DNA of 64,000 nucleotides from Candidatus Thalassarchaeaceae archaeon. GTDB taxonomy: Archaea > Thermoplasmatota > Poseidoniia > Poseidoniales > Thalassarchaeaceae. Both the position numbers and the translations under genes were made by a program. A model generated the notes under the pieces. That model was given only the letters and a program-made list of their open reading frames with translations, was not told where the DNA came from and did no database searches. The stretch spans positions 1-64,000 of the forward strand of contig JAPYUP010000001.1 in NCBI GenBank assembly GCA_029940695.1, written 5' to 3'. Below, piece by piece: positions 1 through 64,000 of the stretch. Numbering within the stretch: position 1 is the first letter of the stretch; each line of letters begins with the position of its first letter.

Positions 1-3
1 TCG

Positions 4-21
4 CCCCCGAGTCAATCAGTT
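4..21 (+). repeat. CCCYCGAGTCAAT dispersed repeat
   Basis: Reads CCCCCGAGTCAATCAGTT, 17 of 18 identical to the copy at 13966-13985. It lies just past the 3' end of the SDR gene at the window edge. Confidence 0.4.
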
Positions 22-33
22 TCTATGATTCGT

Positions 34-711
34 TCACCAGGGAAGGAGTTCTCCATCGAATTGGATAAAGCGCCCTGAATTGTCCAAGGTTTGAGACTCG
101 AGTACTTTCCGCATACCTCTGACGCTATCGGAAATTTCAACCGGTGCACTGTCTCCCCCCATGTCGGTTTTGACCCATCCAGGATGAAGAATGGCGAAGG
201 TGATTTGTCCATCTGCTGCCTCATTCTTCATCGCCACTGTGAACATGTTGAGTGCAGTTTTAGAGGCGCGATAAGCATAGGAACGGCCCATATGGCAATC
301 GTCAATAGAACCCATCAGGCTGCTGACCATGGCCACTTTGGTGAGAGTTCTGTGCGTCATCTTGTCGTACAGGGCTTGGACCATACGTACGGGGCCAAGC
401 GCGTTGATGTCGATTACCTTGAGGGCCCATTCATCGTCGATTTCTGTCAAGTCCCCCCATTGTCCATCCATTACGCCGGCGTTGTTGACCAAGAGGTCGA
501 TCTGCTCGGGGATGCTATCCGCAAAAGAGGCAATGGAATCTTTGGATTGAACATCGAGTTGGTGGACATGGAGTGATGAGTTAGCAAGCGCTTCAAGCGG
601 TCCTGGTTCACTGCGGTATCCTGCATGAACAGTCCACCCATCCCCAAGCAATTGGTTGACCCATTCGGCTCCAAGGCCTCGATTTGCTCCGGTGACAACG
701 GCGGTTGGCAT
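34..711 (-). CDS. Short-chain dehydrogenase/reductase (SDR)
   Basis: A 225-residue classical SDR, an NAD(P)(H)-dependent oxidoreductase acting in the cytosol. The Rossmann glycine motif TGANRGLG lies at residues 7-14, NNAG at 76-79, the catalytic Ser region (VSS) near 129-131 and the catalytic YxxxK as Y147-RAS-K151. The ATG at 711 directly precedes a beta strand leading into the glycine motif, so the start is secure. Length matches small carbonyl-reductase-like SDRs (about 225-250). The substrate cannot be read from sequence. It is transcribed away from the next gene at 885, with 173 nt between them, and I see no clear promoter box at the usual distance. Confidence 0.9.
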   Translation of the reverse strand: MPTAVVTGANRGLGAEWVNQLLGDGWTVHAGYRSEPGPLEALANSSLHVHQLDVQSKDSIASFADSIPEQIDLLVNNAGVMDGQWGDLTEIDDEWALKVIDINALGPVRMVQALYDKMTHRTLTKVAMVSSLMGSIDDCHMGRSYAYRASKTALNMFTVAMKNEAADGQITFAILHPGWVKTDMGGDSAPVEISDSVRGMRKVLESQTLDNSGRFIQFDGELLPW

Positions 712-872
712 GGTCAGGGGTCAGGAAAAGAGGAGATAGTCCTTGTTGACAGCACAGTCCCTAGCGTCTGTCCCACGCAACCCCTTCCAACCTACCGAAT
801 TGTATTATTCGATAGATTCTTTTCCAATAGTATTCTCGGGAAAATGTGGAACCATCCTATGGATGAATTCGA

Positions 873-884
873 GGGGGGTGCCAG
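873..884 (-). promoter_or_regulatory. Partial inverted copy of the CACCCCC element
   Basis: On the minus strand this reads CTGGCACCCCCC, matching the 3' half of the 19-nt element found before small-protein genes. The TTCAAG half is missing and no ORF follows in the element's orientation. It abuts the ATG at 885 of a gene on the other strand. It may be chance. Confidence 0.2.
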
Positions 885-1151
885 ATGCTAGACTCCGTAA
901 TCGAGCTAGCGCACAGAGAGTTGGTGGCCTACTTCGGGATGATTATGATACTCAGTGCCTTCTTACTTGAGACCAGAGACATCCTTCACAGCAAGGAGCG
1001 CCCCTACCTGATACTAATGGCCCTCGGCTCCGGGCTCCTTGCGGTCCGGGCGTACCTCATAGACGAGTGGGCCTTCTTCATACTGGAGGTAGCCTGGTTC
1101 GCTGCCGCTGCCCTCGGTCTGTGGTCGCTGGGAAACGCTCTAAGAAAATAA
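885..1151 (+). CDS. Small membrane protein, 88 aa, CBU_0592-like
   Basis: I do not recognise a specific function. The 88-residue product has about three hydrophobic segments (roughly residues 13-27, 41-57 and 62-83) with a charged loop between the first and second. The general pattern (short protein, paired helices, a late Trp-rich helix) resembles CBU_0592-like small membrane proteins, a weak likeness only. The start ATG sits straight after a G-rich run. It is followed by a cluster of tiny genes on the opposite strand that carry the 19-nt upstream element. Likely a resident of the cytoplasmic membrane. Confidence 0.6.
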   Translation: MLDSVIELAHRELVAYFGMIMILSAFLLETRDILHSKERPYLILMALGSGLLAVRAYLIDEWAFFILEVAWFAAAALGLWSLGNALRK

Positions 1152-1176
1152 GCTCAGGTAGGCATCGAATACCACT

Positions 1177-1195
1177 GGGGGTGCCAGTCTTGAAC
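1177..1195 (-). promoter_or_regulatory. 19-nt TTCAAG-CCCCC element without a downstream gene
   Basis: The minus strand reads GTTCAAGACTGGCACCCCC, an almost perfect copy. An ATG follows 11 nt later but opens only a three-codon ORF (Met-Pro-Thr-stop). Transcription from here would run antisense into the 3' end of the gene at 885-1151. Confidence 0.55.
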
Positions 1196-1234
1196 GAATG
1201 GTTCGACGACTGGAGGGGCTACGCCTTCATGATA

Positions 1235-1468
1235 CTACGAATTGGAAAAGGACCCTCTCCACAAGTCCGAGAATTTGGCGTCGGGGTTGGCCCGTGTTTG
1301 GGCGACGCAGCCGAATACAATGAAGAGGAGGCCCACGGAGAAGGGCACCAGCGCCGTCATCTGTCCGGCAGGCTCGTTAAGCAAAAGCCACCCCACCATT
1401 TCCAGGGCTATACCGATGAACGAGCAGAGTTTCAGGCCCCTGGACACCTTGCTCCCCTCATCGAGCAT
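1235..1468 (-). CDS. Small two-helix membrane protein, 77 aa
   Basis: Unrecognised small membrane protein. Two hydrophobic helices are visible (about residues 14-29 and 40-61), with a polar C-terminal tail rich in Asp, Arg and Ser. The first ATG in frame is at 1468, but it lies 31 nt from the upstream 19-nt element instead of the usual 10. Exactly 10 nt after the element and in frame is an ATC codon at 1489, which would add seven residues. Either the ATG at 1468 is used with a longer leader, or initiation is at a non-standard codon, or a mutation has removed the original ATG. Belongs to the small-protein island at 0.9-1.7 kb. Confidence 0.6.
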   Translation of the reverse strand: MLDEGSKVSRGLKLCSFIGIALEMVGWLLLNEPAGQMTALVPFSVGLLFIVFGCVAQTRANPDAKFSDLWRGSFSNS

Positions 1469-1499
1469 GAAGAGTCCAAAACGTGCGATGACCCTGACA

Positions 1500-1518
1500 G
1501 GGGGTGTCAACCTTGAAG
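1500..1518 (-). promoter_or_regulatory. 19-nt upstream element of the 77-aa membrane protein
   Basis: The minus strand reads CTTCAAGGTTGACACCCCC. Box and CCCCC tract keep the spacing of the other copies, but the codon at the expected start position (1489) is ATC. Confidence 0.6.
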
Positions 1519-1548
1519 CCCACCCTGACCGAGTGATCCGAAATGAGG

Positions 1549-1668
1549 TCAGAACGGCCACATGGCATCCAGCCATCCCGCCCAGTAGGCGCAGAGGAGG
1601 AGGACGATTCCCATTGCATGATACCACGTAGGGCCATCGGGCATGTCGGGTGGGACAATACCGTCCAT
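1549..1668 (-). CDS. Micro-protein with YWxGWL...WPF tail, 39 aa
   Basis: A 39-residue single-helix membrane protein starting at the ATG at 1668, 10 nt after a perfect 19-nt element. The polar, Pro-rich N-terminus is followed by one hydrophobic helix and the C-terminal sequence AYWAGWLDAMWPF. The gene at 24324-24467 encodes a relative with the same architecture and the tail AYWLGWL...WPF, behind the same element. Two independent copies sharing element, layout and C-terminus make this a real family and not a chance ORF. Function unknown; it may be a regulatory or structural subunit of a membrane complex. Confidence 0.7.
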   Translation of the reverse strand: MDGIVPPDMPDGPTWYHAMGIVLLLCAYWAGWLDAMWPF

Positions 1669-1678
1669 GAAGTGGAAA

Positions 1679-1697
1679 GGGGGTGCCAGCCTTGAAC
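1679..1697 (-). promoter_or_regulatory. 19-nt TTCAAG-CCCCC element (perfect copy)
   Basis: The minus strand reads GTTCAAGGCTGGCACCCCC and begins 29 nt before the ATG of the 39-aa micro-protein. Confidence 0.75.
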
Positions 1698-1722
1698 CTA
1701 GATGCCATGCACCATGCTTGGA

Positions 1723-1800
1723 TGGTGGGCCTGCCTGGATTTGAACCAGGGTCTATTGCTCCCAAAGCAACAAGCATAGACCAGACTAACCCACAGGCCC
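1723..1800 (-). tRNA. tRNA-Pro (anticodon UGG)
   Basis: The acceptor stem GGGCCTG pairs perfectly with CAGGCCC. The anticodon stem GTTGC/GCAAT holds the loop TTTGGGA, giving anticodon TGG. The T arm is CCTGG-TTCAAAT-CCAGG, followed by discriminator A. The 3' CCA appears to be encoded (positions 1723-1725). The D stem is weak, with wobble or mismatched pairs in my hand fold. A CTTGATT promoter-like box begins 31 nt upstream of the 5' end. Confidence 0.92.
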
Positions 1801-1824
1801 GTACCACCGGAGCGTTGGTCCAAC

Positions 1825-1831
1825 AATCAAG
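1825..1831 (-). promoter_or_regulatory. Promoter box of tRNA-Pro (CTTGATT)
   Basis: CTTGATT on the minus strand, starting 31 nt before the mature tRNA 5' end. Because tRNA transcription starts at or just before the mature 5' end, this copy ties the box to a TATA-like position. Confidence 0.55.
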
Positions 1832-2276
1832 AACTTTGCTGGAGCCAGAACCACGTATTTACGCCCGATTTTTGCAGTACGCCTTCCATTTCGCCACGAC
1901 CAATAAGGTGCTCAGCTGTTGGCTCGCTGATTTCCATACCGCGTAGCGTACTGGCAAGAGATGCGATTGTCAGAGTGCCGTCGGAAGCCGTTGATGATTT
2001 CATCGCGCGCAACAATTCAGAGACGCTACCGTGAGATTTTCGCTTGGTCTGGTTACGATTAATTTTCATAGAACGTGTTCGACTACTCAATTGATTGGAT
2101 AACTCATCAGGAAGATTTGCCGACGATACAGCCTTGGCTAGCTCGCTCGCCTCTGCATACTTCCCGATTCTCCTTGCTGAGGGTAATCCGCATCTGGTGC
2201 AACTGGCCAAGCCCCTTGACTTTGAGCCGAAGGCATTTCCGCATGTGCATTTCAAGAGTAGCCACTCATCGACCAT
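1827..2276 (-). CDS. Zinc-ribbon protein with C-terminal helical domain, 149 aa
   Basis: The N-terminus carries a zinc-ribbon-like set of cysteines (C10, C12, C26, C29) in a short beta-rich segment. Then come a basic linker (about residues 70-90, several Lys/Arg) and a C-terminal region of about 55 residues that looks helical and ends in a short beta hairpin (ECMEG-type turn followed by aromatic residues). The layout suggests a nucleic-acid-binding protein, possibly a ribbon plus a winged-helix-like module, but I recognise no named family with certainty. The ATG at 2276 is the first start upstream of the ribbon. It lies immediately upstream of, and on the same strand as, tRNA-Pro. Confidence 0.65.
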   Translation of the reverse strand: MVDEWLLLKCTCGNAFGSKSRGLASCTRCGLPSARRIGKYAEASELAKAVSSANLPDELSNQLSSRTRSMKINRNQTKRKSHGSVSELLRAMKSSTASDGTLTIASLASTLRGMEISEPTAEHLIGRGEMEGVLQKSGVNTWFWLQQSS

Positions 2277-2362
2277 ACATCACCTTAGTTTTCGTGGTTC
2301 ATGACTTTGACTGATGATAAGTAGGCGGAGGATTTGATGAGCAAGGCTTCCTCTGCGGTGCT

Positions 2363-2635
2363 GTGCGAGGCCGCAAGACAGTGGGATTGTCCATATCAGT
2401 CACCCTGATACTCCTGTCTCTGATTAGGTTCAGCATGGAGGGCACCCTCAGCACAGAGGTGTGGGCATGTCTTCTATTGGCCCCGTTGCCAATGGCAATC
2501 GGATTGGCCCCCAAGTCACAGGTAGAACAAATCGGAGGGGCGGTGGTAGAATCCTGGAGCGAAGACGACGTAGGGGGAGTGGCAAGCGAAGTCCCAGATC
2601 CCATAGAGGCGGGGTTCGACATTCCAGTGCTCTAA
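2363..2635 (+). CDS. Small two-helix membrane protein, 90 aa
   Basis: Unrecognised protein with two hydrophobic helices (about residues 7-22 and 33-48) and an acidic, Val/Glu-rich C-terminal tail of about 40 residues that is probably cytosolic. The only plausible start in frame before the first helix is GTG at 2363. It ends directly against the stop of the convergent FttA gene (2635/2636). I see no typical promoter box upstream. Confidence 0.55.
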   Translation: MRGRKTVGLSISVTLILLSLIRFSMEGTLSTEVWACLLLAPLPMAIGLAPKSQVEQIGGAVVESWSEDDVGGVASEVPDPIEAGFDIPVL

Positions 2636-4591
2636 TTATGCTAGGCGAAGTGTCTCGAGGTTTGCAGGAGCATAAGTCTGGACTTTGAACTTCTCACGCA
2701 GTCCCATCCTGAATGCGTTGCAAGTCTGCGGGTCGCCATGGTGACAAATGATTTTGCGTGGTGTCGGGCTTAATGCAGAGACATAATCCATTAATTGATT
2801 CCTGTCGGAGTGCCCGCTGAAGCCATCGATAACTACCATGTTGCAACCGACATTAATCATGTATGTCTGACCTCCATCCATCAGAGGTACGTGAGAATGC
2901 CCCTCTTGCAGCCGCCTACCAAGGGTACCTGAGGCTTGATAGCCCACAAAACATAGTGTATTTCCGGGATCTGGGGCCCAGTGCTTCAGGTACTCTATGA
3001 TGGGGCCACCAGTCATCATACCACTGGTAGCAAGGACGATACAAGGGTTAGGGTCGAGCAATATAGACTCCCTGAGCTCTCTGGAGTCGACCTGCTTGAA
3101 CCAAGATGAGTTGAAGGGGTTCTCCTCGCCGCCCTTGAGCATTTTTTTCCTGAGATCGCGGTTCAAGAAGTCGGCATGACTAGAGTGAATCGCGGTGGCT
3201 TCAGTAATCATGCCATCTAGCCATACTGTCACGGGAGACACTCGTCCCGACTTGAAAAGCTCGTCTAAGGCGAGCATGACCTCTTGGGAACGACCAACTG
3301 CGAAGACGGGACAGAATATCTTGCCATTGCGATTCAGGGTGTCGATGACAAGGTCTTGGAGCTCTTGGCTCGCCTGTTGACGGGTGGGTTGAATGCTCTG
3401 TGGGCCGCCGTAAGTGGATTCTATCACGAGTGTGTCCACCTTGGGAAATCGAACGGTAGCTGCATCAAAGAGCCACGACTTCTCGTACTTGATATCTCCA
3501 GAGAACAATAGCCTATGCTCGGACTTGCCCTCACCGATTTGCATGTAGACGCTTGATGAGCCCAGTATGTGCCCCGCGTTCTCCAAAGTCATCTTGACAT
3601 CCGGGGCTATATCTGTCTTAATCCCCCAATTGAGGTCGACAACGTGCTTGATGCACTCTTGGATGTCTGCCTTCGAGTAGGGCGGCTCTCTGCCCTCAGC
3701 CCGTGAGACCTTAAGGTAGTCAATTTGCAGTAGTGTCATCAGGTCCCTAGTTGGTGGTGTGCAGTAAACGGGCCCCCTGTATCCATACCTGAACAACACA
3801 GGCAGCATTCCAATGTGATCCACGTGCGCGTGGGTGATTACCACGGCATCGAGATTGTCGAGAGGGAGGAGCTCGGGAGCAGCAAAAAACGGCTGCACCT
3901 CGTTCTGGTTGTTAGTGGGCTTGGCACCAACATCTACGAGAATCTTGGACTCGTTGGTGGTTACGAGGTGCATAGCCCTCCCAACTTCCCTGTAGGAGCC
4001 CAAAGCAGAGACCCGCACCCAAGGCTCGCCTGGGCGCTGAGGACGGTATATCCTAGTTCCGAACTTCCTGAACAACGACTTGCGCTCGTCGGCCATCTCC
4101 TTCCTGTAGCGACGAATGTCGTGTTGAGTTCGACTCTCACGCGCTGGAGCTCTGATAACCTTCACCAACCAACCGACCTCCTCACGAAGCGAAATAACGT
4201 TGCTTCCCTTCGGACCTACTGCGGAAGCTGGATCATCGCACTCTATGATGACCTCTGAGAGGGCTGGGTCTAGCCAAATATTCCTAATCTCTGCTTCAGG
4301 TGGCATAATTTGGTTGACTGCATCGTGCACCTCAACTTCTGAAGAAAGCATGTCAGGATGGGGGCGAACCACTATTCGTCTCTTAATCGACTTGGCTATT
4401 CGCACTGTGAGGCTGTCGCTGCGCCCTGCAAAGGCGTTTGGCTGATCGGTGATAATAGCAATCGAACCGGCTTCCAAGTCGACTTCGTAGTCGACACTCT
4501 TCGGTACCAGTCCTGCGACCTTCTTCTTGATCTCTGGCAGTGTCAAACGCAATCTAGCACTTCCTATTTTCATCCGCGGTAGGCATTCCAT
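2636..4591 (-). CDS. FttA/aCPSF1-type KH and beta-CASP ribonuclease
   Basis: Archaeal homologue of the cleavage and polyadenylation nuclease CPSF73, known as FttA or aCPSF1, which cleaves nascent RNA and ends transcription. The 651-residue order is the family's: two N-terminal KH domains (a GPKGSN motif at about 126-131), a metallo-beta-lactamase core with HAHVDH at 254-259, the SGDIKYE motif, then the beta-CASP domain, with a late HHGD motif near 620 typical of the C-terminal metal site. Length is normal for the family. The ATG at 4573 (MKIGSARL) is an alternative start six codons in. It lies 30 nt downstream of the proteasome beta gene on the same strand. Confidence 0.93.
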   Translation of the reverse strand: MECLPRMKIGSARLRLTLPEIKKKVAGLVPKSVDYEVDLEAGSIAIITDQPNAFAGRSDSLTVRIAKSIKRRIVVRPHPDMLSSEVEVHDAVNQIMPPEAEIRNIWLDPALSEVIIECDDPASAVGPKGSNVISLREEVGWLVKVIRAPARESRTQHDIRRYRKEMADERKSLFRKFGTRIYRPQRPGEPWVRVSALGSYREVGRAMHLVTTNESKILVDVGAKPTNNQNEVQPFFAAPELLPLDNLDAVVITHAHVDHIGMLPVLFRYGYRGPVYCTPPTRDLMTLLQIDYLKVSRAEGREPPYSKADIQECIKHVVDLNWGIKTDIAPDVKMTLENAGHILGSSSVYMQIGEGKSEHRLLFSGDIKYEKSWLFDAATVRFPKVDTLVIESTYGGPQSIQPTRQQASQELQDLVIDTLNRNGKIFCPVFAVGRSQEVMLALDELFKSGRVSPVTVWLDGMITEATAIHSSHADFLNRDLRKKMLKGGEENPFNSSWFKQVDSRELRESILLDPNPCIVLATSGMMTGGPIIEYLKHWAPDPGNTLCFVGYQASGTLGRRLQEGHSHVPLMDGGQTYMINVGCNMVVIDGFSGHSDRNQLMDYVSALSPTPRKIICHHGDPQTCNAFRMGLREKFKVQTYAPANLETLRLA

Positions 4592-4621
4592 AACAAGGAG
4601 ACACTAATGCCGGGAATTTGT

Positions 4622-5248
4622 TCAGAGGTTTGCGAGGAATTTTGTGACTTCCTCGTCGGAAAGCAGGTTGAAGCCAGTTTCCTGAGTGATGTATGCGAGG
4701 TCCATTCCGTTGCCGCTTGCAGCATCACGCTGTGCCGATGCTAGCAACGACTTGGCTGCAAGAGCGAGTGCTTCGTCCTGCGACATACCAGTCTTAAACT
4801 GGTCCTCAAGCACACCGTACATGAAAGGGCTACCTGATCCGGTGGCACAGTAAACATCAGGAATTGAGCCCCCTGCAGAGTCGATGCTGTAGATGCTTGG
4901 ACCTGAGTTGTCAACACCCATAATGAGGAGTTGCACATAATGGGGACGTCCGGAGAGGATGTTAGCAGTGAGGGTTGCTGCACCCTTGACAGTCATTGCC
5001 TGGTCGCGCTTGAGCTCGTAGAGTCGCAACTCCGCAGAGAGAATTCGGGACAGTGACTGCGCATGGCCAACTAAGCCCGCGGTAGTCAGAGCGACGTTCT
5101 TGGAGATTCGAAACAACTTCTGAACGGACTTGTTAGCAATGAAATGACCCATGGTAGCCCTGTGGTCGGCACCAACAACCACACCGCCGTTGAAGGTGAT
5201 GGCGACCGTACTGGTACCTGTCTTGATGGCGTCAATAGTAGCGTCCAT
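4622..5248 (-). CDS. psmB: Archaeal 20S proteasome beta subunit
   Basis: Catalytic beta subunit of the 20S proteasome, an N-terminal-nucleophile threonine protease. Starting at the ATG at 5248 gives an 11-residue propeptide ending in Gly, then the mature Thr1 of TSTVAITF. In mature numbering Asp17 and Lys33 are both present (GADHRAT and NKSVQK), so the active site is complete. The reading frame stays open for 35 codons upstream, but the short propeptide form fits the family best. Mature length is about 197 residues, as expected. An AT-rich stretch AAATTATC lies roughly 34 nt before the start. Confidence 0.93.
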   Translation of the reverse strand: MDATIDAIKTGTSTVAITFNGGVVVGADHRATMGHFIANKSVQKLFRISKNVALTTAGLVGHAQSLSRILSAELRLYELKRDQAMTVKGAATLTANILSGRPHYVQLLIMGVDNSGPSIYSIDSAGGSIPDVYCATGSGSPFMYGVLEDQFKTGMSQDEALALAAKSLLASAQRDAASGNGMDLAYITQETGFNLLSDEEVTKFLANL

Positions 5249-5375
5249 GAGAATCACCGGCGAGGAGGCCGAACGATAATTTCTCGAAATCGCCCCCTTA
5301 TCAATGCGACGGGAGGGAGTCCTGTCTCTGCGATGAATAGTCAATGAGGTCAATCGTCCGACACACAGCAGAAGG

Positions 5376-5382
5376 TATCAAG
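5376..5382 (+). promoter_or_regulatory. Promoter box of sepF (TATCAAG)
   Basis: TATCAAG begins 31 nt before the sepF ATG. A GC-rich stretch with CCCC lies between box and start, loosely recalling the 19-nt element. Confidence 0.45.
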
Positions 5383-5406
5383 GAAGGAGGGGAGCGCCCC
5401 TGAGTC

Positions 5407-5796
5407 ATGAACGCTAGTGAAGGAGGTCCGAAGTGGGTCGACATGCCCAGCATTTCCAAGATGTCTCTAGGCGGTATCGAAGCAGGGGAGGACTACCACG
5501 ACCTCGGGATGAAATACCCCGACGCACCCGTTCCGAGGGGAATTGGGGACGTTATTGTCCACAGAGCTATCCTTGACGATATCACCGGCGTGAGCACCCT
5601 GATAGACTGGATCTCCGAAGGCGCGCTAGTGGTCGTCGAGATGACGGATCTTCTTGAAAGGGACATGGAACTGCACTTGGCTGTGAACAAGATTCAGGAT
5701 TTTGTGGAACGAGACCTCAGTGGTCAAGTGGTCCGACTGGGTCAATCAAGGCTACTCTTGCTCCCTCCGGTGTTCGAAAGCGCTGGAATCGATTAA
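5407..5796 (+). CDS. sepF: Archaeal SepF-like cell-division protein
   Basis: SepF is the membrane anchor for FtsZ in many archaea. Residues 45-125 match the SepF core. It starts with a promiscuous strand, then a helix with the VVEMTDLLERDMELH motif that corresponds to the 'VDITPL..RD' core of the family, a long helix, and the final strands with VRLGQSRLLLLPPVF. The N-terminal 40 residues are a flexible, Gly/Asp-containing linker, and I cannot see a strong amphipathic membrane-targeting helix. Length (129) is close to other archaeal SepF proteins. It is followed after 4 nt by the ZPR1-finger gene, so the two are probably co-transcribed. Confidence 0.82.
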   Translation: MNASEGGPKWVDMPSISKMSLGGIEAGEDYHDLGMKYPDAPVPRGIGDVIVHRAILDDITGVSTLIDWISEGALVVVEMTDLLERDMELHLAVNKIQDFVERDLSGQVVRLGQSRLLLLPPVFESAGID

Positions 5797-5800
5797 TCGA

Positions 5801-6391
5801 ATGAGTGATCGCATGGAGAGCCGGGTCGAACAGCCATGCCCCACGTGCCTTTCGCAAGACGGGTTGACGATGTTGACCCTAACCACAGAAATCCCATACT
5901 TCGGAGAGCACACTCAAATCACTCTAATCTGTGACTCATGCGGATGGAAGCATACTGACTTCATACCATCAGAGGGTCTGAAACCCGGTGCTTGGACCCT
6001 CCCTCTGGATTCGGAGGAAAACCTGTCTGCGCGGGTGGTTAGGTCCTCCTCTTGCACCGTCAGAATTTCCGGCTTGGACTTGGAAGTCACCCCAGGAAGC
6101 GCATCGAGCGGTTTCATCTCTAACGTTGAGGGCGTGATTAAACGATTCGAGGATGCCATCAGCATTGTACTGAAGGGCCCTGACAGTGAAATAGACGATG
6201 TTAGAGATATTGCGAACGATTTATTGGAGAAGTTGGAGAGGGTCAAGAACGGTGACTCGAGCGCTGAGATAGTACTTCTCGATCCTCGTGGGAGGAGCCA
6301 AATCCTCCATGCAAAAGCAGTTTCTCGAGACCTCACGGAAGATGAGGTCACCACACTTCAGGTCGGTTACGACCTGCCACACTTGGAGTAG
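5801..6391 (+). CDS. ZPR1-type zinc-finger protein
   Basis: Start at the ATG at 5801, four nt after the sepF stop. The product (196 aa) has a C4 zinc finger, C13-x2-C16 and C44-x2-C47, followed by the DFIPSEG-type strand and an all-beta domain with FISNVEGVIKRFEDAI, the signature of the ZPR1 family. The archaeal members are single-module versions of eukaryotic ZPR1, which binds translation elongation factor 1-alpha. The role in archaea is not settled; assistance to EF1A folding is a reasonable inference. The operon-like pairing with sepF is notable. It ends 4 nt before the convergent trpS stop. Confidence 0.88.
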   Translation: MSDRMESRVEQPCPTCLSQDGLTMLTLTTEIPYFGEHTQITLICDSCGWKHTDFIPSEGLKPGAWTLPLDSEENLSARVVRSSSCTVRISGLDLEVTPGSASSGFISNVEGVIKRFEDAISIVLKGPDSEIDDVRDIANDLLEKLERVKNGDSSAEIVLLDPRGRSQILHAKAVSRDLTEDEVTTLQVGYDLPHLE

Positions 6392-6395
6392 TGCC

Positions 6396-7778
6396 CTATA
6401 TGGCGTCCGGAGCAAGGAACTCATCAAGTCGTCCAGCCCATTGATCTCGCTTCTCCTTCAAATCCAATAGCCACTCTGTAGCCATGTCGGTGCAGATCTG
6501 CTTAACGTCACCGGCAAGGAGCCTGCCACTCTCGTAATTATTCCGTATGTCGTCAAGGATGGAGTCGTCGGGCTCGAAGAAGAACTGAAGGTACTGGAAT
6601 GCGACATCCTTCGAGGAATCCCCACCTAGCCTTCGATGTTCCTCAACGGTAGGTTGGCCGCCGCTGTGAGCACGCATGACCTTCTTACTCATCTGTTCTA
6701 TCTCGTCGTCCATGAAGATGGTCGTTTCTGGTCTAGAGGAGGACATTTTGTCACCTGTCATGCCAACGGCAAAACGATGGTATGTTGAGCACGGTGGCAT
6801 GAGCCCCATCCCACCCATCTCACGTTCGAGAGCGAGTAGGACCATTCGAATAGATGACCGGTCGGAGAGCGTAGCTCCCGGAATCTCAATAGTACCGTGC
6901 TTAGGGTTGAGCAACAAGTCAGAGAATCCTAATTCCGTCAAAACAGCCTCAATCCTATCGAAGATGGTGGCTCTTACGCCAACATCCAGCTTGCCACCGG
7001 GAAGGATTCCCAGATTGGATGCATTGTCAGCCTGAACAGAAAGGGCAACGGTCATGCCACCGTCCTTGCGTGCATTAACATTGAACCAATTTGTCTTCTG
7101 AGTAATGCCCCTAGTGAGTCTGAGATGGGGGTCTTGGTCGATTCCAACAGGAACTACGATAGGACGCAACCCCCCAAACTCATCGAGCTGAGGATGGATA
7201 ATGTCACCAGCTTGTACCAGCGGTGCCTGAACGTGTGCTAGGTTGGTCTCTCCGTTGAATCCATAAATCGCCTCGAACTCAGAGAGGTTGGTTCTGCGAC
7301 CCATGGTGAATGCGAGTCTCTGGACCTCGGGTCGAGAACTCTGGAAATACACGTTAGTGGTGTCTGGATTCAGGCCCAGTGCCGCGTAGTTGTGGACGTA
7401 TTCGCTAATTGCCGTCTGGCGGCCCTCCGAAAGAGAGGTGCCCCTCGTGGCAAGGGCCTCGAGATCCGCTACGGTCACGGTGATGTCTGCGCCCTGCTCC
7501 TGAAACCAACGGACTTGGTCGATGACCATGCTGTGACCGAGATGCATTCGACCACTGGGCATCAGGCCTGTGAGCACACCAAAGGGGTCAGACCTCTGGA
7601 TGCATCCCACCACCACATCCAAGTCCCTATGTGCGAAAACGATACCGCGTCGATGCAGCATCCCAGGGTTGGGCAACGATGAGGGGTCTACGGTCTCCAG
7701 TCCGAACTGCTTGATTATGCGATCGTAGTCGGTGGATTGGTCCGATGACCATGGGTCTATGCGGTCACCATTGCCCAT
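6396..7778 (-). CDS. trpS: Tryptophanyl-tRNA synthetase
   Basis: Class Ic synthetase that charges tRNA-Trp. The HIGH-equivalent SGRMHLGH is at residues 75-82 and the KMSKS-equivalent DKMSSS lies near 348-353. The sequence between them carries the archaeal/eukaryotic-type core (QVQRLAFT, PIVVPVGIDQDPHLRLTR). The 460-residue length includes an N-terminal extension as in archaeal and eukaryotic TrpRS. The ATG at 7778 is the first start. A CTTGATT box lies 30 nt upstream on the minus strand, inside the gap shared with the divergent dehydrogenase gene. Confidence 0.95.
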   Translation of the reverse strand: MGNGDRIDPWSSDQSTDYDRIIKQFGLETVDPSSLPNPGMLHRRGIVFAHRDLDVVVGCIQRSDPFGVLTGLMPSGRMHLGHSMVIDQVRWFQEQGADITVTVADLEALATRGTSLSEGRQTAISEYVHNYAALGLNPDTTNVYFQSSRPEVQRLAFTMGRRTNLSEFEAIYGFNGETNLAHVQAPLVQAGDIIHPQLDEFGGLRPIVVPVGIDQDPHLRLTRGITQKTNWFNVNARKDGGMTVALSVQADNASNLGILPGGKLDVGVRATIFDRIEAVLTELGFSDLLLNPKHGTIEIPGATLSDRSSIRMVLLALEREMGGMGLMPPCSTYHRFAVGMTGDKMSSSRPETTIFMDDEIEQMSKKVMRAHSGGQPTVEEHRRLGGDSSKDVAFQYLQFFFEPDDSILDDIRNNYESGRLLAGDVKQICTDMATEWLLDLKEKRDQWAGRLDEFLAPDAI

Positions 7779-7801
7779 GTCATCGCGCCAGCAAGGCCCT
7801 C

Positions 7802-7808
7802 AATCAAG
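7802..7808 (-). promoter_or_regulatory. Promoter box of trpS (CTTGATT)
   Basis: CTTGATT on the minus strand, beginning 30 nt before the trpS ATG. Confidence 0.45.
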
Positions 7809-7877
7809 GCATCGCTCGAATCTATGGGCAAAGCACCGGACCGTTATACCGAAGAGTCTGGGCATCGTCGCCCCGAC

Positions 7878-8948
7878 GTGAGTGTGATTCATTGCCTAGG
7901 TGCGGGCCTTGTTGGTTCATACGTTGCGAGGAAGCTTGCAGATCGTGGCCACGATGTCCATGTACACGACTTCAACCCCCATTGGGGCATCGTCGATTAT
8001 CGCGGAATAACCATCCATCACGGAGATGCACTAGATCACTGCGAGCAGATGTACGAGTTCGGTGAGTTCGACATTGTGGTCAACATGCTACCTGGTGACA
8101 TAGGGCATGCGGCAATCGAGATCCTGAACGAATCCCCTTACAGAATCGTCGATCTCAGCTTCAGTAAGTTCACCCCTGACAGGAACCCCGACAAGGCAAT
8201 AGAATTCGGAGCAACTATTCTTTGGGACGTAGGCATCGCACCTGGGCTTTCCAACATGCTCCTTGCAGAGGCCTATCGAACGATGGGTCCATTGCTGAAG
8301 GCCGAAGTGCGAGTAGGTGGTAATCCAATTGTCCCCACAGGCGGTTGGAATTACATGGCGCCTTTCTCTCCCAATGACGTCATAGCCGAATACACTCGTC
8401 CTGCTAGGGTCATTCGAAACTCAGAACAAGTCATCCTACCCGCCCTATCCGAAAGGCACATTATCGATGTTCCAGAGAAAGGTGAGATGGAGGCATTTCT
8501 CACTGACGGGCTACGTAGCGTCCTCAATTCCATCCCAGTCGTTGAGATGTCCGAGTTTACCGTTCGCTGGCCTGGACATATACAACGCTTCATCGACGAG
8601 CGCGATGCCGGCACTCTGTTAGAGGAACAGTTGGTGTCCGAATGGGCATACAACCACAAGACGTCGGAATTCACCTGGATGGAAGTTCGAGCCGAGTCTC
8701 ATGACGGCACCACGATAACATGGCAGTTGCAAGACCACGGTGGTGTCGACGGGCACTCAATGGCAAGATGCACGGGGCTTGTCACTTTGTGCTGCATAGA
8801 CGAATGGTTAGACAATCCCGGCATGCTGCCTCCGGGGGTTCACGCTCCCGAGATGCTCTCGCCAAATGTACTCACTAGAATTCTCGCCACCATGACAAAT
8901 GAGCGCGTTGAGGTAGAGGGGCCGATTATCACGAACTCTCTGGGATAA
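7878..8948 (+). CDS. Saccharopine-dehydrogenase-like NAD(P)-dependent oxidoreductase
   Basis: An N-terminal Rossmann fold with GAGLVGSY just after the start and an acidic residue at the end of the second strand. It is followed by a catalytic-domain pattern typical of the saccharopine dehydrogenase family (WDVGIAPGLSNML, then TGGWNYMAPFSPNDVI). I choose GTG at 7878, which places the glycine motif about nine residues in and follows a TTATAC box 34 nt upstream; the ORF also opens at an ATG at 7824. The substrate is uncertain: lysine/saccharopine metabolism or a related amino-acid dehydrogenase. It overlaps the stop of the convergent gene by 20 nt. Confidence 0.8.
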   Translation: MSVIHCLGAGLVGSYVARKLADRGHDVHVHDFNPHWGIVDYRGITIHHGDALDHCEQMYEFGEFDIVVNMLPGDIGHAAIEILNESPYRIVDLSFSKFTPDRNPDKAIEFGATILWDVGIAPGLSNMLLAEAYRTMGPLLKAEVRVGGNPIVPTGGWNYMAPFSPNDVIAEYTRPARVIRNSEQVILPALSERHIIDVPEKGEMEAFLTDGLRSVLNSIPVVEMSEFTVRWPGHIQRFIDERDAGTLLEEQLVSEWAYNHKTSEFTWMEVRAESHDGTTITWQLQDHGGVDGHSMARCTGLVTLCCIDEWLDNPGMLPPGVHAPEMLSPNVLTRILATMTNERVEVEGPIITNSLG

Positions 8949-10062
8949 TCGGGGATTTTGTGTCCTTGTTCACCAAATACCGGACTGCAATCGGAACTGC
9001 TATCACAACGCTAATCGCCAAGACTGGAATATGCCACCCAACCTCCTCAGAACTGGGTCGTTCTACGAGCCACGTAAATCGCAATTCAGAATTCTGGAAG
9101 TCAGAAGACCAGTAGAACAGATTGGTGGTATGGTGCCCAACAACTGTAACGGAGTGATGCAGTCCGTTGAAAGTGGACAGCGGTGTTTCAATGAGTGCAC
9201 CAATCTCGTCTGACAACTCAATTGTGACTAACTGACCTGGTGAAAGAGTCAGAAGAATTCCTTCCGGGAGTGGTCTCCATCCGACTTGCAGGTGACGAAT
9301 ACCGGAGTCAAGATTAGGGAATGGGATGGATCCCTCCTTCACGCTAAGAGTCGATTCGCCAAACCCGAGCATAATCGAGCCTGGAACTGACCAACTCTCA
9401 GTGTCGTTCAAACTGGCGATGATGGTTGAGCCCTCCATCGAAACGTTGATTCTTTGGCCCGCCAGAAAGTGGTGATGCCACTCCCCCCATGTGGTGAACC
9501 AAACATCCTGTTGCTCTAGCCAGAAGATTAGGTCTTTGTCCTCCCTAACCTTTAGATCGTGAATTCTCGCCATCCATTGGATACTGAAGATACTGTTCTG
9601 TTCAGCGGACTCCAACAAAGCCCTGTCAGACAATGTCTTCTCGAGAGTACCCCCGTTGCTCTCGAAGAAAGCGAGCCCATCAGCACCACCAACAGAGCCA
9701 TCACCGACTATCTCGAAGCCAGCATCGATAAGCGCAGACGAAGTATTTGATTCCAAATCTATGCCGCTCAGACCGAACGAGATAGGAGTAGATCCCCATC
9801 GAGATGCCTCTGTTAGGTTAGTCAGATAGTAGCGACAAGCCTCTATGGTCCACGGTTCCTCGTCGATGCCAAGACTCTCGTAGCCATGGCAACCGAACTC
9901 ATCCCCAAGGGCTAGACGTTCGGGTCCGAACACATTGGAAAGCCAGTTGTCGGTTTCCCATTCGCCGACAGCCGGTGAGGAAAGCATAGGAAGCAGCAGC
10001 AACGCTACTAGAATGGCTCCTATGGGCTTCCTAGCCACGGCCCACCGTGTTAACGATGGCAT
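8929..10062 (-). CDS. Secreted membrane-anchored protein with C-terminal TM helix
   Basis: Unrecognised surface protein. Starting at the ATG at 10062 gives a basic N-terminus, a hydrophobic signal segment of about 20 residues ending near SSPAVG, a long beta-rich ectodomain of about 310 residues, and a single C-terminal transmembrane helix (HIPVLAISVVIAVPIAV) with a short Lys-rich tail. The ectodomain (many Trp, alternating hydrophobic strands, FGLSG and GGADGLAFFES segments) resembles lectin-like jelly-roll domains of the laminin-G or concanavalin kind; this is inference. An upstream ATG at 10077 is an alternative. Likely faces the cell exterior, anchored in the cytoplasmic membrane. Confidence 0.7.
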   Translation of the reverse strand: MPSLTRWAVARKPIGAILVALLLLPMLSSPAVGEWETDNWLSNVFGPERLALGDEFGCHGYESLGIDEEPWTIEACRYYLTNLTEASRWGSTPISFGLSGIDLESNTSSALIDAGFEIVGDGSVGGADGLAFFESNGGTLEKTLSDRALLESAEQNSIFSIQWMARIHDLKVREDKDLIFWLEQQDVWFTTWGEWHHHFLAGQRINVSMEGSTIIASLNDTESWSVPGSIMLGFGESTLSVKEGSIPFPNLDSGIRHLQVGWRPLPEGILLTLSPGQLVTIELSDEIGALIETPLSTFNGLHHSVTVVGHHTTNLFYWSSDFQNSELRFTWLVERPSSEEVGWHIPVLAISVVIAVPIAVRYLVNKDTKSPIIPESS

Positions 10063-10089
10063 TTCACTACTTGCCATGAATCGACAAAC

Positions 10090-10096
10090 TATCAAA
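10090..10096 (+). promoter_or_regulatory. Promoter box of plsC (TATCAAA)
   Basis: TATCAAA begins 29 nt before the plsC ATG, in a 56-nt divergent gap. Confidence 0.55.
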
Positions 10097-10118
10097 TGGG
10101 GCCCTACGAGCCACGTCC

Positions 10119-10895
10119 ATGGAGAAGCTGTCAGGGTCGTCATTGGAGACAATTTCCGGTAGCGTGGGGCTTGAGGGAACCGGGGAGTCTTTCAAGACTC
10201 CAATATTGTACAAGTTCTGCGAGGCCTTCGTTCCAGTCCTCCTCAGGAGCGTCACTAACGTCCACTTCAGGGGACTGGAGAATATACCCCGAGAAGGTGC
10301 CGCCATCTTCTCAGGTAATCACCTATCCAACCTCGATCCGTTCATCAAGATTATCGCTGCCCAGAGGCCCATACATTATCTCGCAAAGGAAGCCCACTTC
10401 CAGAGGCAGCCCCACCGCTTCGTGATGGTTAGTACTGGGCAGATTGAAACATTCAGGGAGACTGGGGCCAAGGATGCATTGGCTAGGGCCGTAGACGTAC
10501 TGGGTTCAGGTGGCTGCTTAGGGATCTTTCCAGAAGGCACTCGATCGAGGAAGTCTAATCCCCCATTCTTACAAGATGGCAAGACCGGAGTGGCTCGCCT
10601 TGCTGCTAGATTCCCAAATATCCCAGTCGTTCCCCTGACTATCATAGGATCGAGGAACTGCATGCCTCCTGGTTCCAAGTTACCGAGGCCGTGGAAGAGG
10701 GTCGAGGTAATCGTGGATGTCCCCATTACCTTTGCAGATTGGGCTGCTCATTCAGACGGAGGGGGATTGAGTGACGATAACGTTGCTTCTATAGCCGGGC
10801 TGTCGTATGAGGCGAGGGATGCTGCCATGAGAAAACTCTACCGTGGATTCACTGACCAGATAATCGGAACTATGAGGCAAAGGGGAGCCCCCTAG
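10119..10895 (+). CDS. plsC: PlsC-type 1-acyl-glycerol-3-phosphate acyltransferase
   Basis: Member of the PlsC/LPLAT acyltransferase family, transferring an acyl chain to a glycerophosphate acceptor at the membrane. The catalytic HX4D is H68-LSNL-D73 and the acceptor-binding FPEGTR is at 137-142. A further PVVPLTI block near 168-175 matches motif IV. Length (258) is usual. This is a bacterial-type ester-lipid enzyme, whereas the geranylgeranyl reductase at 42.4 kb belongs to the archaeal ether-lipid pathway. The acyl donor and real product in this organism are therefore open. It stands alone, 45 nt before thyA. Confidence 0.88.
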   Translation: MEKLSGSSLETISGSVGLEGTGESFKTPILYKFCEAFVPVLLRSVTNVHFRGLENIPREGAAIFSGNHLSNLDPFIKIIAAQRPIHYLAKEAHFQRQPHRFVMVSTGQIETFRETGAKDALARAVDVLGSGGCLGIFPEGTRSRKSNPPFLQDGKTGVARLAARFPNIPVVPLTIIGSRNCMPPGSKLPRPWKRVEVIVDVPITFADWAAHSDGGGLSDDNVASIAGLSYEARDAAMRKLYRGFTDQIIGTMRQRGAP

Positions 10896-10940
10896 GCATC
10901 GCATCGTTGATGAACTACCGACGCACAGGTCAGTAAGCGT

Positions 10941-11735
10941 ATGCAGCAGTATCTAGACTTCCTGCTTCGAATCCTCGATGAGGGCGAGGAGAAGGGCGAC
11001 CGCACTGGCACCGGAACCATCTCGGTGTTCGGTCACCAGATGCGCTTCGACCTATCTGATGGTCTGCCAGCCGTGACCACGAAGAGGGTGCACTGGCCCA
11101 GCGTCATCCACGAGCTGCTATGGTTCCTCTCGGGGGACACCAACGTTGGCTATCTCCAGGATAACAAGGTCAGAATATGGAATGAGTGGGCCGATGAGGA
11201 GGGTGACCTTGGGCCCGTTTATGGCAAACAGTGGCGCAAGTGGGAGGCCGATGACGGGAGGGTAATCGACCAGATCGAAGAAGCAATCAACCAAATTATC
11301 GGCAACCCCCACAGCCGTAGAATTATCGTGTCCGCATGGAACGTGGGCGAACTGGAGGAGATGGCGCTGATGCCGTGCCACGCCTTCTTCCAGTTCTACG
11401 TTAACGACGGGAAGCTATCATGCCAACTGTACCAGAGGAGCGCTGATGGCTTTCTAGGAGTGCCGTTCAACATCTCATCCTACAGCCTGCTGACTTGTAT
11501 GATGGCACAAGTCTGCGACCTCGACCCGGGTGAGTTCATCTGGACCGGGGGAGACTGTCATCTCTACCTCAACCACCTCGAACAAGCGAGGCTACAGGTA
11601 TCCCGGGTGCCTCTCGAGCTTCCCACACTCAGGCTCGACCCCTCTGTAAAATCCATTGACGACTTCAGATTCGAGCACATTGAAATTGGGAATTATATCC
11701 ATCACCCCCATATTTCCGCACCCATAGCAATCTGA
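10941..11735 (+). CDS. thyA: Thymidylate synthase (ThyA)
   Basis: Methylates dUMP to dTMP using methylenetetrahydrofolate, which becomes dihydrofolate. The catalytic Cys146 lies in [13 protein letters not shown], numbered exactly as in E. coli ThyA. DRTGTGT (near 20-26) and the phosphate-binding QRSAD with the FNISSYSLL substrate loop are present. Length is 264, the same as the E. coli enzyme. The gene forms a pair with folA, which starts 10 nt after its stop and recycles the dihydrofolate produced. No clear promoter box is seen at -30. Confidence 0.97.
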
Positions 11736-11744
11736 AGTGATTCT

Positions 11745-12266
11745 ATGAGGATGGCAATGATAGTGGCGATGGATGAGGATGGACGCATAGGAAAAGGCAA
11801 CGGACTACCATGGAGGCTGGCCGCCGACATGGCTCGGTTCAAACGCTTGACCGAGGGAGACGGATTCAATGCGGTGATAATGGGGAGGAAGACATGGGAC
11901 TCTTTGCCCGACGGGTTTCGCCCTCTGCCAGAACGACTGAACATCGTGATGTCTCGCCACACTGACTGGGCCAATGAAGAGGCCGAGACTGCCCTCTACC
12001 CTGGGCGGGCTATCGAAATTGCGTATGCGGATGGTTGCGAGGAGTGCTGGGTCATTGGCGGGGCGCAGATCTACGGCATGTACCTAGACAGGGTGGATGA
12101 GATTCACGTAACCACCGTGCACACCACTGGCAGCGGCGAAGTCTCCTTCCCCAAATGGGACAAGAGCGGTTGGACCGAGGAGACTATCGAAAGCCTCGAT
12201 GCAGATGATGGCAACGAGCACTCGACTAGGTATTCGATTTGGACCAGGTCTGGATTCAAAGGATAG
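11745..12266 (+). CDS. folA: Dihydrofolate reductase
   Basis: NADPH-dependent reduction of dihydrofolate, completing the thymidylate cycle with thyA just upstream (10 nt gap). Recognised by AMDEDGRIGKGNGLPW near the N-terminus (the GxxG and Pro-Trp of the Met20-loop region), VIMGRKTWDSLP (NADPH binding) and VIGGAQIYGMYL, the conserved GG-containing cofactor motif. At 173 residues it is slightly longer than E. coli DHFR (159). The ATG at 11745 is preferred, with a second ATG two codons later. GC content of the thyA-folA pair is clearly higher than that of the following ABC-F gene. Confidence 0.95.
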   Translation: MRMAMIVAMDEDGRIGKGNGLPWRLAADMARFKRLTEGDGFNAVIMGRKTWDSLPDGFRPLPERLNIVMSRHTDWANEEAETALYPGRAIEIAYADGCEECWVIGGAQIYGMYLDRVDEIHVTTVHTTGSGEVSFPKWDKSGWTEETIESLDADDGNEHSTRYSIWTRSGFKG

Positions 12267-12278
12267 TCTTTGTTTCGA

Positions 12279-13940
12279 CTAAGGCGAAACGGTCTTGGAT
12301 GATACGGTCCTATTCTTATAATCAGAGTAGTTTCCAGGCCAAACAATTAGGTTTCCATCTCCTTGTAAATCCCAAATTGTGTCACACACTTTATCTAGGA
12401 AAAATCGGTCATGACTTACCGTGATAATGCCTCCATCAAACTCATTCAGAGCGGTCTCGAGAGCCTCCTTTGCATCTGTGTCCAAGTGGTTTGTGGGTTC
12501 ATCGAGCAAAAGCATATTATTTTCCTCAAGCAGGAGTCTGAGAAGAGCCACTCTGGCCCTTTCACCGCCACTAAGTTTGCTAAGTGGAGTTGAGACCATT
12601 TCCTTTGTGAATTGAAACTGCCCAAGAAGTGCCCGCACTTTTCCATATTCCATCCTAGGTTTCAATTCCTGAACCTCTTCGATTGGAGTGAGTTTAAAAT
12701 TTAAGAAGCGATGATCTTGGTGGAAGTACCCGATTTGCACCCCGGGACTAATTTCTAGTTTACCGGAGTCAAGATTTAAGTCGCCTGTAATGAGTCTTAG
12801 TAGGGTGGTCTTGCCTGCTCCATTTGGACCTATGACTCCTATTTTCTGACCCCTGCGGACGCTTACTTCTAGATTCTTAATTATTGGCCTTGAAAGAGAT
12901 TCAAAGGACAAACTTGCATCACGGAATTCCAATACTTCCAGACTACTCTTCTCTGCAGATTGGAGATTGAAATTTAGACTCTGGCGCTGCTTTGGTTTCA
13001 AAGATTTCAGCCATTTTAACTCCCGTTGGGAGCGTGAAATCATGAAATGTTTCTGAGATACCGATTTGTCGAACTTGTTCGCTCTCTTCATCGATTGCAT
13101 AGCCCCTTTAAGACGCTTGATTTCCTTCTGAGTTTTTACAATCCGATCATTCAATGTCCGTAAGAAGATTTCTTTCTGTTTTAGAAATGATGTATAGTTT
13201 CCTGGATAGGCACGAAGATGCGAATCCTGGATCTCGACGATGTTATTGCAGACTCTATCAAGGAAATACCTGTCATGGCTAACTATCATCAATGCACCAT
13301 CAAATCTGTTTAGGAACCTCTCAAGCCACTCTAAAGTATTGAAGTCAAGGTGATTCGTTGGTTCATCAAGGAAGAAAACTTCAATTTGACTTAGCCCGAC
13401 CAGTTGTCTGGCAAGAGCGACTTTTGCGCGCTCACCGCCAGAGAAAGAAATTAGTGGCACCTCCATCGAGTTTTGATCGAGATTCAGTGCCTTGAGAATC
13501 TCCTGGGCATGCCCGGCGACGTCGCTTCCCCCTGATCGAGCCATCAAACTTTGCAACTCTTGATATCTTTCCATGTCTGGCTGCCAGTCGCCCTCATAGA
13601 ACGATGGCTTCTCCATTTTTTCTTCGAGTTCAGAGATTTCTTCCTCTAGCTCTAGAAATTGTCGCCCTCTGCGACTAAGTTCCTGCCTCAGAGTCGCACC
13701 GTCGTCTATGTCTCTAATTTGTGTTAGGAAGGCTAGCCTCAATGCCGGGGCGAAGGAAATGTCTCCAAGATCCTGATCTTGGTTACTGATAGTTCTGAGA
13801 AGTGTAGTTTTTCCTGATCCATTGTGTCCTATTACACCAATACGATCACCTTCGTCAATGCGTAAATTTACCCCATCTAGAACTGTCAGTGGACCGAAGG
13901 CCCTGTGAACTTCTTCAAGACGAATCAACTCTCTGGCCAC
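12279..13940 (-). CDS. ABC-F family ATPase (Uup/EttA-like)
   Basis: Soluble protein with two ABC ATPase domains and no membrane segments, the ABC-F layout that acts on ribosomes. Walker A motifs are GHNGSGKTT (38-46) and GPNGAGKTT (near 370), with ABC signatures LISFSGGERAKVAL and KLSGGERARVAL. Walker B regions FFLDEPTNHLD and LLLDEPTNHLD each appear once, separated by a charged helical linker of about 90 residues. The start is GTG at 13940. Base composition is visibly lower in GC (some lines near 40%) than the flanking genes, suggesting acquisition from a bacterium. Which ABC-F subfamily it belongs to cannot be decided by eye. Confidence 0.9.
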   Translation of the reverse strand: MARELIRLEEVHRAFGPLTVLDGVNLRIDEGDRIGVIGHNGSGKTTLLRTISNQDQDLGDISFAPALRLAFLTQIRDIDDGATLRQELSRRGRQFLELEEEISELEEKMEKPSFYEGDWQPDMERYQELQSLMARSGGSDVAGHAQEILKALNLDQNSMEVPLISFSGGERAKVALARQLVGLSQIEVFFLDEPTNHLDFNTLEWLERFLNRFDGALMIVSHDRYFLDRVCNNIVEIQDSHLRAYPGNYTSFLKQKEIFLRTLNDRIVKTQKEIKRLKGAMQSMKRANKFDKSVSQKHFMISRSQRELKWLKSLKPKQRQSLNFNLQSAEKSSLEVLEFRDASLSFESLSRPIIKNLEVSVRRGQKIGVIGPNGAGKTTLLRLITGDLNLDSGKLEISPGVQIGYFHQDHRFLNFKLTPIEEVQELKPRMEYGKVRALLGQFQFTKEMVSTPLSKLSGGERARVALLRLLLEENNMLLLDEPTNHLDTDAKEALETALNEFDGGIITVSHDRFFLDKVCDTIWDLQGDGNLIVWPGNYSDYKNRTVSSKTVSP

Positions 13941-14309
13941 ACCCCTCCGCGAGAGTCCCCCCTACAAGTAACCGATTGACTCGGGGGTGATTCATAGATA
14001 CCCATTGAGTCACATACGCATCATATGATTTGAGAAGTGCCCCTTTGAACGGCAACACTTCAGAGTGGTTTCAATCGATGAAGTCACCTCCTCTTCTCTA
14101 GCCCCTGAAAGGACCCACTGATAGTCTACAGATTGCCTGCACAACCACATGGACCTAAGGACAAACACATTGATTCGTTAGTTAATCTCTTGAATCATGT
14201 TTCGACAAGATTCCCATCTGACCTTTTGCGGGTTATTTCACCTATATTCACGCATTTTGACCCTATGATGATATGGTTTTGCAGGCTATGGGTTGTTAGG
14301 TGAGCAAAG
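13941..14309. other. 369-nt intergenic gap
   Basis: No convincing ORF or RNA gene. It separates the divergent ABC-F gene and the secreted Cys-repeat protein. It holds one copy of the CGAGTCAAT repeat (13966-13985) and a TGACTC/GAGTCA inverted repeat of 36 nt around 13977-14013. The AT-rich part just before 14310 shows no clean box at the usual distance. Confidence 0.6.
13966..13985 (-). repeat. CCCYCGAGTCAAT dispersed repeat
   Basis: Minus strand reads CCCCCGAGTCAATCGGTT, matching positions 4-21 (CCCCCGAGTCAATCAGTT) and, more loosely, 18353-18367 (CCCTCGAGTCAAT) on the plus strand. All three are intergenic. Confidence 0.4.
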
Positions 14310-15386
14310 ATGAACACTGACAGAACTACCGTAAGAGAACGAATACTAACACAGGCAATGGTCGCACTGGCTGTACTGGCATTATTTGCTGGTGCATCAG
14401 TTGGGGCGAGCTTAGAAGAATTCGCAGCACCCACCTACGCTGAAGATAACGCGTATTCAGGAGCTGTGGATGATTCTACAGACGATAGTGACTGGAAAGC
14501 CATGGATTCACACAAGGGTATGAAAAATGGTGCAAAGTCCTTGATTGGAAGTTTCATGAGTAAGGGAATGGATGACCGAATGGATGATCGTGAAGCACAT
14601 CTTGAAGAGAGGATTGCTATTGGTCAAGAAAGTGTTATCGCATACCAATACTGTATCGACAGCGCTGAATGTGACGTAGAGTCCACTGAGCTTCAAGACA
14701 TGATCGACAACATCAACTCTAGGCATGCAGAAATGCAGGAGAAACTCAATTCTGATGATAAGGAACTGTCAGAGGAATCCAAGGGGGAGATAGACAATAA
14801 CGATTGGGGCGAGTGGAATATTGACCAAAAGAGAGTTTTCTCCGATGATAGAGCAATGATGCTAGAAGCTGGTCGTGTCGCTATTTCATTCTGTATAAAC
14901 AGCGAAGACTGTACGGCAAATCATGAGGTACTTGCAGAAGTTCTCGAACACATCTCAGTTCGACACGCCAACCACCAAGATTGTTCTGAGGAGGAGCGAT
15001 GTGAGCGTGGTGACGATGATCGAAGAGGTCTGATGGAGAGATTACAAGATGCAATGCGCAGAGGACCTCGAGGTGGAGCAGATCATCAAAAATCTCACAT
15101 GGACATTGGTCCAGATGTCTGCAAGGAACGTGGTGGTGAGTGGAATCTTCGTGCCTATCCAGCAGAAGCAACCGACAGAGGCGAGGGAGTTTACTACTGT
15201 AACTTCTGGTTTGATGGCGACCGTGAAATCGACGACCGTGAAATGACGCAGGAGGACTGCGGGGCTCGAGGAGGCACCTGGACTCAGGATGATACAGGGG
15301 ACTCCTACTGCGACTTTGGGCAGGAGGATGACCGTGAGAACAGTGAGGAATCCGAAGACAACCGTGAAGAAGAAACGACTGACTGA
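14310..15386 (+). CDS. Secreted acidic protein with paired Cys repeats
   Basis: Unrecognised exported protein of 358 residues. An N-terminal hydrophobic segment (about 17-34) is a signal or anchor. Two copies of a module follow, 80 residues apart: C115-x5-C121 (CIDSAEC) with RHA at 138-140, and C195-x5-C201 (CINSEDC) with RHA at 218-220. Then come two short C-x-x-RGG-x-W modules, C271...C297 and C317...C334, each ending YC-x-F, reminiscent of DUF333 repeats. The tail is strongly acidic. All eight cysteines could form four disulphides outside the cell. Base composition is lower in GC than the window average. Probably linked to the next two genes. Confidence 0.7.
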   Translation: MNTDRTTVRERILTQAMVALAVLALFAGASVGASLEEFAAPTYAEDNAYSGAVDDSTDDSDWKAMDSHKGMKNGAKSLIGSFMSKGMDDRMDDREAHLEERIAIGQESVIAYQYCIDSAECDVESTELQDMIDNINSRHAEMQEKLNSDDKELSEESKGEIDNNDWGEWNIDQKRVFSDDRAMMLEAGRVAISFCINSEDCTANHEVLAEVLEHISVRHANHQDCSEEERCERGDDDRRGLMERLQDAMRRGPRGGADHQKSHMDIGPDVCKERGGEWNLRAYPAEATDRGEGVYYCNFWFDGDREIDDREMTQEDCGARGGTWTQDDTGDSYCDFGQEDDRENSEESEDNREEETTD

Positions 15387-15417
15387 AATTTGGTTATTGA
15401 CAATCTGATTACACAAA

Positions 15418-15447
15418 CGGTCCGGTGTGCTGATGCGCACCGGACCG
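15418..15447 (+). terminator. Perfect 10-bp GC-rich hairpin
   Basis: CGGTCCGGTG and CACCGGACCG form a perfect 10-bp stem around a 10-nt loop, 32 nt after the preceding stop codon. No T tract follows, so it is not a classic intrinsic terminator; it could be a 3'-end protector or protein-binding site. It ends 7 nt before the promoter box of the next gene. Confidence 0.5.
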
Positions 15448-15453
15448 CCCAAA

Positions 15454-15460
15454 CTTCAAA
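15454..15460 (+). promoter_or_regulatory. Promoter box of the wHTH membrane gene (CTTCAAA)
   Basis: CTTCAAA begins 29 nt before the ATG at 15483. Confidence 0.45.
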
Positions 15461-15482
15461 CCGAGAGCCTTAGGGTTCAAGC

Positions 15483-15965
15483 ATGGCCGATGGAACAAGT
15501 TCTGACCATTCGGCTAAGATGGACAGAATAGTGAAACTAACGCTTTCTCTTGGTAGCTTCATGCTCCTTCTGTTAATTTCACTCCCCTTCACAATGAGTT
15601 CAGGTTCCCTGAGTGGAACTGCTCCTTATCTTCTATACTCATTATTCTTAACAAGTGTTGGAATAGTCATCGGTATCTCTCTAACTTGGCTTAATGACCC
15701 AACCCGATTGACTGACAACGCCATTTCTGATTTACAGGCCACTAAGACTCAGATGCCTATGCTTTCTTCTGATGAAAAAGTGGTTGTCAATATCTTAGCC
15801 TCCAATGGAGGTTCTATGTGGCAGGCTGAGGTTGTGCGGGCTAGTGGATTCTCAAACTCAAAAGCGAGTAGATTGCTTTCACGAATGGAGCATTCTGGTA
15901 TAATTGGACGGTTGAGGGATGGAATGGGCAAGCGGATCGAGTTGATAGATTTAGGAGGAGAGTAA
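15483..15965 (+). CDS. Membrane protein with C-terminal winged-helix DNA-binding domain
   Basis: A 160-residue likely regulator. Two transmembrane helices (about residues 17-38 and 44-66) are followed by a cytosolic winged-helix domain (about 93-157). In that domain VVNILASNGGSMWQAEVVRASGFSN gives helices 1-3, SKASRLLSRMEHSGIIGR is the recognition part, and RDGMGKRIEL is the wing. It resembles MarR-like or DUF7343-type domains in archaeal membrane-bound regulators. The start is supported by a CTTCAAA box. It overlaps nothing but directly abuts the next gene, whose ATG follows its stop codon. It may sense something in the envelope, perhaps with the secreted Cys-repeat protein upstream. Confidence 0.78.
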   Translation: MADGTSSDHSAKMDRIVKLTLSLGSFMLLLLISLPFTMSSGSLSGTAPYLLYSLFLTSVGIVIGISLTWLNDPTRLTDNAISDLQATKTQMPMLSSDEKVVVNILASNGGSMWQAEVVRASGFSNSKASRLLSRMEHSGIIGRLRDGMGKRIELIDLGGE

Positions 15966-16400
15966 ATGGAGATGAGAGCAGAGAAGAGAATGATTGCACT
16001 GGTAACATTGGCTTTGATGATAGTCGTATTGTCAGCTAGGATGCTGTATCTGGTAGATGCTTCTTTGAGAGCGGGTGAAGGCTACGGTCTTACCGGGGAT
16101 GGAGCCATACAAACTGTACCCTTGCTGTTGTTGCTGGTGGTTTTGCTGTGGTTAGTAACGGGAATATTCAGAGACTCTCCTCTTAATCTCGAAGTCGCTG
16201 ACAAACAGACTATTGCTATCATGGCACTAATGTTCGTGATTGGTTTCTACATTGGACCGGGCATTACTATCCCAACTGAACTTTCCAATTCAAATATTGT
16301 TGGAATCCTCATGGTCATAGTTCCTATATTGCTAATTGGGGCGATGTTTTTCTCGATGAAAGATACTGAGCAGTCAATCGATATTGCCGAAGAAGAATGA
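15966..16400 (+). CDS. Four-helix membrane protein, 144 aa
   Basis: Unrecognised integral membrane protein with four predicted helices (about residues 10-29, 50-69, 83-102 and 107-128) and an acidic C-terminal tail. The ATG at 15966 follows the preceding TAA with no gap, so it is translated from the same message as the membrane-bound winged-helix protein. A direct partnership is likely: the regulator's ligand sensor or its regulated target. Confidence 0.65.
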   Translation: MEMRAEKRMIALVTLALMIVVLSARMLYLVDASLRAGEGYGLTGDGAIQTVPLLLLLVVLLWLVTGIFRDSPLNLEVADKQTIAIMALMFVIGFYIGPGITIPTELSNSNIVGILMVIVPILLIGAMFFSMKDTEQSIDIAEEE

Positions 16401-16513
16401 CTCGCTCTTTCCGGGGGCCCCTTTGACATGATTCGTTCCTGACCCTAGTATGGGTAACTCTCGCCGATAACACGACCGGCTTTTCTCTTGGTCAGTTCAT
16501 CCATGGAGTCACA

Positions 16514-16882
16514 TTATTCCACTGCATAACCCTTGAGAAGGTCTAACGGGACAATTTGGAGAGTCTCCTCGTGAGTAGCCGACAGTATCACATGACAAGC
16601 TACTCCTTTGTTGGCAGCGTCTTGCCATGTCTGTGCGCAAACGCACCACCTGTCCCCCGGTGAGAGGCCGGGGAATCTGTGCTCAGGCACCGGTGTGATC
16701 AGATCGTTCCCCTCGGAGCGAGCGAACTCTAGGAACTCCTGAGAGACCAAGCAACAAACGGTATGTAACCCCGGGTCGTTGCGGTCAGTGTTGCAGCATC
16801 CATCCCTATACCACCCCGTGAGGGGGTCGGAAGAACAAGTCTGCAACTCACCCCCAAGAACGTTGAATGATGGTAGCAACAA
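16514..16882 (-). CDS. DUF2237 family protein
   Basis: A 122-residue cysteine-rich protein clearly of the DUF2237 family. Diagnostic segments are FNVLGGELQTCS, GWYRDGCCNT, HTVCCLVSQEFLEF, RFPGLSPGDRWCVCAQTW and THEETLQIVPLDLLK. The family is widespread in bacteria and eukaryotes, small and cytosolic, with no established function; the conserved Cys and Asp residues suggest metal binding. The start is a TTG at 16882, four residues before the conserved block, with no ATG available. It stands alone between two gaps of about 115-140 nt. Confidence 0.9.
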   Translation of the reverse strand: MLLPSFNVLGGELQTCSSDPLTGWYRDGCCNTDRNDPGLHTVCCLVSQEFLEFARSEGNDLITPVPEHRFPGLSPGDRWCVCAQTWQDAANKGVACHVILSATHEETLQIVPLDLLKGYAVE

Positions 16883-16994
16883 TACTGACTCAAGTATTCA
16901 GTAGATTAACTCATGGATGAATCATTCGCATTTGTCATGAAGATTAGGGTGATATCAAACCCATTGAAACCCCTGGTCCTATGCCTACACAGCA

Positions 16995-17012
16995 GTTGAA
17001 GCACTAACCCCC
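16995..17012 (+). promoter_or_regulatory. TTGAAG-CCCCC element before the class IV aminotransferase
   Basis: GTTGAAGCACTAACCCCC begins 28 nt before the ATG, keeping the layout of the small-protein elements with one change in the heptamer. Confidence 0.5.
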
Positions 17013-17022
17013 ATCGCACCTC

Positions 17023-17796
17023 ATGCCCAAACCCCGTTCTGCCGTCTGGTCGGGTATCGCTTGGGACGGAAAATCATCCCTGCTAGCAGCGGACATGCAC
17101 TTTGATAGAATTCATCGCCACGCCACAGTCCTAGGAATACAGACTCCTGACAACCTAGCCAAGAGTGTCTTCGAGGTCCTGACTGACCTCGAACTCCCTG
17201 GAGAGGCAAATGACAGCACAGATCAAGCGGCCTTCCTCGTCATAGTTGGTGTAAGATCAAACGGGGAGTTCTACGTTGAGCCAGTCGTCATCCGGACTTG
17301 GCCCGAAGTCCCTCTGTCAGCGATTTCTCTCGCCGCTCCCACGTGGGACGAGCCCGTCAGAGGCACCAAGCACGCAGAGTGGGGGCCGTACAGGGACGCG
17401 AGACTGACTGCTATCGAAAACGGTGCGGACATCGCTCTGCTGTTTGAAGAAGATATCCTAGTGGACGGAGATCGCTGTGCCCCGCTACTGCTCGACTACG
17501 ATGGCGTGGCCTACCACCCTCGGCACAGCGACGGCGCCCTAGACTCGGTAACCATTGAACAGATCCGGCCAGAACTCGAGGCAGTAGGTATCCCAGTGAG
17601 GCCGGTCAAACTAACTCTCGACATGATACTACGTGCGTCTGAGATGGTGGTGTGCGGGAGCGGAATGGGGGTTCGCGCAATCGGCAGCATCGATAGTCGA
17701 ACCATTGGCACACCTCGAGGCAGGCTGTTCCAAGCGGCCACGGAAGCATGGTTCTCTAGGCTCGAAGTTGGCTGGATTACTGCCGGGGACATCTAG
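17023..17796 (+). CDS. Class IV PLP aminotransferase, PabC-like
   Basis: Divergent member of the branched-chain aminotransferase / aminodeoxychorismate lyase fold. The likely PLP lysine is K116 in VRGTKHAEWGPYRDARL, which matches the 'K...Y...A...A' block of PabC. Next come the IALLFEEDILVDGDRCAPLLLDYDG segment, the YHPRHSDGALDSVTIEQI block, GIPVRPVKLTLDMILRASEMVVCGSGMGVRAI (the conserved end of the domain) and a terminal GRLFQAATEAWF. Length (257) is typical. A 4-amino-4-deoxychorismate lyase role would feed folate synthesis alongside thyA/folA; the substrate is inferred. An element with TTGAAG and CCCCC lies at -28. Confidence 0.72.
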   Translation: MPKPRSAVWSGIAWDGKSSLLAADMHFDRIHRHATVLGIQTPDNLAKSVFEVLTDLELPGEANDSTDQAAFLVIVGVRSNGEFYVEPVVIRTWPEVPLSAISLAAPTWDEPVRGTKHAEWGPYRDARLTAIENGADIALLFEEDILVDGDRCAPLLLDYDGVAYHPRHSDGALDSVTIEQIRPELEAVGIPVRPVKLTLDMILRASEMVVCGSGMGVRAIGSIDSRTIGTPRGRLFQAATEAWFSRLEVGWITAGDI

Positions 17797-17905
17797 GGTA
17801 CTCGTCAGAATCTACTTCGCTACCCTCTGATTCAGAAAGACACGCGCTAGATATGATGGTAATGGGGTCATGTTAGTAAAATATGGAAGAACGAATCAAT
17901 GTATT

Positions 17906-17929
17906 ATAGGGAGTCGAATCAGTCCTAGA
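17906..17929. repeat. Left arm of inverted repeat around the 86-aa gene
   Basis: ATAGGGAGTC, six spacer bases, then GTCCTAGA. The partner at 18306-18320 reads ATAGGGAGTCCTAGA on the minus strand. The arms flank the gene at 18010-18270. Confidence 0.3.
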
Positions 17930-17946
17930 GATCGTGCTGTATAGCA
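17924..17946. repeat. 23-nt repeat with TGCT/AGCA palindrome
   Basis: CCTAGAGATC followed by GTGCTGTATAGCA. 20 of 23 positions match 22465-22487. Both lie between the 3' ends of convergent genes, so a shared end-of-transcription role is possible. Confidence 0.45.
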
Positions 17947-18009
17947 TTCTGATGGTTGATGGGGACAGCAGTGCGGCGTAAGATGGGTTGAGAATAGACT
18001 ACCGACCGG

Positions 18010-18270
18010 TCATTCGGTTTCCTGTATCGAAGTTCCATAGACTGTGAGAACGACCGACCAACGTTTTCCGTCGAACGCTGGCGTCAATCCTGGTTTATTG
18101 GTTTCAAAGGACGCAGAAGAGATTTCTCTCGTCTCTTTGAAGTGTCGAAGGTATTCCTGAATGTTCTCCCAAAGTTCCGGGAGCGATTCCGCATATACCC
18201 TCACATGCTGACCCGGAGCCTCCCATCCATCAGCTAGGCCCATATCTACAACCTCCCACTTTTCGCCCAT
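18010..18270 (-). CDS. Small unrecognised soluble protein, 86 aa
   Basis: An 86-residue protein without membrane segments. Predicted layout is strand, strand, helix (SLPELWENIQEYLRHFKETR), strand, strand, recalling compact alpha/beta folds of the HicB or dsRBD kind, but I recognise no family. The N-terminus has several Trp and acidic residues. The start ATG at 18270 is exactly 10 nt after a 19-nt element, which supports it as a real gene. It is flanked by an inverted repeat (17906-17929 and 18306-18320). Confidence 0.65.
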   Translation of the reverse strand: MGEKWEVVDMGLADGWEAPGQHVRVYAESLPELWENIQEYLRHFKETREISSASFETNKPGLTPAFDGKRWSVVLTVYGTSIQETE

Positions 18271-18280
18271 GGTTTCCGAA

Positions 18281-18299
18281 GGGGGTGCGTGGCTTGAAC
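18281..18299 (-). promoter_or_regulatory. 19-nt TTCAAG-CCCCC element of the 86-aa gene
   Basis: The minus strand reads GTTCAAGCCACGCACCCCC and begins 29 nt before the ATG. Confidence 0.7.
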
Positions 18300-18305
18300 A
18301 GTGTG

Positions 18306-18320
18306 TTTCTAGGACTCCCT
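18306..18320. repeat. Right arm of inverted repeat
   Basis: TCTAGGACTCCCTAT, the reverse complement of the arm at 17906-17929 apart from a spacer inserted in the left arm. Confidence 0.3.
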
Positions 18321-18352
18321 ATGAAATGTCAATAAGGTGGTAAATGAGTTGC

Positions 18353-18367
18353 CCTCGAGTCAATGAT
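18353..18367 (+). repeat. CCCYCGAGTCAAT dispersed repeat (weaker copy)
   Basis: Reads CCCTCGAGTCAAT then GA; matches the core of the copies at 4-21 and 13966-13985. Intergenic, 56 nt before the DEAD helicase start. Confidence 0.3.
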
Positions 18368-18422
18368 TACTGTGGATCGTATGCTGTTAACAAAGTAATC
18401 CTACTTGCTATGCTAAATAGGG

Positions 18423-19790
18423 ATGGCAGGCGCGACCCAAAAGAGGTATAGGTTGGTTCGATTTTCAGATTTAGGAATTGGTCTCCAATTGGTCGAAGCA
18501 TTGCGAATCGAGGGAATTATCGAGCCATTTGAAGTTCAGTGCGAAACAATTCCGGATGCGATTCTCGGCAGAGATGTATGCTGTAGGGCCCCGACTGGAT
18601 CAGGAAAAACCTTGGCATTCGGTTTGCCACTGATTGCAAGGACCGCTGAAGCCAAGCCAAAAAGGCCGACTTCCTTGGTTCTCACCCCAACGAGAGAATT
18701 GGCCGAGCAAATCAGAAATGTTCTGAAACCTCTTGCTAGGTCTGTGGATTTGGGCGTCTTGTCTATCTACGGAGGAACCCCATATAGGGGGCAATTGAGG
18801 TCACTGGCGCGCGGTGTCGACATCTTAGTCGCCTGCCCTGGCAGGCTACTCGATTTACTAGATAGGGGTGCACTTCGTCTCGATGATGTAGACATTGTCG
18901 TCCTTGATGAGGCCGATCGTATGGCAGACATGGGCTTCATGGAACCAGTCTGCTCGATACTCGATAAGTGTCGTCCGAAACGCCAGACAATATTATTCAG
19001 CGCAACTCTGGACGATGACGTTGCTGAGATTGTCAAATCATATCAGAGCGATCCCGTCAAAATCAATATTGGACCTGTGGAAGTAAGCATGGAAAGCATG
19101 CAACACCTATTCTGGAAAACCAACTCGCGTTCAAAGGCGGATCTTTCGTCCTACATTGCTGAGAAATGTGGTCGAAGCATAATATTCTGTAGAACTAGGG
19201 CCGGAGTGAACAGACTAGGGGATGAACTGAAGGTGATTGGCTCATCATACACCACCCTTCACGGGGGCATGAATCAGGGACAGAGAGCCAGGTCAATGCA
19301 AAAGTTCAGTGGTGGCCGTGCGAGAATCCTGATTGCAACCGATGTCGCTTCGCGTGGAATTGACGTAAACGACGTCGGGTGCGTGATAAATTTCGATCCG
19401 CCTGAAAATGGTAAGGCGTACAAGCATCGAAGTGGTAGAACCGCGCGAGCGGGCTCGACTGGAACTGTAGTCTCTTTGGTGCAGAGATCGCAACAGAAGC
19501 GGTACCGAAGTATTCAAAATGGAGCGGGAATTAAGTGTAAGTTTACCGATCCCAGGGTGGAAATATTGGAGGAAAGAAAATTTATTCTAACTCCCTCCAA
19601 TAGATCAGAAAGACGTAGCAATTCCAGAGGCTCACGAAATCACAACAAGAGGACAAGAGGAAATCGGAAAGGGGCGCAATCCAGTTCTACCCCCCATAAA
19701 TCTGGATCCCCACATGGCCGTCGAAAAGGGAAAGGGAAACACAAGTCCCGTTCTCGTAACAAACTAAGGAAAGCAGATTCTAGGGCTTAA
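18423..19790 (+). CDS. DEAD-box RNA helicase
   Basis: ATP-dependent RNA helicase. Visible motifs in order: a Q-motif region (FSDLGI...PFEVQCETIP), Walker A RAPTGSGKT (about 56-64), PTRELAEQI, DEAD as VVLDEADRM (about 158-166), SAT as FSATL, the FCRTRAG block, ATDVASRGID and HRSGRTARAG. After about residue 375 a basic, low-complexity tail of 80 residues rich in Arg, Lys, Ser, Asn and His probably binds RNA. The overall plan matches bacterial RhlE-like proteins (cold-shock or ribosome assembly). GC content is below the window average, as in the next gene. Confidence 0.95.
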   Translation: MAGATQKRYRLVRFSDLGIGLQLVEALRIEGIIEPFEVQCETIPDAILGRDVCCRAPTGSGKTLAFGLPLIARTAEAKPKRPTSLVLTPTRELAEQIRNVLKPLARSVDLGVLSIYGGTPYRGQLRSLARGVDILVACPGRLLDLLDRGALRLDDVDIVVLDEADRMADMGFMEPVCSILDKCRPKRQTILFSATLDDDVAEIVKSYQSDPVKINIGPVEVSMESMQHLFWKTNSRSKADLSSYIAEKCGRSIIFCRTRAGVNRLGDELKVIGSSYTTLHGGMNQGQRARSMQKFSGGRARILIATDVASRGIDVNDVGCVINFDPPENGKAYKHRSGRTARAGSTGTVVSLVQRSQQKRYRSIQNGAGIKCKFTDPRVEILEERKFILTPSNRSERRSNSRGSRNHNKRTRGNRKGAQSSSTPHKSGSPHGRRKGKGKHKSRSRNKLRKADSRA

Positions 19791-19868
19791 TCACTCAGGG
19801 GTTTCAATGGATTCCTTTTCCAATATCCACCCAATAATCTACGTACGAATAAGAATACTCCCGTCAAA

Positions 19869-19875
19869 CTTGATG
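19869..19875 (+). promoter_or_regulatory. Promoter box of the RluA gene (CTTGATG)
   Basis: CTTGATG begins 29 nt before the ATG at 19898. Confidence 0.4.
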
Positions 19876-19897
19876 GGTACCTCCCTCTGCCAGATTC

Positions 19898-20794
19898 ATG
19901 GCCAACCAAAGGATTGAGGCAGTGGTACAAGGGCATTTGATTGATGTTCTATCAATCCTCCATCCTGAAGCAAAGAAAAACTCACTGCGGCGAATGATTG
20001 ATCATGGACGCGTGCGGATAGATGGTAACAAGGCGACTCGTGCTAAGGAAATTGTTTCCATCGGATCAATTGTAGAAACACTCTCTCGTTCTGAAGGAGA
20101 TAGTCCTGCCGGGGTAAAAATTGATGGAATTCCAGATCCAAAGATTCTATTCGATGATCACTCATTAATTGTCGTCAACAAACCCGCAGGTCTTCTTTCT
20201 GTGGCAACCCAGAGGGGTGAATTGGATACAATGTTTGACCGGACACTGAATTGGGTTTCAAGAAATCATTCAACTCGAGTACATCTTGTTCATCGTCTTG
20301 ATAGGGAAACATCTGGTTGTTTGCTTCTCGCTAAGTCTCCAGAAGTAAGAAATATGCTGCAAAAACAATTCAAAGATCGTACGGTTGAACGAATCTATCA
20401 TGCTGTCGTATTCGGAAAACCCCCTTCCGATTCAGGTGTCGTAACCTCTCGTATTCAGGAGACGAAAGATAAACGGATGCGTTTAGTAACGAAGGGATGG
20501 AGAGCTGGTAAGGAAGCGATTACTAACTGGAGAATAGAGCAGACTGCACCGATTCATAGTTTAATCAGAATAAAAATCGACACAGGGAGGAGATCTCAAA
20601 TTAGACTCCACATGAGTGAAATTGGTTGTCCGGTTGCTGGCGATACTCGGTATGGCCGAGGTAAGGCAAGTGTGAACAGATTGTGTTTACACGCTTCTTC
20701 ACTTGAATTTGAACATCCGAATGGAAACAGGATACGAGTTGATAGTGAGATTCCAACTAAGCTAAACTCAGAATTGAATCGCAGGTCGTTATGA
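19898..20794 (+). CDS. RluA-family pseudouridine synthase with S4 domain
   Basis: Converts uridine to pseudouridine in rRNA or tRNA. An S4-like RNA-binding domain occupies residues about 5-62. The catalytic domain has VVNKPAGLL near 92-100, the RluA signature HRLDRETSG at 132-140 (catalytic Asp135) and the RRSQIRLHMSEIGCPVAGDTRYG block. Length (298) is standard for bacterial RluA/C/D. This family is mainly bacterial, and the low GC (some lines about 43%) compared with the 20.8-22 kb region supports past transfer. Which site it modifies cannot be told. Confidence 0.93.
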   Translation: MANQRIEAVVQGHLIDVLSILHPEAKKNSLRRMIDHGRVRIDGNKATRAKEIVSIGSIVETLSRSEGDSPAGVKIDGIPDPKILFDDHSLIVVNKPAGLLSVATQRGELDTMFDRTLNWVSRNHSTRVHLVHRLDRETSGCLLLAKSPEVRNMLQKQFKDRTVERIYHAVVFGKPPSDSGVVTSRIQETKDKRMRLVTKGWRAGKEAITNWRIEQTAPIHSLIRIKIDTGRRSQIRLHMSEIGCPVAGDTRYGRGKASVNRLCLHASSLEFEHPNGNRIRVDSEIPTKLNSELNRRSL

Positions 20795-20846
20795 GATCGT
20801 GAATAGGTGAATCAAAGATCATAAATGGGCAATGGAATCATGAGCA

Positions 20847-21890
20847 TTAACCAATGAATCCAGCCCTCACTAAAGGTGCCACGTCGTTGGCATAGAGTTC
20901 AATCGAATTCATCAGTTGCTCATGCGGCATTCCCCCATTGCTGTACTTCATGTCGAATCTGGAGAGCTTTAGTATCCTAGCATTTCGAATAATCTTCTCA
21001 GCTACTGTCTCCGGAGAGCCAACATAGAGTGAGCCTTCGGGTCCGATGGCGAACTCAAATTGGTCGTAAGTCACCGGGGGCCATCCCCGCTCTCTACCAA
21101 TCCTTGTGAACATCTCTCTGTAGTGGGGCCAGACCTCCGCCTGGGCCCGCTCATCCGTGTTGGACACATGACCTGGACTATGGCAGGATATTGGCTGTAT
21201 GGGGTGGCCAAACCGCTCTAGAGAATGCAAATAGAGATCAACATACTGGGTGAACCTCTCTGGTTGGCCCCCTATGATTGCGATGCATAGTGGGAAACCG
21301 TAGCGGGCCGCCCTGACGACCGATTCAGGACTTCCGCCCACGCCAATCCACGTCCTAAGTGACCCTCGCTGCGTAGTTGGGTAGGCCCTTTGACCCCTAA
21401 GTGGTGGCCTAATCGATCCTTTCCACTCGAGTGGTCCCTCGTGCTTGAGCAAAGACAAAATCTCAAGCTTCTCCCCGAACTGTATGTCATATTCCTCCAT
21501 CTTAATCCCGAATAGAGGAAAAGACTCTGTGAACGAACCCCTCCCAAGGATAACCTCGGCCCTTCCGTTAGAAAGAGCGTCAACTGTGGCAAACCTCTCG
21601 TAGACTCTAATCGGGTCATCTGAGTTCAGAACCGTGACAGCGGATCCCAACCTGATTCTATTCGTCCTGCTGGCGATTGCTGCTAGTACGACCTCGGGTG
21701 AGGAAATGGCGAAGTCCTCCCTGTGGTGTTCTCCGACCCCGAAGAAATCCAATCCTAAGCTATCAGCTAGTACGGCCTCCTCGACTACATTGCGCAAGAC
21801 TTCGTGTTGCTCAAGATGCTGTCCATTAGCCCCTCGAGTGACGTCCCCGAAGGTATCCAGACCCAGCAAGATACCGTTGTCAACCCCCAT
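20847..21890 (-). CDS. LLM-class flavin-dependent oxidoreductase
   Basis: Luciferase-like monooxygenase family, using FMN or F420. The start at the ATG at 21890 lies 6 nt after the stop of the small membrane gene. FFGVGEHHREDFAISSPEVVLAAIASRTNRIRLGSAVTVLNSDDPIRVYERFATVD is the classic N-terminal TIM-barrel signature, followed by GRAEVILGRGSF. The C-terminal IGPEGSLYVGSPETVAEKI is also typical. Length is 347. Substrate and cofactor cannot be predicted. No flavin reductase gene is adjacent, which does not exclude a two-component system. Confidence 0.9.
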   Translation of the reverse strand: MGVDNGILLGLDTFGDVTRGANGQHLEQHEVLRNVVEEAVLADSLGLDFFGVGEHHREDFAISSPEVVLAAIASRTNRIRLGSAVTVLNSDDPIRVYERFATVDALSNGRAEVILGRGSFTESFPLFGIKMEEYDIQFGEKLEILSLLKHEGPLEWKGSIRPPLRGQRAYPTTQRGSLRTWIGVGGSPESVVRAARYGFPLCIAIIGGQPERFTQYVDLYLHSLERFGHPIQPISCHSPGHVSNTDERAQAEVWPHYREMFTRIGRERGWPPVTYDQFEFAIGPEGSLYVGSPETVAEKIIRNARILKLSRFDMKYSNGGMPHEQLMNSIELYANDVAPLVRAGFIG

Positions 21891-21895
21891 TGATT

Positions 21896-22096
21896 TCACC
21901 ACCTTAGTTTGGGGGCAATGAGGACGTCTGTCTCTGTCCAATCCTGGGACCTGAATTCATCCACAACGCCAAATCCGCCCCATATGGCAGAGAGAAAGAT
22001 GCCCAGAATGATGCCGACTGCGCCTATCCCGATGAACATCATCCGCTTCTCATCATCGTCGGGGATTGTTTCATCTTCAGATGGAGCATCTTCCAT
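21896..22096 (-). CDS. Small single-helix membrane protein, 66 aa
   Basis: Unrecognised. An acidic N-terminus (about 15 residues, many Asp/Glu) is followed by a Lys-Arg pair, one hydrophobic helix (MMFIGIGAVGIILGIFLSAI) and a polar tail with Trp and Asp. The arrangement predicts the acidic N-terminus in the cytosol. It ends 6 nt before the flavin oxidoreductase start and is probably co-transcribed with it. It lies at the left end of the second small-protein island, although it lacks the 19-nt element. Confidence 0.65.
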   Translation of the reverse strand: MEDAPSEDETIPDDDEKRMMFIGIGAVGIILGIFLSAIWGGFGVVDEFRSQDWTETDVLIAPKLRW

Positions 22097-22216
22097 GGCG
22101 CGGTGTTTTCACCTAAACTAATTGAGGCTATCTTGCCACATGGATTCAGAGGGGGGGCCATGCAACTAACGGGTGTTGGATGCGCCCCCCTTCCAAGGTA
22201 CCGATAATGACGCAGG

Positions 22217-22235
22217 CATCTTAGAGGGTGCCCCC
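22217..22235 (+). promoter_or_regulatory. Degenerate 19-nt element before the 67-aa membrane gene
   Basis: CATCTTAGAGGGTGCCCCC begins 30 nt before the ATG at 22247; the CCCCC block is kept, the heptamer is poor. Confidence 0.4.
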
Positions 22236-22246
22236 TACTGATGACT

Positions 22247-22450
22247 ATGGTCAATTGGGAGCGTGCTATCCTCGAATTGATCGCTGGTATGATTTTTCTT
22301 ACAACAATGTACATTGTTGGTGTGGAATATTTTGGCTATTTTGGCTATCTAGCTTTCATTTCTATTTTCTGGATGTCAATACTAATTGTGTTAACCATTT
22401 GGCTTAGGGCAAATAGGAAAGCTATCTTCGTAATCGATGAAGAAGAGTGA
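22247..22450 (+). CDS. Small two-helix membrane protein, 67 aa
   Basis: Unrecognised. Two long hydrophobic helices (about residues 8-28 and 33-54) follow a short polar N-terminus; the C-terminus is basic then acidic (IDEEE). I prefer the ATG at 22247 because it sits 11 nt after the CCCCC block, as in the better elements; the ATG at 22241 would add two residues. It converges on the next gene with a repeat between their stops. Confidence 0.6.
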   Translation: MVNWERAILELIAGMIFLTTMYIVGVEYFGYFGYLAFISIFWMSILIVLTIWLRANRKAIFVIDEEE

Positions 22451-22464
22451 ACGGCATCATCTTC

Positions 22465-22487
22465 CCTAGGGATTGTGCTGCATAGCA
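22465..22487. repeat. 23-nt repeat with TGCT/AGCA palindrome
   Basis: CCTAGGGATT followed by GTGCTGCATAGCA, 20 of 23 identical to 17924-17946. It sits in the 38-nt gap between two convergent stop codons. Confidence 0.45.
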
Positions 22488-22488
22488 G

Positions 22489-22821
22489 TTAATCGAGCTC
22501 GGGGCTGTCCCCCCCCTCCCACCATCCCTTCTCTATGATTTTGTGTCTCCTTGCAAGGTAAAACACGGTAAGAGCCGGCCAAAAGGCAATAATCAGGAAG
22601 ATAAAAAGTGCAGCGATTGGATCCCTACCTCTTATGGACCCCGAAGGAACGTAATCAAAAACCGACTGGATGGATGTAAGTTTCTGAAATACGTACCACC
22701 AGACTGTGTTCAGTGTCAACGCCAAGAGAAAAATCATCGTTCCAAGCCTATTGCGTTCGCCGAGTTCGGAGTCTTGCGTCGAGGTGGGGGAGACCTCTTC
22801 ATCTCCTTCAGCCAGAGCCAT
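22489..22821 (-). CDS. Two-helix membrane protein with GWWExGDSPE tail, 110 aa
   Basis: Unrecognised. A polar N-terminus (about 25 residues) is followed by two hydrophobic helices (about 27-46 and 70-94) and a basic stretch. The C-terminal sequence GWWEGGDSPE is nearly the same as GWWEEGDSPE in the protein at 23935-24264, 1.1 kb away, so the two share a short functional motif. A CTTGAAA box lies 30 nt upstream of the ATG. Confidence 0.65.
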   Translation of the reverse strand: MALAEGDEEVSPTSTQDSELGERNRLGTMIFLLALTLNTVWWYVFQKLTSIQSVFDYVPSGSIRGRDPIAALFIFLIIAFWPALTVFYLARRHKIIEKGWWEGGDSPELD

Positions 22822-22844
22822 TACTCACCAATTGAGACCATTAC

Positions 22845-22851
22845 TTTCAAG
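22845..22851 (-). promoter_or_regulatory. Promoter box of the 110-aa membrane gene (CTTGAAA)
   Basis: CTTGAAA on the minus strand, beginning 30 nt before the ATG. Confidence 0.45.
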
Positions 22852-22982
22852 CATATTCCCTGCAATGACCCCTCTATGTCGTATGCATACACTAGGGTTG
22901 CGTGGTATATGCCACTGAGTACCTCGACGGTACCTCACACGATTTGCGATGCTTTCTTGACATGATTCACAACCGCGCTTTC

Positions 22983-23858
22983 ATGAGAGTACAATTATTG
23001 ATCGCAATTCTACTGCTTTTTTCTACCTCTTTAGCCGGTTGCGCGGGAGAAAACACTGAGGACGAGGCCACAGGCGGTCTGGATAACGTGGAAGACGGTA
23101 CGTTGGAAGGTACTGACAATGAGGGGGACGAGACTGAGGAAAACACCAATTCGAACGATACGGGGCCTGACTATGACGGTGACGGAATTGAAGACGGGAT
23201 GGATTACGATGACGACGGCGACGGAGTCAACGATACTTACGATGCCTTTCCTCTTGACTCAAACGAGTCTGCAGACACGGACTCGGACGGGATCGGAGAC
23301 AATGCCGACGAGGATGACGACGACGACGGAGTCAACGACACGGAAGATGCGTTTCCTCTTGACCCCTCAGAGACAACAGACTTCGACGGCGATGGGGATG
23401 GCGACAACGGGGACGACGACGACGACTCTGACGGGATAGAGGACTCAATTGACGACTGCCCTCAGAGCTCGGACATCCTCGCAGTGATGAATGCGGATTA
23501 TTTCAGTCTAATGGCAGAGAACGGCATAGGATTGGTTACATTCATTGACGCAATAGACTCGTCAATGAACACTTCTGGGGAAACCGTACAAACCACCTTC
23601 CTGGACTGGGACGGCGACGGATGCTGGATGTTCGAGGATCATGACGATGATGGGGACGGATTGGAAGAAGGCCCAGTGAACGGAACCATCCCGCAGTGGT
23701 GGCTCTACACCCCTGGTGACAACTGCGTTATCGTGGCCAACCCGAATCAGATCGATACCGACGAAGATGGGAGGGGGGACGAGTGCGATGATGATGATGA
23801 CAACGATGGAATCGAAGACTCCGAGGACGCATACCCGCTCGACCCCGAAAATTCGTAA
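22983..23858 (+). CDS. Lipoprotein with Asp-rich thrombospondin-3-like repeats
   Basis: Exported lipoprotein. From the ATG at 22983 a basic start precedes a hydrophobic stretch ending in the lipobox LAGC (Cys about residue 16), followed by an acidic linker. Repeats of the type D-x-D-x-D-G-x-x-D with intervening AFPLD-x-x-E segments then occur at least four times, the pattern of calcium-binding thrombospondin type 3 repeats. DDCPQSS and a later CDDDDDNDGIED end continue it. An upstream ATG at 22962 is a possible alternative. Calcium-stabilised surface adhesion or scaffold is the usual inference; such proteins are frequent in marine group II archaea. Confidence 0.85.
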   Translation: MRVQLLIAILLLFSTSLAGCAGENTEDEATGGLDNVEDGTLEGTDNEGDETEENTNSNDTGPDYDGDGIEDGMDYDDDGDGVNDTYDAFPLDSNESADTDSDGIGDNADEDDDDDGVNDTEDAFPLDPSETTDFDGDGDGDNGDDDDDSDGIEDSIDDCPQSSDILAVMNADYFSLMAENGIGLVTFIDAIDSSMNTSGETVQTTFLDWDGDGCWMFEDHDDDGDGLEEGPVNGTIPQWWLYTPGDNCVIVANPNQIDTDEDGRGDECDDDDDNDGIEDSEDAYPLDPENS

Positions 23859-23905
23859 TCTAGGGTACCCTCTGAATCGTACCTCTGGTCGTCGTCGAAC
23901 AATTC

Positions 23906-23923
23906 GTTCAAGGCTGGCACCCC
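23906..23923 (+). promoter_or_regulatory. TTCAAG-CCCC element (near-perfect copy)
   Basis: GTTCAAGGCTGGCACCCC begins 29 nt before the ATG at 23935. Confidence 0.7.
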
Positions 23924-23934
23924 AACCCGTAATC

Positions 23935-24264
23935 ATGGAGCGTGGAGTTGTAGGTGGCCTTTGCGGGGTCAAAGGATGCAGAAGCCCCACCATGTACCAG
24001 AGTCCCGTCTGCTACAAGCACAAGGGGAAGTCTGGGGACTTCGCGTTCAGGTCTACAAAGGGCGATGCAGAGAAGGAAGAGGAGACGGGATGGTGGGAGG
24101 AGGGAGACAGCCCCGAAGAAGAGGCTCGACAGGTCGCCGACCTCGCCAAGGGCTATTCCAGCACGGAGGACGATGAGGATTGGGATTGGAGTGGGTGGTG
24201 GTGGAGAATTCCCTTGTTCCTTATCATCGTCTTCAGCTGGGAATACGTGAAATACGGACTCTGA
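23935..24264 (+). CDS. Cys/His-rich protein with GWWEEGDSPE motif and C-terminal TM helix, 109 aa
   Basis: Start at the ATG at 23935, 29 nt after the beginning of a near-perfect element. The N-terminal 30 residues contain three Cys and one His arranged C-x4-C-x11-C-x2-H (LCGVKGC...VCYKH), a likely small metal site similar to those in treble-clef-like fingers. A charged middle section carries GWWEEGDSPE, also seen in the protein at 22489-22821, and the C-terminus is a Trp-rich amphipathic stretch leading into a hydrophobic helix (IPLFLIIVFSWEYV). Probably a tail-anchored membrane protein. Function unknown. Confidence 0.7.
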   Translation: MERGVVGGLCGVKGCRSPTMYQSPVCYKHKGKSGDFAFRSTKGDAEKEEETGWWEEGDSPEEEARQVADLAKGYSSTEDDEDWDWSGWWWRIPLFLIIVFSWEYVKYGL

Positions 24265-24292
24265 TTGAATCATGGTGGAGTCCCAGCGAGGC

Positions 24293-24311
24293 ATTCAAGA
24301 ATGGTACCCCC
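24293..24311 (+). promoter_or_regulatory. 19-nt TTCAAG-CCCCC element of the 47-aa micro-protein
   Basis: ATTCAAGAATGGTACCCCC begins 31 nt before ATG 24324 and 28 nt before GTG 24321. Confidence 0.65.
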
Positions 24312-24323
24312 TGTCGTAATGTG

Positions 24324-24467
24324 ATGATTGAGCCACCCCCCATGACGGGTGATGGTTGGGAGCCCGGTGCCGTAGAGGCAATGGTAATCGTTGGCATCCT
24401 TATCGCTTACTGGTTGGGTTGGCTGAATGTGATTTGGATGAATGCGTTGTCGTTGTGGCCGTTCTGA
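24324..24467 (+). CDS. Micro-protein with YWxGWL...WPF tail, 47 aa
   Basis: A 47-residue relative of the 39-aa protein at 1549-1668: polar Pro-rich N-terminus, one hydrophobic helix, then AYWLGWL and a final WPF. Seven residues are inserted before the WPF. The GTG at 24321 immediately before the ATG would sit at the usual distance from the element and could be the true start. Gene, element and C-terminus all repeat the arrangement at 1.6 kb, showing duplication or dispersal of a unit. Function unknown, membrane location predicted. Confidence 0.68.
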   Translation: MIEPPPMTGDGWEPGAVEAMVIVGILIAYWLGWLNVIWMNALSLWPF

Positions 24468-24503
24468 CTTCGACCACGAATGAACTCATGACCCAAGCAT
24501 CCA

Positions 24504-24522
24504 GTTCAAGGCTGGCACCCCC
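24504..24522 (+). promoter_or_regulatory. 19-nt TTCAAG-CCCCC element (perfect copy)
   Basis: GTTCAAGGCTGGCACCCCC, identical to the copy at 1679-1697, begins 29 nt before the ATG at 24533. Confidence 0.75.
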
Positions 24523-24532
24523 TTTCGGAGGC

Positions 24533-24787
24533 ATGGAATACAGCGTTATTCAAGTCGGCTCGATAAATGAACTCAAGGATGCGGTGAGGAAGATGATTGG
24601 TTCGGGTTGGGTGCCTCTAGGGGGAATGAATGTTTACTCCAGCGGTGACCATGGCTCCCCCGATTACTATCAGGCGATGGTAAGGAAATTGGACAATGTA
24701 GCATCTTCGAACGCCCAGATGACCGATCTCAAGACTGAGATCAACTACCTCAACGATGAGTTGACTGAGTGGTTGGAAGATCATTAG
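24533..24787 (+). CDS. DUF1737-like small protein, 84 aa
   Basis: From the ATG at 24533 the first 50 residues (YSVIQVGSINELKDAV... GSGWVPLGGMNV... YYQAMVR) match the DUF1737 pattern: a strand, an ELxxxVxxxIxxGWxPxGG helix-turn, then a strand ending in YYQAMV. A coiled-coil-like C-terminal helix of about 25 acidic residues follows, a possible dimerisation segment. The family has no known function. Cytosolic. The perfect 19-nt element upstream links it to the membrane micro-proteins. Confidence 0.75.
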   Translation: MEYSVIQVGSINELKDAVRKMIGSGWVPLGGMNVYSSGDHGSPDYYQAMVRKLDNVASSNAQMTDLKTEINYLNDELTEWLEDH

Positions 24788-25124
24788 GACCTCCGCGAGG
24801 TGCCCAAGGCTATCACTCCCTTATGTGATCCCTTCCAATTCATTAATCAACGAAATCCATGCTGACGTATTACCTAGGAGTTTGTTCCTCCAAGAACAAG
24901 GGGGTTGGGGGTTCCTAGGTCGGCATCTAAACTGCCGCGGTCCCATCGGCCGAAATCTCCCCCTTCCCCCACCTTCATCTTTGGACCTGCATAGCTTAGG
25001 TCCCCATATTTCCTCTCAGTGCAACAGAAGGCGTAGCCCCCAGCGAAATCATGCCGAAGTCGGCCGAGAGAGGGGTGGTGGGGCCCACCAACCGTTCAAG
25101 AATCACATCCCTTTGGCGAATCAT
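24788..25124 (+). other. 337-nt gap before the 40-aa gene
   Basis: GC-rich and rich in G and C runs. I see no convincing ORF except an unsupported 74-codon frame at 25051 and the element at 25094-25111. A structured RNA is possible but I cannot fold one that matches a known class. Confidence 0.4.
25094..25111 (+). promoter_or_regulatory. TTCAAG element, degenerate C tract, of the 40-aa gene
   Basis: GTTCAAGAATCACATCCC begins 31 nt before the ATG at 25125. Confidence 0.5.
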
Positions 25125-25247
25125 ATGGACATCAGACCAATCCTCAATGTGGGAAGACTCATCATCATCTTCCTGTTCATCCTGTTTGTCGTTTTCAGCA
25201 GGACTTCCATGCTCCGAGACAACCCCCTTAGCGGCATTTTGGGATGA
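25125..25247 (+). CDS. Single-helix membrane micro-protein, 40 aa
   Basis: A 40-residue protein with a basic/polar start, one very hydrophobic helix (about residues 10-25, rich in Ile, Leu, Phe) and a basic C-terminal tail ending GILG. Its TTCAAG box has the right spacing but only three Cs. Too short for ordinary gene finders and supported mainly by the element and the clean membrane helix. Function unknown. Confidence 0.5.
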   Translation: MDIRPILNVGRLIIIFLFILFVVFSRTSMLRDNPLSGILG

Positions 25248-25277
25248 GCGTTTGACGGCCCCCTCTCCATGCTAATC

Positions 25278-26045
25278 TCAGTTAATCCGTTGAATTGCCT
25301 CTATGTCGAAAATGGAGACTGCTCGATCCAGGGCAACTTCTTTGCTGAACCACCTCGCTTCCTCAATTTCATCTTCCTTAGGAATAATTTCCTCAGCACC
25401 GATGTCGGATTGACATTGATAGGTGAATGAGACCCAATTAATACCCTCGTTGTCGAAAATGGCAGTTTGTACGATGTTACCATCATCACCTGGGGTTGCC
25501 TCTCTAGTCTCGCCCTTGGGATCTGGAACTGAAATCACGATGCCTAGCTCCTCCAGCACCTCCCTCTCGGCTGCTTCACGGGGGTGCTCGTCATAGTCGA
25601 CGAAGCCCCCCGGGAGAGTCCAGCAACCTGTGAAGAAACCCCTGGAAACCTTCGTCATCAGGATTTCTCCTAGGGGGTTTGTGATGATCACCTTGCTTAC
25701 GACCCTGTGGAGGGTTCGGTAGACTGACTCCCTGGCAACTGGGTCGACTGCACTGTCGCTGATTACAGAATCCTTCCATGCCCAGTGCTCGGGCCAGCCA
25801 ATCTTTGGCGTTGCATGAACGACTCTGTGACTGAGTTTGCCCAGCCTGAACTCATTCACCCTCTTCTGGTTCCATTTGATTCCCATCGCTGTAGCTTCTT
25901 GCGGTGTTGGCAACCTGATGAGAAATTTTTCGCCTTTCCATGAAGTGCGTCCCTTCACAGGTATTACGGGTCCATCACCACTGGTGTCAACCAACAGTAG
26001 TTTACCGTCGTGTTCTAGGTGAATGTGCTCACTGACTCCGCCCAT
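25278..26045 (-). CDS. NUDIX hydrolase
   Basis: Hydrolyses a nucleoside diphosphate linked to another group. The Nudix box GGFVDYDEHPREAAEREVLEELGIVI shows the G-x5-E-x7-REVLEELG core in residues about 150-172. An N-terminal region of about 85 residues is specific to this protein and not recognised, with several aromatic and basic residues. The C-terminal part (SFTYQCQSDIGAEEIIPKEDEIEEARWFSKEVAL) is the typical Nudix end. At 255 residues it is longer than minimal members. Substrate unknown. Not in an obvious operon. Confidence 0.9.
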   Translation of the reverse strand: MGGVSEHIHLEHDGKLLLVDTSGDGPVIPVKGRTSWKGEKFLIRLPTPQEATAMGIKWNQKRVNEFRLGKLSHRVVHATPKIGWPEHWAWKDSVISDSAVDPVARESVYRTLHRVVSKVIITNPLGEILMTKVSRGFFTGCWTLPGGFVDYDEHPREAAEREVLEELGIVISVPDPKGETREATPGDDGNIVQTAIFDNEGINWVSFTYQCQSDIGAEEIIPKEDEIEEARWFSKEVALDRAVSIFDIEAIQRIN

Positions 26046-26084
26046 GTCGCCCCCAGAACCCCTGTCCGGATGAAACCAACGCAG

Positions 26085-27023
26085 TCAGTATCCAAGTATG
26101 GAGCTCAACTGCTCCTTGTAGAAAGATCCGGATTGCTGGAGGCTGGCAATCTCTGAATCCTCCAGATCCAGTTCGATGATTTCCTCGACTCCGTTTTTCC
26201 CAAGAATGATTGGAACTCCGATGTAGATGTCATCCATCCCGTACTCACCCGAGAGGAAAGCGCTGCAAGGCAGCACCCTTCGCCTGTCGTTCAAGATTGA
26301 TTCGACCATGATAGCGGCAGCGCTGCCCGGTGCATAGAAGGCGCTTCCCCTCTCAAGTAGCTTGACAATCTCCCCCCCACCACCAGCGGTCCTATCGCAG
26401 ATGGCCTTGATAGCCCCAGCATCCAAGAGTTGTGTGATTGGTATGCCGTTGACAGTGGTGTAGCGAGGTAGGGGGACCATTGTGTCCCCATGCCCACCAA
26501 GAACCATGGCTTGAACATCCTCGTTACTGCAACCGACTGCATCGGAGATGAAGTGAGTCATCCTCGCGCAGTCGAGAATTCCAGCTTGACCGATGACGCG
26601 TTGGTGGGGGAAGCCGGTAATTCGTTGCATGTGGTATGTCATTAGGTCGAGAGGATTGGTTACCATCACGATGACAGCGTCGGGAGAATGGTCACGAATT
26701 CCCTCCCCTACCTGCGAGATGATATCTGCATTCTTCTCTATCAGGTCCTCGCGAGTCATACCTGGCTGCCGTGGGAATCCCGAGGTTACGACGACGACAT
26801 CTGAGCCTTCGATATCGGCATAGTTGTTTGTCCCAGTGACGTGGCCGTCATAGTTCAGAATCCTGCCACCTTGGCTCATATCTAGTGCCTTGCCCTTTGC
26901 GACCCCTTCGAATATGTCCAGAAGGACTATTTCACCAACGTTCTTCTCTGCGAGGACGAATGCGCAAGTGGCTCCGACGTTTCCTGCACCGATAATAGCG
27001 ACCTTCCGCCCCCTCGCCGTCAT
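26085..27023 (-). CDS. mdh: Malate dehydrogenase (LDH-like type)
   Basis: NAD-dependent interconversion of malate and oxaloacetate. The ATG at 27023 leads into the GAGNVGA cofactor motif. SGFPRQPGMTRED carries the Arg that selects malate over lactate and the following catalytic-loop Arg, and LGGHGDTMVPL carries the catalytic His. Length (312) is typical of the LDH-like malate dehydrogenase group (about 310). The ORF remains open upstream to 27176 but no conserved residues lie there. It adjoins a CPBP protease gene in divergent orientation, 93 nt away. Feeds the citric-acid cycle and NADH supply for the transhydrogenase region downstream. Confidence 0.95.
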   Translation of the reverse strand: MTARGRKVAIIGAGNVGATCAFVLAEKNVGEIVLLDIFEGVAKGKALDMSQGGRILNYDGHVTGTNNYADIEGSDVVVVTSGFPRQPGMTREDLIEKNADIISQVGEGIRDHSPDAVIVMVTNPLDLMTYHMQRITGFPHQRVIGQAGILDCARMTHFISDAVGCSNEDVQAMVLGGHGDTMVPLPRYTTVNGIPITQLLDAGAIKAICDRTAGGGGEIVKLLERGSAFYAPGSAAAIMVESILNDRRRVLPCSAFLSGEYGMDDIYIGVPIILGKNGVEEIIELDLEDSEIASLQQSGSFYKEQLSSILGY

Positions 27024-27115
27024 TGTTCGATTCCCCGATGACTTGGGTCTTAGAATTTGGGAAGCGTTGAATTCATCTGTGCCGCCACAAAGGTATTGTC
27101 CCAACGGACCGTACA

Positions 27116-27808
27116 ATGGATGTGGAAGAACGAAAGCGTGCTCTCCTAGCCATCGCTCTGGTTGGCTTCGCACCATCTCTCTCGATTGTATACAGTTTGT
27201 CAGTCAGCAGTGATGAATTTCTGACCCAGGCGTTTTTCATTGCTTGCAAGGCATGGATCCTGATAATTCCCACTGTGTGGTACTTGCGAGTCGAGGGGAA
27301 TGAACCGTCTCGTTCTTCGACTGATTGTGAGGGATTGCGTATGGGCGCTATTACCGGACTTGGAATGTCGGCGATAATTTTGGTCACCTGGTTCACACTA
27401 GGGGATTCAATTGACACTTCGGCGATGATTTCCGAACTAGAGCCGACAGGGCTGATGGATATACAGATGTATATAGCCGGAGTTCTGTACTGGATCTTTC
27501 TCAACAGCTTGCTCGAGGAGTACGTGTTCAGGTGGTTCATCACCACCAAGGGATACGAATTGCTCGGTAGCGAGGTGCAGGCAATTATCCTCTCGGCTGT
27601 GATGTTCACCCTGCACCACTCTTTGGCATTGCACTTGTTCGGATTCGAATGGTGGCAGACTGCATTGGCTAGTTTCGGTTTGCTCGCAGCAGCAGCAGTC
27701 TGGTCGTGGCTCTACATGCGTTATCGCTCGATTTGGGTTTGCTGGTTGTCACATGCTATGTGCGATGTAGTAGTGTTCGGTGTCGGCTACGTGCTCTTAT
27801 TTTCATGA
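27116..27808 (+). CDS. CPBP family intramembrane metalloprotease
   Basis: Membrane protein (230 aa, about six helices) of the CPBP/Abi family, related to Rce1. Motif 1 is the EE pair in NSLLEEYVFRWF (Glu-Glu-x3-Arg) and motif 2 is the His-rich FTLHHSLAL; a later SHAMCDVV supplies the third conserved His/Asp region. These are the metal-binding residues of the family. Substrate unknown; members process prenylated proteins, bacteriocins or anti-sigma factors. It precedes the transhydrogenase operon by 99 nt without an obvious functional link. Confidence 0.88.
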   Translation: MDVEERKRALLAIALVGFAPSLSIVYSLSVSSDEFLTQAFFIACKAWILIIPTVWYLRVEGNEPSRSSTDCEGLRMGAITGLGMSAIILVTWFTLGDSIDTSAMISELEPTGLMDIQMYIAGVLYWIFLNSLLEEYVFRWFITTKGYELLGSEVQAIILSAVMFTLHHSLALHLFGFEWWQTALASFGLLAAAAVWSWLYMRYRSIWVCWLSHAMCDVVVFGVGYVLLFS

Positions 27809-27907
27809 TGTGTTCTACCCTTGAGCACCTATCGCCGACGGCTTCAATAAGCGTCTTCAATTCGAAGGCTCGTCTAACCATAATGGGCTATTTCGGAGAG
27901 GTTCTGG

Positions 27908-29071
27908 GTGCGCTTAGGAGTACTGAAGGAGCCTGATGCTGAGCGCAGAGTCTCCATCGTCCCTAATTCCGTCAAAAAGTTACTCAATCTCGGGTTCGAA
28001 GTCATTGTTGAACGTACAGCTGGTGCCCTAGCTCACCATGATGATTCGGAGTACGAGGAAGCAGGGGCTATGTTATCAGACCATTCATCAGCAATTTCTG
28101 CCGACATAGTGGTTTCCATTTCTATGCCGGATGTTACTTCCATGGACGACGGGCAGATGCTGGCTTGCATAGTGGACCCATTTCGTCATCCTAGAAGGGT
28201 CAAGGACGCCGTTGATGCAGGAATTACATTGTTCAGTATGGACATGATACCACGAAGACTGTCCCGTGCTCAGACGATGGATGTCAACTCAAGCCAAGAT
28301 AACCTAGCCGGATACAAGGCCGTGCTTCTTGGTGCGGCACACATGCCAAGGGGAATCCCTATGATGACCACCAGCGCAGGTACCGTCCGTCCTGCCAAGT
28401 TCGTCGTAATGGGCTCAGGCGTAGCGGGATTACAGGCCATTTCCACCGCCAAGAGACTTGGTGCCATCGTATATGCCTCTGACGTGCGTAAGTCAGCCGC
28501 CGAGCAGATCGAATCTGTAGGAGGCCGATTCATTGAGGTAGAGGGCATGGATGACTTCGAGGACGAGTCTGGATACGCCAAGCCCTTGACACCCGAGTTT
28601 ATTCAGAAGGTCAATGATACTGTTTGTGAGGTCGCGCGTGACGCTGACGTAATGATTACCACTGCTAGGATATTCGGCCGGCCAGCTCCTATCACTGTCC
28701 CTGCAAGCGCCGTTTCTACCTTCAAGCCCGGGTCAGTCATCGTCGACATGAACGCTGATGTTGGCGGTAATTGCGAATTGACCCGTCCGGGGGAGGTGAT
28801 GACAACCAACAACGGGGTCACCATCATCGGGATCACCAATTTACCTGGTGAGCTTTCTGCTACAGCGAGTATGTTGTACTCCAACAACATGACAAACTTC
28901 CTCACTACACTTGTGAGGGATGACTCACTAGTACTTGACCAGGGAGACGATGTATTAGTTGGCGCTCCTGAGGGTGATGAGTTGCACGTTCCCGGAATGG
29001 GTGGCGTGCTTCTGTGCAGTGGCGGCGAGATTCACCCAAAACAGTCTAGATTGGCAGAGGTGGTCAACTGA
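27908..29071 (+). CDS. pntAA: NAD(P) transhydrogenase subunit alpha, part 1
   Basis: NAD(H)-binding domain I of the proton-translocating transhydrogenase. The GTG at 27908 begins MRLGVLKEPDAERRVSIVP, the typical start of the family (Arg residues of the NAD domain). MGSGVAGLQAISTAKRLGAIVYASDVR is the cofactor-binding loop and the C-terminal segment is the linker before membrane domains. Length (387) is usual for the split alpha subunit. The operon continues with pntAB (overlap) and pntB (no gap). Moves hydride from NADH to NADP+ using the proton gradient. Confidence 0.94.
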   Translation: MRLGVLKEPDAERRVSIVPNSVKKLLNLGFEVIVERTAGALAHHDDSEYEEAGAMLSDHSSAISADIVVSISMPDVTSMDDGQMLACIVDPFRHPRRVKDAVDAGITLFSMDMIPRRLSRAQTMDVNSSQDNLAGYKAVLLGAAHMPRGIPMMTTSAGTVRPAKFVVMGSGVAGLQAISTAKRLGAIVYASDVRKSAAEQIESVGGRFIEVEGMDDFEDESGYAKPLTPEFIQKVNDTVCEVARDADVMITTARIFGRPAPITVPASAVSTFKPGSVIVDMNADVGGNCELTRPGEVMTTNNGVTIIGITNLPGELSATASMLYSNNMTNFLTTLVRDDSLVLDQGDDVLVGAPEGDELHVPGMGGVLLCSGGEIHPKQSRLAEVVN

Positions 29072-29388
29072 GTCTCACCGTCGCTGCTCTTGTTGGCAGC
29101 ATCACAGTCTTCATTCTGGCAATTTTCCTTGGCTTCGAGCTTATCAGCAAAGTTCCACCTACTCTCCATACACCTTTGATGTCCGGTGCTAACGCAATAT
29201 CTGGCATCACCATTGTAGGGGCGTTAATCCTCTCTAACACTGCATTCAACTCCGGTAATCCAGGACCTGCCGCCTGGTTGGCATTCATTGCCTTGGTAAT
29301 GGCCACTATCAATGTAGTTGGAGGCTTCATGGTCACCAACAAGATGCTGGAGATGATAGCGGGCAAAAGGCGTAAGGGTCGTGAGTGA
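29068..29388 (+). CDS. pntAB: NAD(P) transhydrogenase subunit alpha, part 2 (membrane)
   Basis: Three-helix membrane domain of the split alpha subunit. The conserved N-terminus (ALVGSITVFILAIFLGFELISKVPPTLHTPLMSGANAISGI) is fully present upstream of the first usual start (TTG at 29176), which would cut off the first helix. No ATG, GTG or TTG occurs in that frame between a stop at 29047 and 29176, so the only sensible start is CTG at 29068. It overlaps the pntAA stop as CTGA, like the common ATGA overlap. Length with this start is 106, normal for the family. Confidence 0.88.
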   Translation: MSLTVAALVGSITVFILAIFLGFELISKVPPTLHTPLMSGANAISGITIVGALILSNTAFNSGNPGPAAWLAFIALVMATINVVGGFMVTNKMLEMIAGKRRKGRE

Positions 29389-30816
29389 ATGATAAACACA
29401 GCCGTCTGGGATATAGGCTACCTATTCGCTGCAGCCCTTTTCATCTTCGGGATTAAGCAGTTGTCTAGCCCCAAGACTGCCCCTAGAGGAAACAGGCTAG
29501 GTGCGCTGGGGATGTTACTTGCAATACTGGTTACCCTGTCGAGAATGTACACAGAGGGGATAATCGGATGGGAACTGATTGTTGCAGGGTTGGCCATTGG
29601 GATACTAATTGGCGCTTTGATGGCCACAAAGGTCGAGATGACTGGAATGCCCGAGCTGGTTGCTCTGTTCAACGGCTTTGGTGGGGGAGCATCAGCCCTA
29701 GTCGCCCTTTCCGAGGTTCTGGATAGGATACAGGATGGTAACATCCCTGAACCCGGAGTTGAGTTATATGCAGTATGGTTGGCGATTGGACTTTCCGGAC
29801 TAGTTGGCTGGATGACTCTGACAGGTTCTCTTGTAGCTATGATGAAGCTCAAGGGTGGCTTCGAGATGCCATTCTCCAGAAAGTGGATTAGATTCCCCAC
29901 TTGGGGCCCACAATGGCTCAACGGCGTAAAGATTATTCTGTTGATTTCTTCTTTCGCCCTGATTTGGATGACGATCAATGAACCAGCCAACAAGGACTAC
30001 ATTTGGGGCATTGTGGCCATGTCCAGCCTTTTGGGAATTCTCTTTGTTATCCCAATTGGAGGTGCTGATATGCCAGTAGTCGTTAGTTTGCTGAACTCAC
30101 TTTCAGGAATTGCAGCAGCATTCACTGGGTTCGTGATTGGAAACAACGTGCTAATCATCGCTGGATCAATGGTCGGCGCTGCAGGACTCATTCTCACTTT
30201 CATCATGTGCAAGGCAATGAACAGAACATTACCAGACGTATTGTTCAAGTCGTTCGGTGGCACTGCAGACAAGGCTCAACTCTCGCGAACTAAGATTGGC
30301 AGCGATCCTATTGAGGTCGCTATGGTCTGTGACGGAATCACTAGGTGTGTCGTCATCCCGGGATACGGAATGGCTGTTAGCCAAGCACAACATGCAGTGA
30401 AGGAATTCGCTGATCTCATGGAGGCTCGGGGGGTCGAGGTGATTTATGGGATTCATCCCGTTGCAGGTCGAATGCCCGGGCACATGAATGTACTACTCGC
30501 AGAGGCCAGTGTTCCTTACGAGCAGCTAATTGAAATGGAAGATGTCAACAACGACATGCCTGACATGGACGTTGCTATAGTCATCGGAGCTAATGATACT
30601 GTCAACCCAGTAGCAAGAACTGGTGAGGGACCGCTTGGTGGAATGCCCATCATCAACGCTGACGTTGCCCGCATCGTAGTCTTCATCAAACGAAGCCTAT
30701 CGGTCGGATATGCAGGTGTTGACAACGATTTATTCTACGAAGACTCAACAATGATGCTCTTTGGAGACGGTAAGAAGATGATGAACGAGTTGAATGCTGC
30801 CATCAAGGACTTGTGA
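29389..30816 (+). CDS. pntB: NAD(P) transhydrogenase subunit beta
   Basis: Proton-pumping membrane domain II and NADP(H)-binding domain III. The first two thirds (to about residue 300) are membrane helices, including GGADMPVVVSLLNSLSGIAAAFTG, the conserved pore segment. The C-terminal domain has VIPGYGMAVSQAQHAVKEF, the NADP-binding loop, then GIHPVAGRMPGHMNVLLAEA and the VGANDTVNPVAR-like block (here IGANDTVNPVAR). Length (475) is standard. The ATG starts directly after the pntAB stop, completing a three-gene operon. Supplies NADPH for biosynthesis. Confidence 0.96.
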   Translation: MINTAVWDIGYLFAAALFIFGIKQLSSPKTAPRGNRLGALGMLLAILVTLSRMYTEGIIGWELIVAGLAIGILIGALMATKVEMTGMPELVALFNGFGGGASALVALSEVLDRIQDGNIPEPGVELYAVWLAIGLSGLVGWMTLTGSLVAMMKLKGGFEMPFSRKWIRFPTWGPQWLNGVKIILLISSFALIWMTINEPANKDYIWGIVAMSSLLGILFVIPIGGADMPVVVSLLNSLSGIAAAFTGFVIGNNVLIIAGSMVGAAGLILTFIMCKAMNRTLPDVLFKSFGGTADKAQLSRTKIGSDPIEVAMVCDGITRCVVIPGYGMAVSQAQHAVKEFADLMEARGVEVIYGIHPVAGRMPGHMNVLLAEASVPYEQLIEMEDVNNDMPDMDVAIVIGANDTVNPVARTGEGPLGGMPIINADVARIVVFIKRSLSVGYAGVDNDLFYEDSTMMLFGDGKKMMNELNAAIKDL

Positions 30817-30874
30817 CGTGTACGCCCCCCAACCGTTATGAAACCCCTGCTGACGAGACAATACAGGCGATAGA

Positions 30875-31897
30875 GTGCGAGTAAGAGTTAGTCGACTGGC
30901 CGTTTGCGCACTCGTTGTGCTGGCTCTCTCGATTCCATCCGTTGCTATGAGTTCCGGTCCCCCCGCTATGAACTCCAATGACGAGCTTACCGTGAAGTAC
31001 GGATGTTCTTGTCACAACAACGGAGCGCCCTCAGAACGTGCCGTAGTAATGATTACTGGGGTACCTCTGATGTATGAGCCCTCCCATGTGTATGACTTCA
31101 CAGTCACAGTTGCTGATTCCCTAACTCTCTCAGGTGGCGAAGGCAACACTGGAGCCGGGTTCCTACTCTCTTCGGACGCCAAAGGTGTATTTGCATGGGA
31201 AGAAGATCAGGACATCAAAATGACCGATGATCGACCGGACGACGTATCGCACTCTGAGACAAGCAATGATGGTATTTGGCATCTGAGTTGGACTGCCCCC
31301 AACGAAGACGTCGGTCCAGTGCAGTTTTGGTTGGCTGGGAACTCCGTTGATGCTGGAGGAATTCCCGACGATGCGGACTACTGGAACCTCCTATCATTCT
31401 CGATTATTGCACCGGACACCGTCACTACCTCTGAGTCGTCTTCAACTCTGGAGACTAGGACAATTTCTGTTGGCACCTATGACGCCCTCTTCGTTATTGA
31501 GGAGTCAGAGAGCCATCTAGAGCAGGAACGCCAGAACGCTCTGGCAGCTAGGGTATTCTCTCAAGGGAACCTCTTCTACTGGACCACCCTAGTCGCCCTC
31601 TTGGTCGGTGCCGTCGTACAGCGTGAAATTCTGGAACGCCGATATGACGAAGGTCCTGAATTCCTAGCAAGCGAGCTAGCGTATCCTCAAGGGATTCGCA
31701 GGAGCCTCGTTGCCTCCCTCTCCTTCTACCTCGGTGTCAGTTGGTCTGCTTCAGGTCAATCCATGGAATTCCAAGGAGTGGACTTCTCTCAATTTGCCAT
31801 TGGGACGGTCTTTTTCATCAGCGCTTGGGCTGCTTACGGAGTCTATCGAACACTGATTGCTGCACGGAAAGAACCCAAGGTTCGGGACCTAATGTGA
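30875..31897 (+). CDS. Exported membrane protein with Reelin-like N-terminal domain
   Basis: GTG start at 30875, then an uncleaved-looking or cleavable signal (residues 5-25). The first mature part contains KYGCSCHNNGAPSERAVV, a CSCH motif near the start like those before choice-of-anchor/Reeler-type beta domains. The beta sandwich (about 45-190) has GAGFLLSSDAKGVF and GIWHLSWTAPNEDVGPVQFWLAGNSVD, the Reeler pattern. After a Ser/Thr-rich linker come three transmembrane helices near the C-terminus. CSCH is not CxxCH, so I do not predict covalent haem. An electron-transfer or surface sensor role is only a guess. Followed after 1 nt by the TatC-like gene. Confidence 0.7.
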   Translation: MRVRVSRLAVCALVVLALSIPSVAMSSGPPAMNSNDELTVKYGCSCHNNGAPSERAVVMITGVPLMYEPSHVYDFTVTVADSLTLSGGEGNTGAGFLLSSDAKGVFAWEEDQDIKMTDDRPDDVSHSETSNDGIWHLSWTAPNEDVGPVQFWLAGNSVDAGGIPDDADYWNLLSFSIIAPDTVTTSESSSTLETRTISVGTYDALFVIEESESHLEQERQNALAARVFSQGNLFYWTTLVALLVGAVVQREILERRYDEGPEFLASELAYPQGIRRSLVASLSFYLGVSWSASGQSMEFQGVDFSQFAIGTVFFISAWAAYGVYRTLIAARKEPKVRDLM

Positions 31898-31898
31898 C

Positions 31899-33005
31899 AT
31901 GTCTCAATTTCACATTACTGAACATACATCTCAATATTCCGTGCATCTTGCAGATATGCACAGATTGTTACGAACCTCAATCATAGCATTGGGTATATCG
32001 TGCCTATTTTGGTCGTTCTTCGTTAGCCACATCATGTCAGCATGGCTCGATCTGCTACCACTTCATACCGGCCCTGAAAACGAAAATCTCTCGATCTATG
32101 GACCATTTGACTGGATTGAGGCTAGATGGTCACTGGTGCTGGTCCTCGCATTCACTTCGGCAATGCCGCTCACGTCAATTCTAATCCAGAGGTTCTCACA
32201 CTCTGGATTGCTACCGAGTGAACGCTCATGGCTGTTCTCCGTCTTACTAATCTCCTCAATTCTCGTCCCACTACTAATTATCGCTGTCTGGGCCTTCGTA
32301 ATTCCCAAACTTATTGGATTCGTCAAAATAGCAAGTTCGCTTGATGGGGTGGGCATAAGCTATGATGCGGCTTCCGTGTTTTCTCTCGCATTGGGTGCGT
32401 CTTGGATATTGATCGTGTGGTCGTTAACCGTGGTCTCAATAGGTCTAGCTAGGCTATATGGTTTGATTGAATTCGCTGAGACTAGACTCCGATATAGAAT
32501 ATTAATTATTTCAGGGGGCACATTAGTCATTACTTTACCAGTCGAATTCGACGGACTAAGGCTTCTAATCGCAATTTGCATTACATCTTCAGCCGACGCT
32601 ATTTCACGAACAATCCCCGTTGCTCCATTGGGGCGGCGGCGCTTCGATATCACAGATATGCAAGACACCGAAGGGACCCCGATTAGAATCGCATTGCTTG
32701 ATTGTGGATGCGAGGATTCGTGTCCGAGATTCCCTCAATATTTCGAGCCCCCTGGAGTTGCTATTCCAAGATGCGATGCCCTTTGCCTAAACAAGCCCGA
32801 GCAAGACGGAATTCTTGATCTAGCCCTCCATTCGGGAATTACCCGGTTGGTTGTATCGGGATGCGATGGTACCCCCATGCCTCTGGTTTTACGGACTTCG
32901 CTGCGCACCCGCGGATGTGAGGTCAGAGGACTCAATTGGTTGGATGAAAACTCGTCTAGGGACGAGTCGTGGCGAGTCAACTCCCTCAATGACGCGCTGC
33001 TATAG
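31899..33005 (+). CDS. TatC-like translocase fused to a Cys-rich domain
   Basis: Residues 16-240 fit TatC. The N-terminal HLADMHRLLRTS matches the HLxELRxRL start, a Pro/Glu-containing loop (PFDWIEARW) precedes helix 2, FSHSGLLPSERSW resembles FxxPGLyxxER, and six helices follow to about 235. Uniquely, about 110 further residues (260-368) carry CGC-x3-C (C269, C271, C275), C292-x3-C296, then the VVSGC block (C322) and C340. This segment resembles the MvhD/hydrogenase-delta [2Fe-2S] domain (CxC, later GC). TatC export of folded proteins is therefore joined to a possible redox or metal domain. The ATG at 31956 would remove the HLADM motif. It lies 1 nt after the Reelin-like gene. Confidence 0.65.
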   Translation: MSQFHITEHTSQYSVHLADMHRLLRTSIIALGISCLFWSFFVSHIMSAWLDLLPLHTGPENENLSIYGPFDWIEARWSLVLVLAFTSAMPLTSILIQRFSHSGLLPSERSWLFSVLLISSILVPLLIIAVWAFVIPKLIGFVKIASSLDGVGISYDAASVFSLALGASWILIVWSLTVVSIGLARLYGLIEFAETRLRYRILIISGGTLVITLPVEFDGLRLLIAICITSSADAISRTIPVAPLGRRRFDITDMQDTEGTPIRIALLDCGCEDSCPRFPQYFEPPGVAIPRCDALCLNKPEQDGILDLALHSGITRLVVSGCDGTPMPLVLRTSLRTRGCEVRGLNWLDENSSRDESWRVNSLNDALL

Positions 33006-33019
33006 CAGATGGGCATTGA

Positions 33020-33026
33020 TTTGAAA
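33020..33026 (+). promoter_or_regulatory. Promoter box of the M6 peptidase (TTTGAAA)
   Basis: TTTGAAA begins 30 nt before the preferred GTG start at 33050, which supports that start over the TTG at 33032. Confidence 0.45.
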
Positions 33027-33049
33027 TCCCTTTGTCTGGCCGTTGCGCC

Positions 33050-35047
33050 GTGGATAAAACTCGGGCCCCACTTGTTGTCGTCCTCTTGATGTTGGGCACT
33101 TGGGCACAAGTCAACTCACCATTGGTAGATGATGCATTTGACCGGGAGCAATCAAATTCAGCCGATGGATACGAACTAGTCGGCCTGCAATCCGATGAGC
33201 GTTGGCTTGTACTCAGAGTGGCCTTCCCTGACAAGTCATTACCTGGAAACATCCCTCTTTCATTGTTCGAAGGGGAAACTTCAGCTCACGCTTACATCCA
33301 ACAAATGAGCGGAAATCGTTCCTCCCTCAACATCACTTTGTTCGACCAGATTTGGCAGTCTCCCCACCCAGAGTCCGAATGGGGCAAGGACACATCCGAT
33401 GAAAGGGATGTTGGGGGTGACTATGGGGGAGCATCAGATTTAGCTGCAGCAGCGATTGTTGCACTTCTCTCTGGCATTGACCTCTCTGAATGGGACCTTG
33501 ATGGAGATGGCGTGATTGACAGGCTATTGATTCTCCACTCAGGAGAAGCACAGGAACTCGGGGGCCCCTCTTCTTCAATTTGGAGCCATTATTCCCCCTT
33601 CCAAGATCCCATCGACATAGGCGACTTCTCTTTCGAGCACTACACCATGGTGTCAATCAACGGGGGATTGGGCGTATTGATTCACGAAATGCTTCATCAG
33701 ATGGGTGCAGTTGATCTATATGATGTCCACAGTGAAACACCAACTCGAAACTGGCATGGGTTAGGTGATTGGGGCGTCATGGCTAGTGGAAACTGGATTG
33801 AAGATGGCAATCTTCCATCCCTACCCTCGTCTTCGACTCTGAATCTGATCGGCGGACTGACCGGGCCTTTCATACCCAATCAAGAGATAGAAACCGACTT
33901 ACTTGTGCCAGTAACATCATTCAATGAATCCAAGACTTACACCTTGAAGCCAATTCCTCAGGGAGGGGGCCCCCTGTCAATCAAAATTGCCCCCGGGGAA
34001 TTCGTTTGGGTGACGTTTAGAGCTAATTCTGGTTTCGACAGTGGACTACCTGGCCATGGTATTCTCGTAGAGCAGCAGGACACGAACTACGGTGACATTA
34101 GTGACAACCTTGTTAACACGGATCCGGCAAAGGCTTGGGTTAAGATTGTCGAGGCTGATGGCGATGACGCACTGCTCAGGGCTAGGAACTACGGAAGCCA
34201 GGGGGATGTGTTCACTGAAGGAGGGTCGTTCGGTTCGTCCGGCCATCAAATCAGGGACAATCGGGGAAGGCTAGTAAATTGGACAATCCAGATAACCAAT
34301 GTTTCTGCATATCAGGTACAAATCCAATACACCAAGGATGAGAACACAATTGCAAGCGTTGTTACTCCTAGATCACCAATAGTGTTGCTACCCGGTGAAG
34401 TAGCCACTGCTACCGTTAGCACTCCACAAACCTGCACCTTGATTACCAACCTAACGACTGCTGAATCCATCAACATAATCCAAGTGGTCAAAGAAGAACG
34501 CCAGTATCTTGAAGTTACAATTCTTGATATTGATGCAAATGGTGTTTTTCCGGGCGACAGCGGACGTATCTCTGGAACTATGGGGTGCGAGGGACATCCA
34601 CCCTATGACCTCTCATTGGAGTGGTATTCAATTCCCCACCGCCTATCGAATCAGACGCTAGAGGTGATTGTTCCTTGGGATGAGCCATCTACCATCGCTC
34701 TATATCCAAATTCGGAAGGAATTGGTCCTAGGACATATTCCGTATCCATCGATGGAGCGGCGAACAGAATATCCAACGTTGTAAAACAAGTAAGATTTGA
34801 ACCAGGTGACGCGATTGTATTGGAAATTAACCCTTCTGGATTGCTGGAGCCAGGAATGATTGCTAAGGGAGAGGTCGTGTTCATCGACTCGAACAAGCTC
34901 GAGCAGAGGATTCCCCTCATCCTCCATGCGGAACAGGAATTTCCACTATCGGGGCCTTTGCGATGGTTGGCTGCTCCATCAAATACAATATCCCTAATTT
35001 GCTTGCTATTGGCTGCTTCTGTGGTCACTGGAAAGAAGGACGAGTGA
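33050..35047 (+). CDS. Secreted M6-like metallopeptidase
   Basis: GTG at 33050 gives a clean signal peptide (MDKTRAPLVVVLLMLGTWA). The catalytic region has LIHEMLHQMGAVDLYD (HExxH with downstream Asp), the zinc signature of M6 (immune-inhibitor-A-like) peptidases, followed by GLGDWGVMASGNW, matching the Met-turn area (D.m..G). The following 400 residues are beta-rich domains, and one hydrophobic helix near the C-terminus (TISLICLLLAASVV) anchors it in the membrane. About 665 residues in all. An extracellular protease for degrading marine protein is a fair inference. It abuts the convergent tRNA endonuclease gene, the stops being adjacent (35047/35048). Confidence 0.85.
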   Translation: MDKTRAPLVVVLLMLGTWAQVNSPLVDDAFDREQSNSADGYELVGLQSDERWLVLRVAFPDKSLPGNIPLSLFEGETSAHAYIQQMSGNRSSLNITLFDQIWQSPHPESEWGKDTSDERDVGGDYGGASDLAAAAIVALLSGIDLSEWDLDGDGVIDRLLILHSGEAQELGGPSSSIWSHYSPFQDPIDIGDFSFEHYTMVSINGGLGVLIHEMLHQMGAVDLYDVHSETPTRNWHGLGDWGVMASGNWIEDGNLPSLPSSSTLNLIGGLTGPFIPNQEIETDLLVPVTSFNESKTYTLKPIPQGGGPLSIKIAPGEFVWVTFRANSGFDSGLPGHGILVEQQDTNYGDISDNLVNTDPAKAWVKIVEADGDDALLRARNYGSQGDVFTEGGSFGSSGHQIRDNRGRLVNWTIQITNVSAYQVQIQYTKDENTIASVVTPRSPIVLLPGEVATATVSTPQTCTLITNLTTAESINIIQVVKEERQYLEVTILDIDANGVFPGDSGRISGTMGCEGHPPYDLSLEWYSIPHRLSNQTLEVIVPWDEPSTIALYPNSEGIGPRTYSVSIDGAANRISNVVKQVRFEPGDAIVLEINPSGLLEPGMIAKGEVVFIDSNKLEQRIPLILHAEQEFPLSGPLRWLAAPSNTISLICLLLAASVVTGKKDE

Positions 35048-36070
35048 CTACTTGCGACTCGGGTTTGACCATCTTGAGTTGGGTGGAGGCCTAGCCACTT
35101 CCAAGTACCTCCATACCCCATCGACAGAAATGGGATGGAGCCAATGCTTGTTCACGCCCGATGCAAGTCTTGATGCTAGACAAGTACCCCCCCAATCTTG
35201 TGAAGCTTCCACAGGATTGACCACCAACCAAGGGGCATGCCCTTTCCCCAATTGACGTTCGTAGCACCTCCATCTAGTTCCATACTTGAATCCTGGACGC
35301 GAATGCAGCCCCCTCCGGTATAGATCCTGTAAAATGCTGGCGCCATCCGAGAGTTGAGGAAGCCCATCATCCACTGATGATAACACCAGTTCAATTTCGT
35401 ATGCCCCGAGCTGTCTACCAGCGTGCACTGGGATGCCAATGATGTCAGAAGGCCAATTATCGAAATCGGAAAAGTAAGCTCCCCCATTGACAAGAGAGAC
35501 TGATTGAAAGGCAGAAATGATGGACAGTTCTTCGTTGGTTGGGGGTGCTTGGTTTCCTTCCGGATTCGAGGGGTGCAGTCTGTACGTTACCACCGAGTGT
35601 TCGTCATCGACTACCAGAATCTCTGCCAACCTACCAGTTTCAGTTACAGAAGCGCACCAATGGTAGAGGTCAATGGCATCGAATTTGTCCGAAGCGTGGA
35701 ACCATCTGACCTCCGACATGGCAGAATCATTGTTTGGATGGGTGTTTGATGTCCAGCGAAGTCCCCAAGTACCCCTTGCATGATCATGTTCCAACAAGGT
35801 TAGGGATTCACGAAAAACAACCTTATTTCCAGGAACCCTAAGTGCCTCTAATACGGCGGCCTCGAAGAGGATCTCTGGCTTGGAAAATATGCACTCACTC
35901 AACCATCCAGAGTTAGGCCACTCCAAGTTTCTGTGGTCATGACAGAAGATTACCTCAGAGTCGCATAGTATCAGTCCTCCTTTCCCATCTGCTCGCCCAA
36001 TTGCAGACTTGTCCCATAATCTACCCCCTGACTGCCCGAGGTACTCCCACCCCCCATCTACAGGTTCCAT
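35048..36070 (-). CDS. endA: tRNA-intron splicing endonuclease
   Basis: Cuts introns from pre-tRNA. The C-terminal domain (about 235-330) has the EndA core: LYRRGLHSRPGFKYGTRWRCYER (catalytic Tyr in RCY), GHAPWLVV (catalytic His) and SRLASGVNKHWLHPI (catalytic Lys), ending WRYLEVARP. The 340-residue length indicates two fused EndA-like units, as in two-domain archaeal enzymes, with an N-terminal pseudo-catalytic half. The ATG at 36070 is supported by a TATCAAA box at -28. Its presence implies that some tRNA genes elsewhere contain introns; the tRNA-Pro here does not. Confidence 0.85.
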   Translation of the reverse strand: MEPVDGGWEYLGQSGGRLWDKSAIGRADGKGGLILCDSEVIFCHDHRNLEWPNSGWLSECIFSKPEILFEAAVLEALRVPGNKVVFRESLTLLEHDHARGTWGLRWTSNTHPNNDSAMSEVRWFHASDKFDAIDLYHWCASVTETGRLAEILVVDDEHSVVTYRLHPSNPEGNQAPPTNEELSIISAFQSVSLVNGGAYFSDFDNWPSDIIGIPVHAGRQLGAYEIELVLSSVDDGLPQLSDGASILQDLYRRGLHSRPGFKYGTRWRCYERQLGKGHAPWLVVNPVEASQDWGGTCLASRLASGVNKHWLHPISVDGVWRYLEVARPPPNSRWSNPSRK

Positions 36071-36091
36071 CTATCCTGTTGGCGTTGGCGA

Positions 36092-36098
36092 TTTGATA
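36092..36098 (-). promoter_or_regulatory. Promoter box of endA (TATCAAA)
   Basis: TATCAAA on the minus strand, beginning 28 nt before the ATG. Confidence 0.5.
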
Positions 36099-36150
36099 TA
36101 GACGGTATCCCCAAATCTCATCTGTTAATCCCCCATGCGTTAGTACATAC

Positions 36151-37206
36151 ATGTCGGACGGGGTAGCACAAAATCGCGTTGACTGCCTCAAGAGGCTGAG
36201 GCTTTTGCTCGACGATATCGATGGGTCCAAGGTCACTCTAATAGGAGATACAATGCTTGATCGATATCACCACGGATTTGCTAACAATCTCAATTCAACT
36301 GCCCCAGTCCCAGTGATGAAAGTAATCCGCACAGAAGAATCCCCTGGTGCATCCGCCCACATTGCGCTTGGACTAAACTCACTTGGAATGGATGTGAGAT
36401 TCCACTGTTGCATAGGTGATGATTCAGAAGGGTCAAACATATCAAAGATGCTTTCAGACGAAGGAATTTCAACAGAACAAATCGAAATAGTTCGAAGTAT
36501 GAAGACACTTACGAAGATTAGATTCTACGGAAGCAGGGAGAGTCTTCTTGAGAAGAGTCAGATACTGCTTCAAGTAGATCGGGGGCCCCTAAACCCCCCC
36601 TCTCCGGAAATTTCCGAGGCATTGGCCACATCAGCACTTGAGTCCTTGAAGAACAGTTGTGCCCTAGTAATTTCGGACTATGACAAAGGAGTCATCGATG
36701 AGGTAGGCTCCCATTTACTAATCAGAGAGGCACACAAAATTGGCATTCCAGTAATCGTCGATCCTAAACTTACCGGACTTGAGAAAAGCAGAAATGCCAC
36801 CGTAGTTCTCTTTGAAATACGTGGTCTGGAGTTACTTAGAAGGCGTTCAATGCTCACTGACTCCCGAGAAACTGCTGCGCATCTCATTGATAGTTACGGT
36901 TGGGATTCCCTTGTCGTGCTTGGTGGGGTCAATGGGTTGACATTGTACCAGTCTGATGGATCCGTGGTGTTTTTCCCATGCATGTCACCTGCCCCAGAAC
37001 AGCAGATTGGGCTTCACGATGCTGCTGCAACCGCACTTGCAGCCGCACTAGGACATGGCTACAGCATGACAGATGCCACCACTTTGGCTGCTGCTGCTTG
37101 TGAATGCGTATTGACAGCAGAGTCGAGTCATGAGTTTGTTGACAAAGATACCTTGGGCCTCTGGTTAGACGAACTCTCATGGCAAATGCAAATCTCAGAA
37201 AGATAG
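36151..37206 (+). CDS. PfkB-family carbohydrate kinase, RfaE/HldE-like
   Basis: Ribokinase-fold sugar kinase most like domain I of HldE/RfaE (heptose-7-phosphate kinase): LIGDTMLDRYHHG near residue 30, then PVPVMKV, GASAHIALGLNSLGMDVRF, VISDYDKGVI and VDPK. The nucleotide/catalytic end reads IGLHDAAATALAAAL: the usual GAGD is GLHD, so the catalytic Asp stays but the anion-hole glycines are changed. It may have reduced activity or a different phosphate donor. Heptose or ribulose-type substrate is inferred. No epimerase or nucleotidyltransferase is adjacent. Confidence 0.82.
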   Translation: MSDGVAQNRVDCLKRLRLLLDDIDGSKVTLIGDTMLDRYHHGFANNLNSTAPVPVMKVIRTEESPGASAHIALGLNSLGMDVRFHCCIGDDSEGSNISKMLSDEGISTEQIEIVRSMKTLTKIRFYGSRESLLEKSQILLQVDRGPLNPPSPEISEALATSALESLKNSCALVISDYDKGVIDEVGSHLLIREAHKIGIPVIVDPKLTGLEKSRNATVVLFEIRGLELLRRRSMLTDSRETAAHLIDSYGWDSLVVLGGVNGLTLYQSDGSVVFFPCMSPAPEQQIGLHDAAATALAAALGHGYSMTDATTLAAAACECVLTAESSHEFVDKDTLGLWLDELSWQMQISER

Positions 37207-37224
37207 CAATCATCATTCCACGGG

Positions 37225-37231
37225 GTTCAAT
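37225..37231 (+). promoter_or_regulatory. Promoter box of the 492-aa surface protein (GTTCAAT)
   Basis: GTTCAAT begins 31 nt before the GTG start at 37256. Confidence 0.45.
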
Positions 37232-37255
37232 ACTGTTCGCTCAGCGCGATTATTC

Positions 37256-38734
37256 GTGAAGAGTAGCATTTCTTTGCCCTCGTTACTAACTCTCCTAATC
37301 ATTCAGTCATCAATTTCAGTTGTCGCAACAAATCACTTTGATGACCCTATTATCATATCTATCGACCTAGATAATGGGATGATGACTGATCAAGATCTCA
37401 TCGTTACTGGATACATAGAGAACGAAGTGTCACCCACTTCTGTCTGGTGGTATCTTTCAAATTCAGATGAAACTCTGGCCTCGGGATTCCTCACAGGTGA
37501 ACTCATTGAGACGGATGTGCAATCTTCTCGGCCGCAATGGGGGTTCTCATTCATTATCGATGTTCACAACATCATGCCTTGCGCTTGCAACCTTCACATC
37601 CTCGCACAGGAGACCGTAGAGGATCCCATTGAAGCAATCCGGTCGCTTTTCCTTCACGGGAGTACTCAATTACTTCCACCCACCATATTCCTTGATTCTC
37701 CAAGGGAAGGATCCTGGGTAAGCAGATACTTCCTACTCCAAGGAAACTCCTTTAGCATTGGGGACTCAGAACCCATGCTTCAAGCCAAGATTACCCAGTC
37801 TGAAACTACCACCCAGTGCAGTGAGCAAGATTCTACGACAATCCTAGAATCAGTTGTAATCCCCGATAAAATTTCTTCAGTCGATTGGCTAGCTGGTTCA
37901 TTTTCTTCCAAAATTGACGTGTCTGACTTTGCAGATGGATGGTACGACATTTTTGTTTTTGCTTCGAATGATGAATCTTCCGATGATTCAGAGTTATGCA
38001 TTAGCTTGCGAATAGACAACACCCCGCCCAAATCTATTATCAACGGTTCAGATTTTGCTATAGAAGGCTCTAGTGAACTTCTCTTCGATGGTAGCGAAAC
38101 TGACGATGCTGTGTGGGGTAGAACTGGTATTAACTACATATGGACACTAAGACGTCCTTCTCACACCGGAAGCACCCCCATTGAAGTCAGTTCAGGTCTT
38201 GACGTTCGTACATACTCAGTTTCTACTGACTACTCTGGTGAGTTCGAATTGTCATTGACCACAATAGACCAAGCTGGAAATTCAGATACTACAATCAAAT
38301 CGTTTGTCATAGACAACCTCTCCCCAATAGTTCGTCTACAAATAGATGGCAAAGCAATATTTGACGGGGATTCCGTCAGCATCTCAAAATCGTCAACCAC
38401 CAGTTTCGATGCATCATATAGTAGCGATACGGTCAACGACCTCCAGTCGCTTAGGTGCGTTTGGAGAATCAACAACGTACCTTTCTACGAAGGTCTGCAT
38501 AGAGATATGACATGGCCCGAGGGAGTCGAAGATCAGTATGAGCTCATCATTGAGGTATCAGATGATGACAGTGAAACTGCAATCCTTACAATCACCGTGT
38601 CAGATGCTGAACAAAGAGAACAGTTTCCCAACTCCTTAATTGTCCTCTTCGGTTCGATGGGGTTTTTGCTTTATGCTGTAATTCGGCGCAGACAAACCTC
38701 TGAGGCAGAACACCGGATTCCTAAGTGGATTTGA
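37256..38734 (+). CDS. Cell-surface protein with Ig-like repeats and C-terminal anchor
   Basis: GTG start, short basic N-terminus and signal peptide (about 24 residues ending near VVAT). The ectodomain is beta-rich, with repeated motifs of Ig- or Big-like domains: PIIISIDLDNGMM, FLDSPREGSWVSRYFLLQGN, ADGWYDIFVFASNDES, and later STTSFDASYSSDTVNDLQSLR. It ends in a transmembrane helix (LIVLFGSMGFLLYAVI) and a basic tail RRRQ, which orients the bulk outside. It resembles PKD/Big-type surface proteins of marine archaea; the specific role is unknown. Confidence 0.7.
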   Translation: MKSSISLPSLLTLLIIQSSISVVATNHFDDPIIISIDLDNGMMTDQDLIVTGYIENEVSPTSVWWYLSNSDETLASGFLTGELIETDVQSSRPQWGFSFIIDVHNIMPCACNLHILAQETVEDPIEAIRSLFLHGSTQLLPPTIFLDSPREGSWVSRYFLLQGNSFSIGDSEPMLQAKITQSETTTQCSEQDSTTILESVVIPDKISSVDWLAGSFSSKIDVSDFADGWYDIFVFASNDESSDDSELCISLRIDNTPPKSIINGSDFAIEGSSELLFDGSETDDAVWGRTGINYIWTLRRPSHTGSTPIEVSSGLDVRTYSVSTDYSGEFELSLTTIDQAGNSDTTIKSFVIDNLSPIVRLQIDGKAIFDGDSVSISKSSTTSFDASYSSDTVNDLQSLRCVWRINNVPFYEGLHRDMTWPEGVEDQYELIIEVSDDDSETAILTITVSDAEQREQFPNSLIVLFGSMGFLLYAVIRRRQTSEAEHRIPKWI

Positions 38735-38783
38735 TTACAGATATTTTACACAGCACTAATAACGAACCTTCGTAGGAAAGGAG

Positions 38784-40100
38784 ATGATGGCAACTTTACC
38801 CTTCACGTTCGATGAATACCATGGACGGCAGTCTCGATTTCTAGAACAGATTCCAACTGACAGCTTAGTGCTAATTCCCACCAACCCTGTTTCGTTCCGC
38901 TCGAATGATACTTCCTTTCCTTACCGTGCCAACTCGTATATGCTATATTTGTGTGGCTGGAGTGATCCGGAAGCAGTTCTAATGGCGCATTATAATGTAG
39001 ATTCGTGGGTCACGACTCTCTTCGTCCAACCTCGTGATACCAAGGCTGAAATCTGGACAGGTTGCAGGGTGGGCACTGAGGGTGCTGCATCTGAATGGCC
39101 AGTTCATGAGGCCTGCTCTATCATCGATCTAAAGGACATTGTTGGAACCCATCTCAGTGCCTGTAAGCAGGCATACTTGATTCAAGGCGTCAATTCAACT
39201 TTGGATGAATTGGTGAGCAGTGCAGTCGATACAGATTCTGCTGACCCCACATCGATACTGGATGAAATGCGGGTACGCAAGTCTGAAAGAGAGATACAAT
39301 TGATGCTGAAGTCGGCAGACATCGCCTCTGCTGCCCATGTTGCTGCTATCAGGAAGGGGTGCGCCGGCATAGGTGAGTGGCAGATACAGTCTGTCATAGA
39401 GGCCCATTTCACAGCAAGCAAGAGCTGTTGTAGCTACTCATCAATCGTAGGTGGTGGTGACAATGCTACTATCTTACATTACAATTCCAATGACAATGAG
39501 ATCTCCGATGGAGAACTGGTACTGGTGGATGCGGGGTGCGAGGTTTCCGGGTACGCTTCCGATATCACTCGAACTTGGCCGGTCAACGGGAAATTCAGCG
39601 ACCAGCAAAGAGAAATCTACGAACTCGTGCTGAAAGCACAGTTGGCTGCTATTGAGGTGTGCCAAGCTGGTTCAGTTTGGCTTTCAATGCACAGAGCCAC
39701 ATCATCTGTACTAGCCCAAGGGATGATTGATTTGGGGATATTAGATTGTAGTCTTGAGGAGGCCATTGGAGACGATATGGAGTTCAATGGCCCCTATAGA
39801 AATTTTTTCATGCACGGAACAGGACATTTCCTTGGTCTCGACGTTCACGATGTCGGTGGTGGTAGACAAGGCGATAAAGACGAGGGGAGAATATTGCAAC
39901 CAGGAATGGTTGTGACTGTTGAGCCAGGGCTATACTTCGGAAGTTGGAGGACTGATGTCGAGATACCAGACCGTTATGCAGGGATAGGCGTCCGTATCGA
40001 GGACAATGTGCTGATTACAGAGGAAGGTCCTATGGTGCTGACCTCGAGTTGTCCCAAGACAATTGATGATATTGAAGCACTAGTAGGGAGTAAGGGGTGA
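38784..40100 (+). CDS. pepP: Xaa-Pro aminopeptidase (M24B)
   Basis: Dinuclear-metal aminopeptidase that removes an N-terminal residue before proline. An N-terminal domain (about 1-170) has the PepP-specific fold, including the FPYRANSYMLYLCGW block. The catalytic domain has the metal ligands in LVDAGCEVSGYASDITR (Asp, Asp), HGTGHFLGLDVHD (His), VTVEPGLY (Glu) and GVRIEDNVLIT (Glu). Length (438) is typical of E. coli PepP. Probably cytosolic peptide recycling, consistent with a protein-degrading lifestyle next to the M6 peptidase. It ends 4 nt before mqnC. Confidence 0.94.
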   Translation: MMATLPFTFDEYHGRQSRFLEQIPTDSLVLIPTNPVSFRSNDTSFPYRANSYMLYLCGWSDPEAVLMAHYNVDSWVTTLFVQPRDTKAEIWTGCRVGTEGAASEWPVHEACSIIDLKDIVGTHLSACKQAYLIQGVNSTLDELVSSAVDTDSADPTSILDEMRVRKSEREIQLMLKSADIASAAHVAAIRKGCAGIGEWQIQSVIEAHFTASKSCCSYSSIVGGGDNATILHYNSNDNEISDGELVLVDAGCEVSGYASDITRTWPVNGKFSDQQREIYELVLKAQLAAIEVCQAGSVWLSMHRATSSVLAQGMIDLGILDCSLEEAIGDDMEFNGPYRNFFMHGTGHFLGLDVHDVGGGRQGDKDEGRILQPGMVVTVEPGLYFGSWRTDVEIPDRYAGIGVRIEDNVLITEEGPMVLTSSCPKTIDDIEALVGSKG

Positions 40101-40104
40101 TTTC

Positions 40105-41271
40105 TTGGACAAGTGCCACTCAGTCCTCGAAGGCCAATTGTCCGATAACCCTCCGATCTTGGGAATTGATGATGCTGCCATTCTCTACAAGCATGCGGAC
40201 CTCAATGATTTGATGTTTGTCGCGTTAAATAGGCGTCGTAGCCAGGTTCCCGGAAACGAAGTTACCTATCTCGTAGATAGGAATATCAACTACACCAACG
40301 TATGCACCATCAATTGCCAGTTCTGTTCGTTTTACAGGCCACCTGGGCATCAAGAATCTTATACTCAGAGCGTTGAACAGATTAGTCATAGAATAGACGA
40401 GCTTGAAACTCTTGGAGGTTCAAGGATTCTAATGCAAGGTGGAGTTAATCCAGAACTCTCATTGGATTGGTACGTCGACCTATTAGTAGAGTTACAACTT
40501 CGCCACCCCAGCATAGCCCTTGATTGCTTCTCCCCAATAGAAATTGAGGGAATTGCTGAGGTTTGTGGTAAGACCACGTTTGAGGTGCTACGTATACTAT
40601 CAGAGGCAGGATTGCACGGCCTCCCGGGTGGCGGGGCCGAGATTCTTGTCGATGACATTAGGTTCGCGGTCTCACCCAAAAAAGGCTCATCTGATAATTG
40701 GCTCAAAGTAATGGAAGAAGCTCAAACGCACAATCTGACCACATCTGCGACCAACGTCTTCGGTTTAGGGGAGAGCATTAGTCAACGAATCGAGCACATG
40801 AGTCGTGTCCGTGAGTTGCAGGAAAGATCACTCAATAATGGACTGTCTGGTTTCACGTCATTCGTCTCATGGCCTGTGATGTTAGAAAACAACAGTCTTG
40901 GAAACGGAAATGCTGGTCGCAACAAGATTGAGCTTGGTACTGGTGCTGTAGAGTATTTACGTCATGTTTCCATCTCACGAATATTTTTCCACAACATAGA
41001 TCACATTCAGGCTTCGTGGCCAACTATGGGAATGGATATTGCGCAAATTGCATTGCTAGCTGGAGCAGATGATGCAGGCTCGACAATGATGGAAGAAAAT
41101 GTCGTTTCATCTTCAGGCTCTACTAAGACGGATGCGACTGAATTGGAACTCCAACGAATGATCATCAGTGCTGGATTTGTACCTGTAAAGCGCGATTCTG
41201 AATATAACAAACTGGATGCTTGCCTTCAATTGGGCGACAAATTAGGTTCCATTACAAGTCGAACTCAGTAG
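40105..41271 (+). CDS. mqnC: Dehypoxanthine futalosine cyclase (MqnC-like radical SAM)
   Basis: Radical SAM enzyme of the futalosine menaquinone pathway. The cluster motif C-x3-C-x2-C is CTINCQFC near residues 66-73, followed by FYRPPGHQESYT. QGGVNPELSLDWY, DCFSPIEIEGIAEVC, GLPGGGAEILVDD, TTSATNVFGLGESISQRI, HNIDHIQASWPTMGMD and the GFVPVKRDSEY end match MqnC. CofH is the main alternative, but the C-terminal block favours MqnC. TTG at 40105 starts 4 nt after pepP. Indicates menaquinone, or a similar quinone, made by the futalosine route; other mqn genes are not in this window. Confidence 0.85.
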   Translation: MDKCHSVLEGQLSDNPPILGIDDAAILYKHADLNDLMFVALNRRRSQVPGNEVTYLVDRNINYTNVCTINCQFCSFYRPPGHQESYTQSVEQISHRIDELETLGGSRILMQGGVNPELSLDWYVDLLVELQLRHPSIALDCFSPIEIEGIAEVCGKTTFEVLRILSEAGLHGLPGGGAEILVDDIRFAVSPKKGSSDNWLKVMEEAQTHNLTTSATNVFGLGESISQRIEHMSRVRELQERSLNNGLSGFTSFVSWPVMLENNSLGNGNAGRNKIELGTGAVEYLRHVSISRIFFHNIDHIQASWPTMGMDIAQIALLAGADDAGSTMMEENVVSSSGSTKTDATELELQRMIISAGFVPVKRDSEYNKLDACLQLGDKLGSITSRTQ

Positions 41272-42476
41272 TCGGAAATTTCGATTCGGCCGCTTCTGAC
41301 TGGTAACGACTTTGAGACTATTGGATTATCAGCACTTTCCATAGTTAATGGTTGAACCCACACGGTGTTTATGCCCAATCTATTTCTCGTTTTGATTGTA
41401 CCATCCGACTGATCGCCCACGGGCCATGCCCTGCATTCGAAAACTAATTCCCAATGCACAGCTATCAGGGGCGAGTAGATTGATCCGGGCCATTGGCTCT
41501 TCGGTAATTCCAAGGGCCAACCAGTAACTTGGCCGTTTTCATCTTGTTTTTGTGTTTGGAAATAATCTTGAGAGAATTCGGACCATTTCCCATATTCGGA
41601 TGCTCGTAGAGGCTCTAGCATCATTACTCTGCTGTTTGGAACCTGCATGGGGGTAGCCTCCCCAACCCCAGTACCTATCTCGTCACCTGTGTTGATTCGT
41701 TTTTCTGGTAGTTTGGTCGACATCCCGGGCGCTGGCTGCCCCCCCTCTTTCCTTTCAAGCGCTCGTATGAGGGTATCTCTCTCCGGTACTGCTATTCCAA
41801 CTTGGATTCTAGCTCTGCCTATACTAACGGATTCGGGCATATTTGGCAAGGTTGTTATTGTCACCCCACTCCTCGATATTTTGGTGCATACTTGCAAGTC
41901 AGTTAGGGGACTAGAAAGTAGTAATCTTTGCCTTTTTAAATCTCTCATGTTGGCAATCATTCTGAATATCAATGGAAGAAGAAATATTGGGAATGAGATG
42001 AATAGTAGTTTTGGATAATATAGCGGACCAAACTTAAATGATCCAGCAAATGACTTTGATACGATGCCTAGGGAGACTAATCCTGGTTCAATTGCGTGAA
42101 TAAACAGTGAAATAATCAGCAGAATGACAGTTGGTGCAATCAGTTTCCGAGAAATGCTGTGGAGAGGGTCTGGTATGACGTACCAGCCCCTTCGAGTCTT
42201 GTCTATGAAATTCGGTGGATGTTCATTGATTTGACATTCAATCACTGGTAAATGGCGGTAGTCATCTGAGAATTCTTTCCACTCTATGAACCAATCATCA
42301 TTAGCACCAATCTTGAATTTCGGGATTGGGCTATGGTTGGTTTCAACAACCACTTCCAACGCTGGTATCTGGCTCGGATCCATCTGTGATGGTTCAAAGG
42401 GGGGATATCTGATTCTTTGAACTGAAAGCGACAATTGTCTAACCCCATAGAACTGCCATTGCTGCCCTACCAGCAA
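41265..42476 (-). CDS. Unrecognised two-helix membrane protein
   Basis: A 403-residue protein with two strong hydrophobic segments near residues 112-130 and 150-175. An N-terminal soluble region of about 105 residues has alternating hydrophobic strands, and a long C-terminal part is polar. The frame overlaps the geranylgeranyl reductase stop by 38 nt when started at 42476; later starts (TTG near 42434, ATG at 42383) avoid this. I recognise no family and propose no function. Overlap with the reductase suggests co-transcription. Confidence 0.5.
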   Translation of the reverse strand: MLVGQQWQFYGVRQLSLSVQRIRYPPFEPSQMDPSQIPALEVVVETNHSPIPKFKIGANDDWFIEWKEFSDDYRHLPVIECQINEHPPNFIDKTRRGWYVIPDPLHSISRKLIAPTVILLIISLFIHAIEPGLVSLGIVSKSFAGSFKFGPLYYPKLLFISFPIFLLPLIFRMIANMRDLKRQRLLLSSPLTDLQVCTKISRSGVTITTLPNMPESVSIGRARIQVGIAVPERDTLIRALERKEGGQPAPGMSTKLPEKRINTGDEIGTGVGEATPMQVPNSRVMMLEPLRASEYGKWSEFSQDYFQTQKQDENGQVTGWPLELPKSQWPGSIYSPLIAVHWELVFECRAWPVGDQSDGTIKTRNRLGINTVWVQPLTMESADNPIVSKSLPVRSGRIEISDY

Positions 42477-43644
42477 GTTTCCTAAACTCTGGAATTTCCC
42501 TGAGCATTTGAATCCCCAACGGAATTGGATTATCGATATCCCCTACTTCGTTAATCAAGTCAATTACTTCTGGTTTGGACCATATCTGGAAAATTTCATC
42601 CAATTCATGGTCCGTCGACTCTGTGAGAAATGCATTTCTAAGGGCCTTTTTCCTCCTCTGATTACTTCTCATATCATTTAATAATCTAGAGATAGCCAGC
42701 ATCCTCTTGACTGAGAGATTACCTTCGTTCAATGCAAGGCTGAGTTCAGGTACTAACAGGTCGACCTGTTTGATGCCTGGTCCTATCCCCCCGCCAGTAG
42801 TGGGCTTGCATAACCCCGCAGCATCCCCGAATAGGGCCACCCTTTCGATTAGTGGGCGCTTGACTAGGCCACTCGGTATGGGGCCGCAATATCGACCAAT
42901 CTCATTGCACTGAGCGAATCGGGCGGACCAAGGGTTACTACTCTGAAGCTTAGACAACAAGTCCTCGCATGAACGGCCATTGAGCAAGTCAGCTTTTGTC
43001 CAAGTCCCAATTCTTGTTGTTTCGCCTGACGGAATGGCCCAAGCAAAAAACCCAGGAGAGTATTCACTTCCAGTGTACATGTCCAACTTGCCGTCTTCAC
43101 CATGGTAACCAGTCACTTCCACTTGGAAGCCAATCATTTGCTCCTTCGGATTCCCCATTCGGAATTTCCTTCGCACCCAAGAATGCGCGCCATCAGCCCC
43201 ACAAAGTAACTTTGCATTGACCTGCAAATCACCATCTGGAGTTTCGACAATGAGGGAAACATGCTCTGCATGAACCTTCGCAGAAGTGGGTTTACTGGAT
43301 AAAAGAAACTTTGCTCCGTTATTGATAGCCTGCAAGACAATTGCTTCGTCGAATAGCTTCCTGCATACTGACCATGTGCGAATTCTACTAGGGTCGCCAA
43401 TTTCGACAGCAGTGCCTGAGGGACTATGGATTCTGGCGCCCCAAATCCCAGACAAGATAGTTTGCTCCAGACCAACAGCAGACATTGCTCCGGGATTGAC
43501 TAGTCCAGCACACTGAAAGGGACGGCCGACCTCTGAATGTTCCTCAATCAGCAAAACACTGTGGCCATGCTCGCAGAATCTCCGTGAGAGGTAACCTCCG
43601 ATGGGTCCTGCACCAACTACGACGACGTCGTACTGTGCAATCAT
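42439..43644 (-). CDS. Geranylgeranyl reductase family protein
   Basis: FAD-dependent reductase of the archaeal ether-lipid pathway, saturating the double bonds of geranylgeranyl chains. N-terminal VVVGAGPIGGYLSRRFCEHGHSVLLIEE is the FAD-binding fold, with QCAGLVNPGAM (Cys in the conserved 'CxG' site of the group). VALFGDAAGLCKPTTGGGIGPGI is the second FAD motif. Length (401) fits the digeranylgeranylglycerophospholipid reductase family. It may also act on menaquinone side chains. It supports an archaeal membrane, even though an ester-type acyltransferase lies at 10.1 kb. Confidence 0.9.
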   Translation of the reverse strand: MIAQYDVVVVGAGPIGGYLSRRFCEHGHSVLLIEEHSEVGRPFQCAGLVNPGAMSAVGLEQTILSGIWGARIHSPSGTAVEIGDPSRIRTWSVCRKLFDEAIVLQAINNGAKFLLSSKPTSAKVHAEHVSLIVETPDGDLQVNAKLLCGADGAHSWVRRKFRMGNPKEQMIGFQVEVTGYHGEDGKLDMYTGSEYSPGFFAWAIPSGETTRIGTWTKADLLNGRSCEDLLSKLQSSNPWSARFAQCNEIGRYCGPIPSGLVKRPLIERVALFGDAAGLCKPTTGGGIGPGIKQVDLLVPELSLALNEGNLSVKRMLAISRLLNDMRSNQRRKKALRNAFLTESTDHELDEIFQIWSKPEVIDLINEVGDIDNPIPLGIQMLREIPEFRKLAGRAAMAVLWG

Positions 43645-43671
43645 GTGAATACACCTAAGACCGGAGTACTA

Positions 43672-45933
43672 CTATTTTCCCCTTCGTTTGGACTGGATTC
43701 GCTTCTTGAGAATGCCAATCAGACTACTGGCATCCATCTTTGCGATGGATTCGATGGATTCGCTACGGACTAGTTCGACTGCTTCTTCAACAGTCACGCC
43801 AAGATTTTCGGACATCGATCGAATGGTGCTGATTTGTCTCTCAGTCGCAGGTGAGGAATTATCTAGGATTATCAGTTTATCAATGACTTCGCTTGCAGTG
43901 CCATCCCGGCCACCAGTAAGAGAATCGATTTCAATAACCCCCTGCTCCTTAAGGAACACATCCAAATCGATCGCCAGTTTGTCGGCTAGTTTTATGATCA
44001 AGGCTACCTGCTTCTCACTGGCTGGAACTCCCCCTTGTATCTGATTACTGAGAGAATCGATGACCCTCCTAATATCATCTCCAGAAAGTGCCCCTATGTC
44101 GTCCACCCCAAGAATCTCGTGTTTTTCTTCCTCTGTCATCCGACTGATCATGCTATCGAGGTATTGCAATTGACGCAGTGTCGGTTTTTTCCTCCTGCGT
44201 TCAAGAGCGTTGTTATGCATCCCCCTAAACACATCAACAAAATCATTCCACGTAGCCGCAGCATCAGCATTTCCAAGCTCAATCTTGTCTAAGCTTTGTT
44301 CCATCGATGAAGTAAATTCGGATGTGAACAAGCCGTCCACAATGAGTGCATCTTGGTTGTAATGGGGAACAACATCGAGCCATAGTAGCCTCCCATTGGA
44401 AGTTGGTGAGAGAGAGCGGCCGTCCTTGTCCACGTAACCCCTGTCCACTAGTTTTGTCACCGTGGACACGTAGGTAGAGGGCCTACCTATGCCCGCACTC
44501 TTCATTTGTAGGATAATGGAACTCTCCGAGAACCTTCTGGGGGGCTTAGTCACATCAGTAGTTAGAGTTGGTTCCCCATCGAATTCCCATGCAGAGCCAA
44601 TTATGAATCCAGATTCTGGAGGCTTTGTTGCTACATTTGACATATACTTGGAAAAAGCTGCTTCCCATCCAGCGTGAGTTCTCCAACTTGAAGTCCCATA
44701 GAGTGGTAAATCCAAACCTTCGCATGACATGACAATCTGTCGTCTCTCCCTTACCGAATCAGACATTTGACTGGCAGCGAAACGTGCCCAAACTAACGAA
44801 TAGAGGGCACCTTCGTCCTTGTCGGAATCGATCGACTCCACATTTGGGTCGGTGGGACGTATTGCTTCGTGAGCATCCTGAACCTTGCTTTTGGAAGATT
44901 TCTTAGATTCGCCCACACCACTGCCGAGGTGATTTGTACCGAACTTCTTGGAAATCAAATCCCTAATACTCTCTCTCGCGTCAGCATTAGTCCTAGTAGA
45001 GTCCGTTCTAATGTAGGTAATGTGGCCAGCTTGATAAAGAGAGGAAGCTACACCACTGGTCTTGGAAATTGACCATCCTAAGTTAGAGTTTGCCGATTGC
45101 AGCATGGTATCGGTAGTAAACGGTGGTTTAGGTCGCCTCCTAATTATTCCATCCTCCACAGATTCTACAGTTAGTGAGTCCGATCCCCGGAGCGCGTCAT
45201 ATGCGGAATTAGCCAGTTTAGAATTTGATGTTCTATCGGGGCGGTGCTTCCCATCATCGCCCGTCCAAGATTCAGAATCAGTTTTCTCATGGAACTTCAC
45301 TTTCAGATTGACGCCATTTGAATCGACAGATACGGAGTGGTACTCCTTTGGAACATGGGCTTCCCTCTCCAGTTCCCTATCCACTACGAAACCAAGTGCC
45401 GGCGTCTGCACCCTCCCCATAGACCTAAGCTTCCACGATCTACAGAATTTCGAGCATCTATATCCGACTAGCCTATCCATGAATCGCCTAACCAAGGCCG
45501 CTTTTACAAGATCCATATCCAGACTACGAGAGTTCTTCAGTGCATCAGTTACAGCCTTCTTGGTGATTTCGTTGAACGAAACTCTGGTTACTGAGGCGAA
45601 TTCAGAAAAGATGATTTCCAACCGCCAGGCAATGAATTCGCCCTCGCGATCAGGATCGGTAGCGATGAATACCTCTTCCACTCCAGAAGCTGAGGCTTTG
45701 GCAATGATTTTCCCGATGATAGATTCAGCCCTATCGGTCCACATCCATGGGGGATTAGGGAGCTCACCTGGTTTGGAAGCCCAGAGTGCTTTGGAGCTAT
45801 CCTTCGTACCCCTTTTTGATGGTAAGTCTTGTACGTGGCCGTTGCATGCCTCGACAATCCAACCCTTGCCGAGGTATTTCTTGATAGTACGAGCCTTCGC
45901 CTTCGATTCTAGAATTACAAGTTTCATGTTCAC
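43672..45933 (-). CDS. topA: DNA topoisomerase I (type IA) with C-terminal repeats
   Basis: Relaxes negatively supercoiled DNA. A Toprim domain starts LVILESKAKARTIKKYLG, with ATDPDREGEFIAW (the DxDxE triad) further on; the catalytic Tyr is in GHITYIRTDSTRTN near residue 305. After about residue 580 there are no zinc-finger cysteines. Instead, three tandem segments of about 55 residues begin near 584, 637 and 695, each starting P-x-x-x-K/R-Q followed by a helical LxxLxxxL pattern. Length is 753. Start is at 45933 or the ATG two codons later. A novel C-terminal module replaces the usual finger repeats. Confidence 0.92.
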   Translation of the reverse strand: MNMKLVILESKAKARTIKKYLGKGWIVEACNGHVQDLPSKRGTKDSSKALWASKPGELPNPPWMWTDRAESIIGKIIAKASASGVEEVFIATDPDREGEFIAWRLEIIFSEFASVTRVSFNEITKKAVTDALKNSRSLDMDLVKAALVRRFMDRLVGYRCSKFCRSWKLRSMGRVQTPALGFVVDRELEREAHVPKEYHSVSVDSNGVNLKVKFHEKTDSESWTGDDGKHRPDRTSNSKLANSAYDALRGSDSLTVESVEDGIIRRRPKPPFTTDTMLQSANSNLGWSISKTSGVASSLYQAGHITYIRTDSTRTNADARESIRDLISKKFGTNHLGSGVGESKKSSKSKVQDAHEAIRPTDPNVESIDSDKDEGALYSLVWARFAASQMSDSVRERRQIVMSCEGLDLPLYGTSSWRTHAGWEAAFSKYMSNVATKPPESGFIIGSAWEFDGEPTLTTDVTKPPRRFSESSIILQMKSAGIGRPSTYVSTVTKLVDRGYVDKDGRSLSPTSNGRLLWLDVVPHYNQDALIVDGLFTSEFTSSMEQSLDKIELGNADAAATWNDFVDVFRGMHNNALERRRKKPTLRQLQYLDSMISRMTEEEKHEILGVDDIGALSGDDIRRVIDSLSNQIQGGVPASEKQVALIIKLADKLAIDLDVFLKEQGVIEIDSLTGGRDGTASEVIDKLIILDNSSPATERQISTIRSMSENLGVTVEEAVELVRSESIESIAKMDASSLIGILKKRIQSKRRGK

Positions 45934-46043
45934 ACCTTGCTATTGACCTCTAGGTTCCCGGTGCCGGTACGAACCATGTATAAACGTGAGCAGTCAATAC
46001 GAATTCCAACGCGCGTGAGCGCAGGCCTGCGCGTGAAGCCGAA

Positions 46044-46496
46044 CTAAGAGAGTAGTGATTCTCTATGAGCCTGCTCATCCCATTCTTTATCGAACGCAGG
46101 GCCAAGACATCCGTCACATCCCGGGTATCCTGCTTCGGCTAATTGTAGTAAATTTTCACAAAGCAATTCACTGAATCTCTTTGTCTCAACTGGAATCCAT
46201 ATTGCCTCCAAGGATGTTGGCTTATTGTTACCAACGATGGCAATCAATCTATCGTCCTTGTAGAAAGTCAAGTGTTGAGGTGTTCCTTCTGAATATTGGA
46301 GAGTTTCTACATTAATGACTAGAGATGGTGCAATTTCGTTAATCTCCAACATTCTAGAGTTGTCATGGTTCCAATAATTATCGGACTCCCATTTGGAGTG
46401 TGACTCACCTGAACAGGGGATAATTGTCACAGGAGACAGCTTTAGAATCAGCCTTGCCAATTCGGCAATGGCGGTTTCTCCAGTTGTTGCGGTCAT
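46044..46496 (-). CDS. Unrecognised 150-aa protein
   Basis: Soluble protein of unknown function. A helical N-terminus (AELARLILKLSPV) is followed by a beta-rich middle and a C-terminal portion with CDGCLG (a CxxC pair). No membrane segment. The start is supported by a CTTCAAT box 29 nt upstream. It is divergent from pyrD, sharing the same box, and lies 111 nt from topA. No family recognised. Confidence 0.5.
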   Translation of the reverse strand: MTATTGETAIAELARLILKLSPVTIIPCSGESHSKWESDNYWNHDNSRMLEINEIAPSLVINVETLQYSEGTPQHLTFYKDDRLIAIVGNNKPTSLEAIWIPVETKRFSELLCENLLQLAEAGYPGCDGCLGPAFDKEWDEQAHRESLLS

Positions 46497-46518
46497 GCTA
46501 CTCTATTCTTGCGCAACG

Positions 46519-46525
46519 ATTGAAG
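46519..46525. promoter_or_regulatory. Shared bidirectional promoter box (ATTGAAG / CTTCAAT)
   Basis: One heptamer serves two divergent genes: 29 nt before the ATG at 46496 (minus strand) and 30 nt before the ATG at 46549 (plus strand). Confidence 0.5.
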
Positions 46526-46548
46526 AATAAGTGCCTTTAGCCACAACG

Positions 46549-47652
46549 ATGGGGTTAGCATGGAGAATGCTTGCTAATCCAACATTAAAGATGATTGATT
46601 CGGAACGCGCGCACTCTCGCACCATCTCTTTGCTATCTAGATTAGGTGAGAGGCCAACCGGACAGTATTTCCTAAACCAGATATATCGTTCGCCCGAACT
46701 CCCAATAGAAGTCTTCGATATGCTATTTCATCATCCTTTGGGGCTAGCGGCCGGTTTTGACAAGGGTGCGGAAGCTCTGCTATCTTGGCCTGCACTTGGA
46801 TTCTCATGGAGCGAGTATGGGGGAGTAACTCGCTATCCCCAAGATGGTAATCCCAAGCCAAGGATGTTCAGAGCTAACAAAGACAGGGCATTGGTGAATA
46901 ACATGGGACTCAACAATCCGGGGGCCTCTGCTGTGAGGGACAGGTTAATTGCACGCAAAGCAGTTAATAGATGGCCGAAGTCACCGGTAGCAGCAAACAT
47001 TGGCCGTTCGCTAAAGGTGGATAATGAGCACGTTTCTAGTGACTATTCAGCAACTTTGGACATTCTCTGGGATTACGCCGATTTCTTTGTCTTGAACATA
47101 TCATCACCGAACACCCCTGGATTGAGGAATCTGCAAGAAGAAGATCTGCTCGAAGGCGTATTGCGCTCTTGTATTGATATTCGTGGAAGAAAGCACGAAT
47201 CGAAACCAATCCTCCTGAAACTCTCTCCTGATTCATCAGACGAAGATACTTTGGAAACTACACGCATAGCAATGGGTCTGGGCATCGATGGCTTCGTAGC
47301 AACCAATACCACCGTCAGTAGACCTGTACCTCTCACTACACAATCTAGGAAAGCACTTGCTCACGATGGTGGGCTGTCAGGTCGTCCCCTCCATGATAGG
47401 GCAATTGAACTCATCGAACTGGTTTACCAAGAGTCTAGTGGAGAGGTTCCAATAATCGGCGTGGGTGGAATAGAATCCACTGATACTGCATGGAATGCCA
47501 TCACCTCGGGTGCTTCGCTTCTACAATTGTATTCTTCTATGGTTTTCAATGGCCCCTCAATCGTCTCGAATATAGTCAAGGGTCTCGTCAGGAAGACCAA
47601 TGAATCTGGTTTCTCAGGAATTGGCGAAGCTGTCGGGTACAAACACATTTAG
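46549..47652 (+). CDS. pyrD: Dihydroorotate dehydrogenase, class 2 (quinone-linked)
   Basis: Oxidises dihydroorotate to orotate, passing electrons to quinone. The ATG at 46549 gives MGLAWRMLANPTLKMIDSERAHSRTISLL, like class-2 N-terminal helices that dip into the membrane. The body has LFHHPLGLAAGFDKGAEAL (FMN site), VVNNMGLNNPGA, NISSPNTPGLRNLQ and IGVGGIESTDTAWNAITSGASLLQLYS. The start is confirmed by the ATTGAAG box; the GTG at 46531 is not needed. 367 residues. It is followed by a second, class-1B-type enzyme plus its electron-transfer subunit, so this organism has two routes for the same step. Confidence 0.93.
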   Translation: MGLAWRMLANPTLKMIDSERAHSRTISLLSRLGERPTGQYFLNQIYRSPELPIEVFDMLFHHPLGLAAGFDKGAEALLSWPALGFSWSEYGGVTRYPQDGNPKPRMFRANKDRALVNNMGLNNPGASAVRDRLIARKAVNRWPKSPVAANIGRSLKVDNEHVSSDYSATLDILWDYADFFVLNISSPNTPGLRNLQEEDLLEGVLRSCIDIRGRKHESKPILLKLSPDSSDEDTLETTRIAMGLGIDGFVATNTTVSRPVPLTTQSRKALAHDGGLSGRPLHDRAIELIELVYQESSGEVPIIGVGGIESTDTAWNAITSGASLLQLYSSMVFNGPSIVSNIVKGLVRKTNESGFSGIGEAVGYKHI

Positions 47653-47681
47653 CACTATGCCACCGCACTGAGTTGAAGAAT

Positions 47682-48632
47682 ATGGCCGACCTCTCCGTAG
47701 GTGTACCTGGATTAGACATGCATAATCCGTTGATGTTGGCCTCCGGAGTGCAAGGGGGCAGTGCTGGGGCGCTGCACAGAGTTGCCGCTAGTGATGCAGG
47801 AGGATTGGTGACAAAATCCATTGGCCCTGTTCCAAGGGAGATGTATCCAGGGCCGGTATGTGTCGAAGCAATGGACTCCGTTATACTCAATGCGATGGGG
47901 CTTCCCAACCCCGGAGCTGATGCTTTTGCTGAGATCATATCGAATGAGCAATTTTCTAAGCCTGTGTTGGTGTCAATCTTTGGGGGTGACACGGAAAATT
48001 TTGTTGAAGTAGCTCAAAAAATGTCCGAGTCGGGTGCCGAAGCACTAGAACTGAACCTATCCTGCCCCCATTCCAAACCAGGTAGTCGGGAATTGATTAT
48101 TGGACAACAGCCAGAATTGATTCGTGAGGTTGTTACAGCAGTCAGGGATGCTGTGGATATTCCCCTGTATGCGAAGTTAACGCCAAACACTAGTAATATT
48201 ACAATTGAAGCGAAAGCAGCACTCGAAGCAGGAGCAGATGGTCTATCTCTGATTAACACTGTTTCGGCAATAGAAGTCGACCCCTTCGCAGGGAGGCCGA
48301 TTATAGGAAATCTTCTGTGTGGAATGTCAGGCCCGGCAATCAGGCCAATCGCACAGAGAAAGGTGGCTGAAATCTCCTTGGCGATGCTACGAGGTGAGCT
48401 TCCCGCTGCACCCATCATAGGAATGGGGGGGATCTGTTCTGGGCTGGATGTTGTCAGATTCGTGATGCTTGGAGCATCGGCAGTTCAGATTGGTAGTGCC
48501 TTGATTTGGGGGGACGTGGATAAATTCAAAGAAATCTCTTTTGAGTTATCTGAATTCATGGATCAAAACGGCTATCAAAATATCTCATCGATGCAGGGGA
48601 TCGCGCTGGATTCATTGGAGGGGTTGTCGTGA
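47682..48632 (+). CDS. pyrD: Dihydroorotate dehydrogenase, class 1B catalytic subunit
   Basis: Catalytic subunit of the NAD-dependent heterotetramer; FMN enzyme. ADLSVGVPGLDMHNPLMLASG matches the class-1 N-terminus. VLVSIFGGDTENFVEVAQKM, ALELNLSCPH (catalytic Cys as SCPH, typical of class 1B, against Ser in class 2) and PIIGMGGICSGLDVVRFVMLGASAVQIGSALI follow. The PyrK gene overlaps by 4 nt, which is decisive for class 1B. ATG at 47682 chosen over a TTG at 47673. The second dehydrogenase class may serve low-oxygen or NAD-coupled conditions. Confidence 0.92.
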   Translation: MADLSVGVPGLDMHNPLMLASGVQGGSAGALHRVAASDAGGLVTKSIGPVPREMYPGPVCVEAMDSVILNAMGLPNPGADAFAEIISNEQFSKPVLVSIFGGDTENFVEVAQKMSESGAEALELNLSCPHSKPGSRELIIGQQPELIREVVTAVRDAVDIPLYAKLTPNTSNITIEAKAALEAGADGLSLINTVSAIEVDPFAGRPIIGNLLCGMSGPAIRPIAQRKVAEISLAMLRGELPAAPIIGMGGICSGLDVVRFVMLGASAVQIGSALIWGDVDKFKEISFELSEFMDQNGYQNISSMQGIALDSLEGLS

Positions 48633-49612
48633 GTTTGAGAGCCTCTCCCCACAATCGACCACAGCTTGACATGCCTAGGCTTTCAGATGCCTGTACACTC
48701 AGGCTGGCTCACTCATTTGAGGCCAGGAATTTGATTTCTGTCCCTACCCCCCTCCCTCTAGTCGAAGTACAACACGAAGCCGAAGGAATAGTCACTCTTT
48801 GGGTGCAGGTGCCTCATTCTTTGGCATCACAATATCGACCAGGTCAATACTTCATGTGCTGGAATCCTTATGATTCAACTGGTGGCATGAGTCGTTCTCA
48901 CCACCACTCTGAGAAACCATATAGCGTAGGAGACGTGAGAATCGGCCACTCTCATGATAACGAATGGAGTGGAACTGATACAGTGTGTCAGAGCCGTGCA
49001 TTTCTTGGATTCACCGTAAAGGACCTGGGGAGACAGAGTGGTGAATTGACAAGAATGAGGGCTGGAGACTGGTTAGCCATTAGGGGCCCATTCGGGACAG
49101 CTTTCCCTGACATGAATGCTGGAGTCCGGTTGATTCTGGTATCCGGTGGGATTGGCTCTACTCCCATGCACATGGTAGCCCGAGAAGCGAGGCACAAGCT
49201 AGGGGATGGGATTCGGATTGAAGCGATCATGGGATTTCGAAATATTGCGGAATCTCATTACATTCCACGAATGGAATCAGTCTGTGACTACCTTCGCATT
49301 ACAACAGACGACGGTTCTCTTGGAACGGCAGGGTTTCCAACGGGTCTTCTTCCTGAATTACTCGACAATACTCACGATGGTCAAACAATACTTCTCACCT
49401 GTGGACCAGAGCCTATGATGGCACCAGTTCTACAGATTGCCGTGGATTCAAAAATCGAATGTTATGCAGCTATGGAGAGATATCTACCCTGTTCAGTAGC
49501 CGTCTGCGGTCTGTGCATGGTCGGAGATCGCCTCACTTGCATAGACGGCCCGGTTATGGAAGGCGACTGGTTGTTACAGCAGGATGATTTCGGCTCAGCA
49601 CATAATCCCTGA
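48629..49612 (+). CDS. pyrK: Dihydroorotate dehydrogenase electron-transfer subunit (PyrK)
   Basis: FAD and [2Fe-2S] protein linking PyrD 1B to NAD. GTG at 48629 overlaps the pyrD stop as GTGA. The N-terminus is an FAD-binding beta domain (about 40-150), followed by VSGGIGSTPMHMVAREARHKLG (NAD-binding strand and helix). The C-terminal iron-sulphur site is PCSVAVCGLCMVGDRLTCIDG (four Cys, C-x4-C-x2-C-x-n-C), typical of PyrK. 327 residues, slightly longer than usual because of an N-terminal extension of about 40 residues. Cytosolic. Confidence 0.93.
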   Translation: MSLRASPHNRPQLDMPRLSDACTLRLAHSFEARNLISVPTPLPLVEVQHEAEGIVTLWVQVPHSLASQYRPGQYFMCWNPYDSTGGMSRSHHHSEKPYSVGDVRIGHSHDNEWSGTDTVCQSRAFLGFTVKDLGRQSGELTRMRAGDWLAIRGPFGTAFPDMNAGVRLILVSGGIGSTPMHMVAREARHKLGDGIRIEAIMGFRNIAESHYIPRMESVCDYLRITTDDGSLGTAGFPTGLLPELLDNTHDGQTILLTCGPEPMMAPVLQIAVDSKIECYAAMERYLPCSVAVCGLCMVGDRLTCIDGPVMEGDWLLQQDDFGSAHNP

Positions 49613-49661
49613 GTATTGCCCCAGTAGTCATCCTTAACGAGAGGAGTCAGTAGGGACTAAC

Positions 49662-50045
49662 ATGTCACTCAGTCGTTCCAGCCGACTTCTGGTAGTCGGA
49701 TTGCTATGTGTTGCTGTTTTGGGCATGGCGATGATTAGCATTGAGCCAGAAGTACAATACTCCGTGGATGAGGTGCTATCATCGCCCTTGGACTTTGAGG
49801 ACAGAATAGTATTCCTCAGAGGCAAGGTCACAATTGATAGCCTAGATTCGCAGACAAAGACCTTCGATCTTGGTGGCGTTTCAACCTCACTGGTGGTAGA
49901 TTTCACCGGTGTAGCCATTCCTGATGGGTTCCACGAGGGACTTACCATAGCTGTTCGCGGCACTTTAATGAACTCTGATGAGGGTTGGATACTAAACGCA
50001 CATGAAATACAAACTGGTTGCCCGTCAAAATATCAGGCTGCATAG
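49662..50045 (+). CDS. ccmE: CcmE-like cytochrome c maturation haem chaperone
   Basis: A 127-residue membrane-anchored protein with one N-terminal helix (about 9-27) and a small OB-fold-type beta domain (about 45-115). The domain has FLRGKVTIDS, VVDFTGVAIPDGFHEG (the conserved 'Y.G..P..F.eG' block) and TIAVRGTLM. The C-terminus is TGCPSKY (C120-x3-Y124): the usual haem-binding His is replaced by Cys, giving the CxxxY form known from archaea and some bacteria. Implies the Ccm haem-delivery system; other ccm genes are not in the window. It directly precedes the SRP RNA gene. Confidence 0.83.
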   Translation: MSLSRSSRLLVVGLLCVAVLGMAMISIEPEVQYSVDEVLSSPLDFEDRIVFLRGKVTIDSLDSQTKTFDLGGVSTSLVVDFTGVAIPDGFHEGLTIAVRGTLMNSDEGWILNAHEIQTGCPSKYQAA

Positions 50046-50084
50046 CAAAGGGATTATTCATAGGTAACCTCTTCACTGGTCCAT

Positions 50085-50392
50085 TGGGCTAGGGGGAGAG
50101 TTGACGTGCTCTGTATTTCACAAATCGTCAATAATGGTGACCCGAAGTCCGAGGGCGGCGCAGACGAGCCATTGGAACCTCACCGGTTGACGTCGATATC
50201 TCGCCCCCAAGAGATCCAGGTTGGTGAAACCCGATTCCGTAGGGAATCGGTGAAGGCCTTACGCCCGGGAACCAGGTCAGGCGCGGAAGCGAGCAACCCG
50301 ACCGGGGATGCTGGATGCCTTGGGAATGCGGGATTGAGGAGATTGGTGTACAAGTCCCTTTGGTGACGAGCGTCCACCGAGGACACGCCCAC
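50085..50392 (+). ncRNA. Signal recognition particle (7S) RNA
   Basis: The domain IV hairpin is recognisable: GTCAGG, then GCGC-GGAA-GCG (GGAA loop), then AGCAACCCGAC (about 50276-50302), the SRP54-binding core. The ends pair as TGGGC (50085-50089) with GCCCA (50387-50391), as helix 1 of archaeal SRP RNA would, over about 308 nt. The interior (TTCCGTAGGGAATCGG around 50234-50250) forms a further clear stem. A TATTCAT box lies near 50056-50062, about 29 nt before the 5' end. It ends one nt before the convergent EVE gene. Confidence 0.9.
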
Positions 50393-50875
50393 CTACCTTT
50401 CGGGTATTCCTGAGAGGCCACCCATATGGCACACGGTCTCGAAATTCTCCTTGGAAACGGGTTGCACACTTAGTCTCATGAATCTCTGGAGCAGGGGCAT
50501 TCCTTCCAACTCTGAATTGGCACGCAAATCCGGAAGTGGGACGGGGTCAGGCATACTCTGGACGGGTTCGATGTCGACCATGAACCATCGGGGATTCTCG
50601 AAAGTTGCCTTAGTATCGAAATAGTTTGATGTTGGATCTTGTGCAGTGTAGTCAGCATACCCCTCCTTGCATATCCTACCCACGCCCACGACATGGGGGG
50701 GCTTGCAATTTGAATGGTAGAACAGTACCAAGTCATCGAGTTTCATATCGTCCCTCATGAAATTCCTAGCTTGGTAGTTCCTCACCCCATCCCAATGAGT
50801 AGATCCATCGTCTACTAACTGGCTCCAGGGATATACATGTGGTTCGCTCTTCATCAGCCAATAATTATCTGACAT
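50393..50875 (-). CDS. EVE domain protein
   Basis: EVE proteins bind modified bases or nucleic acids. MSDNYWLMKSEPHVYPWSQL is the hallmark N-terminus, and HWDGVRNYQARNFMRDDMKLDDLVLFYHSNCKPPHVVGVGRI follows the family pattern with the WxxVRN and FYHS motifs. The ATG at 50875 is chosen; an upstream start would add eight residues. A CTTGATT box begins 29 nt before it. 160 residues. Found in bacteria, eukaryotes and many archaea; role possibly in RNA modification recognition or restriction of modified DNA. It abuts the SRP RNA 3' end. Confidence 0.92.
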   Translation of the reverse strand: MSDNYWLMKSEPHVYPWSQLVDDGSTHWDGVRNYQARNFMRDDMKLDDLVLFYHSNCKPPHVVGVGRICKEGYADYTAQDPTSNYFDTKATFENPRWFMVDIEPVQSMPDPVPLPDLRANSELEGMPLLQRFMRLSVQPVSKENFETVCHMGGLSGIPER

Positions 50876-50897
50876 GAGTCGCGCTTGGGATACAATC

Positions 50898-50904
50898 AAT
50901 CAAG
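50898..50904 (-). promoter_or_regulatory. Promoter box of the EVE gene (CTTGATT)
   Basis: CTTGATT on the minus strand, beginning 29 nt before the ATG. Confidence 0.45.
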
Positions 50905-50912
50905 GTGTCGTG

Positions 50913-53903
50913 TCACCAGGTATCCTTTGAGCGCCCGTATGCCAGAGCCGCATCAATGCTGTCTGCGTCTTCCCTAGCAATGGACCTTCTGAGTCCAGCA
51001 GCCTTAACCATGGTCTCTACACCACCCGTCAGACCGAAGTTGGAATTGACCATGAACGAAAATATTGCGGGTAGCAAAAGCAATGACGAGAGTGCCGCAA
51101 TGACGAGAAGGACGATGATGACAGTGACGAAAGGAGTGATGGCCTCGATAGGAATACCATAGGCACAAGTGAGTCCCGCAGCAGTAACGGTTGTGGCCTC
51201 GAACAGACTCATTCCCGTACTGGCACATGATGTGCGTATGGCCTCGATCGAGCCACCGAGCTCTTTCACTCGATTGGCGATGTGGATGGAAAAATCGATG
51301 CCGACACCGACAAGAATGGAACCAATCATCACAGTGACCAATGAGAGTGAGACTCCTCCAGAGTCCATGACGAGCCATTGCATAGCCACTGTAAATCCAA
51401 CGGGGATTGTAGTAAGTAATGCATAGCGTACGTCCCTGAAAACCAAAGCTAACGTGAGTATGGTGAAGCCGAGAGCAAAGGCAAGGGACGTCCACTGAGA
51501 GTCAACTATCAGGTTGTTGACCTCAATGGTTACTGAAGCCACACCGATTAACGAGTCACCGAGGACATCAATCGGATTCGCAGAGTCGCCTGCTGCCTTG
51601 GCCCATGCATTGATCTGATTAGCAGTCTTCTTTGTGGACTGAACATCCATGAACGGCATGTCGATGTAGATGAGTGTTCGTTGGTAGTCGGAAGAAATGA
51701 ACAGCTCCCTCATTTCAACGGTCATGCTATTGTAGAACACGTACAGAAGAAAGTTCTGAATTTGTCTGCCACCGTCATCCTCTTGGGCATCTAGGGTGTC
51801 TAAGACAGTCCAGAAGGAAACATTGCCAGACTGTTCACGATTGAAGATCAGGTCAGCGAGCTCTTTGATTGGTTCGGGCAATGGTTGGTCCTCTATGATG
51901 TCAGAAATGGGTGTCCCTGAAACATTGACGCCGACGGCAATTGCCTTCATGAGGAAAACTATGGAGACAGCGGTTGCATTTTCGACGTTGTTGCAATTGC
52001 CCTCAAGAGTTTCAATGCCCTCAAGATTAGCATAGGGATGGTCTGCTGTAATACCTCCTAAGTTGATTTCAGGATTAGCTCTTATGTCGGCTTCGACAAG
52101 TAGGAATCCGGGTTGCCCAGCTTCGAATTCATCGGAGTATACTTCCATCTTCACTACTGCATCAACTGGCTCACCATCAGCACCTTCTTTCGGGGCCATT
52201 TTCAGCAGGTCGATGTTCTCTTCGACGTTGTTTCTATTGTAACCAGCAGAGAGAAGCATGAAGGCCAAGAATATGACTATGGTGAGTTTAGACCATTTGA
52301 TTGGCATGTTGACGGCAGCCACGAATACCCTCGGAGGAGGATGGGATGGTTTTTTCAAATCAAGGAGGATTGTCAAGTTGGGTACCATTACCATTGTCAT
52401 TATGTACACGACGAAGATTCCGCCAGCAAGAGCCCAACCAACAGTTTGGATTGGTTTCATGGGTGCAAATGTCAGGGAGATGAATCCAATGATTGTAGTC
52501 ATTGCAGACAATAATACGGCTTTGCCAGTTGAATTGAGCGCGGTGGACATTTTCTCCTGCGGAGTTCCCTTTGATTCGGCATAACGATTAGTGATATGCA
52601 ATCCATATGAAACACCCAAGGCGAGTATGATGGGGCCAACGAGAATCACGGTCATGGTCACCTCGTAGTTAGTCAGACCAATGATTCCAAGAGTCACCCA
52701 AACAGCACAAAGTGTTGGCAATCCAGAGATGATGACGACCTTGATTCCTTGAACCCACCTAATCCTCCCAGTCTGCAAAAGATCACAATGGAAGATGAAT
52801 AGTCCGAGTGCCACTGCAGCAACACCACGGGGAAAAACTTTCCAGAACAGCTTGAATGACTCCTCGGTGACTGCATTGGTTAACGGTGCGGGACCAGTCA
52901 ATGTCATGGTGAGATTGAGGTCGTTCCAATCTTCATCTTCTGCGATGCGATCTATCCGGTCCTGGGTGTCATGTACAATGTCGCCAATTGTCAAGTTGCC
53001 ACTGATGTCATCAGAGATGCCGATGATGATTACGCCCCGATTCCAGAAAAACGCGCGTTCGGCCTCCTTAATCCCGTCACCATCACGGTCACGACCTACA
53101 TCACGAACAAGCTTGTCAAGAGCGTTCTGGGGCATTTCCTGGAGGATTTGGTCCACACGCTCTTGTTCATCAGGAATCGCGTAATTGCCAATGATATCGC
53201 TTTGAGCATCAATGGACTCATTGATCTCATCAGAATCTATATCGAAGGAATCGGCTAACCCGGATACGAAGGCCTTGATGACCCTGCCCCCACTCGAGTT
53301 GACCTCCTTGATTACAGTGGAGATTGACAGGACGTAGATGACGTTGTCCTCGACACCCTCGTCGTTCATCGCCCAGTTGAGGTCCCTCTCGACCATGTCA
53401 ATCTGATCAAGAATGCTGACTTTCGTGACGTTGAAGTTCTCTGACTCGACGTAGATGACCATCACATTAGTTGTCCAGTCTTTCTCAACTTCGGCTATTA
53501 GGGCCTTGACGCTCTCAGGGTTATCGTCAGTAGGTAAGTAGACCTCCAAATCTCCATTAACATTCAACGCAGGTTCTTCGGTGCACCAATCGAAGTCGTA
53601 ACCATCCCTACAGTCGTTTACCCCTGAATGGGGTAACATCAGAATCGTGAAGCCCAAAGAGAGGATGACTGCGATGACTGGGGCCATAGTGAGGATTGAG
53701 GTGGCATTAGCGTCTCTCAACTTCCTCCTCATGATGTTAGGGATGCGCCCAACAGCCCTCTCTACACCAGCACCGTCCAACTCACTGATTCGTTTTCCGA
53801 CTTCGTTGATTCGACCAAGTCCACTTGAAATCGGAGATTCAGAGACAGTGCTCTGATCCTCGCCAATATCGAGTACTTCGTCTTCCATGGTCCCGCTTGT
53901 CAT
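50913..53903 (-). CDS. RND-superfamily exporter (MMPL/HAE3-like)
   Basis: Large proton-driven membrane transporter of 996 residues with the RND plan: one N-terminal helix (about 72-92), a periplasm-side-equivalent domain to about 360, a bundle of helices, a second outer domain (about 570-780) and a second helix bundle. VALGVSYGLHITNRYAE and VGVGIDFSIHIANRVKE are the paired helix-4 motifs with charged residues used for proton transfer. It resembles hopanoid or lipid exporters (HpnN/MmpL), so an archaeal lipid or quinone cargo is plausible but unproved. GTTGAAG lies 26 nt upstream of the ATG. Confidence 0.9.
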   Translation of the reverse strand: MTSGTMEDEVLDIGEDQSTVSESPISSGLGRINEVGKRISELDGAGVERAVGRIPNIMRRKLRDANATSILTMAPVIAVILSLGFTILMLPHSGVNDCRDGYDFDWCTEEPALNVNGDLEVYLPTDDNPESVKALIAEVEKDWTTNVMVIYVESENFNVTKVSILDQIDMVERDLNWAMNDEGVEDNVIYVLSISTVIKEVNSSGGRVIKAFVSGLADSFDIDSDEINESIDAQSDIIGNYAIPDEQERVDQILQEMPQNALDKLVRDVGRDRDGDGIKEAERAFFWNRGVIIIGISDDISGNLTIGDIVHDTQDRIDRIAEDEDWNDLNLTMTLTGPAPLTNAVTEESFKLFWKVFPRGVAAVALGLFIFHCDLLQTGRIRWVQGIKVVIISGLPTLCAVWVTLGIIGLTNYEVTMTVILVGPIILALGVSYGLHITNRYAESKGTPQEKMSTALNSTGKAVLLSAMTTIIGFISLTFAPMKPIQTVGWALAGGIFVVYIMTMVMVPNLTILLDLKKPSHPPPRVFVAAVNMPIKWSKLTIVIFLAFMLLSAGYNRNNVEENIDLLKMAPKEGADGEPVDAVVKMEVYSDEFEAGQPGFLLVEADIRANPEINLGGITADHPYANLEGIETLEGNCNNVENATAVSIVFLMKAIAVGVNVSGTPISDIIEDQPLPEPIKELADLIFNREQSGNVSFWTVLDTLDAQEDDGGRQIQNFLLYVFYNSMTVEMRELFISSDYQRTLIYIDMPFMDVQSTKKTANQINAWAKAAGDSANPIDVLGDSLIGVASVTIEVNNLIVDSQWTSLAFALGFTILTLALVFRDVRYALLTTIPVGFTVAMQWLVMDSGGVSLSLVTVMIGSILVGVGIDFSIHIANRVKELGGSIEAIRTSCASTGMSLFEATTVTAAGLTCAYGIPIEAITPFVTVIIVLLVIAALSSLLLLPAIFSFMVNSNFGLTGGVETMVKAAGLRRSIAREDADSIDAALAYGRSKDTW

Positions 53904-53922
53904 GATGTGCCTCTAGACATCC

Positions 53923-53929
53923 CTTCAAC
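53923..53929 (-). promoter_or_regulatory. Promoter-like box of the RND gene (GTTGAAG)
   Basis: GTTGAAG on the minus strand, beginning 26 nt before the ATG, at the short end of the usual distance. Confidence 0.35.
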
Positions 53930-54030
53930 CCCACGCCGATGTATTTCGCGGTATGGCGTATTTTCGGATATTTCTTTGGTAACGGTCAAGAATGGTGGTC
54001 AATGGCATTGACAGCGTAGGAGCCGAATAG

Positions 54031-56511
54031 ATGGGAGAACCGAAGATCGTCGACAAAAGGTGGACAGTGGATCTCGAAAAAACGATTCAGCAAGAACACT
54101 ATGATTCCGGCTACGAGAAACGATATTCATTCGACCCAACTAGCGAAAGGGAACTATTCATCATTGATACCCCTCCACCGTACCCAAGTGGAACTTGGCA
54201 TATTGGGGCCGTTGCCCAGTACAGTATGATCGATGTGATAGCTCGTAGTCAGAGGCTTCTGGGCAAAGAGGTGCGCTTCCCCTGGGGAGTCGATAGAAAT
54301 GGCATCAACATCGAATTTACCGTCGAAAAGAAGACCGGGCGTAAGATGAGGAGTTTTGACCGTGGTGAGTTCTTGGACCGTTGCGCCGAGATCATCGAGG
54401 ATTACACCCAAGCCATGAGGCAAACAGCCAAGAGAGTAGGACTTTCCTGCGATTACGACAACGAGTACCTGACTGACTCCCCTGACTACCGGGCTGTGAC
54501 CCAATCGATATTCGTTAATCTATTCAGGCGCGGGGCTATTGTAGAGGATCTCAGGCCCAACCTTTACGACCCTGTGGAAGGCACTACCATTGCAGAAGCA
54601 GAGGTTCAGCGAACATCTCGCAAAACGCTGCTATGTGATGTCTCTTGGACCACTGCTGATGGTGAGAAAATCATCATCACAACGACCCGTCCTGAATTGA
54701 TTTGCGCATGTGGCGTAGTCGTAGTACATCCAGACGACGAGCGCTACACCCACCTCGTTGGCAAGCGTATCAAACTACCCCTGCCAGTGAGCGGTCGTGA
54801 AGACTCGGTCGAGATTCTCACCCATCCATCTGTTAAGATGGGTTTTGGTAGTGGTGTTCTGATGATTTGCTCCTTCGGGGACCAGAATGATGTAGCGGTG
54901 TTCCGGGAATTAGGCCTCCGCCCCTACGTAGCTATCGACCTAGATGGGAAAATGACATCCATCGCCGGTCCGCTAGTAGGGTTGCCCGTACCCGAGGCGC
55001 GCAAGGTCTCTATCGATATGCTTCGAGAGTCTGGTAGCCTCATATCCACCAAAGAACGAATGCAGGAAGTTCCAATCAGCGAAAGAGGGGGCAATCCCAT
55101 CGAGATCATTCTGCTAAAGGAATGGTACGTTAGACAAACTCATATTCTAGACAGGCTGCGAGAGCTTTCGGACCAATGTGTATTCATACCTAATCGTAAC
55201 AGGCAGTACCTCCACGATTGGATGGAAGGAATTTCCATAGACTGGCCAATCAGTCGGCGAAGATGGTACCATACAGAGGTGCCAATATGGTATTCTGAAG
55301 ATGGCACAAAGATAGTTGTCCCCCCACAAGGTATCTATGTCCAACCTTGGAGGGAATTGCCCCCTGATGAATCAGAGGTGCTTGATCGCGAATCCAAGGA
55401 ATCCCTGGGTAGTTACAGTGAGATGGAGGACTTGCTTGGTGTTTTGGTCGGTGAGGAAAAGGTGTTCGATACATGGATGGACTCTTCTAACTCCAACCTG
55501 TTTGTCTCTGGATATATCAGCGACCCTGAACTCTTCGAAAGGGCCTTCCCAACATCAATCAGGCCACAGGGAAAGGATATTGTGCGCACTTGGTTATACT
55601 ACACGTTACTGAAAAGTGCACTCTTACTCGACAAACCCGGCTTTCAGTACATCTGGGTCGATGGCTTGGGCATGGACCCATGGGGTCGAAAGATGTCGAA
55701 ATCCCTAGGTAACGGCATAGACGCAGACTCAGTTCTCGAATGCGGTTCCGGTGGAAGGACCGGTTCGTGGAAGATTAAGGGTCCCGATGGGAAGCAAGTA
55801 CAATTGCGAGCAAACAAAATCGGGAGCGAATGCTTCCGATTATGGAAGGCCTGTGAGGCACAGGTTGGTGACGACTTCCACATCAACCCAGAAGAGATTG
55901 AGACGAAGTACTACGGTATCCTCACCAAGCTATTCAACGTCGCTAGGTTCGCTAGCCAGTTCGATGTTTCCGATGATTTAGAAAGGCCACCAGACAATTT
56001 GGCCCTCGAGGATCGTTGGATTTTATCAGAGTTCGATCACGTGATGGCACAAGTCGAAGATGCATGGACTCGAATTGACATATACAGTGCGGCGCAGGCA
56101 ATCAAGGGATTCGGCACCGGAATATTCCCCAGCCACTGGTTGGAGATGACGAAGTCAAGGCTGTACGATGGTGATGAAGCAGCTACTTGGACACTGCACA
56201 GAGTGATTCATGATCTTCTATGCGCATTCACCCCAATCTGCCCATTCTTCACCCACTACCTATCTACCACCTTGTATGGCAAAAGCTCCGTCGATGCCCG
56301 CGCCTTCCCGCGACTTCCCACAGTAGTCATGGGTGAGGAAGCAGAGTCCCTGAGGGCTCTGACCCCTGTAATCACGGAGTTTAATTCCATGGTATGGAAG
56401 TTGAAGAAGGACTCTGGATTGTCCCTGAATTCTCCAGTTTCAGATGTATCAATCCCCCTAGAACTGTCAATTATGGAAAATACACTTGTTCAAATGCACA
56501 GCATCGAATGA
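54031..56511 (+). CDS. valS: Valyl-tRNA synthetase
   Basis: Class Ia synthetase charging tRNA-Val. The HIGH-type signature is PPYPSGTWHIGAVAQYS (fourth position Ala, as I believe is seen with Asn in other archaeal ValRS). An editing domain lies in about 200-370 (TTTRPELICACGVVVVHPDDERY and the IDLDGKM region). WPISRRRWYHTEVPIWY is ValRS-like. RPQGKDIVRTWLYYTLL precedes GRKMSKSLGN, the KMSKS loop. Length (826) fits archaeal ValRS. The C-terminal anticodon domain is present but short. Ends 31 nt before the stop of the convergent dehydrogenase gene. Confidence 0.93.
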   Translation: MGEPKIVDKRWTVDLEKTIQQEHYDSGYEKRYSFDPTSERELFIIDTPPPYPSGTWHIGAVAQYSMIDVIARSQRLLGKEVRFPWGVDRNGINIEFTVEKKTGRKMRSFDRGEFLDRCAEIIEDYTQAMRQTAKRVGLSCDYDNEYLTDSPDYRAVTQSIFVNLFRRGAIVEDLRPNLYDPVEGTTIAEAEVQRTSRKTLLCDVSWTTADGEKIIITTTRPELICACGVVVVHPDDERYTHLVGKRIKLPLPVSGREDSVEILTHPSVKMGFGSGVLMICSFGDQNDVAVFRELGLRPYVAIDLDGKMTSIAGPLVGLPVPEARKVSIDMLRESGSLISTKERMQEVPISERGGNPIEIILLKEWYVRQTHILDRLRELSDQCVFIPNRNRQYLHDWMEGISIDWPISRRRWYHTEVPIWYSEDGTKIVVPPQGIYVQPWRELPPDESEVLDRESKESLGSYSEMEDLLGVLVGEEKVFDTWMDSSNSNLFVSGYISDPELFERAFPTSIRPQGKDIVRTWLYYTLLKSALLLDKPGFQYIWVDGLGMDPWGRKMSKSLGNGIDADSVLECGSGGRTGSWKIKGPDGKQVQLRANKIGSECFRLWKACEAQVGDDFHINPEEIETKYYGILTKLFNVARFASQFDVSDDLERPPDNLALEDRWILSEFDHVMAQVEDAWTRIDIYSAAQAIKGFGTGIFPSHWLEMTKSRLYDGDEAATWTLHRVIHDLLCAFTPICPFFTHYLSTTLYGKSSVDARAFPRLPTVVMGEEAESLRALTPVITEFNSMVWKLKKDSGLSLNSPVSDVSIPLELSIMENTLVQMHSIE

Positions 56512-56542
56512 CTCGGTGACAACGCCTTGTCTCATAGGCACA

Positions 56543-57520
56543 TCAGTTGATAGTTGAAGATGGCCTTATTCCGTTGAAATAGTCAATGAGGAGTCCCGCC
56601 ATCTCCTCTCCGACACGATCTTGGGCTTCCAAGGTCGCAGAGCCGATGTGCGGTGAGCCGTGGAAGTCAGCATGATTCAAAAGAGGATTTTCCCCAGGGG
56701 GCTCGACTTCGAATACGTCCAATGCCACTGAGGACAGCTGTCCCGATTCGAGGGCAGATAAGACAGCTGCCTCATCGACTATACCCCCCCTAGAACAGTT
56801 AACAATATGATTTCCGCATGGAGTACCATCGGCACCGACGCCGCTCATCAATGCTAAACGATCAGAGTTGACTAGGTGTTGGGTCTCTTCCGAAAGATTA
56901 CAATGAATGGATATGTGAGTGCAGAGCCTGAATAATTCATCCACTTCGTCATGAAAGATACAATGTGAGGACTCGGTCACATCGCTGGAGATGTACGGGT
57001 CGAATGCATGAAGATTCATGCCTAAGGTGCTGGCGACTTCACCAACACCCCTAGCAATCCTGCCGAAACCAATCATGCCCAGACTTTTGCCCCCTAATTC
57101 TGATCCCCTGAGTGACTTCTTGGCCCATTCTCCCGATCTTAGGGTCCTGTCTGCTTTAGGAATATGACGCGTAGACGCAATTAGATGGCCAATAGTCAAC
57201 TCCACTACGCTTCTAGTAGAAGCACCAGGAGTGTTGCAAACTACCACTCCACAATTGGATGCCGCTGCGAGGTCGATATTATCCACACCCACCCCGGCAC
57301 GGCCGATGAAACCAATTCCGCCGGCCTCGTTCCTTGACGCGTGAATGGAATCACTGGTCATCTTAGTGGAACTTCGGACTACTACAGCATCGAAATTGGA
57401 CAGTACACCAGACAACAACTCCTCTGGAGAGAAGTGCTGTAACACCACCTCGTGTCCGGCATCCTGCAGGCGTTCAACGGCCGCTAAGGACATACCATCG
57501 GTCGCGGCTACACGGCCCAT
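56543..57520 (-). CDS. serA: D-3-phosphoglycerate-dehydrogenase-like enzyme
   Basis: D-isomer 2-hydroxyacid dehydrogenase, closest to the first step of serine synthesis. From the ATG at 57520: MGRVAATDGMSLAAVERL, IGRAGVGVDNIDLAAASN, GMIGFGRIARGVGEVA (NAD-binding GxGxxG), NCSRGGIVDEAAVLSALESG (catalytic Arg region) and SPHIGSATLEAQDRVG (catalytic His). At about 325 residues it lacks the C-terminal ACT domain that gives serine feedback in long forms. The frame also opens 14 codons upstream. A CATCAAA box lies 27 nt before the chosen start. Confidence 0.88.
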   Translation of the reverse strand: MGRVAATDGMSLAAVERLQDAGHEVVLQHFSPEELLSGVLSNFDAVVVRSSTKMTSDSIHASRNEAGGIGFIGRAGVGVDNIDLAAASNCGVVVCNTPGASTRSVVELTIGHLIASTRHIPKADRTLRSGEWAKKSLRGSELGGKSLGMIGFGRIARGVGEVASTLGMNLHAFDPYISSDVTESSHCIFHDEVDELFRLCTHISIHCNLSEETQHLVNSDRLALMSGVGADGTPCGNHIVNCSRGGIVDEAAVLSALESGQLSSVALDVFEVEPPGENPLLNHADFHGSPHIGSATLEAQDRVGEEMAGLLIDYFNGIRPSSTIN

Positions 57521-57540
57521 GCACTGTGTACACGAGTGAG

Positions 57541-57547
57541 TTTGATG
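57541..57547 (-). promoter_or_regulatory. Promoter-like box of the serA-like gene (CATCAAA)
   Basis: CATCAAA on the minus strand, beginning 27 nt before the preferred ATG. Confidence 0.35.
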
Positions 57548-57609
57548 AATATTGTGAAACATGCCGTCTCAGTAGGATTAAATCGTAAGCCCCTTACTGA
57601 CGCCTAGGA

Positions 57610-58209
57610 ATGGATATGGCATTCGAACTACCGGAACTTGGATACGCGTACGATGGCCTAGAGCCTCACTTGGATTCATTGACAATGGAAATTCACCACA
57701 CCAAGCATCATGCTGGGTATACTGCAAATCTGAATGCCGCTATCGATGGTACAGAGATGGCTGACAAATCCATTGAGGAGATACTCATTGAACATAACGA
57801 AGTACCCGCGGTAAGGAACAACGGTGGCGGATATTGGAACCACTCTATGTTTTGGAACATTATGTCACCCAATGGCGGTGGGGAACCAGAAGGCGAAATT
57901 GCAAGTGCTATAGATGACTCATTCGGATCCTTCGATGCCATGAAAGAGGAATTCACCAAAGCTGCGATGACTAGGTTTGGCAGTGGTTGGACTTGGCTGT
58001 GTTCATCTGCCGGATCTCTGAGCATCTGCTCCACTCCCAACCAAGACAATCCACTCATGACTGGCGCGGGAATACCAATTATGGGACTGGATGTCTGGGA
58101 ACATTCCTACTACAAGAAATTCGGACCAGGGAGGGGGGATTACATTTCTGCATGGTGGAACGTAGTGGATTGGGGCGCTGTCAACGGTTACTTCTCCGAA
58201 GCCCAATGA
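57610..58209 (+). CDS. sod: Iron/manganese superoxide dismutase
   Basis: Converts superoxide to peroxide and oxygen. Metal ligands are visible as His in [13 protein letters not shown], His in NHSMFWNIM, and Asp and His in LDVWEHSYY. The N-terminal [30 protein letters not shown] and the [28 protein letters not shown] block are diagnostic. Length (199) is standard. Start ATG at 57610 (a second ATG two codons on is an alternative). A TTAAAT stretch lies about 32 nt upstream. Supports an oxygen-exposed lifestyle. Whether it uses Fe or Mn cannot be told from sequence alone. Confidence 0.95.
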
Positions 58210-58270
58210 TCCCCCCCCAAAGGTTGCCCCTAACCGCTTCATTCTTGGGTCTCATCGGTGGGGGCGGAGC

Positions 58271-59344
58271 GTGGTTGAGTCACTGGAGGCATTGCTCACT
58301 TCGCTGTTGATACTACTCTCCCCATTATTCCTGGCTCTGCCCGTTTCTTTTGCATGGAGGTGGTGGGTTGGCATCGAGCCTGAGCAGGAGCACTACAGAG
58401 AGAAAGTCAGAAGGGTCCTAGACTCCGGCATCCCTCTCACTCGTTACCGTTCTGAGCTAGATGCCGAGGCTAGGAAAGTCCACCTCATCTCAGATAGGCA
58501 AGCCCGGATCGAGTCAGACTTGCTCCATCCTCTCCGGCTCCAGCATTTCCTCTTGTTTCCGAGCTTGATCCTATGGCCTCTTGTTGGCCTGTTTGGTGCA
58601 CTCATCACCTTGCCCATGATGCCGGTACTCAGGTTGATTGAATGGGTCCTGATTGACAAGCGAGTCCTGTCCCTAATTGCGCGGATTATTCAGCGATACA
58701 CTCGTTGGGAGGTAATTGGAATACCCCGACTTGGAGATGGCGCCAAAGAGCTCGATAAGGTTCTAGCTTCGATTTATCGTATGCCAATCACTGTGTTCCT
58801 AGGATTATTCACATACCTGATAATCTCCTACTTACCGATGAAATCGTCCAATGTTCTGCTTGTCAGTGCCGCCGTGTACATCGTCCTAGTCTCGGCAATC
58901 TCAGTCATCAGAGCTGCAACAGAGAGTTCCTTGACCTTTGCAGACCCCACCCATCGACGACTTATCCCCATGGACACATTCGTCGAGGACGCGCTTGGGC
59001 CGTGGGTCGGTGTAGGACTCATATTTTTACTGTCAAGGCAACTCATGTATGGCTCTTCCATTCGAACGGGAGAGCTGTTTCATGACCCCATTGCCTTCTC
59101 AATCAGTGTCCTATTAGTACTCTACACGGCTACCATCATCGGAATCACAGTTGAGATCATATTCTTCAGAACTAGGGGCATTGGGGTAAGGGAAGCGTTT
59201 CAATCTCAAATGGTTGCTGAATTCAACCCAATGGTCTACCTATTCACCCGCAGTCGGGGGTCATTGAGAATATCTCCAGTAATGCCTTTATCGGAGTGGA
59301 GCGAGGGCAGCGAGAATTTCGAATTCTCACTTAATTTTGAATGA
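58271..59344 (+). CDS. Multi-helix membrane protein, 357 aa
   Basis: Unrecognised integral membrane protein. Clear helices include residues about 7-27 (very hydrophobic), 92-117, 178-200, 205-222, 255-272 and 285-310, with a charged helical region (about 38-80) after the first. No catalytic motif is visible. GTG at 58271 or TTG at 58274 starts the frame; no ATG precedes the first helix. It overlaps the convergent ygfZ-like gene at the 3' end by 14 nt. No function proposed. Confidence 0.6.
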   Translation: MVESLEALLTSLLILLSPLFLALPVSFAWRWWVGIEPEQEHYREKVRRVLDSGIPLTRYRSELDAEARKVHLISDRQARIESDLLHPLRLQHFLLFPSLILWPLVGLFGALITLPMMPVLRLIEWVLIDKRVLSLIARIIQRYTRWEVIGIPRLGDGAKELDKVLASIYRMPITVFLGLFTYLIISYLPMKSSNVLLVSAAVYIVLVSAISVIRAATESSLTFADPTHRRLIPMDTFVEDALGPWVGVGLIFLLSRQLMYGSSIRTGELFHDPIAFSISVLLVLYTATIIGITVEIIFFRTRGIGVREAFQSQMVAEFNPMVYLFTRSRGSLRISPVMPLSEWSEGSENFEFSLNFE

Positions 59345-60245
59345 GTGGTTCCAACCCAACGACTCTGTCTGGGGCGATTGTGAGCTCATCAAGCTCACAC
59401 GCGGCCGAAGGCACAAGTGCGTAAGCGATATTGGCGTCATTGTTTGAGCTTGTTGAGGTCACGTACAATGTTCCAATCCCTTCCACCTTGTTCCTACCAG
59501 ACACGAATTTTTTGGCAGATACGAGCCTCACCAAGCGTCTTGCCACCTTCCCACGACTATCCAATCTGGCATGGACCTCCTGCCCGGGATAGCATCCCTT
59601 GTCTAACTTCACAAGTTCATCCAAACCCACTTCGAAGGGCAAGTTCCCAATGAGATCTTCAATCTCGGTAATCCCAATGAGCATCCTCATGGCATCCCAC
59701 TTGTCCGTGGTAATCTCATGGCAACCATTATCTTGCAGAATATCCAAGAACCTAGGTAGTTCTGATTTCGGCAGAGCTACATCAACTGTTTCCACGCTAT
59801 TGGTCATAGATGAAGAAATGAGTGAATTGCCAAATTCTAGCCAGCACGAAGAACTCAATTCCAAGCAGTCGATTCCAAGGCCAACGAGTACTCGATGGAT
59901 ATTCTGACCGATTATGGATAGATGTGATATTGCGTTGTCTCCGTCGAGCAAGGAGACATCCTCGTCCCATCCGATGCCCCGTAACAATGCCTCTCTCGTG
60001 CCAGTCCCGCTATTTTCGCTGCCCAGCGCAATAATCTGAGTGTCGAGAACACAAATGGTAATCCTGTCCTGTATCCTTCCGTTGGCATCGCAGAGGAGCG
60101 CATCGCATCGATCAAAGTTCTCTAAATCAACTAGACTGGCGGTAAGGCAACGGTCGAGATTTGTTAGGGCATCCTTGCCCCCTAGTACAGTAACGCTGGA
60201 TTTCCTCACGAAGACTTCTGCATTTGGATGCAAGAATTCGGACAA
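59331..60245 (-). CDS. ygfZ: YgfZ/IBA57-like folate-binding protein
   Basis: GcvT-fold protein that helps IscA-type carriers build [4Fe-4S] clusters. The diagnostic motif KLDKGCYPGQEVHARLDSRGKVARRLVRL (conserved Cys in KGCYPGQE) is at about residues 210-240. The rest is the three-domain aminomethyltransferase-like fold, with 304 residues. It follows iscA on the same strand with a 9-nt gap, and this genomic pairing matches the known physical partnership of IBA57/YgfZ with A-type carriers. Confidence 0.9.
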   Translation of the reverse strand: MSEFLHPNAEVFVRKSSVTVLGGKDALTNLDRCLTASLVDLENFDRCDALLCDANGRIQDRITICVLDTQIIALGSENSGTGTREALLRGIGWDEDVSLLDGDNAISHLSIIGQNIHRVLVGLGIDCLELSSSCWLEFGNSLISSSMTNSVETVDVALPKSELPRFLDILQDNGCHEITTDKWDAMRMLIGITEIEDLIGNLPFEVGLDELVKLDKGCYPGQEVHARLDSRGKVARRLVRLVSAKKFVSGRNKVEGIGTLYVTSTSSNNDANIAYALVPSAACELDELTIAPDRVVGLEPLIQN

Positions 60246-60254
60246 GCCACTACC

Positions 60255-60641
60255 TCAACCGAAAGATTGCCCACAACCACAGGTCCTGTCTGCATTGGGG
60301 TTCAGTATTTGGAATCCGCCACCCATAAGGGTGTCTTTGTAGTCGATTGTGATGCCTGCGAGCAAGGCACTGTCCTTATTGTGAACCAAGATGCAAACAC
60401 CATCGACATCTACACGTTGAAACTCATCACCACCGGGATCCTCTATAATTTTCATGTCATACAGAAAGCCCGAACATCCACCCGATTGTGCACTGATTGC
60501 GAGAACGTGCGAGGCTTCGTCGCCATCCATCGTACCTTTAACTGCGTCCTTAGCAGCGTCAGTAATATCGATGTTCACGCTGACAATCTCGGAATGAGTA
60601 ACCACGGGGAGGGAAAATCCCTCACCACTAAGAATGCCCAT
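60255..60641 (-). CDS. iscA: A-type iron-sulphur carrier (IscA/ErpA-like)
   Basis: Small protein delivering Fe-S clusters to target enzymes. The three conserved cysteines are present in GGCSGF and the C-terminal CGCGQSF. The ITDAAKDAVKG...LAISAQSGGCSGFLYDMKI block is the family core. An N-terminal extension of about 24 residues precedes it. Length (128) is normal. Start ATG at 60641; a GTTGATA box lies 30 nt upstream. It is the first gene of the pair with ygfZ and is divergent from fdhD, whose own box is separate. Confidence 0.93.
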   Translation of the reverse strand: MGILSGEGFSLPVVTHSEIVSVNIDITDAAKDAVKGTMDGDEASHVLAISAQSGGCSGFLYDMKIIEDPGGDEFQRVDVDGVCILVHNKDSALLAGITIDYKDTLMGGGFQILNPNADRTCGCGQSFG

Positions 60642-60664
60642 GGCATTCTGTAAGTAGGCTGCTA

Positions 60665-60671
60665 TATCAAC
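60665..60671 (-). promoter_or_regulatory. Promoter box of iscA (GTTGATA)
   Basis: GTTGATA on the minus strand, beginning 30 nt before the iscA ATG. Confidence 0.4.
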
Positions 60672-60696
60672 GGTTGCTGTCTTCTTCCATCATGCA

Positions 60697-60703
60697 TATC
60701 AAT
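60697..60703 (+). promoter_or_regulatory. Promoter box of fdhD (TATCAAT)
   Basis: TATCAAT begins 29 nt before the fdhD ATG. Confidence 0.45.
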
Positions 60704-60725
60704 CGGATGCCAGACCAGCGTAAGG

Positions 60726-61529
60726 ATGAGGGGCATACAACAGCGAGACAGCGCACGATTCGTCGATTCGCATTCCCATAGAGGTCCAGACGAAGTGGTG
60801 GTGGAGAACAGCCTGTCAATTACCGTCACCAAACAAGGATTGGATAATGTCCCCCTAGGAGTCACAATGAGGACTCCGGGAAGTGACCGTGAGCTCGTTT
60901 TTGGGTTCCTCTACTCGGAGGGAATAATCGATTCTGCACAAGACATCGAAGACATTGAGCTTAATCGGGATGCTACGAACGTCAGATTGGCGGATTCATC
61001 TAATTTTCAGCCTTCAGAACACGTCAGGAACAGCACAGTGTCATCTTCGTGCGGTGTTTGTGGCAGGAGCTCCATTTCTGGCCTTCTTCACATGCACGGT
61101 CCCCCATTAAACGAGGAAATTCGTGTTAATCAGGATGCAGTGAGGAAATCTCTCGATGCTATGAGCTGCAAACAAGGAATTTTTCACTCCACCGGTGGGT
61201 CGCATGCATGTGCGAGGTTCGACTCGTCTGGACAACTGATCAACATTTGCGAAGACGTGGGACGGCACAACGCCATGGATAAACTGGTGGGTTCCGCCAT
61301 CATCAAAGGGAACATCCCGATAGCGGATGAGTTCGTCGTAGTGTCAGGTAGAGCTTCTTTCGAACTGGTACAGAAGTCACTGCGCGCAGGCTTCCCGATG
61401 ATGGTATCCATAGGCGCCCCTAGCACTTTAGCCATTGACATGGCAAACGAATACGGCATGACGCTGGCCTGCTTCGCTAAGAAAGACTCGATTACTGTGT
61501 ACAGTGGTTTGAGGAGGTTCAGCCCTTAG
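60726..61529 (+). CDS. fdhD: FdhD sulphur-carrier for molybdenum formate dehydrogenase
   Basis: Sulphur carrier that activates formate-dehydrogenase-type molybdoenzymes by delivering sulphur to the Mo cofactor. SSCGVCGRSS holds the CxxC pair used for sulphur transfer (near residues 104-107). ELVFGFLYSEGIIDS, GGSHACARFDSSGQLINICEDVGRHNAMDKLVG and VVVSGRASFELVQKSLRAGFPMMVSIGAPS are family blocks. Length (267) is normal. Its client is presumably the FdhF/YdeP-like protein starting at 62580. The 3' end overlaps the convergent epimerase-like gene by 4 nt. Confidence 0.93.
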   Translation: MRGIQQRDSARFVDSHSHRGPDEVVVENSLSITVTKQGLDNVPLGVTMRTPGSDRELVFGFLYSEGIIDSAQDIEDIELNRDATNVRLADSSNFQPSEHVRNSTVSSSCGVCGRSSISGLLHMHGPPLNEEIRVNQDAVRKSLDAMSCKQGIFHSTGGSHACARFDSSGQLINICEDVGRHNAMDKLVGSAIIKGNIPIADEFVVVSGRASFELVQKSLRAGFPMMVSIGAPSTLAIDMANEYGMTLACFAKKDSITVYSGLRRFSP

Positions 61530-62473
61530 AGGCTGTTTCCATCAGTCAAACTGTACTTGCGTTCCTTCAAGTCGTTATTGTACTGGCGACCCAATACAAA
61601 CCCATTCTCAGCAACCCATTCGTTGAATGAAATAACACCCAACGGATCCTCATCCGAGGCCACCAGTCCACGCATCAACCCACGTATCTCTGCTCGTGTA
61701 ATCACCATATCTTTCAGGAACAATCCCAATATTCGGCCTGTCATCCATCCAATTATCGGGGGCAGAGGGACAATCAATCGTCGTAATCCCATGCTTCGAG
61801 CAATCAACTTGATGAAGTCCTTGTAGAGGAATGTATCCGGACCTGTTGCATCTCTGGTGATGTCCTCTTTGCATAATCCCAATTCTATGGCTATTCGGGC
61901 CACATCGCTTACGTGCACCGGTTGTATGGGGTAGTTCCCCCATCCAAATATTCCGAAAACAGGAATGTAACGTAGCATCCAGGCGATATTGTTAACCAAG
62001 ATGTTTCTATCACCTCCGAACAATACAGTTGGACGAATGATTGCATACGATATGCCACAGTCTCTGAGACTCTTCTCGCTGACTACTTTTCCTCGAAAGT
62101 AAGACCATCTCGGCGCTTGATCTGGGTGAGCCACGCTAAAATGGACTACTCGCCGTACTCCTGCCTCAATGGCTGCTTCGAACATAATGTTGCAATTCTC
62201 AGTGGCAATTTCGTGGTCGAAACTCTTGCTGTGATGGTTGTAGCGAACCCAGTATGTATTGTACAGCACATCGGCACCACGCAGTGACTCAACCAATGCT
62301 TCGCGGTTTTCGAAATTGAGTGGATGAACTTCGACTTGGCCATCAAAGGGGTCGTCGCGGCCAATTGCATTGGTCAACGTCCGAACCCTCTCCCCATTTT
62401 CCAGAAGTAGATGTGCAATCCACCTGCCAGTGTAGCCGAATGCGCCAGTCACGACATGCAGGCGTCCGTTCAT
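61526..62473 (-). CDS. NAD(P)-binding epimerase/NmrA-like protein
   Basis: Extended-SDR or NmrA-type Rossmann protein. From the ATG at 62473: MNGRLHVVTGAFGYTGRWIAHLLLENGERVRTL (the GxxGxxG variant TGAFGYTG), then ADVLYNTYWVRYNH with a Tyr/Lys region near 105-135, RPTVLFGGDRNILVNNIAWMLRYIP and the PIQPVHVSDVARIAIE block common to atypical SDRs. About 315 residues. Resembles NDUFA9-like or hydroxysteroid-epimerase-like members; substrate unknown. It lies on the opposite strand between fdhD and the FdhF-like gene, so is probably unrelated to them. Confidence 0.85.
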   Translation of the reverse strand: MNGRLHVVTGAFGYTGRWIAHLLLENGERVRTLTNAIGRDDPFDGQVEVHPLNFENREALVESLRGADVLYNTYWVRYNHHSKSFDHEIATENCNIMFEAAIEAGVRRVVHFSVAHPDQAPRWSYFRGKVVSEKSLRDCGISYAIIRPTVLFGGDRNILVNNIAWMLRYIPVFGIFGWGNYPIQPVHVSDVARIAIELGLCKEDITRDATGPDTFLYKDFIKLIARSMGLRRLIVPLPPIIGWMTGRILGLFLKDMVITRAEIRGLMRGLVASDEDPLGVISFNEWVAENGFVLGRQYNNDLKERKYSLTDGNSL

Positions 62474-62579
62474 GTAGTCGCCAGTTCGCTTTAGAAATAA
62501 AGCGCGTTGCAATGGACTATCCGTCTGCACATCACATTCCCATCACATATCTGATGTACTCTTGCCCAAACCGATCCTC

Positions 62580-64000
62580 ATGGGAAGGGGCGTGACCGCG
62601 ACTACTCCATTGGAGAGGAATTCCCCAAAGAGGTCCGCCCCCAAATCTGTTGCTGCGGGAATCCCGGCCGTTATCTCAACCGCTAAACACGGTATCAGGA
62701 ACATGGGTGTAATCAGCAGTATTTTCAAGCTGGGCAAATTGAACAAGTTCGATGGATTTGACTGCCCTGGTTGCGCATGGCCAGATCCAGATGGTCACAG
62801 GACGTTCGCCGAGTTTTGCGAAAACGGAGCGAAAGCGGTATCTGACGAAGCTACTCGCAAGCGCGCGGACCCCGAGTTCTGGTCCCGTTGGACAGTTAGC
62901 GAACTATCTGAGAAGTCGGATCACTGGATGAACGGCCAAGGAAGATTGACGCATCCAATGATTCTGCGACCGGACAACCAGCGCTACGTGCCCATCGATT
63001 GGGACGACGCATTCGAGTTGATTGCACAGGAGTTATCATCACTAACCGATCCCAATCAGGCAATATTCTACACATCGGGCAGGACTAGTAACGAGGCTGC
63101 CTTCCTATGGCAGCTACTAGCCAGAAGATTCGGTACCAACAACCTGCCCGACTGCTCGAACATGTGTCACGAATCGTCGGGGGTCGCTCTAAGCGAATCC
63201 ATTGGCATCGGAAAGGGGACAGTAAAGCTCGATGACTTTACGTCGTCTGACCTAATTCTAGTGGTAGGCCAGAACCCAGGCACCAATCACCCTAGGATGC
63301 TGACGTCACTGAGGGATGCGAAGAAGGCTGGAGCCTCGATAATCAGTATCAATCCGATAAAGGAAGCTGGAATGGGTCGATTCAAACACCCACAGAACCC
63401 ATTGGATCTACTCGGTAGGGGGACTAGAATCGCCGACGAGCATATCTCTGTGAATATCAATGGGGATTTCGCGCTATTCAGGGGATTCGCCAAGGTCATC
63501 CTCGATTCTCAGCAAGATCTCCCTGCCTTCGTCTCTGAGCACACACACGGTTTCGATGACTATCGAGATGCAGTGATGGGCACCTCATGGAACGAGGTGG
63601 TCCATACCTCGGGAGTAGATCGCGAAATTATTGAGCGAATCGGTGAGGTTATCGCTCGATCTGAATGCATGATATCATGCTGGGCGATGGGTCTGACTCA
63701 GCATAGGAACGCTGTTGCCACCATACAGGAAATCGCTAACGTCAGCCTTCTCGGCGGGCACATCGGTAGGTCCGGTGCCGGTCTTTGCCCCGTCCGGGGG
63801 CACTCTAATGTTCAGGGGGACCGTACAGTAGGAATCAATCACAAACCGACTATGTCTTTCCTCGATAGCCTATCTAAGGTGACTGGAATTGAATCTCCAA
63901 TAATCGAGGGTGTTGATGTTGTAGAGGCAGTACACAGGATGAGGGATGGCGACTCTACTGTCTTCCTATCAATGGGTGGAAACTTTCTCTCCGCGATGTC
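62580..64000 (+). CDS. FdhF/YdeP-family molybdopterin oxidoreductase (5' part)
   Basis: Large molybdoenzyme cut by the window end; 473 codons are present and the true length should be about 700-780. The N-terminus has DCPGCAWPDPDGH (YdeP-type cluster region). WDDAFELIAQELSS, FYTSGRTSNEAAFLWQLLARRFGTNNLPDCSNMCHESSGVALSES, LILVVGQNPGTNHPRM and CWAMGLTQHRNAVATIQEI are the bis-MGD-binding and Mo-site features. It lacks a typical N-terminal CxxCxxxC fourth-Cys motif of true FdhF, favouring the YdeP-like branch. Formate or another small substrate; acid-resistance-linked in E. coli. FdhD lies 1 kb upstream. Confidence 0.9.
   Translation, partial: MGRGVTATTPLERNSPKRSAPKSVAAGIPAVISTAKHGIRNMGVISSIFKLGKLNKFDGFDCPGCAWPDPDGHRTFAEFCENGAKAVSDEATRKRADPEFWSRWTVSELSEKSDHWMNGQGRLTHPMILRPDNQRYVPIDWDDAFELIAQELSSLTDPNQAIFYTSGRTSNEAAFLWQLLARRFGTNNLPDCSNMCHESSGVALSESIGIGKGTVKLDDFTSSDLILVVGQNPGTNHPRMLTSLRDAKKAGASIISINPIKEAGMGRFKHPQNPLDLLGRGTRIADEHISVNINGDFALFRGFAKVILDSQQDLPAFVSEHTHGFDDYRDAVMGTSWNEVVHTSGVDREIIERIGEVIARSECMISCWAMGLTQHRNAVATIQEIANVSLLGGHIGRSGAGLCPVRGHSNVQGDRTVGINHKPTMSFLDSLSKVTGIESPIIEGVDVVEAVHRMRDGDSTVFLSMGGNFLSAM

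Follow-up and report, generated by a model that had tools for sequence, protein, structure and literature searches.

A TatC paralogue of Poseidoniales carrying a cysteine domain related to the N-terminal domain of HdrA

The Tat translocase exports folded, cofactor-bearing proteins, and the locus described here raises the question of what a conserved cysteine domain might be doing on one of its membrane subunits. The window, the 64,000 nt stretch of DNA that we analysed, comes from a Candidatus Thalassarchaeaceae archaeon of the Poseidoniales, an archaeal order abundant in the surface ocean. An intact ORF on its forward strand (31899-33005, 368 codons) encodes a protein of 368 aa and starts 1 bp past the stop of the upstream gene. 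An earlier note, made from the sequence alone, had read the product as a TatC-like translocase fused to a cysteine domain like that of MvhD. We examined both halves of this protein, here termed TatC2, together with its distribution, its neighbourhood and the other TatC of the genome (Table 1).

Table 1. Coordinates of the features discussed, given for the window unless another locus is named
Feature	Position	Strand	Basis
Putative pntA/pntB (NAD(P) transhydrogenase), conserved upstream	27908..30816	+	Synteny; identity by sequence reading
Exported 'choice-of-anchor V' protein encoded upstream of TatC2; has an invariant CxCH and hydrophobic C-terminal segments	30875..31897	+	NF041895, E=1.1e-18
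TatC2 domain, residues 1-250, six predicted membrane helices	31899..32648	+	PF00902, AlphaFold helices, Foldseek
H16 and D19, aligned with the twin-arginine-binding H12 and E15 of E. coli TatC	31944..31955	+	Alignment; PMC13323110
F99, L104 and E108, at the positions of E. coli TatC F94, L99 and E103	32193..32222	+	Alignment; PMC13323110
Cysteine tail like the HdrA N-terminal domain, predicted cytosolic	32649..32969	+	Tail profile, hhalign, Foldseek
C269 and C271, invariant CxC, proposed cluster ligands	32703..32711	+	Alignments of relatives
C296, invariant, proposed cluster ligand	32784..32786	+	Alignments of relatives
C322 of the invariant GC, proposed cluster ligand	32862..32864	+	Alignments of relatives
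M6-family metallopeptidase gene downstream of TatC2; product probably secreted, start codon uncertain	33032..35047	+	PF05547, E=2.4e-14
TatC1, the other TatC of the same genome (contig C35)	L031:1429-2187

A divergent TatC with a domain related to HdrA

The reading of residues 1-250 as TatC was confirmed by a Pfam match, by a profile match to E. coli TatC and by the predicted fold. PF00902 matched residues 16-204 with 40.8 bits (gathering cut-off 25.1, E=2.7e-10), all 16 full-length homologues likewise matched TatC (best 2.5e-20), and a profile built on 26 relatives retrieved E. coli TatC from the PDB at 5e-15. The NCBIfam TatC models gave weak matches (22.6 vs 132.7 bits for TIGR00945 and 16.6 vs 192.6 for TIGR01912), and with scores this far below the equivalog cut-offs TatC2 counts as a diverged homologue of TatC and does not qualify as an NCBIfam equivalog. 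Direct sequence searches of the PDB with the whole protein and with a profile of the tail returned no match, and profile-profile and fold comparisons were needed. In the AlphaFold model of the 368-aa protein (mean pLDDT 82, pTM 0.75), six long helices are followed by an alpha/beta domain. A Foldseek search with this model ranked TatC structures first (9e01, 9dzz, 4hts and 4b4a), with several HdrA chains below, and the match to 4b4a (TMt 0.67, probability 1.00) is consistent with the six-helix TatC fold.

The cysteine tail covers about residues 251-355 and has the pattern CxC...C...GC. The seven cysteines counted in the earlier note are present in the window species, but only four of them, C269, C271, C296 and C322, are invariant across 16 relatives, while the others vary. 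A tail that was unstructured or whose cysteines were not conserved, as the earlier note had allowed for, is not what we found: each of the four is retained in 95-97% of 68 tails, and pLDDT is about 79-89 over residues 251-350 and averages 91 in a model made separately for the tail of a relative (pTM 0.84). The second cysteine of the CxC is missing in 2/39 aligned tails; two f2 relatives (L059:1930-3243 and L060:6001-7296) have lost this residue. With dN/dS of 0.03-0.22, mostly 0.05-0.15 and near the value for the membrane part, the tail is under strong purifying selection.

The proposed kinship with MvhD did not hold up. In hhalign comparisons the tail scored 20.6 against MvhD, for which full column shuffles reach 22.8, and 46.9 (probability 94%) against the HdrA N-terminal domain, for which the maximum among 60 shuffles with the cysteine columns kept was 19.7. 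The four tail cysteines align with four cysteines present in 11/11 HdrA rows, while a match to PF02662 (FlpD) was found in none of 16 members and the CxxC...GCHxGDCH motif is absent. We also searched 243 Thermoplasmatota genomes blind with the tail profile in six frames. Outside Poseidoniales this yielded weak matches, mostly within long ORFs, and all ten of the loci fetched among them proved to be HdrA N-termini with the pattern RIGVYVCHCG...C...VVxACSPR...REHCSWVH; one fetched locus also contained an MvhD, which matched at only E=0.012. For the relative's tail model, the top five Foldseek matches were HdrA chains (probability 0.97-0.99) and HdrA accounted for seven of the top ten, although the overall rmsd was poor, the query having an additional C-terminal part. 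The window protein's own model aligned with HdrA over ~100 columns at 3.1-5.9 A.

Profile-profile comparison, the blind genome search and Foldseek thus agree that the MvhD label is to be replaced by that of the HdrA N-terminal domain, to which the tail is homologous. MvhD as the nearest relative is ruled out by a profile-profile score at shuffle level. The tail lacks the downstream FAD/thioredoxin-reductase domain of full HdrA, the protein ending at residue 368.

Two TatC paralogues with reciprocal residue loss

In the sample examined, each Poseidoniales genome has two TatC genes; the second TatC, TatC1, and the residue loss described below lie beyond what the earlier note had spotted. TatA, for which it had advised looking, is represented by one gene above the cut-off in the window's own genome.

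Structural work on E. coli TatC assigns binding of the twin-arginine motif to residues H12, E15, F94, Y100 and E103, and shows TMH5 and the TMH5-6 loop keeping TatB (or TatA) in place against TMH1 of the adjacent TatC (PMC13323110, PMC10197872). P85, E170 and P172 serve here as conservation marks, not as known functional sites. Among 26 TatC2 sequences, H12, P85 and E103 are present in all 26, position 15 is E or D in 25/26, F94 is kept in 25/26 and L99 in 24/26. The twin-arginine-binding residues E15, F94 and E103 are therefore present, the window protein having D, F and E at these positions. In the same set the features of TMH5 and the TMH5-6 loop are largely missing, E170 and P172 not being among the residues found and D211 occurring in 4/26. 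The converse applies to TatC1 (n=11): E15, P85 and F94 are missing, the residues listed do not include L99 or E103, and Q170, P172, P209, P210 and D211 occur in 11/11. In 19 ordinary TatCs from this phylum, both residue sets are largely intact.

This reciprocal loss is partly echoed in the sister order, where TatC1 of family f3 lacks the N-terminal set and TatC2 has it but still carries P172. The tree groups TatC2 of both orders apart from the rest (support 97/92), as it does TatC1 of both orders (99/95). The TatC1 of the window's genome and the ten others examined from Poseidoniales have all lost the twin-arginine-binding residues and have a rebuilt TMH2-3 loop, which makes the alignment in this loop uncertain.

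Given the reciprocal residue loss, each TatC resembles one half of a single receptor, the two complementing each other. Judging from these sequences, TatC1 and TatC2 most likely combine into a mixed TatC ring, and the redox-type tail looks to sit on its signal-binding half.

Distribution of the tail and its gene neighbourhood

The fusion of TatC with an iron-sulphur-type cysteine domain is conserved in Poseidoniales, as the earlier note had wondered: the tail was found in 48/64 genomes sampled, comprising 17/29 of family f1 and 31/35 of family f2. An assembly or gene-calling artefact is ruled out by these 48 genomes and by the dN/dS values. Within the window's own genus the tail is missing in most species, being present among the sampled ones only in the window's own genome and in G012, and it is also missing in genera g8 and g13. 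TatC2 was retained in tail-less genomes wherever it was looked for, and the loss of the tail while TatC2 is kept indicates that the tail is not essential for core function. Relocation of the tail to another gene was considered and rejected, as the tail profile had no match anywhere in the genomes listed without one.

The sister family f3 has a tail-less TatC2, and the simplest reading is that the tail was gained at the base of Poseidoniales and lost later; the sampled tree, from which g8 and g13 are absent, requires at least two changes. Family f2 has a longer TatC2 of about 430-460 aa, in which some 90 further residues form an additional C-terminal region. A conserved cysteine pair (PC...C) was also seen in the first extracellular loop of f2 TatC2 (L050:6001-7314 and other f2 loci).

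Wherever a Poseidoniales locus extends far enough, the gene order pntA-pntB-CxCH protein-TatC2-M6 peptidase is preserved whether or not the tail is present, including in a tail-less genus, while around the f3 TatC2 the pntA-pntB-CxCH-M6 neighbourhood is absent. The CSCH noted earlier in the upstream protein was upheld, with GCxCH in 98% of 101 homologues. The motif is CxCH, not the CxxCH of c-type haems, and the protein adjoins TatC2 across Poseidoniales. Twin-arginine (RR) signal peptides, sought as the earlier note had advised, did not stand out in about 35% of the genome: a strict filter found none among the window ORFs, and a comparison of RR with RK/KR in 504 kb revealed no RR enrichment, a result that is uninformative on rare substrates.

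Possible roles of the tail and comparison with known systems

The explanation that we favour, with a probability of roughly 0.45 for the whole, is that TatC2 is a half-receptor whose HdrA-type cluster-binding tail senses redox or cluster status. TatC2, as one of two diverged Poseidoniales TatC subunits, would keep the cytosolic twin-arginine docking site, while TatC1 would keep the region of TMH5 and the TMH5-6 loop that holds TatA/TatB in E. coli, such that in a mixed ring TatC2 would receive the signal and TatC1 would receive TatA. Because the HdrA-like domain follows TMH6, it is predicted to lie on the cytosolic face, on the same side as the docking site and beside it, on the topology inferred from TatC. 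Most likely C269, C271, C296 and C322 would bind an iron-sulphur cluster, and the domain could then act as a sensor of redox or cluster status that tunes signal-peptide docking or assembly of the complex. Protein export in Marine Group II archaea may in this way be tied to redox or iron-sulphur state. The TatC and HdrA homologies, the conservation, the selection, the reciprocal residue loss and the synteny were all computed here. Counting against the explanation are the losses of the tail, the lack of RR enrichment described above and the cysteine loss in two aligned tails. In addition, the HdrA N-terminal domain receives one ligand of its cluster from a second HdrA subunit (PMC9012536), and no such partner is known for the putative TatC2 cluster. 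The fullest version, in which one TatC is specialised for RR binding and the other for TatA binding, and an HdrA-related iron-sulphur sensor on the RR binder switches export by redox, we regard as doubtful.

A neighbouring idea, which we consider unlikely, is that the tail acts in quality control or much as a chaperone does, checking cofactor-bearing substrates or offering them a cluster before RR docking. Its cytosolic position after TMH6, on the docking side, would suit such a role, as would the folded, cofactor-bearing nature of Tat cargo in general, but no cluster-bearing Tat substrate was identified, the sole Rieske-domain gene in the genome resembling a cytosolic oxygenase.

Rather less credible is an electron relay, in which a cytosolic donor would reduce the tail cluster and the electrons would pass to the membrane or to the exported CxCH neighbour. 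The HdrA N-terminal domain does carry electrons in HdrA (PMC9012536), and the invariant CxCH of the neighbour, the upstream pntAB and the extra cysteine pair in the first extracellular loop of f2 are all compatible with a relay. The membrane part of TatC2, however, has neither a redox cofactor nor a conserved cysteine, and the CxCH protein and its neighbours persist where the tail is lost. Moreover, no MvhD was found in nine Poseidoniales genomes and no full HdrA in 40, which makes sensing or gating more plausible than a relay.

It is similarly improbable that TatC2 has left RR export and been recruited for the neighbouring CxCH protein or the M6 peptidase. The neighbourhood is fixed in Poseidoniales and missing beside the sister-order TatC2, E170 and P172 are lost, and RR signals are few, all of which would fit recruitment; yet the near-invariant RR-binding residues of TatC2 are hard to explain without RR ligands, and neither the CxCH protein nor the M6 peptidase has an RR signal by the filter used. 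Finally, we give little credence to cysteines that hold structural zinc or form disulphides in a domain that is merely a scaffold for subunit contacts: the loss of one cysteine in two relatives would fit, but the four-cysteine layout is the same as in the HdrA N-terminal domain, which binds an iron-sulphur cluster (PMC9012536, PMC12054007).

If the sensing half-receptor is correct, it would represent a Tat translocase into which a redox input is built. The sampled Poseidoniales lack full HdrA and MvhD yet keep one piece of this redox machinery, under selection, in an export receptor, and the way TatC residues are naturally divided between paralogues provides a direct test of which residues need to be in one subunit. 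Among open-access papers on TatC with HdrA, or on TatC in this group, we found no title or abstract that describes such a fusion.

With the TatC of E. coli (9dzz) and A. aeolicus (4hts, 4b4a), TatC2 shares the six-helix fold and the positions H12, E/D15, P85, F94, L99 and E103, but it lacks E170 and P172 of TMH5 and has a long cytosolic cysteine domain. The tail resembles the N-terminal domain of HdrA (5odc_A, 8rvu_A, 7bkd_A) in its CxC...C...(A/G)C pattern, its alpha/beta fold and its profile-profile match; unlike in HdrA, it is detached from the FAD and ferredoxin domains, is without the later REHCSW segment and is fused to a membrane protein. Its similarity to MvhD/FlpD (PF02662) is remote and lies around C...GC, one MvhD reaching the E value given above, and the tail differs in having CxC where MvhD/FlpD has CxxC, in lacking GCHxGDCH and in a profile comparison at shuffle level. 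Other two-TatC systems include TatCo and TatCt of haloarchaea, where there is likewise more than one TatC per genome; what would set the Poseidoniales pair apart from these is complementary residue loss together with a redox-type tail.
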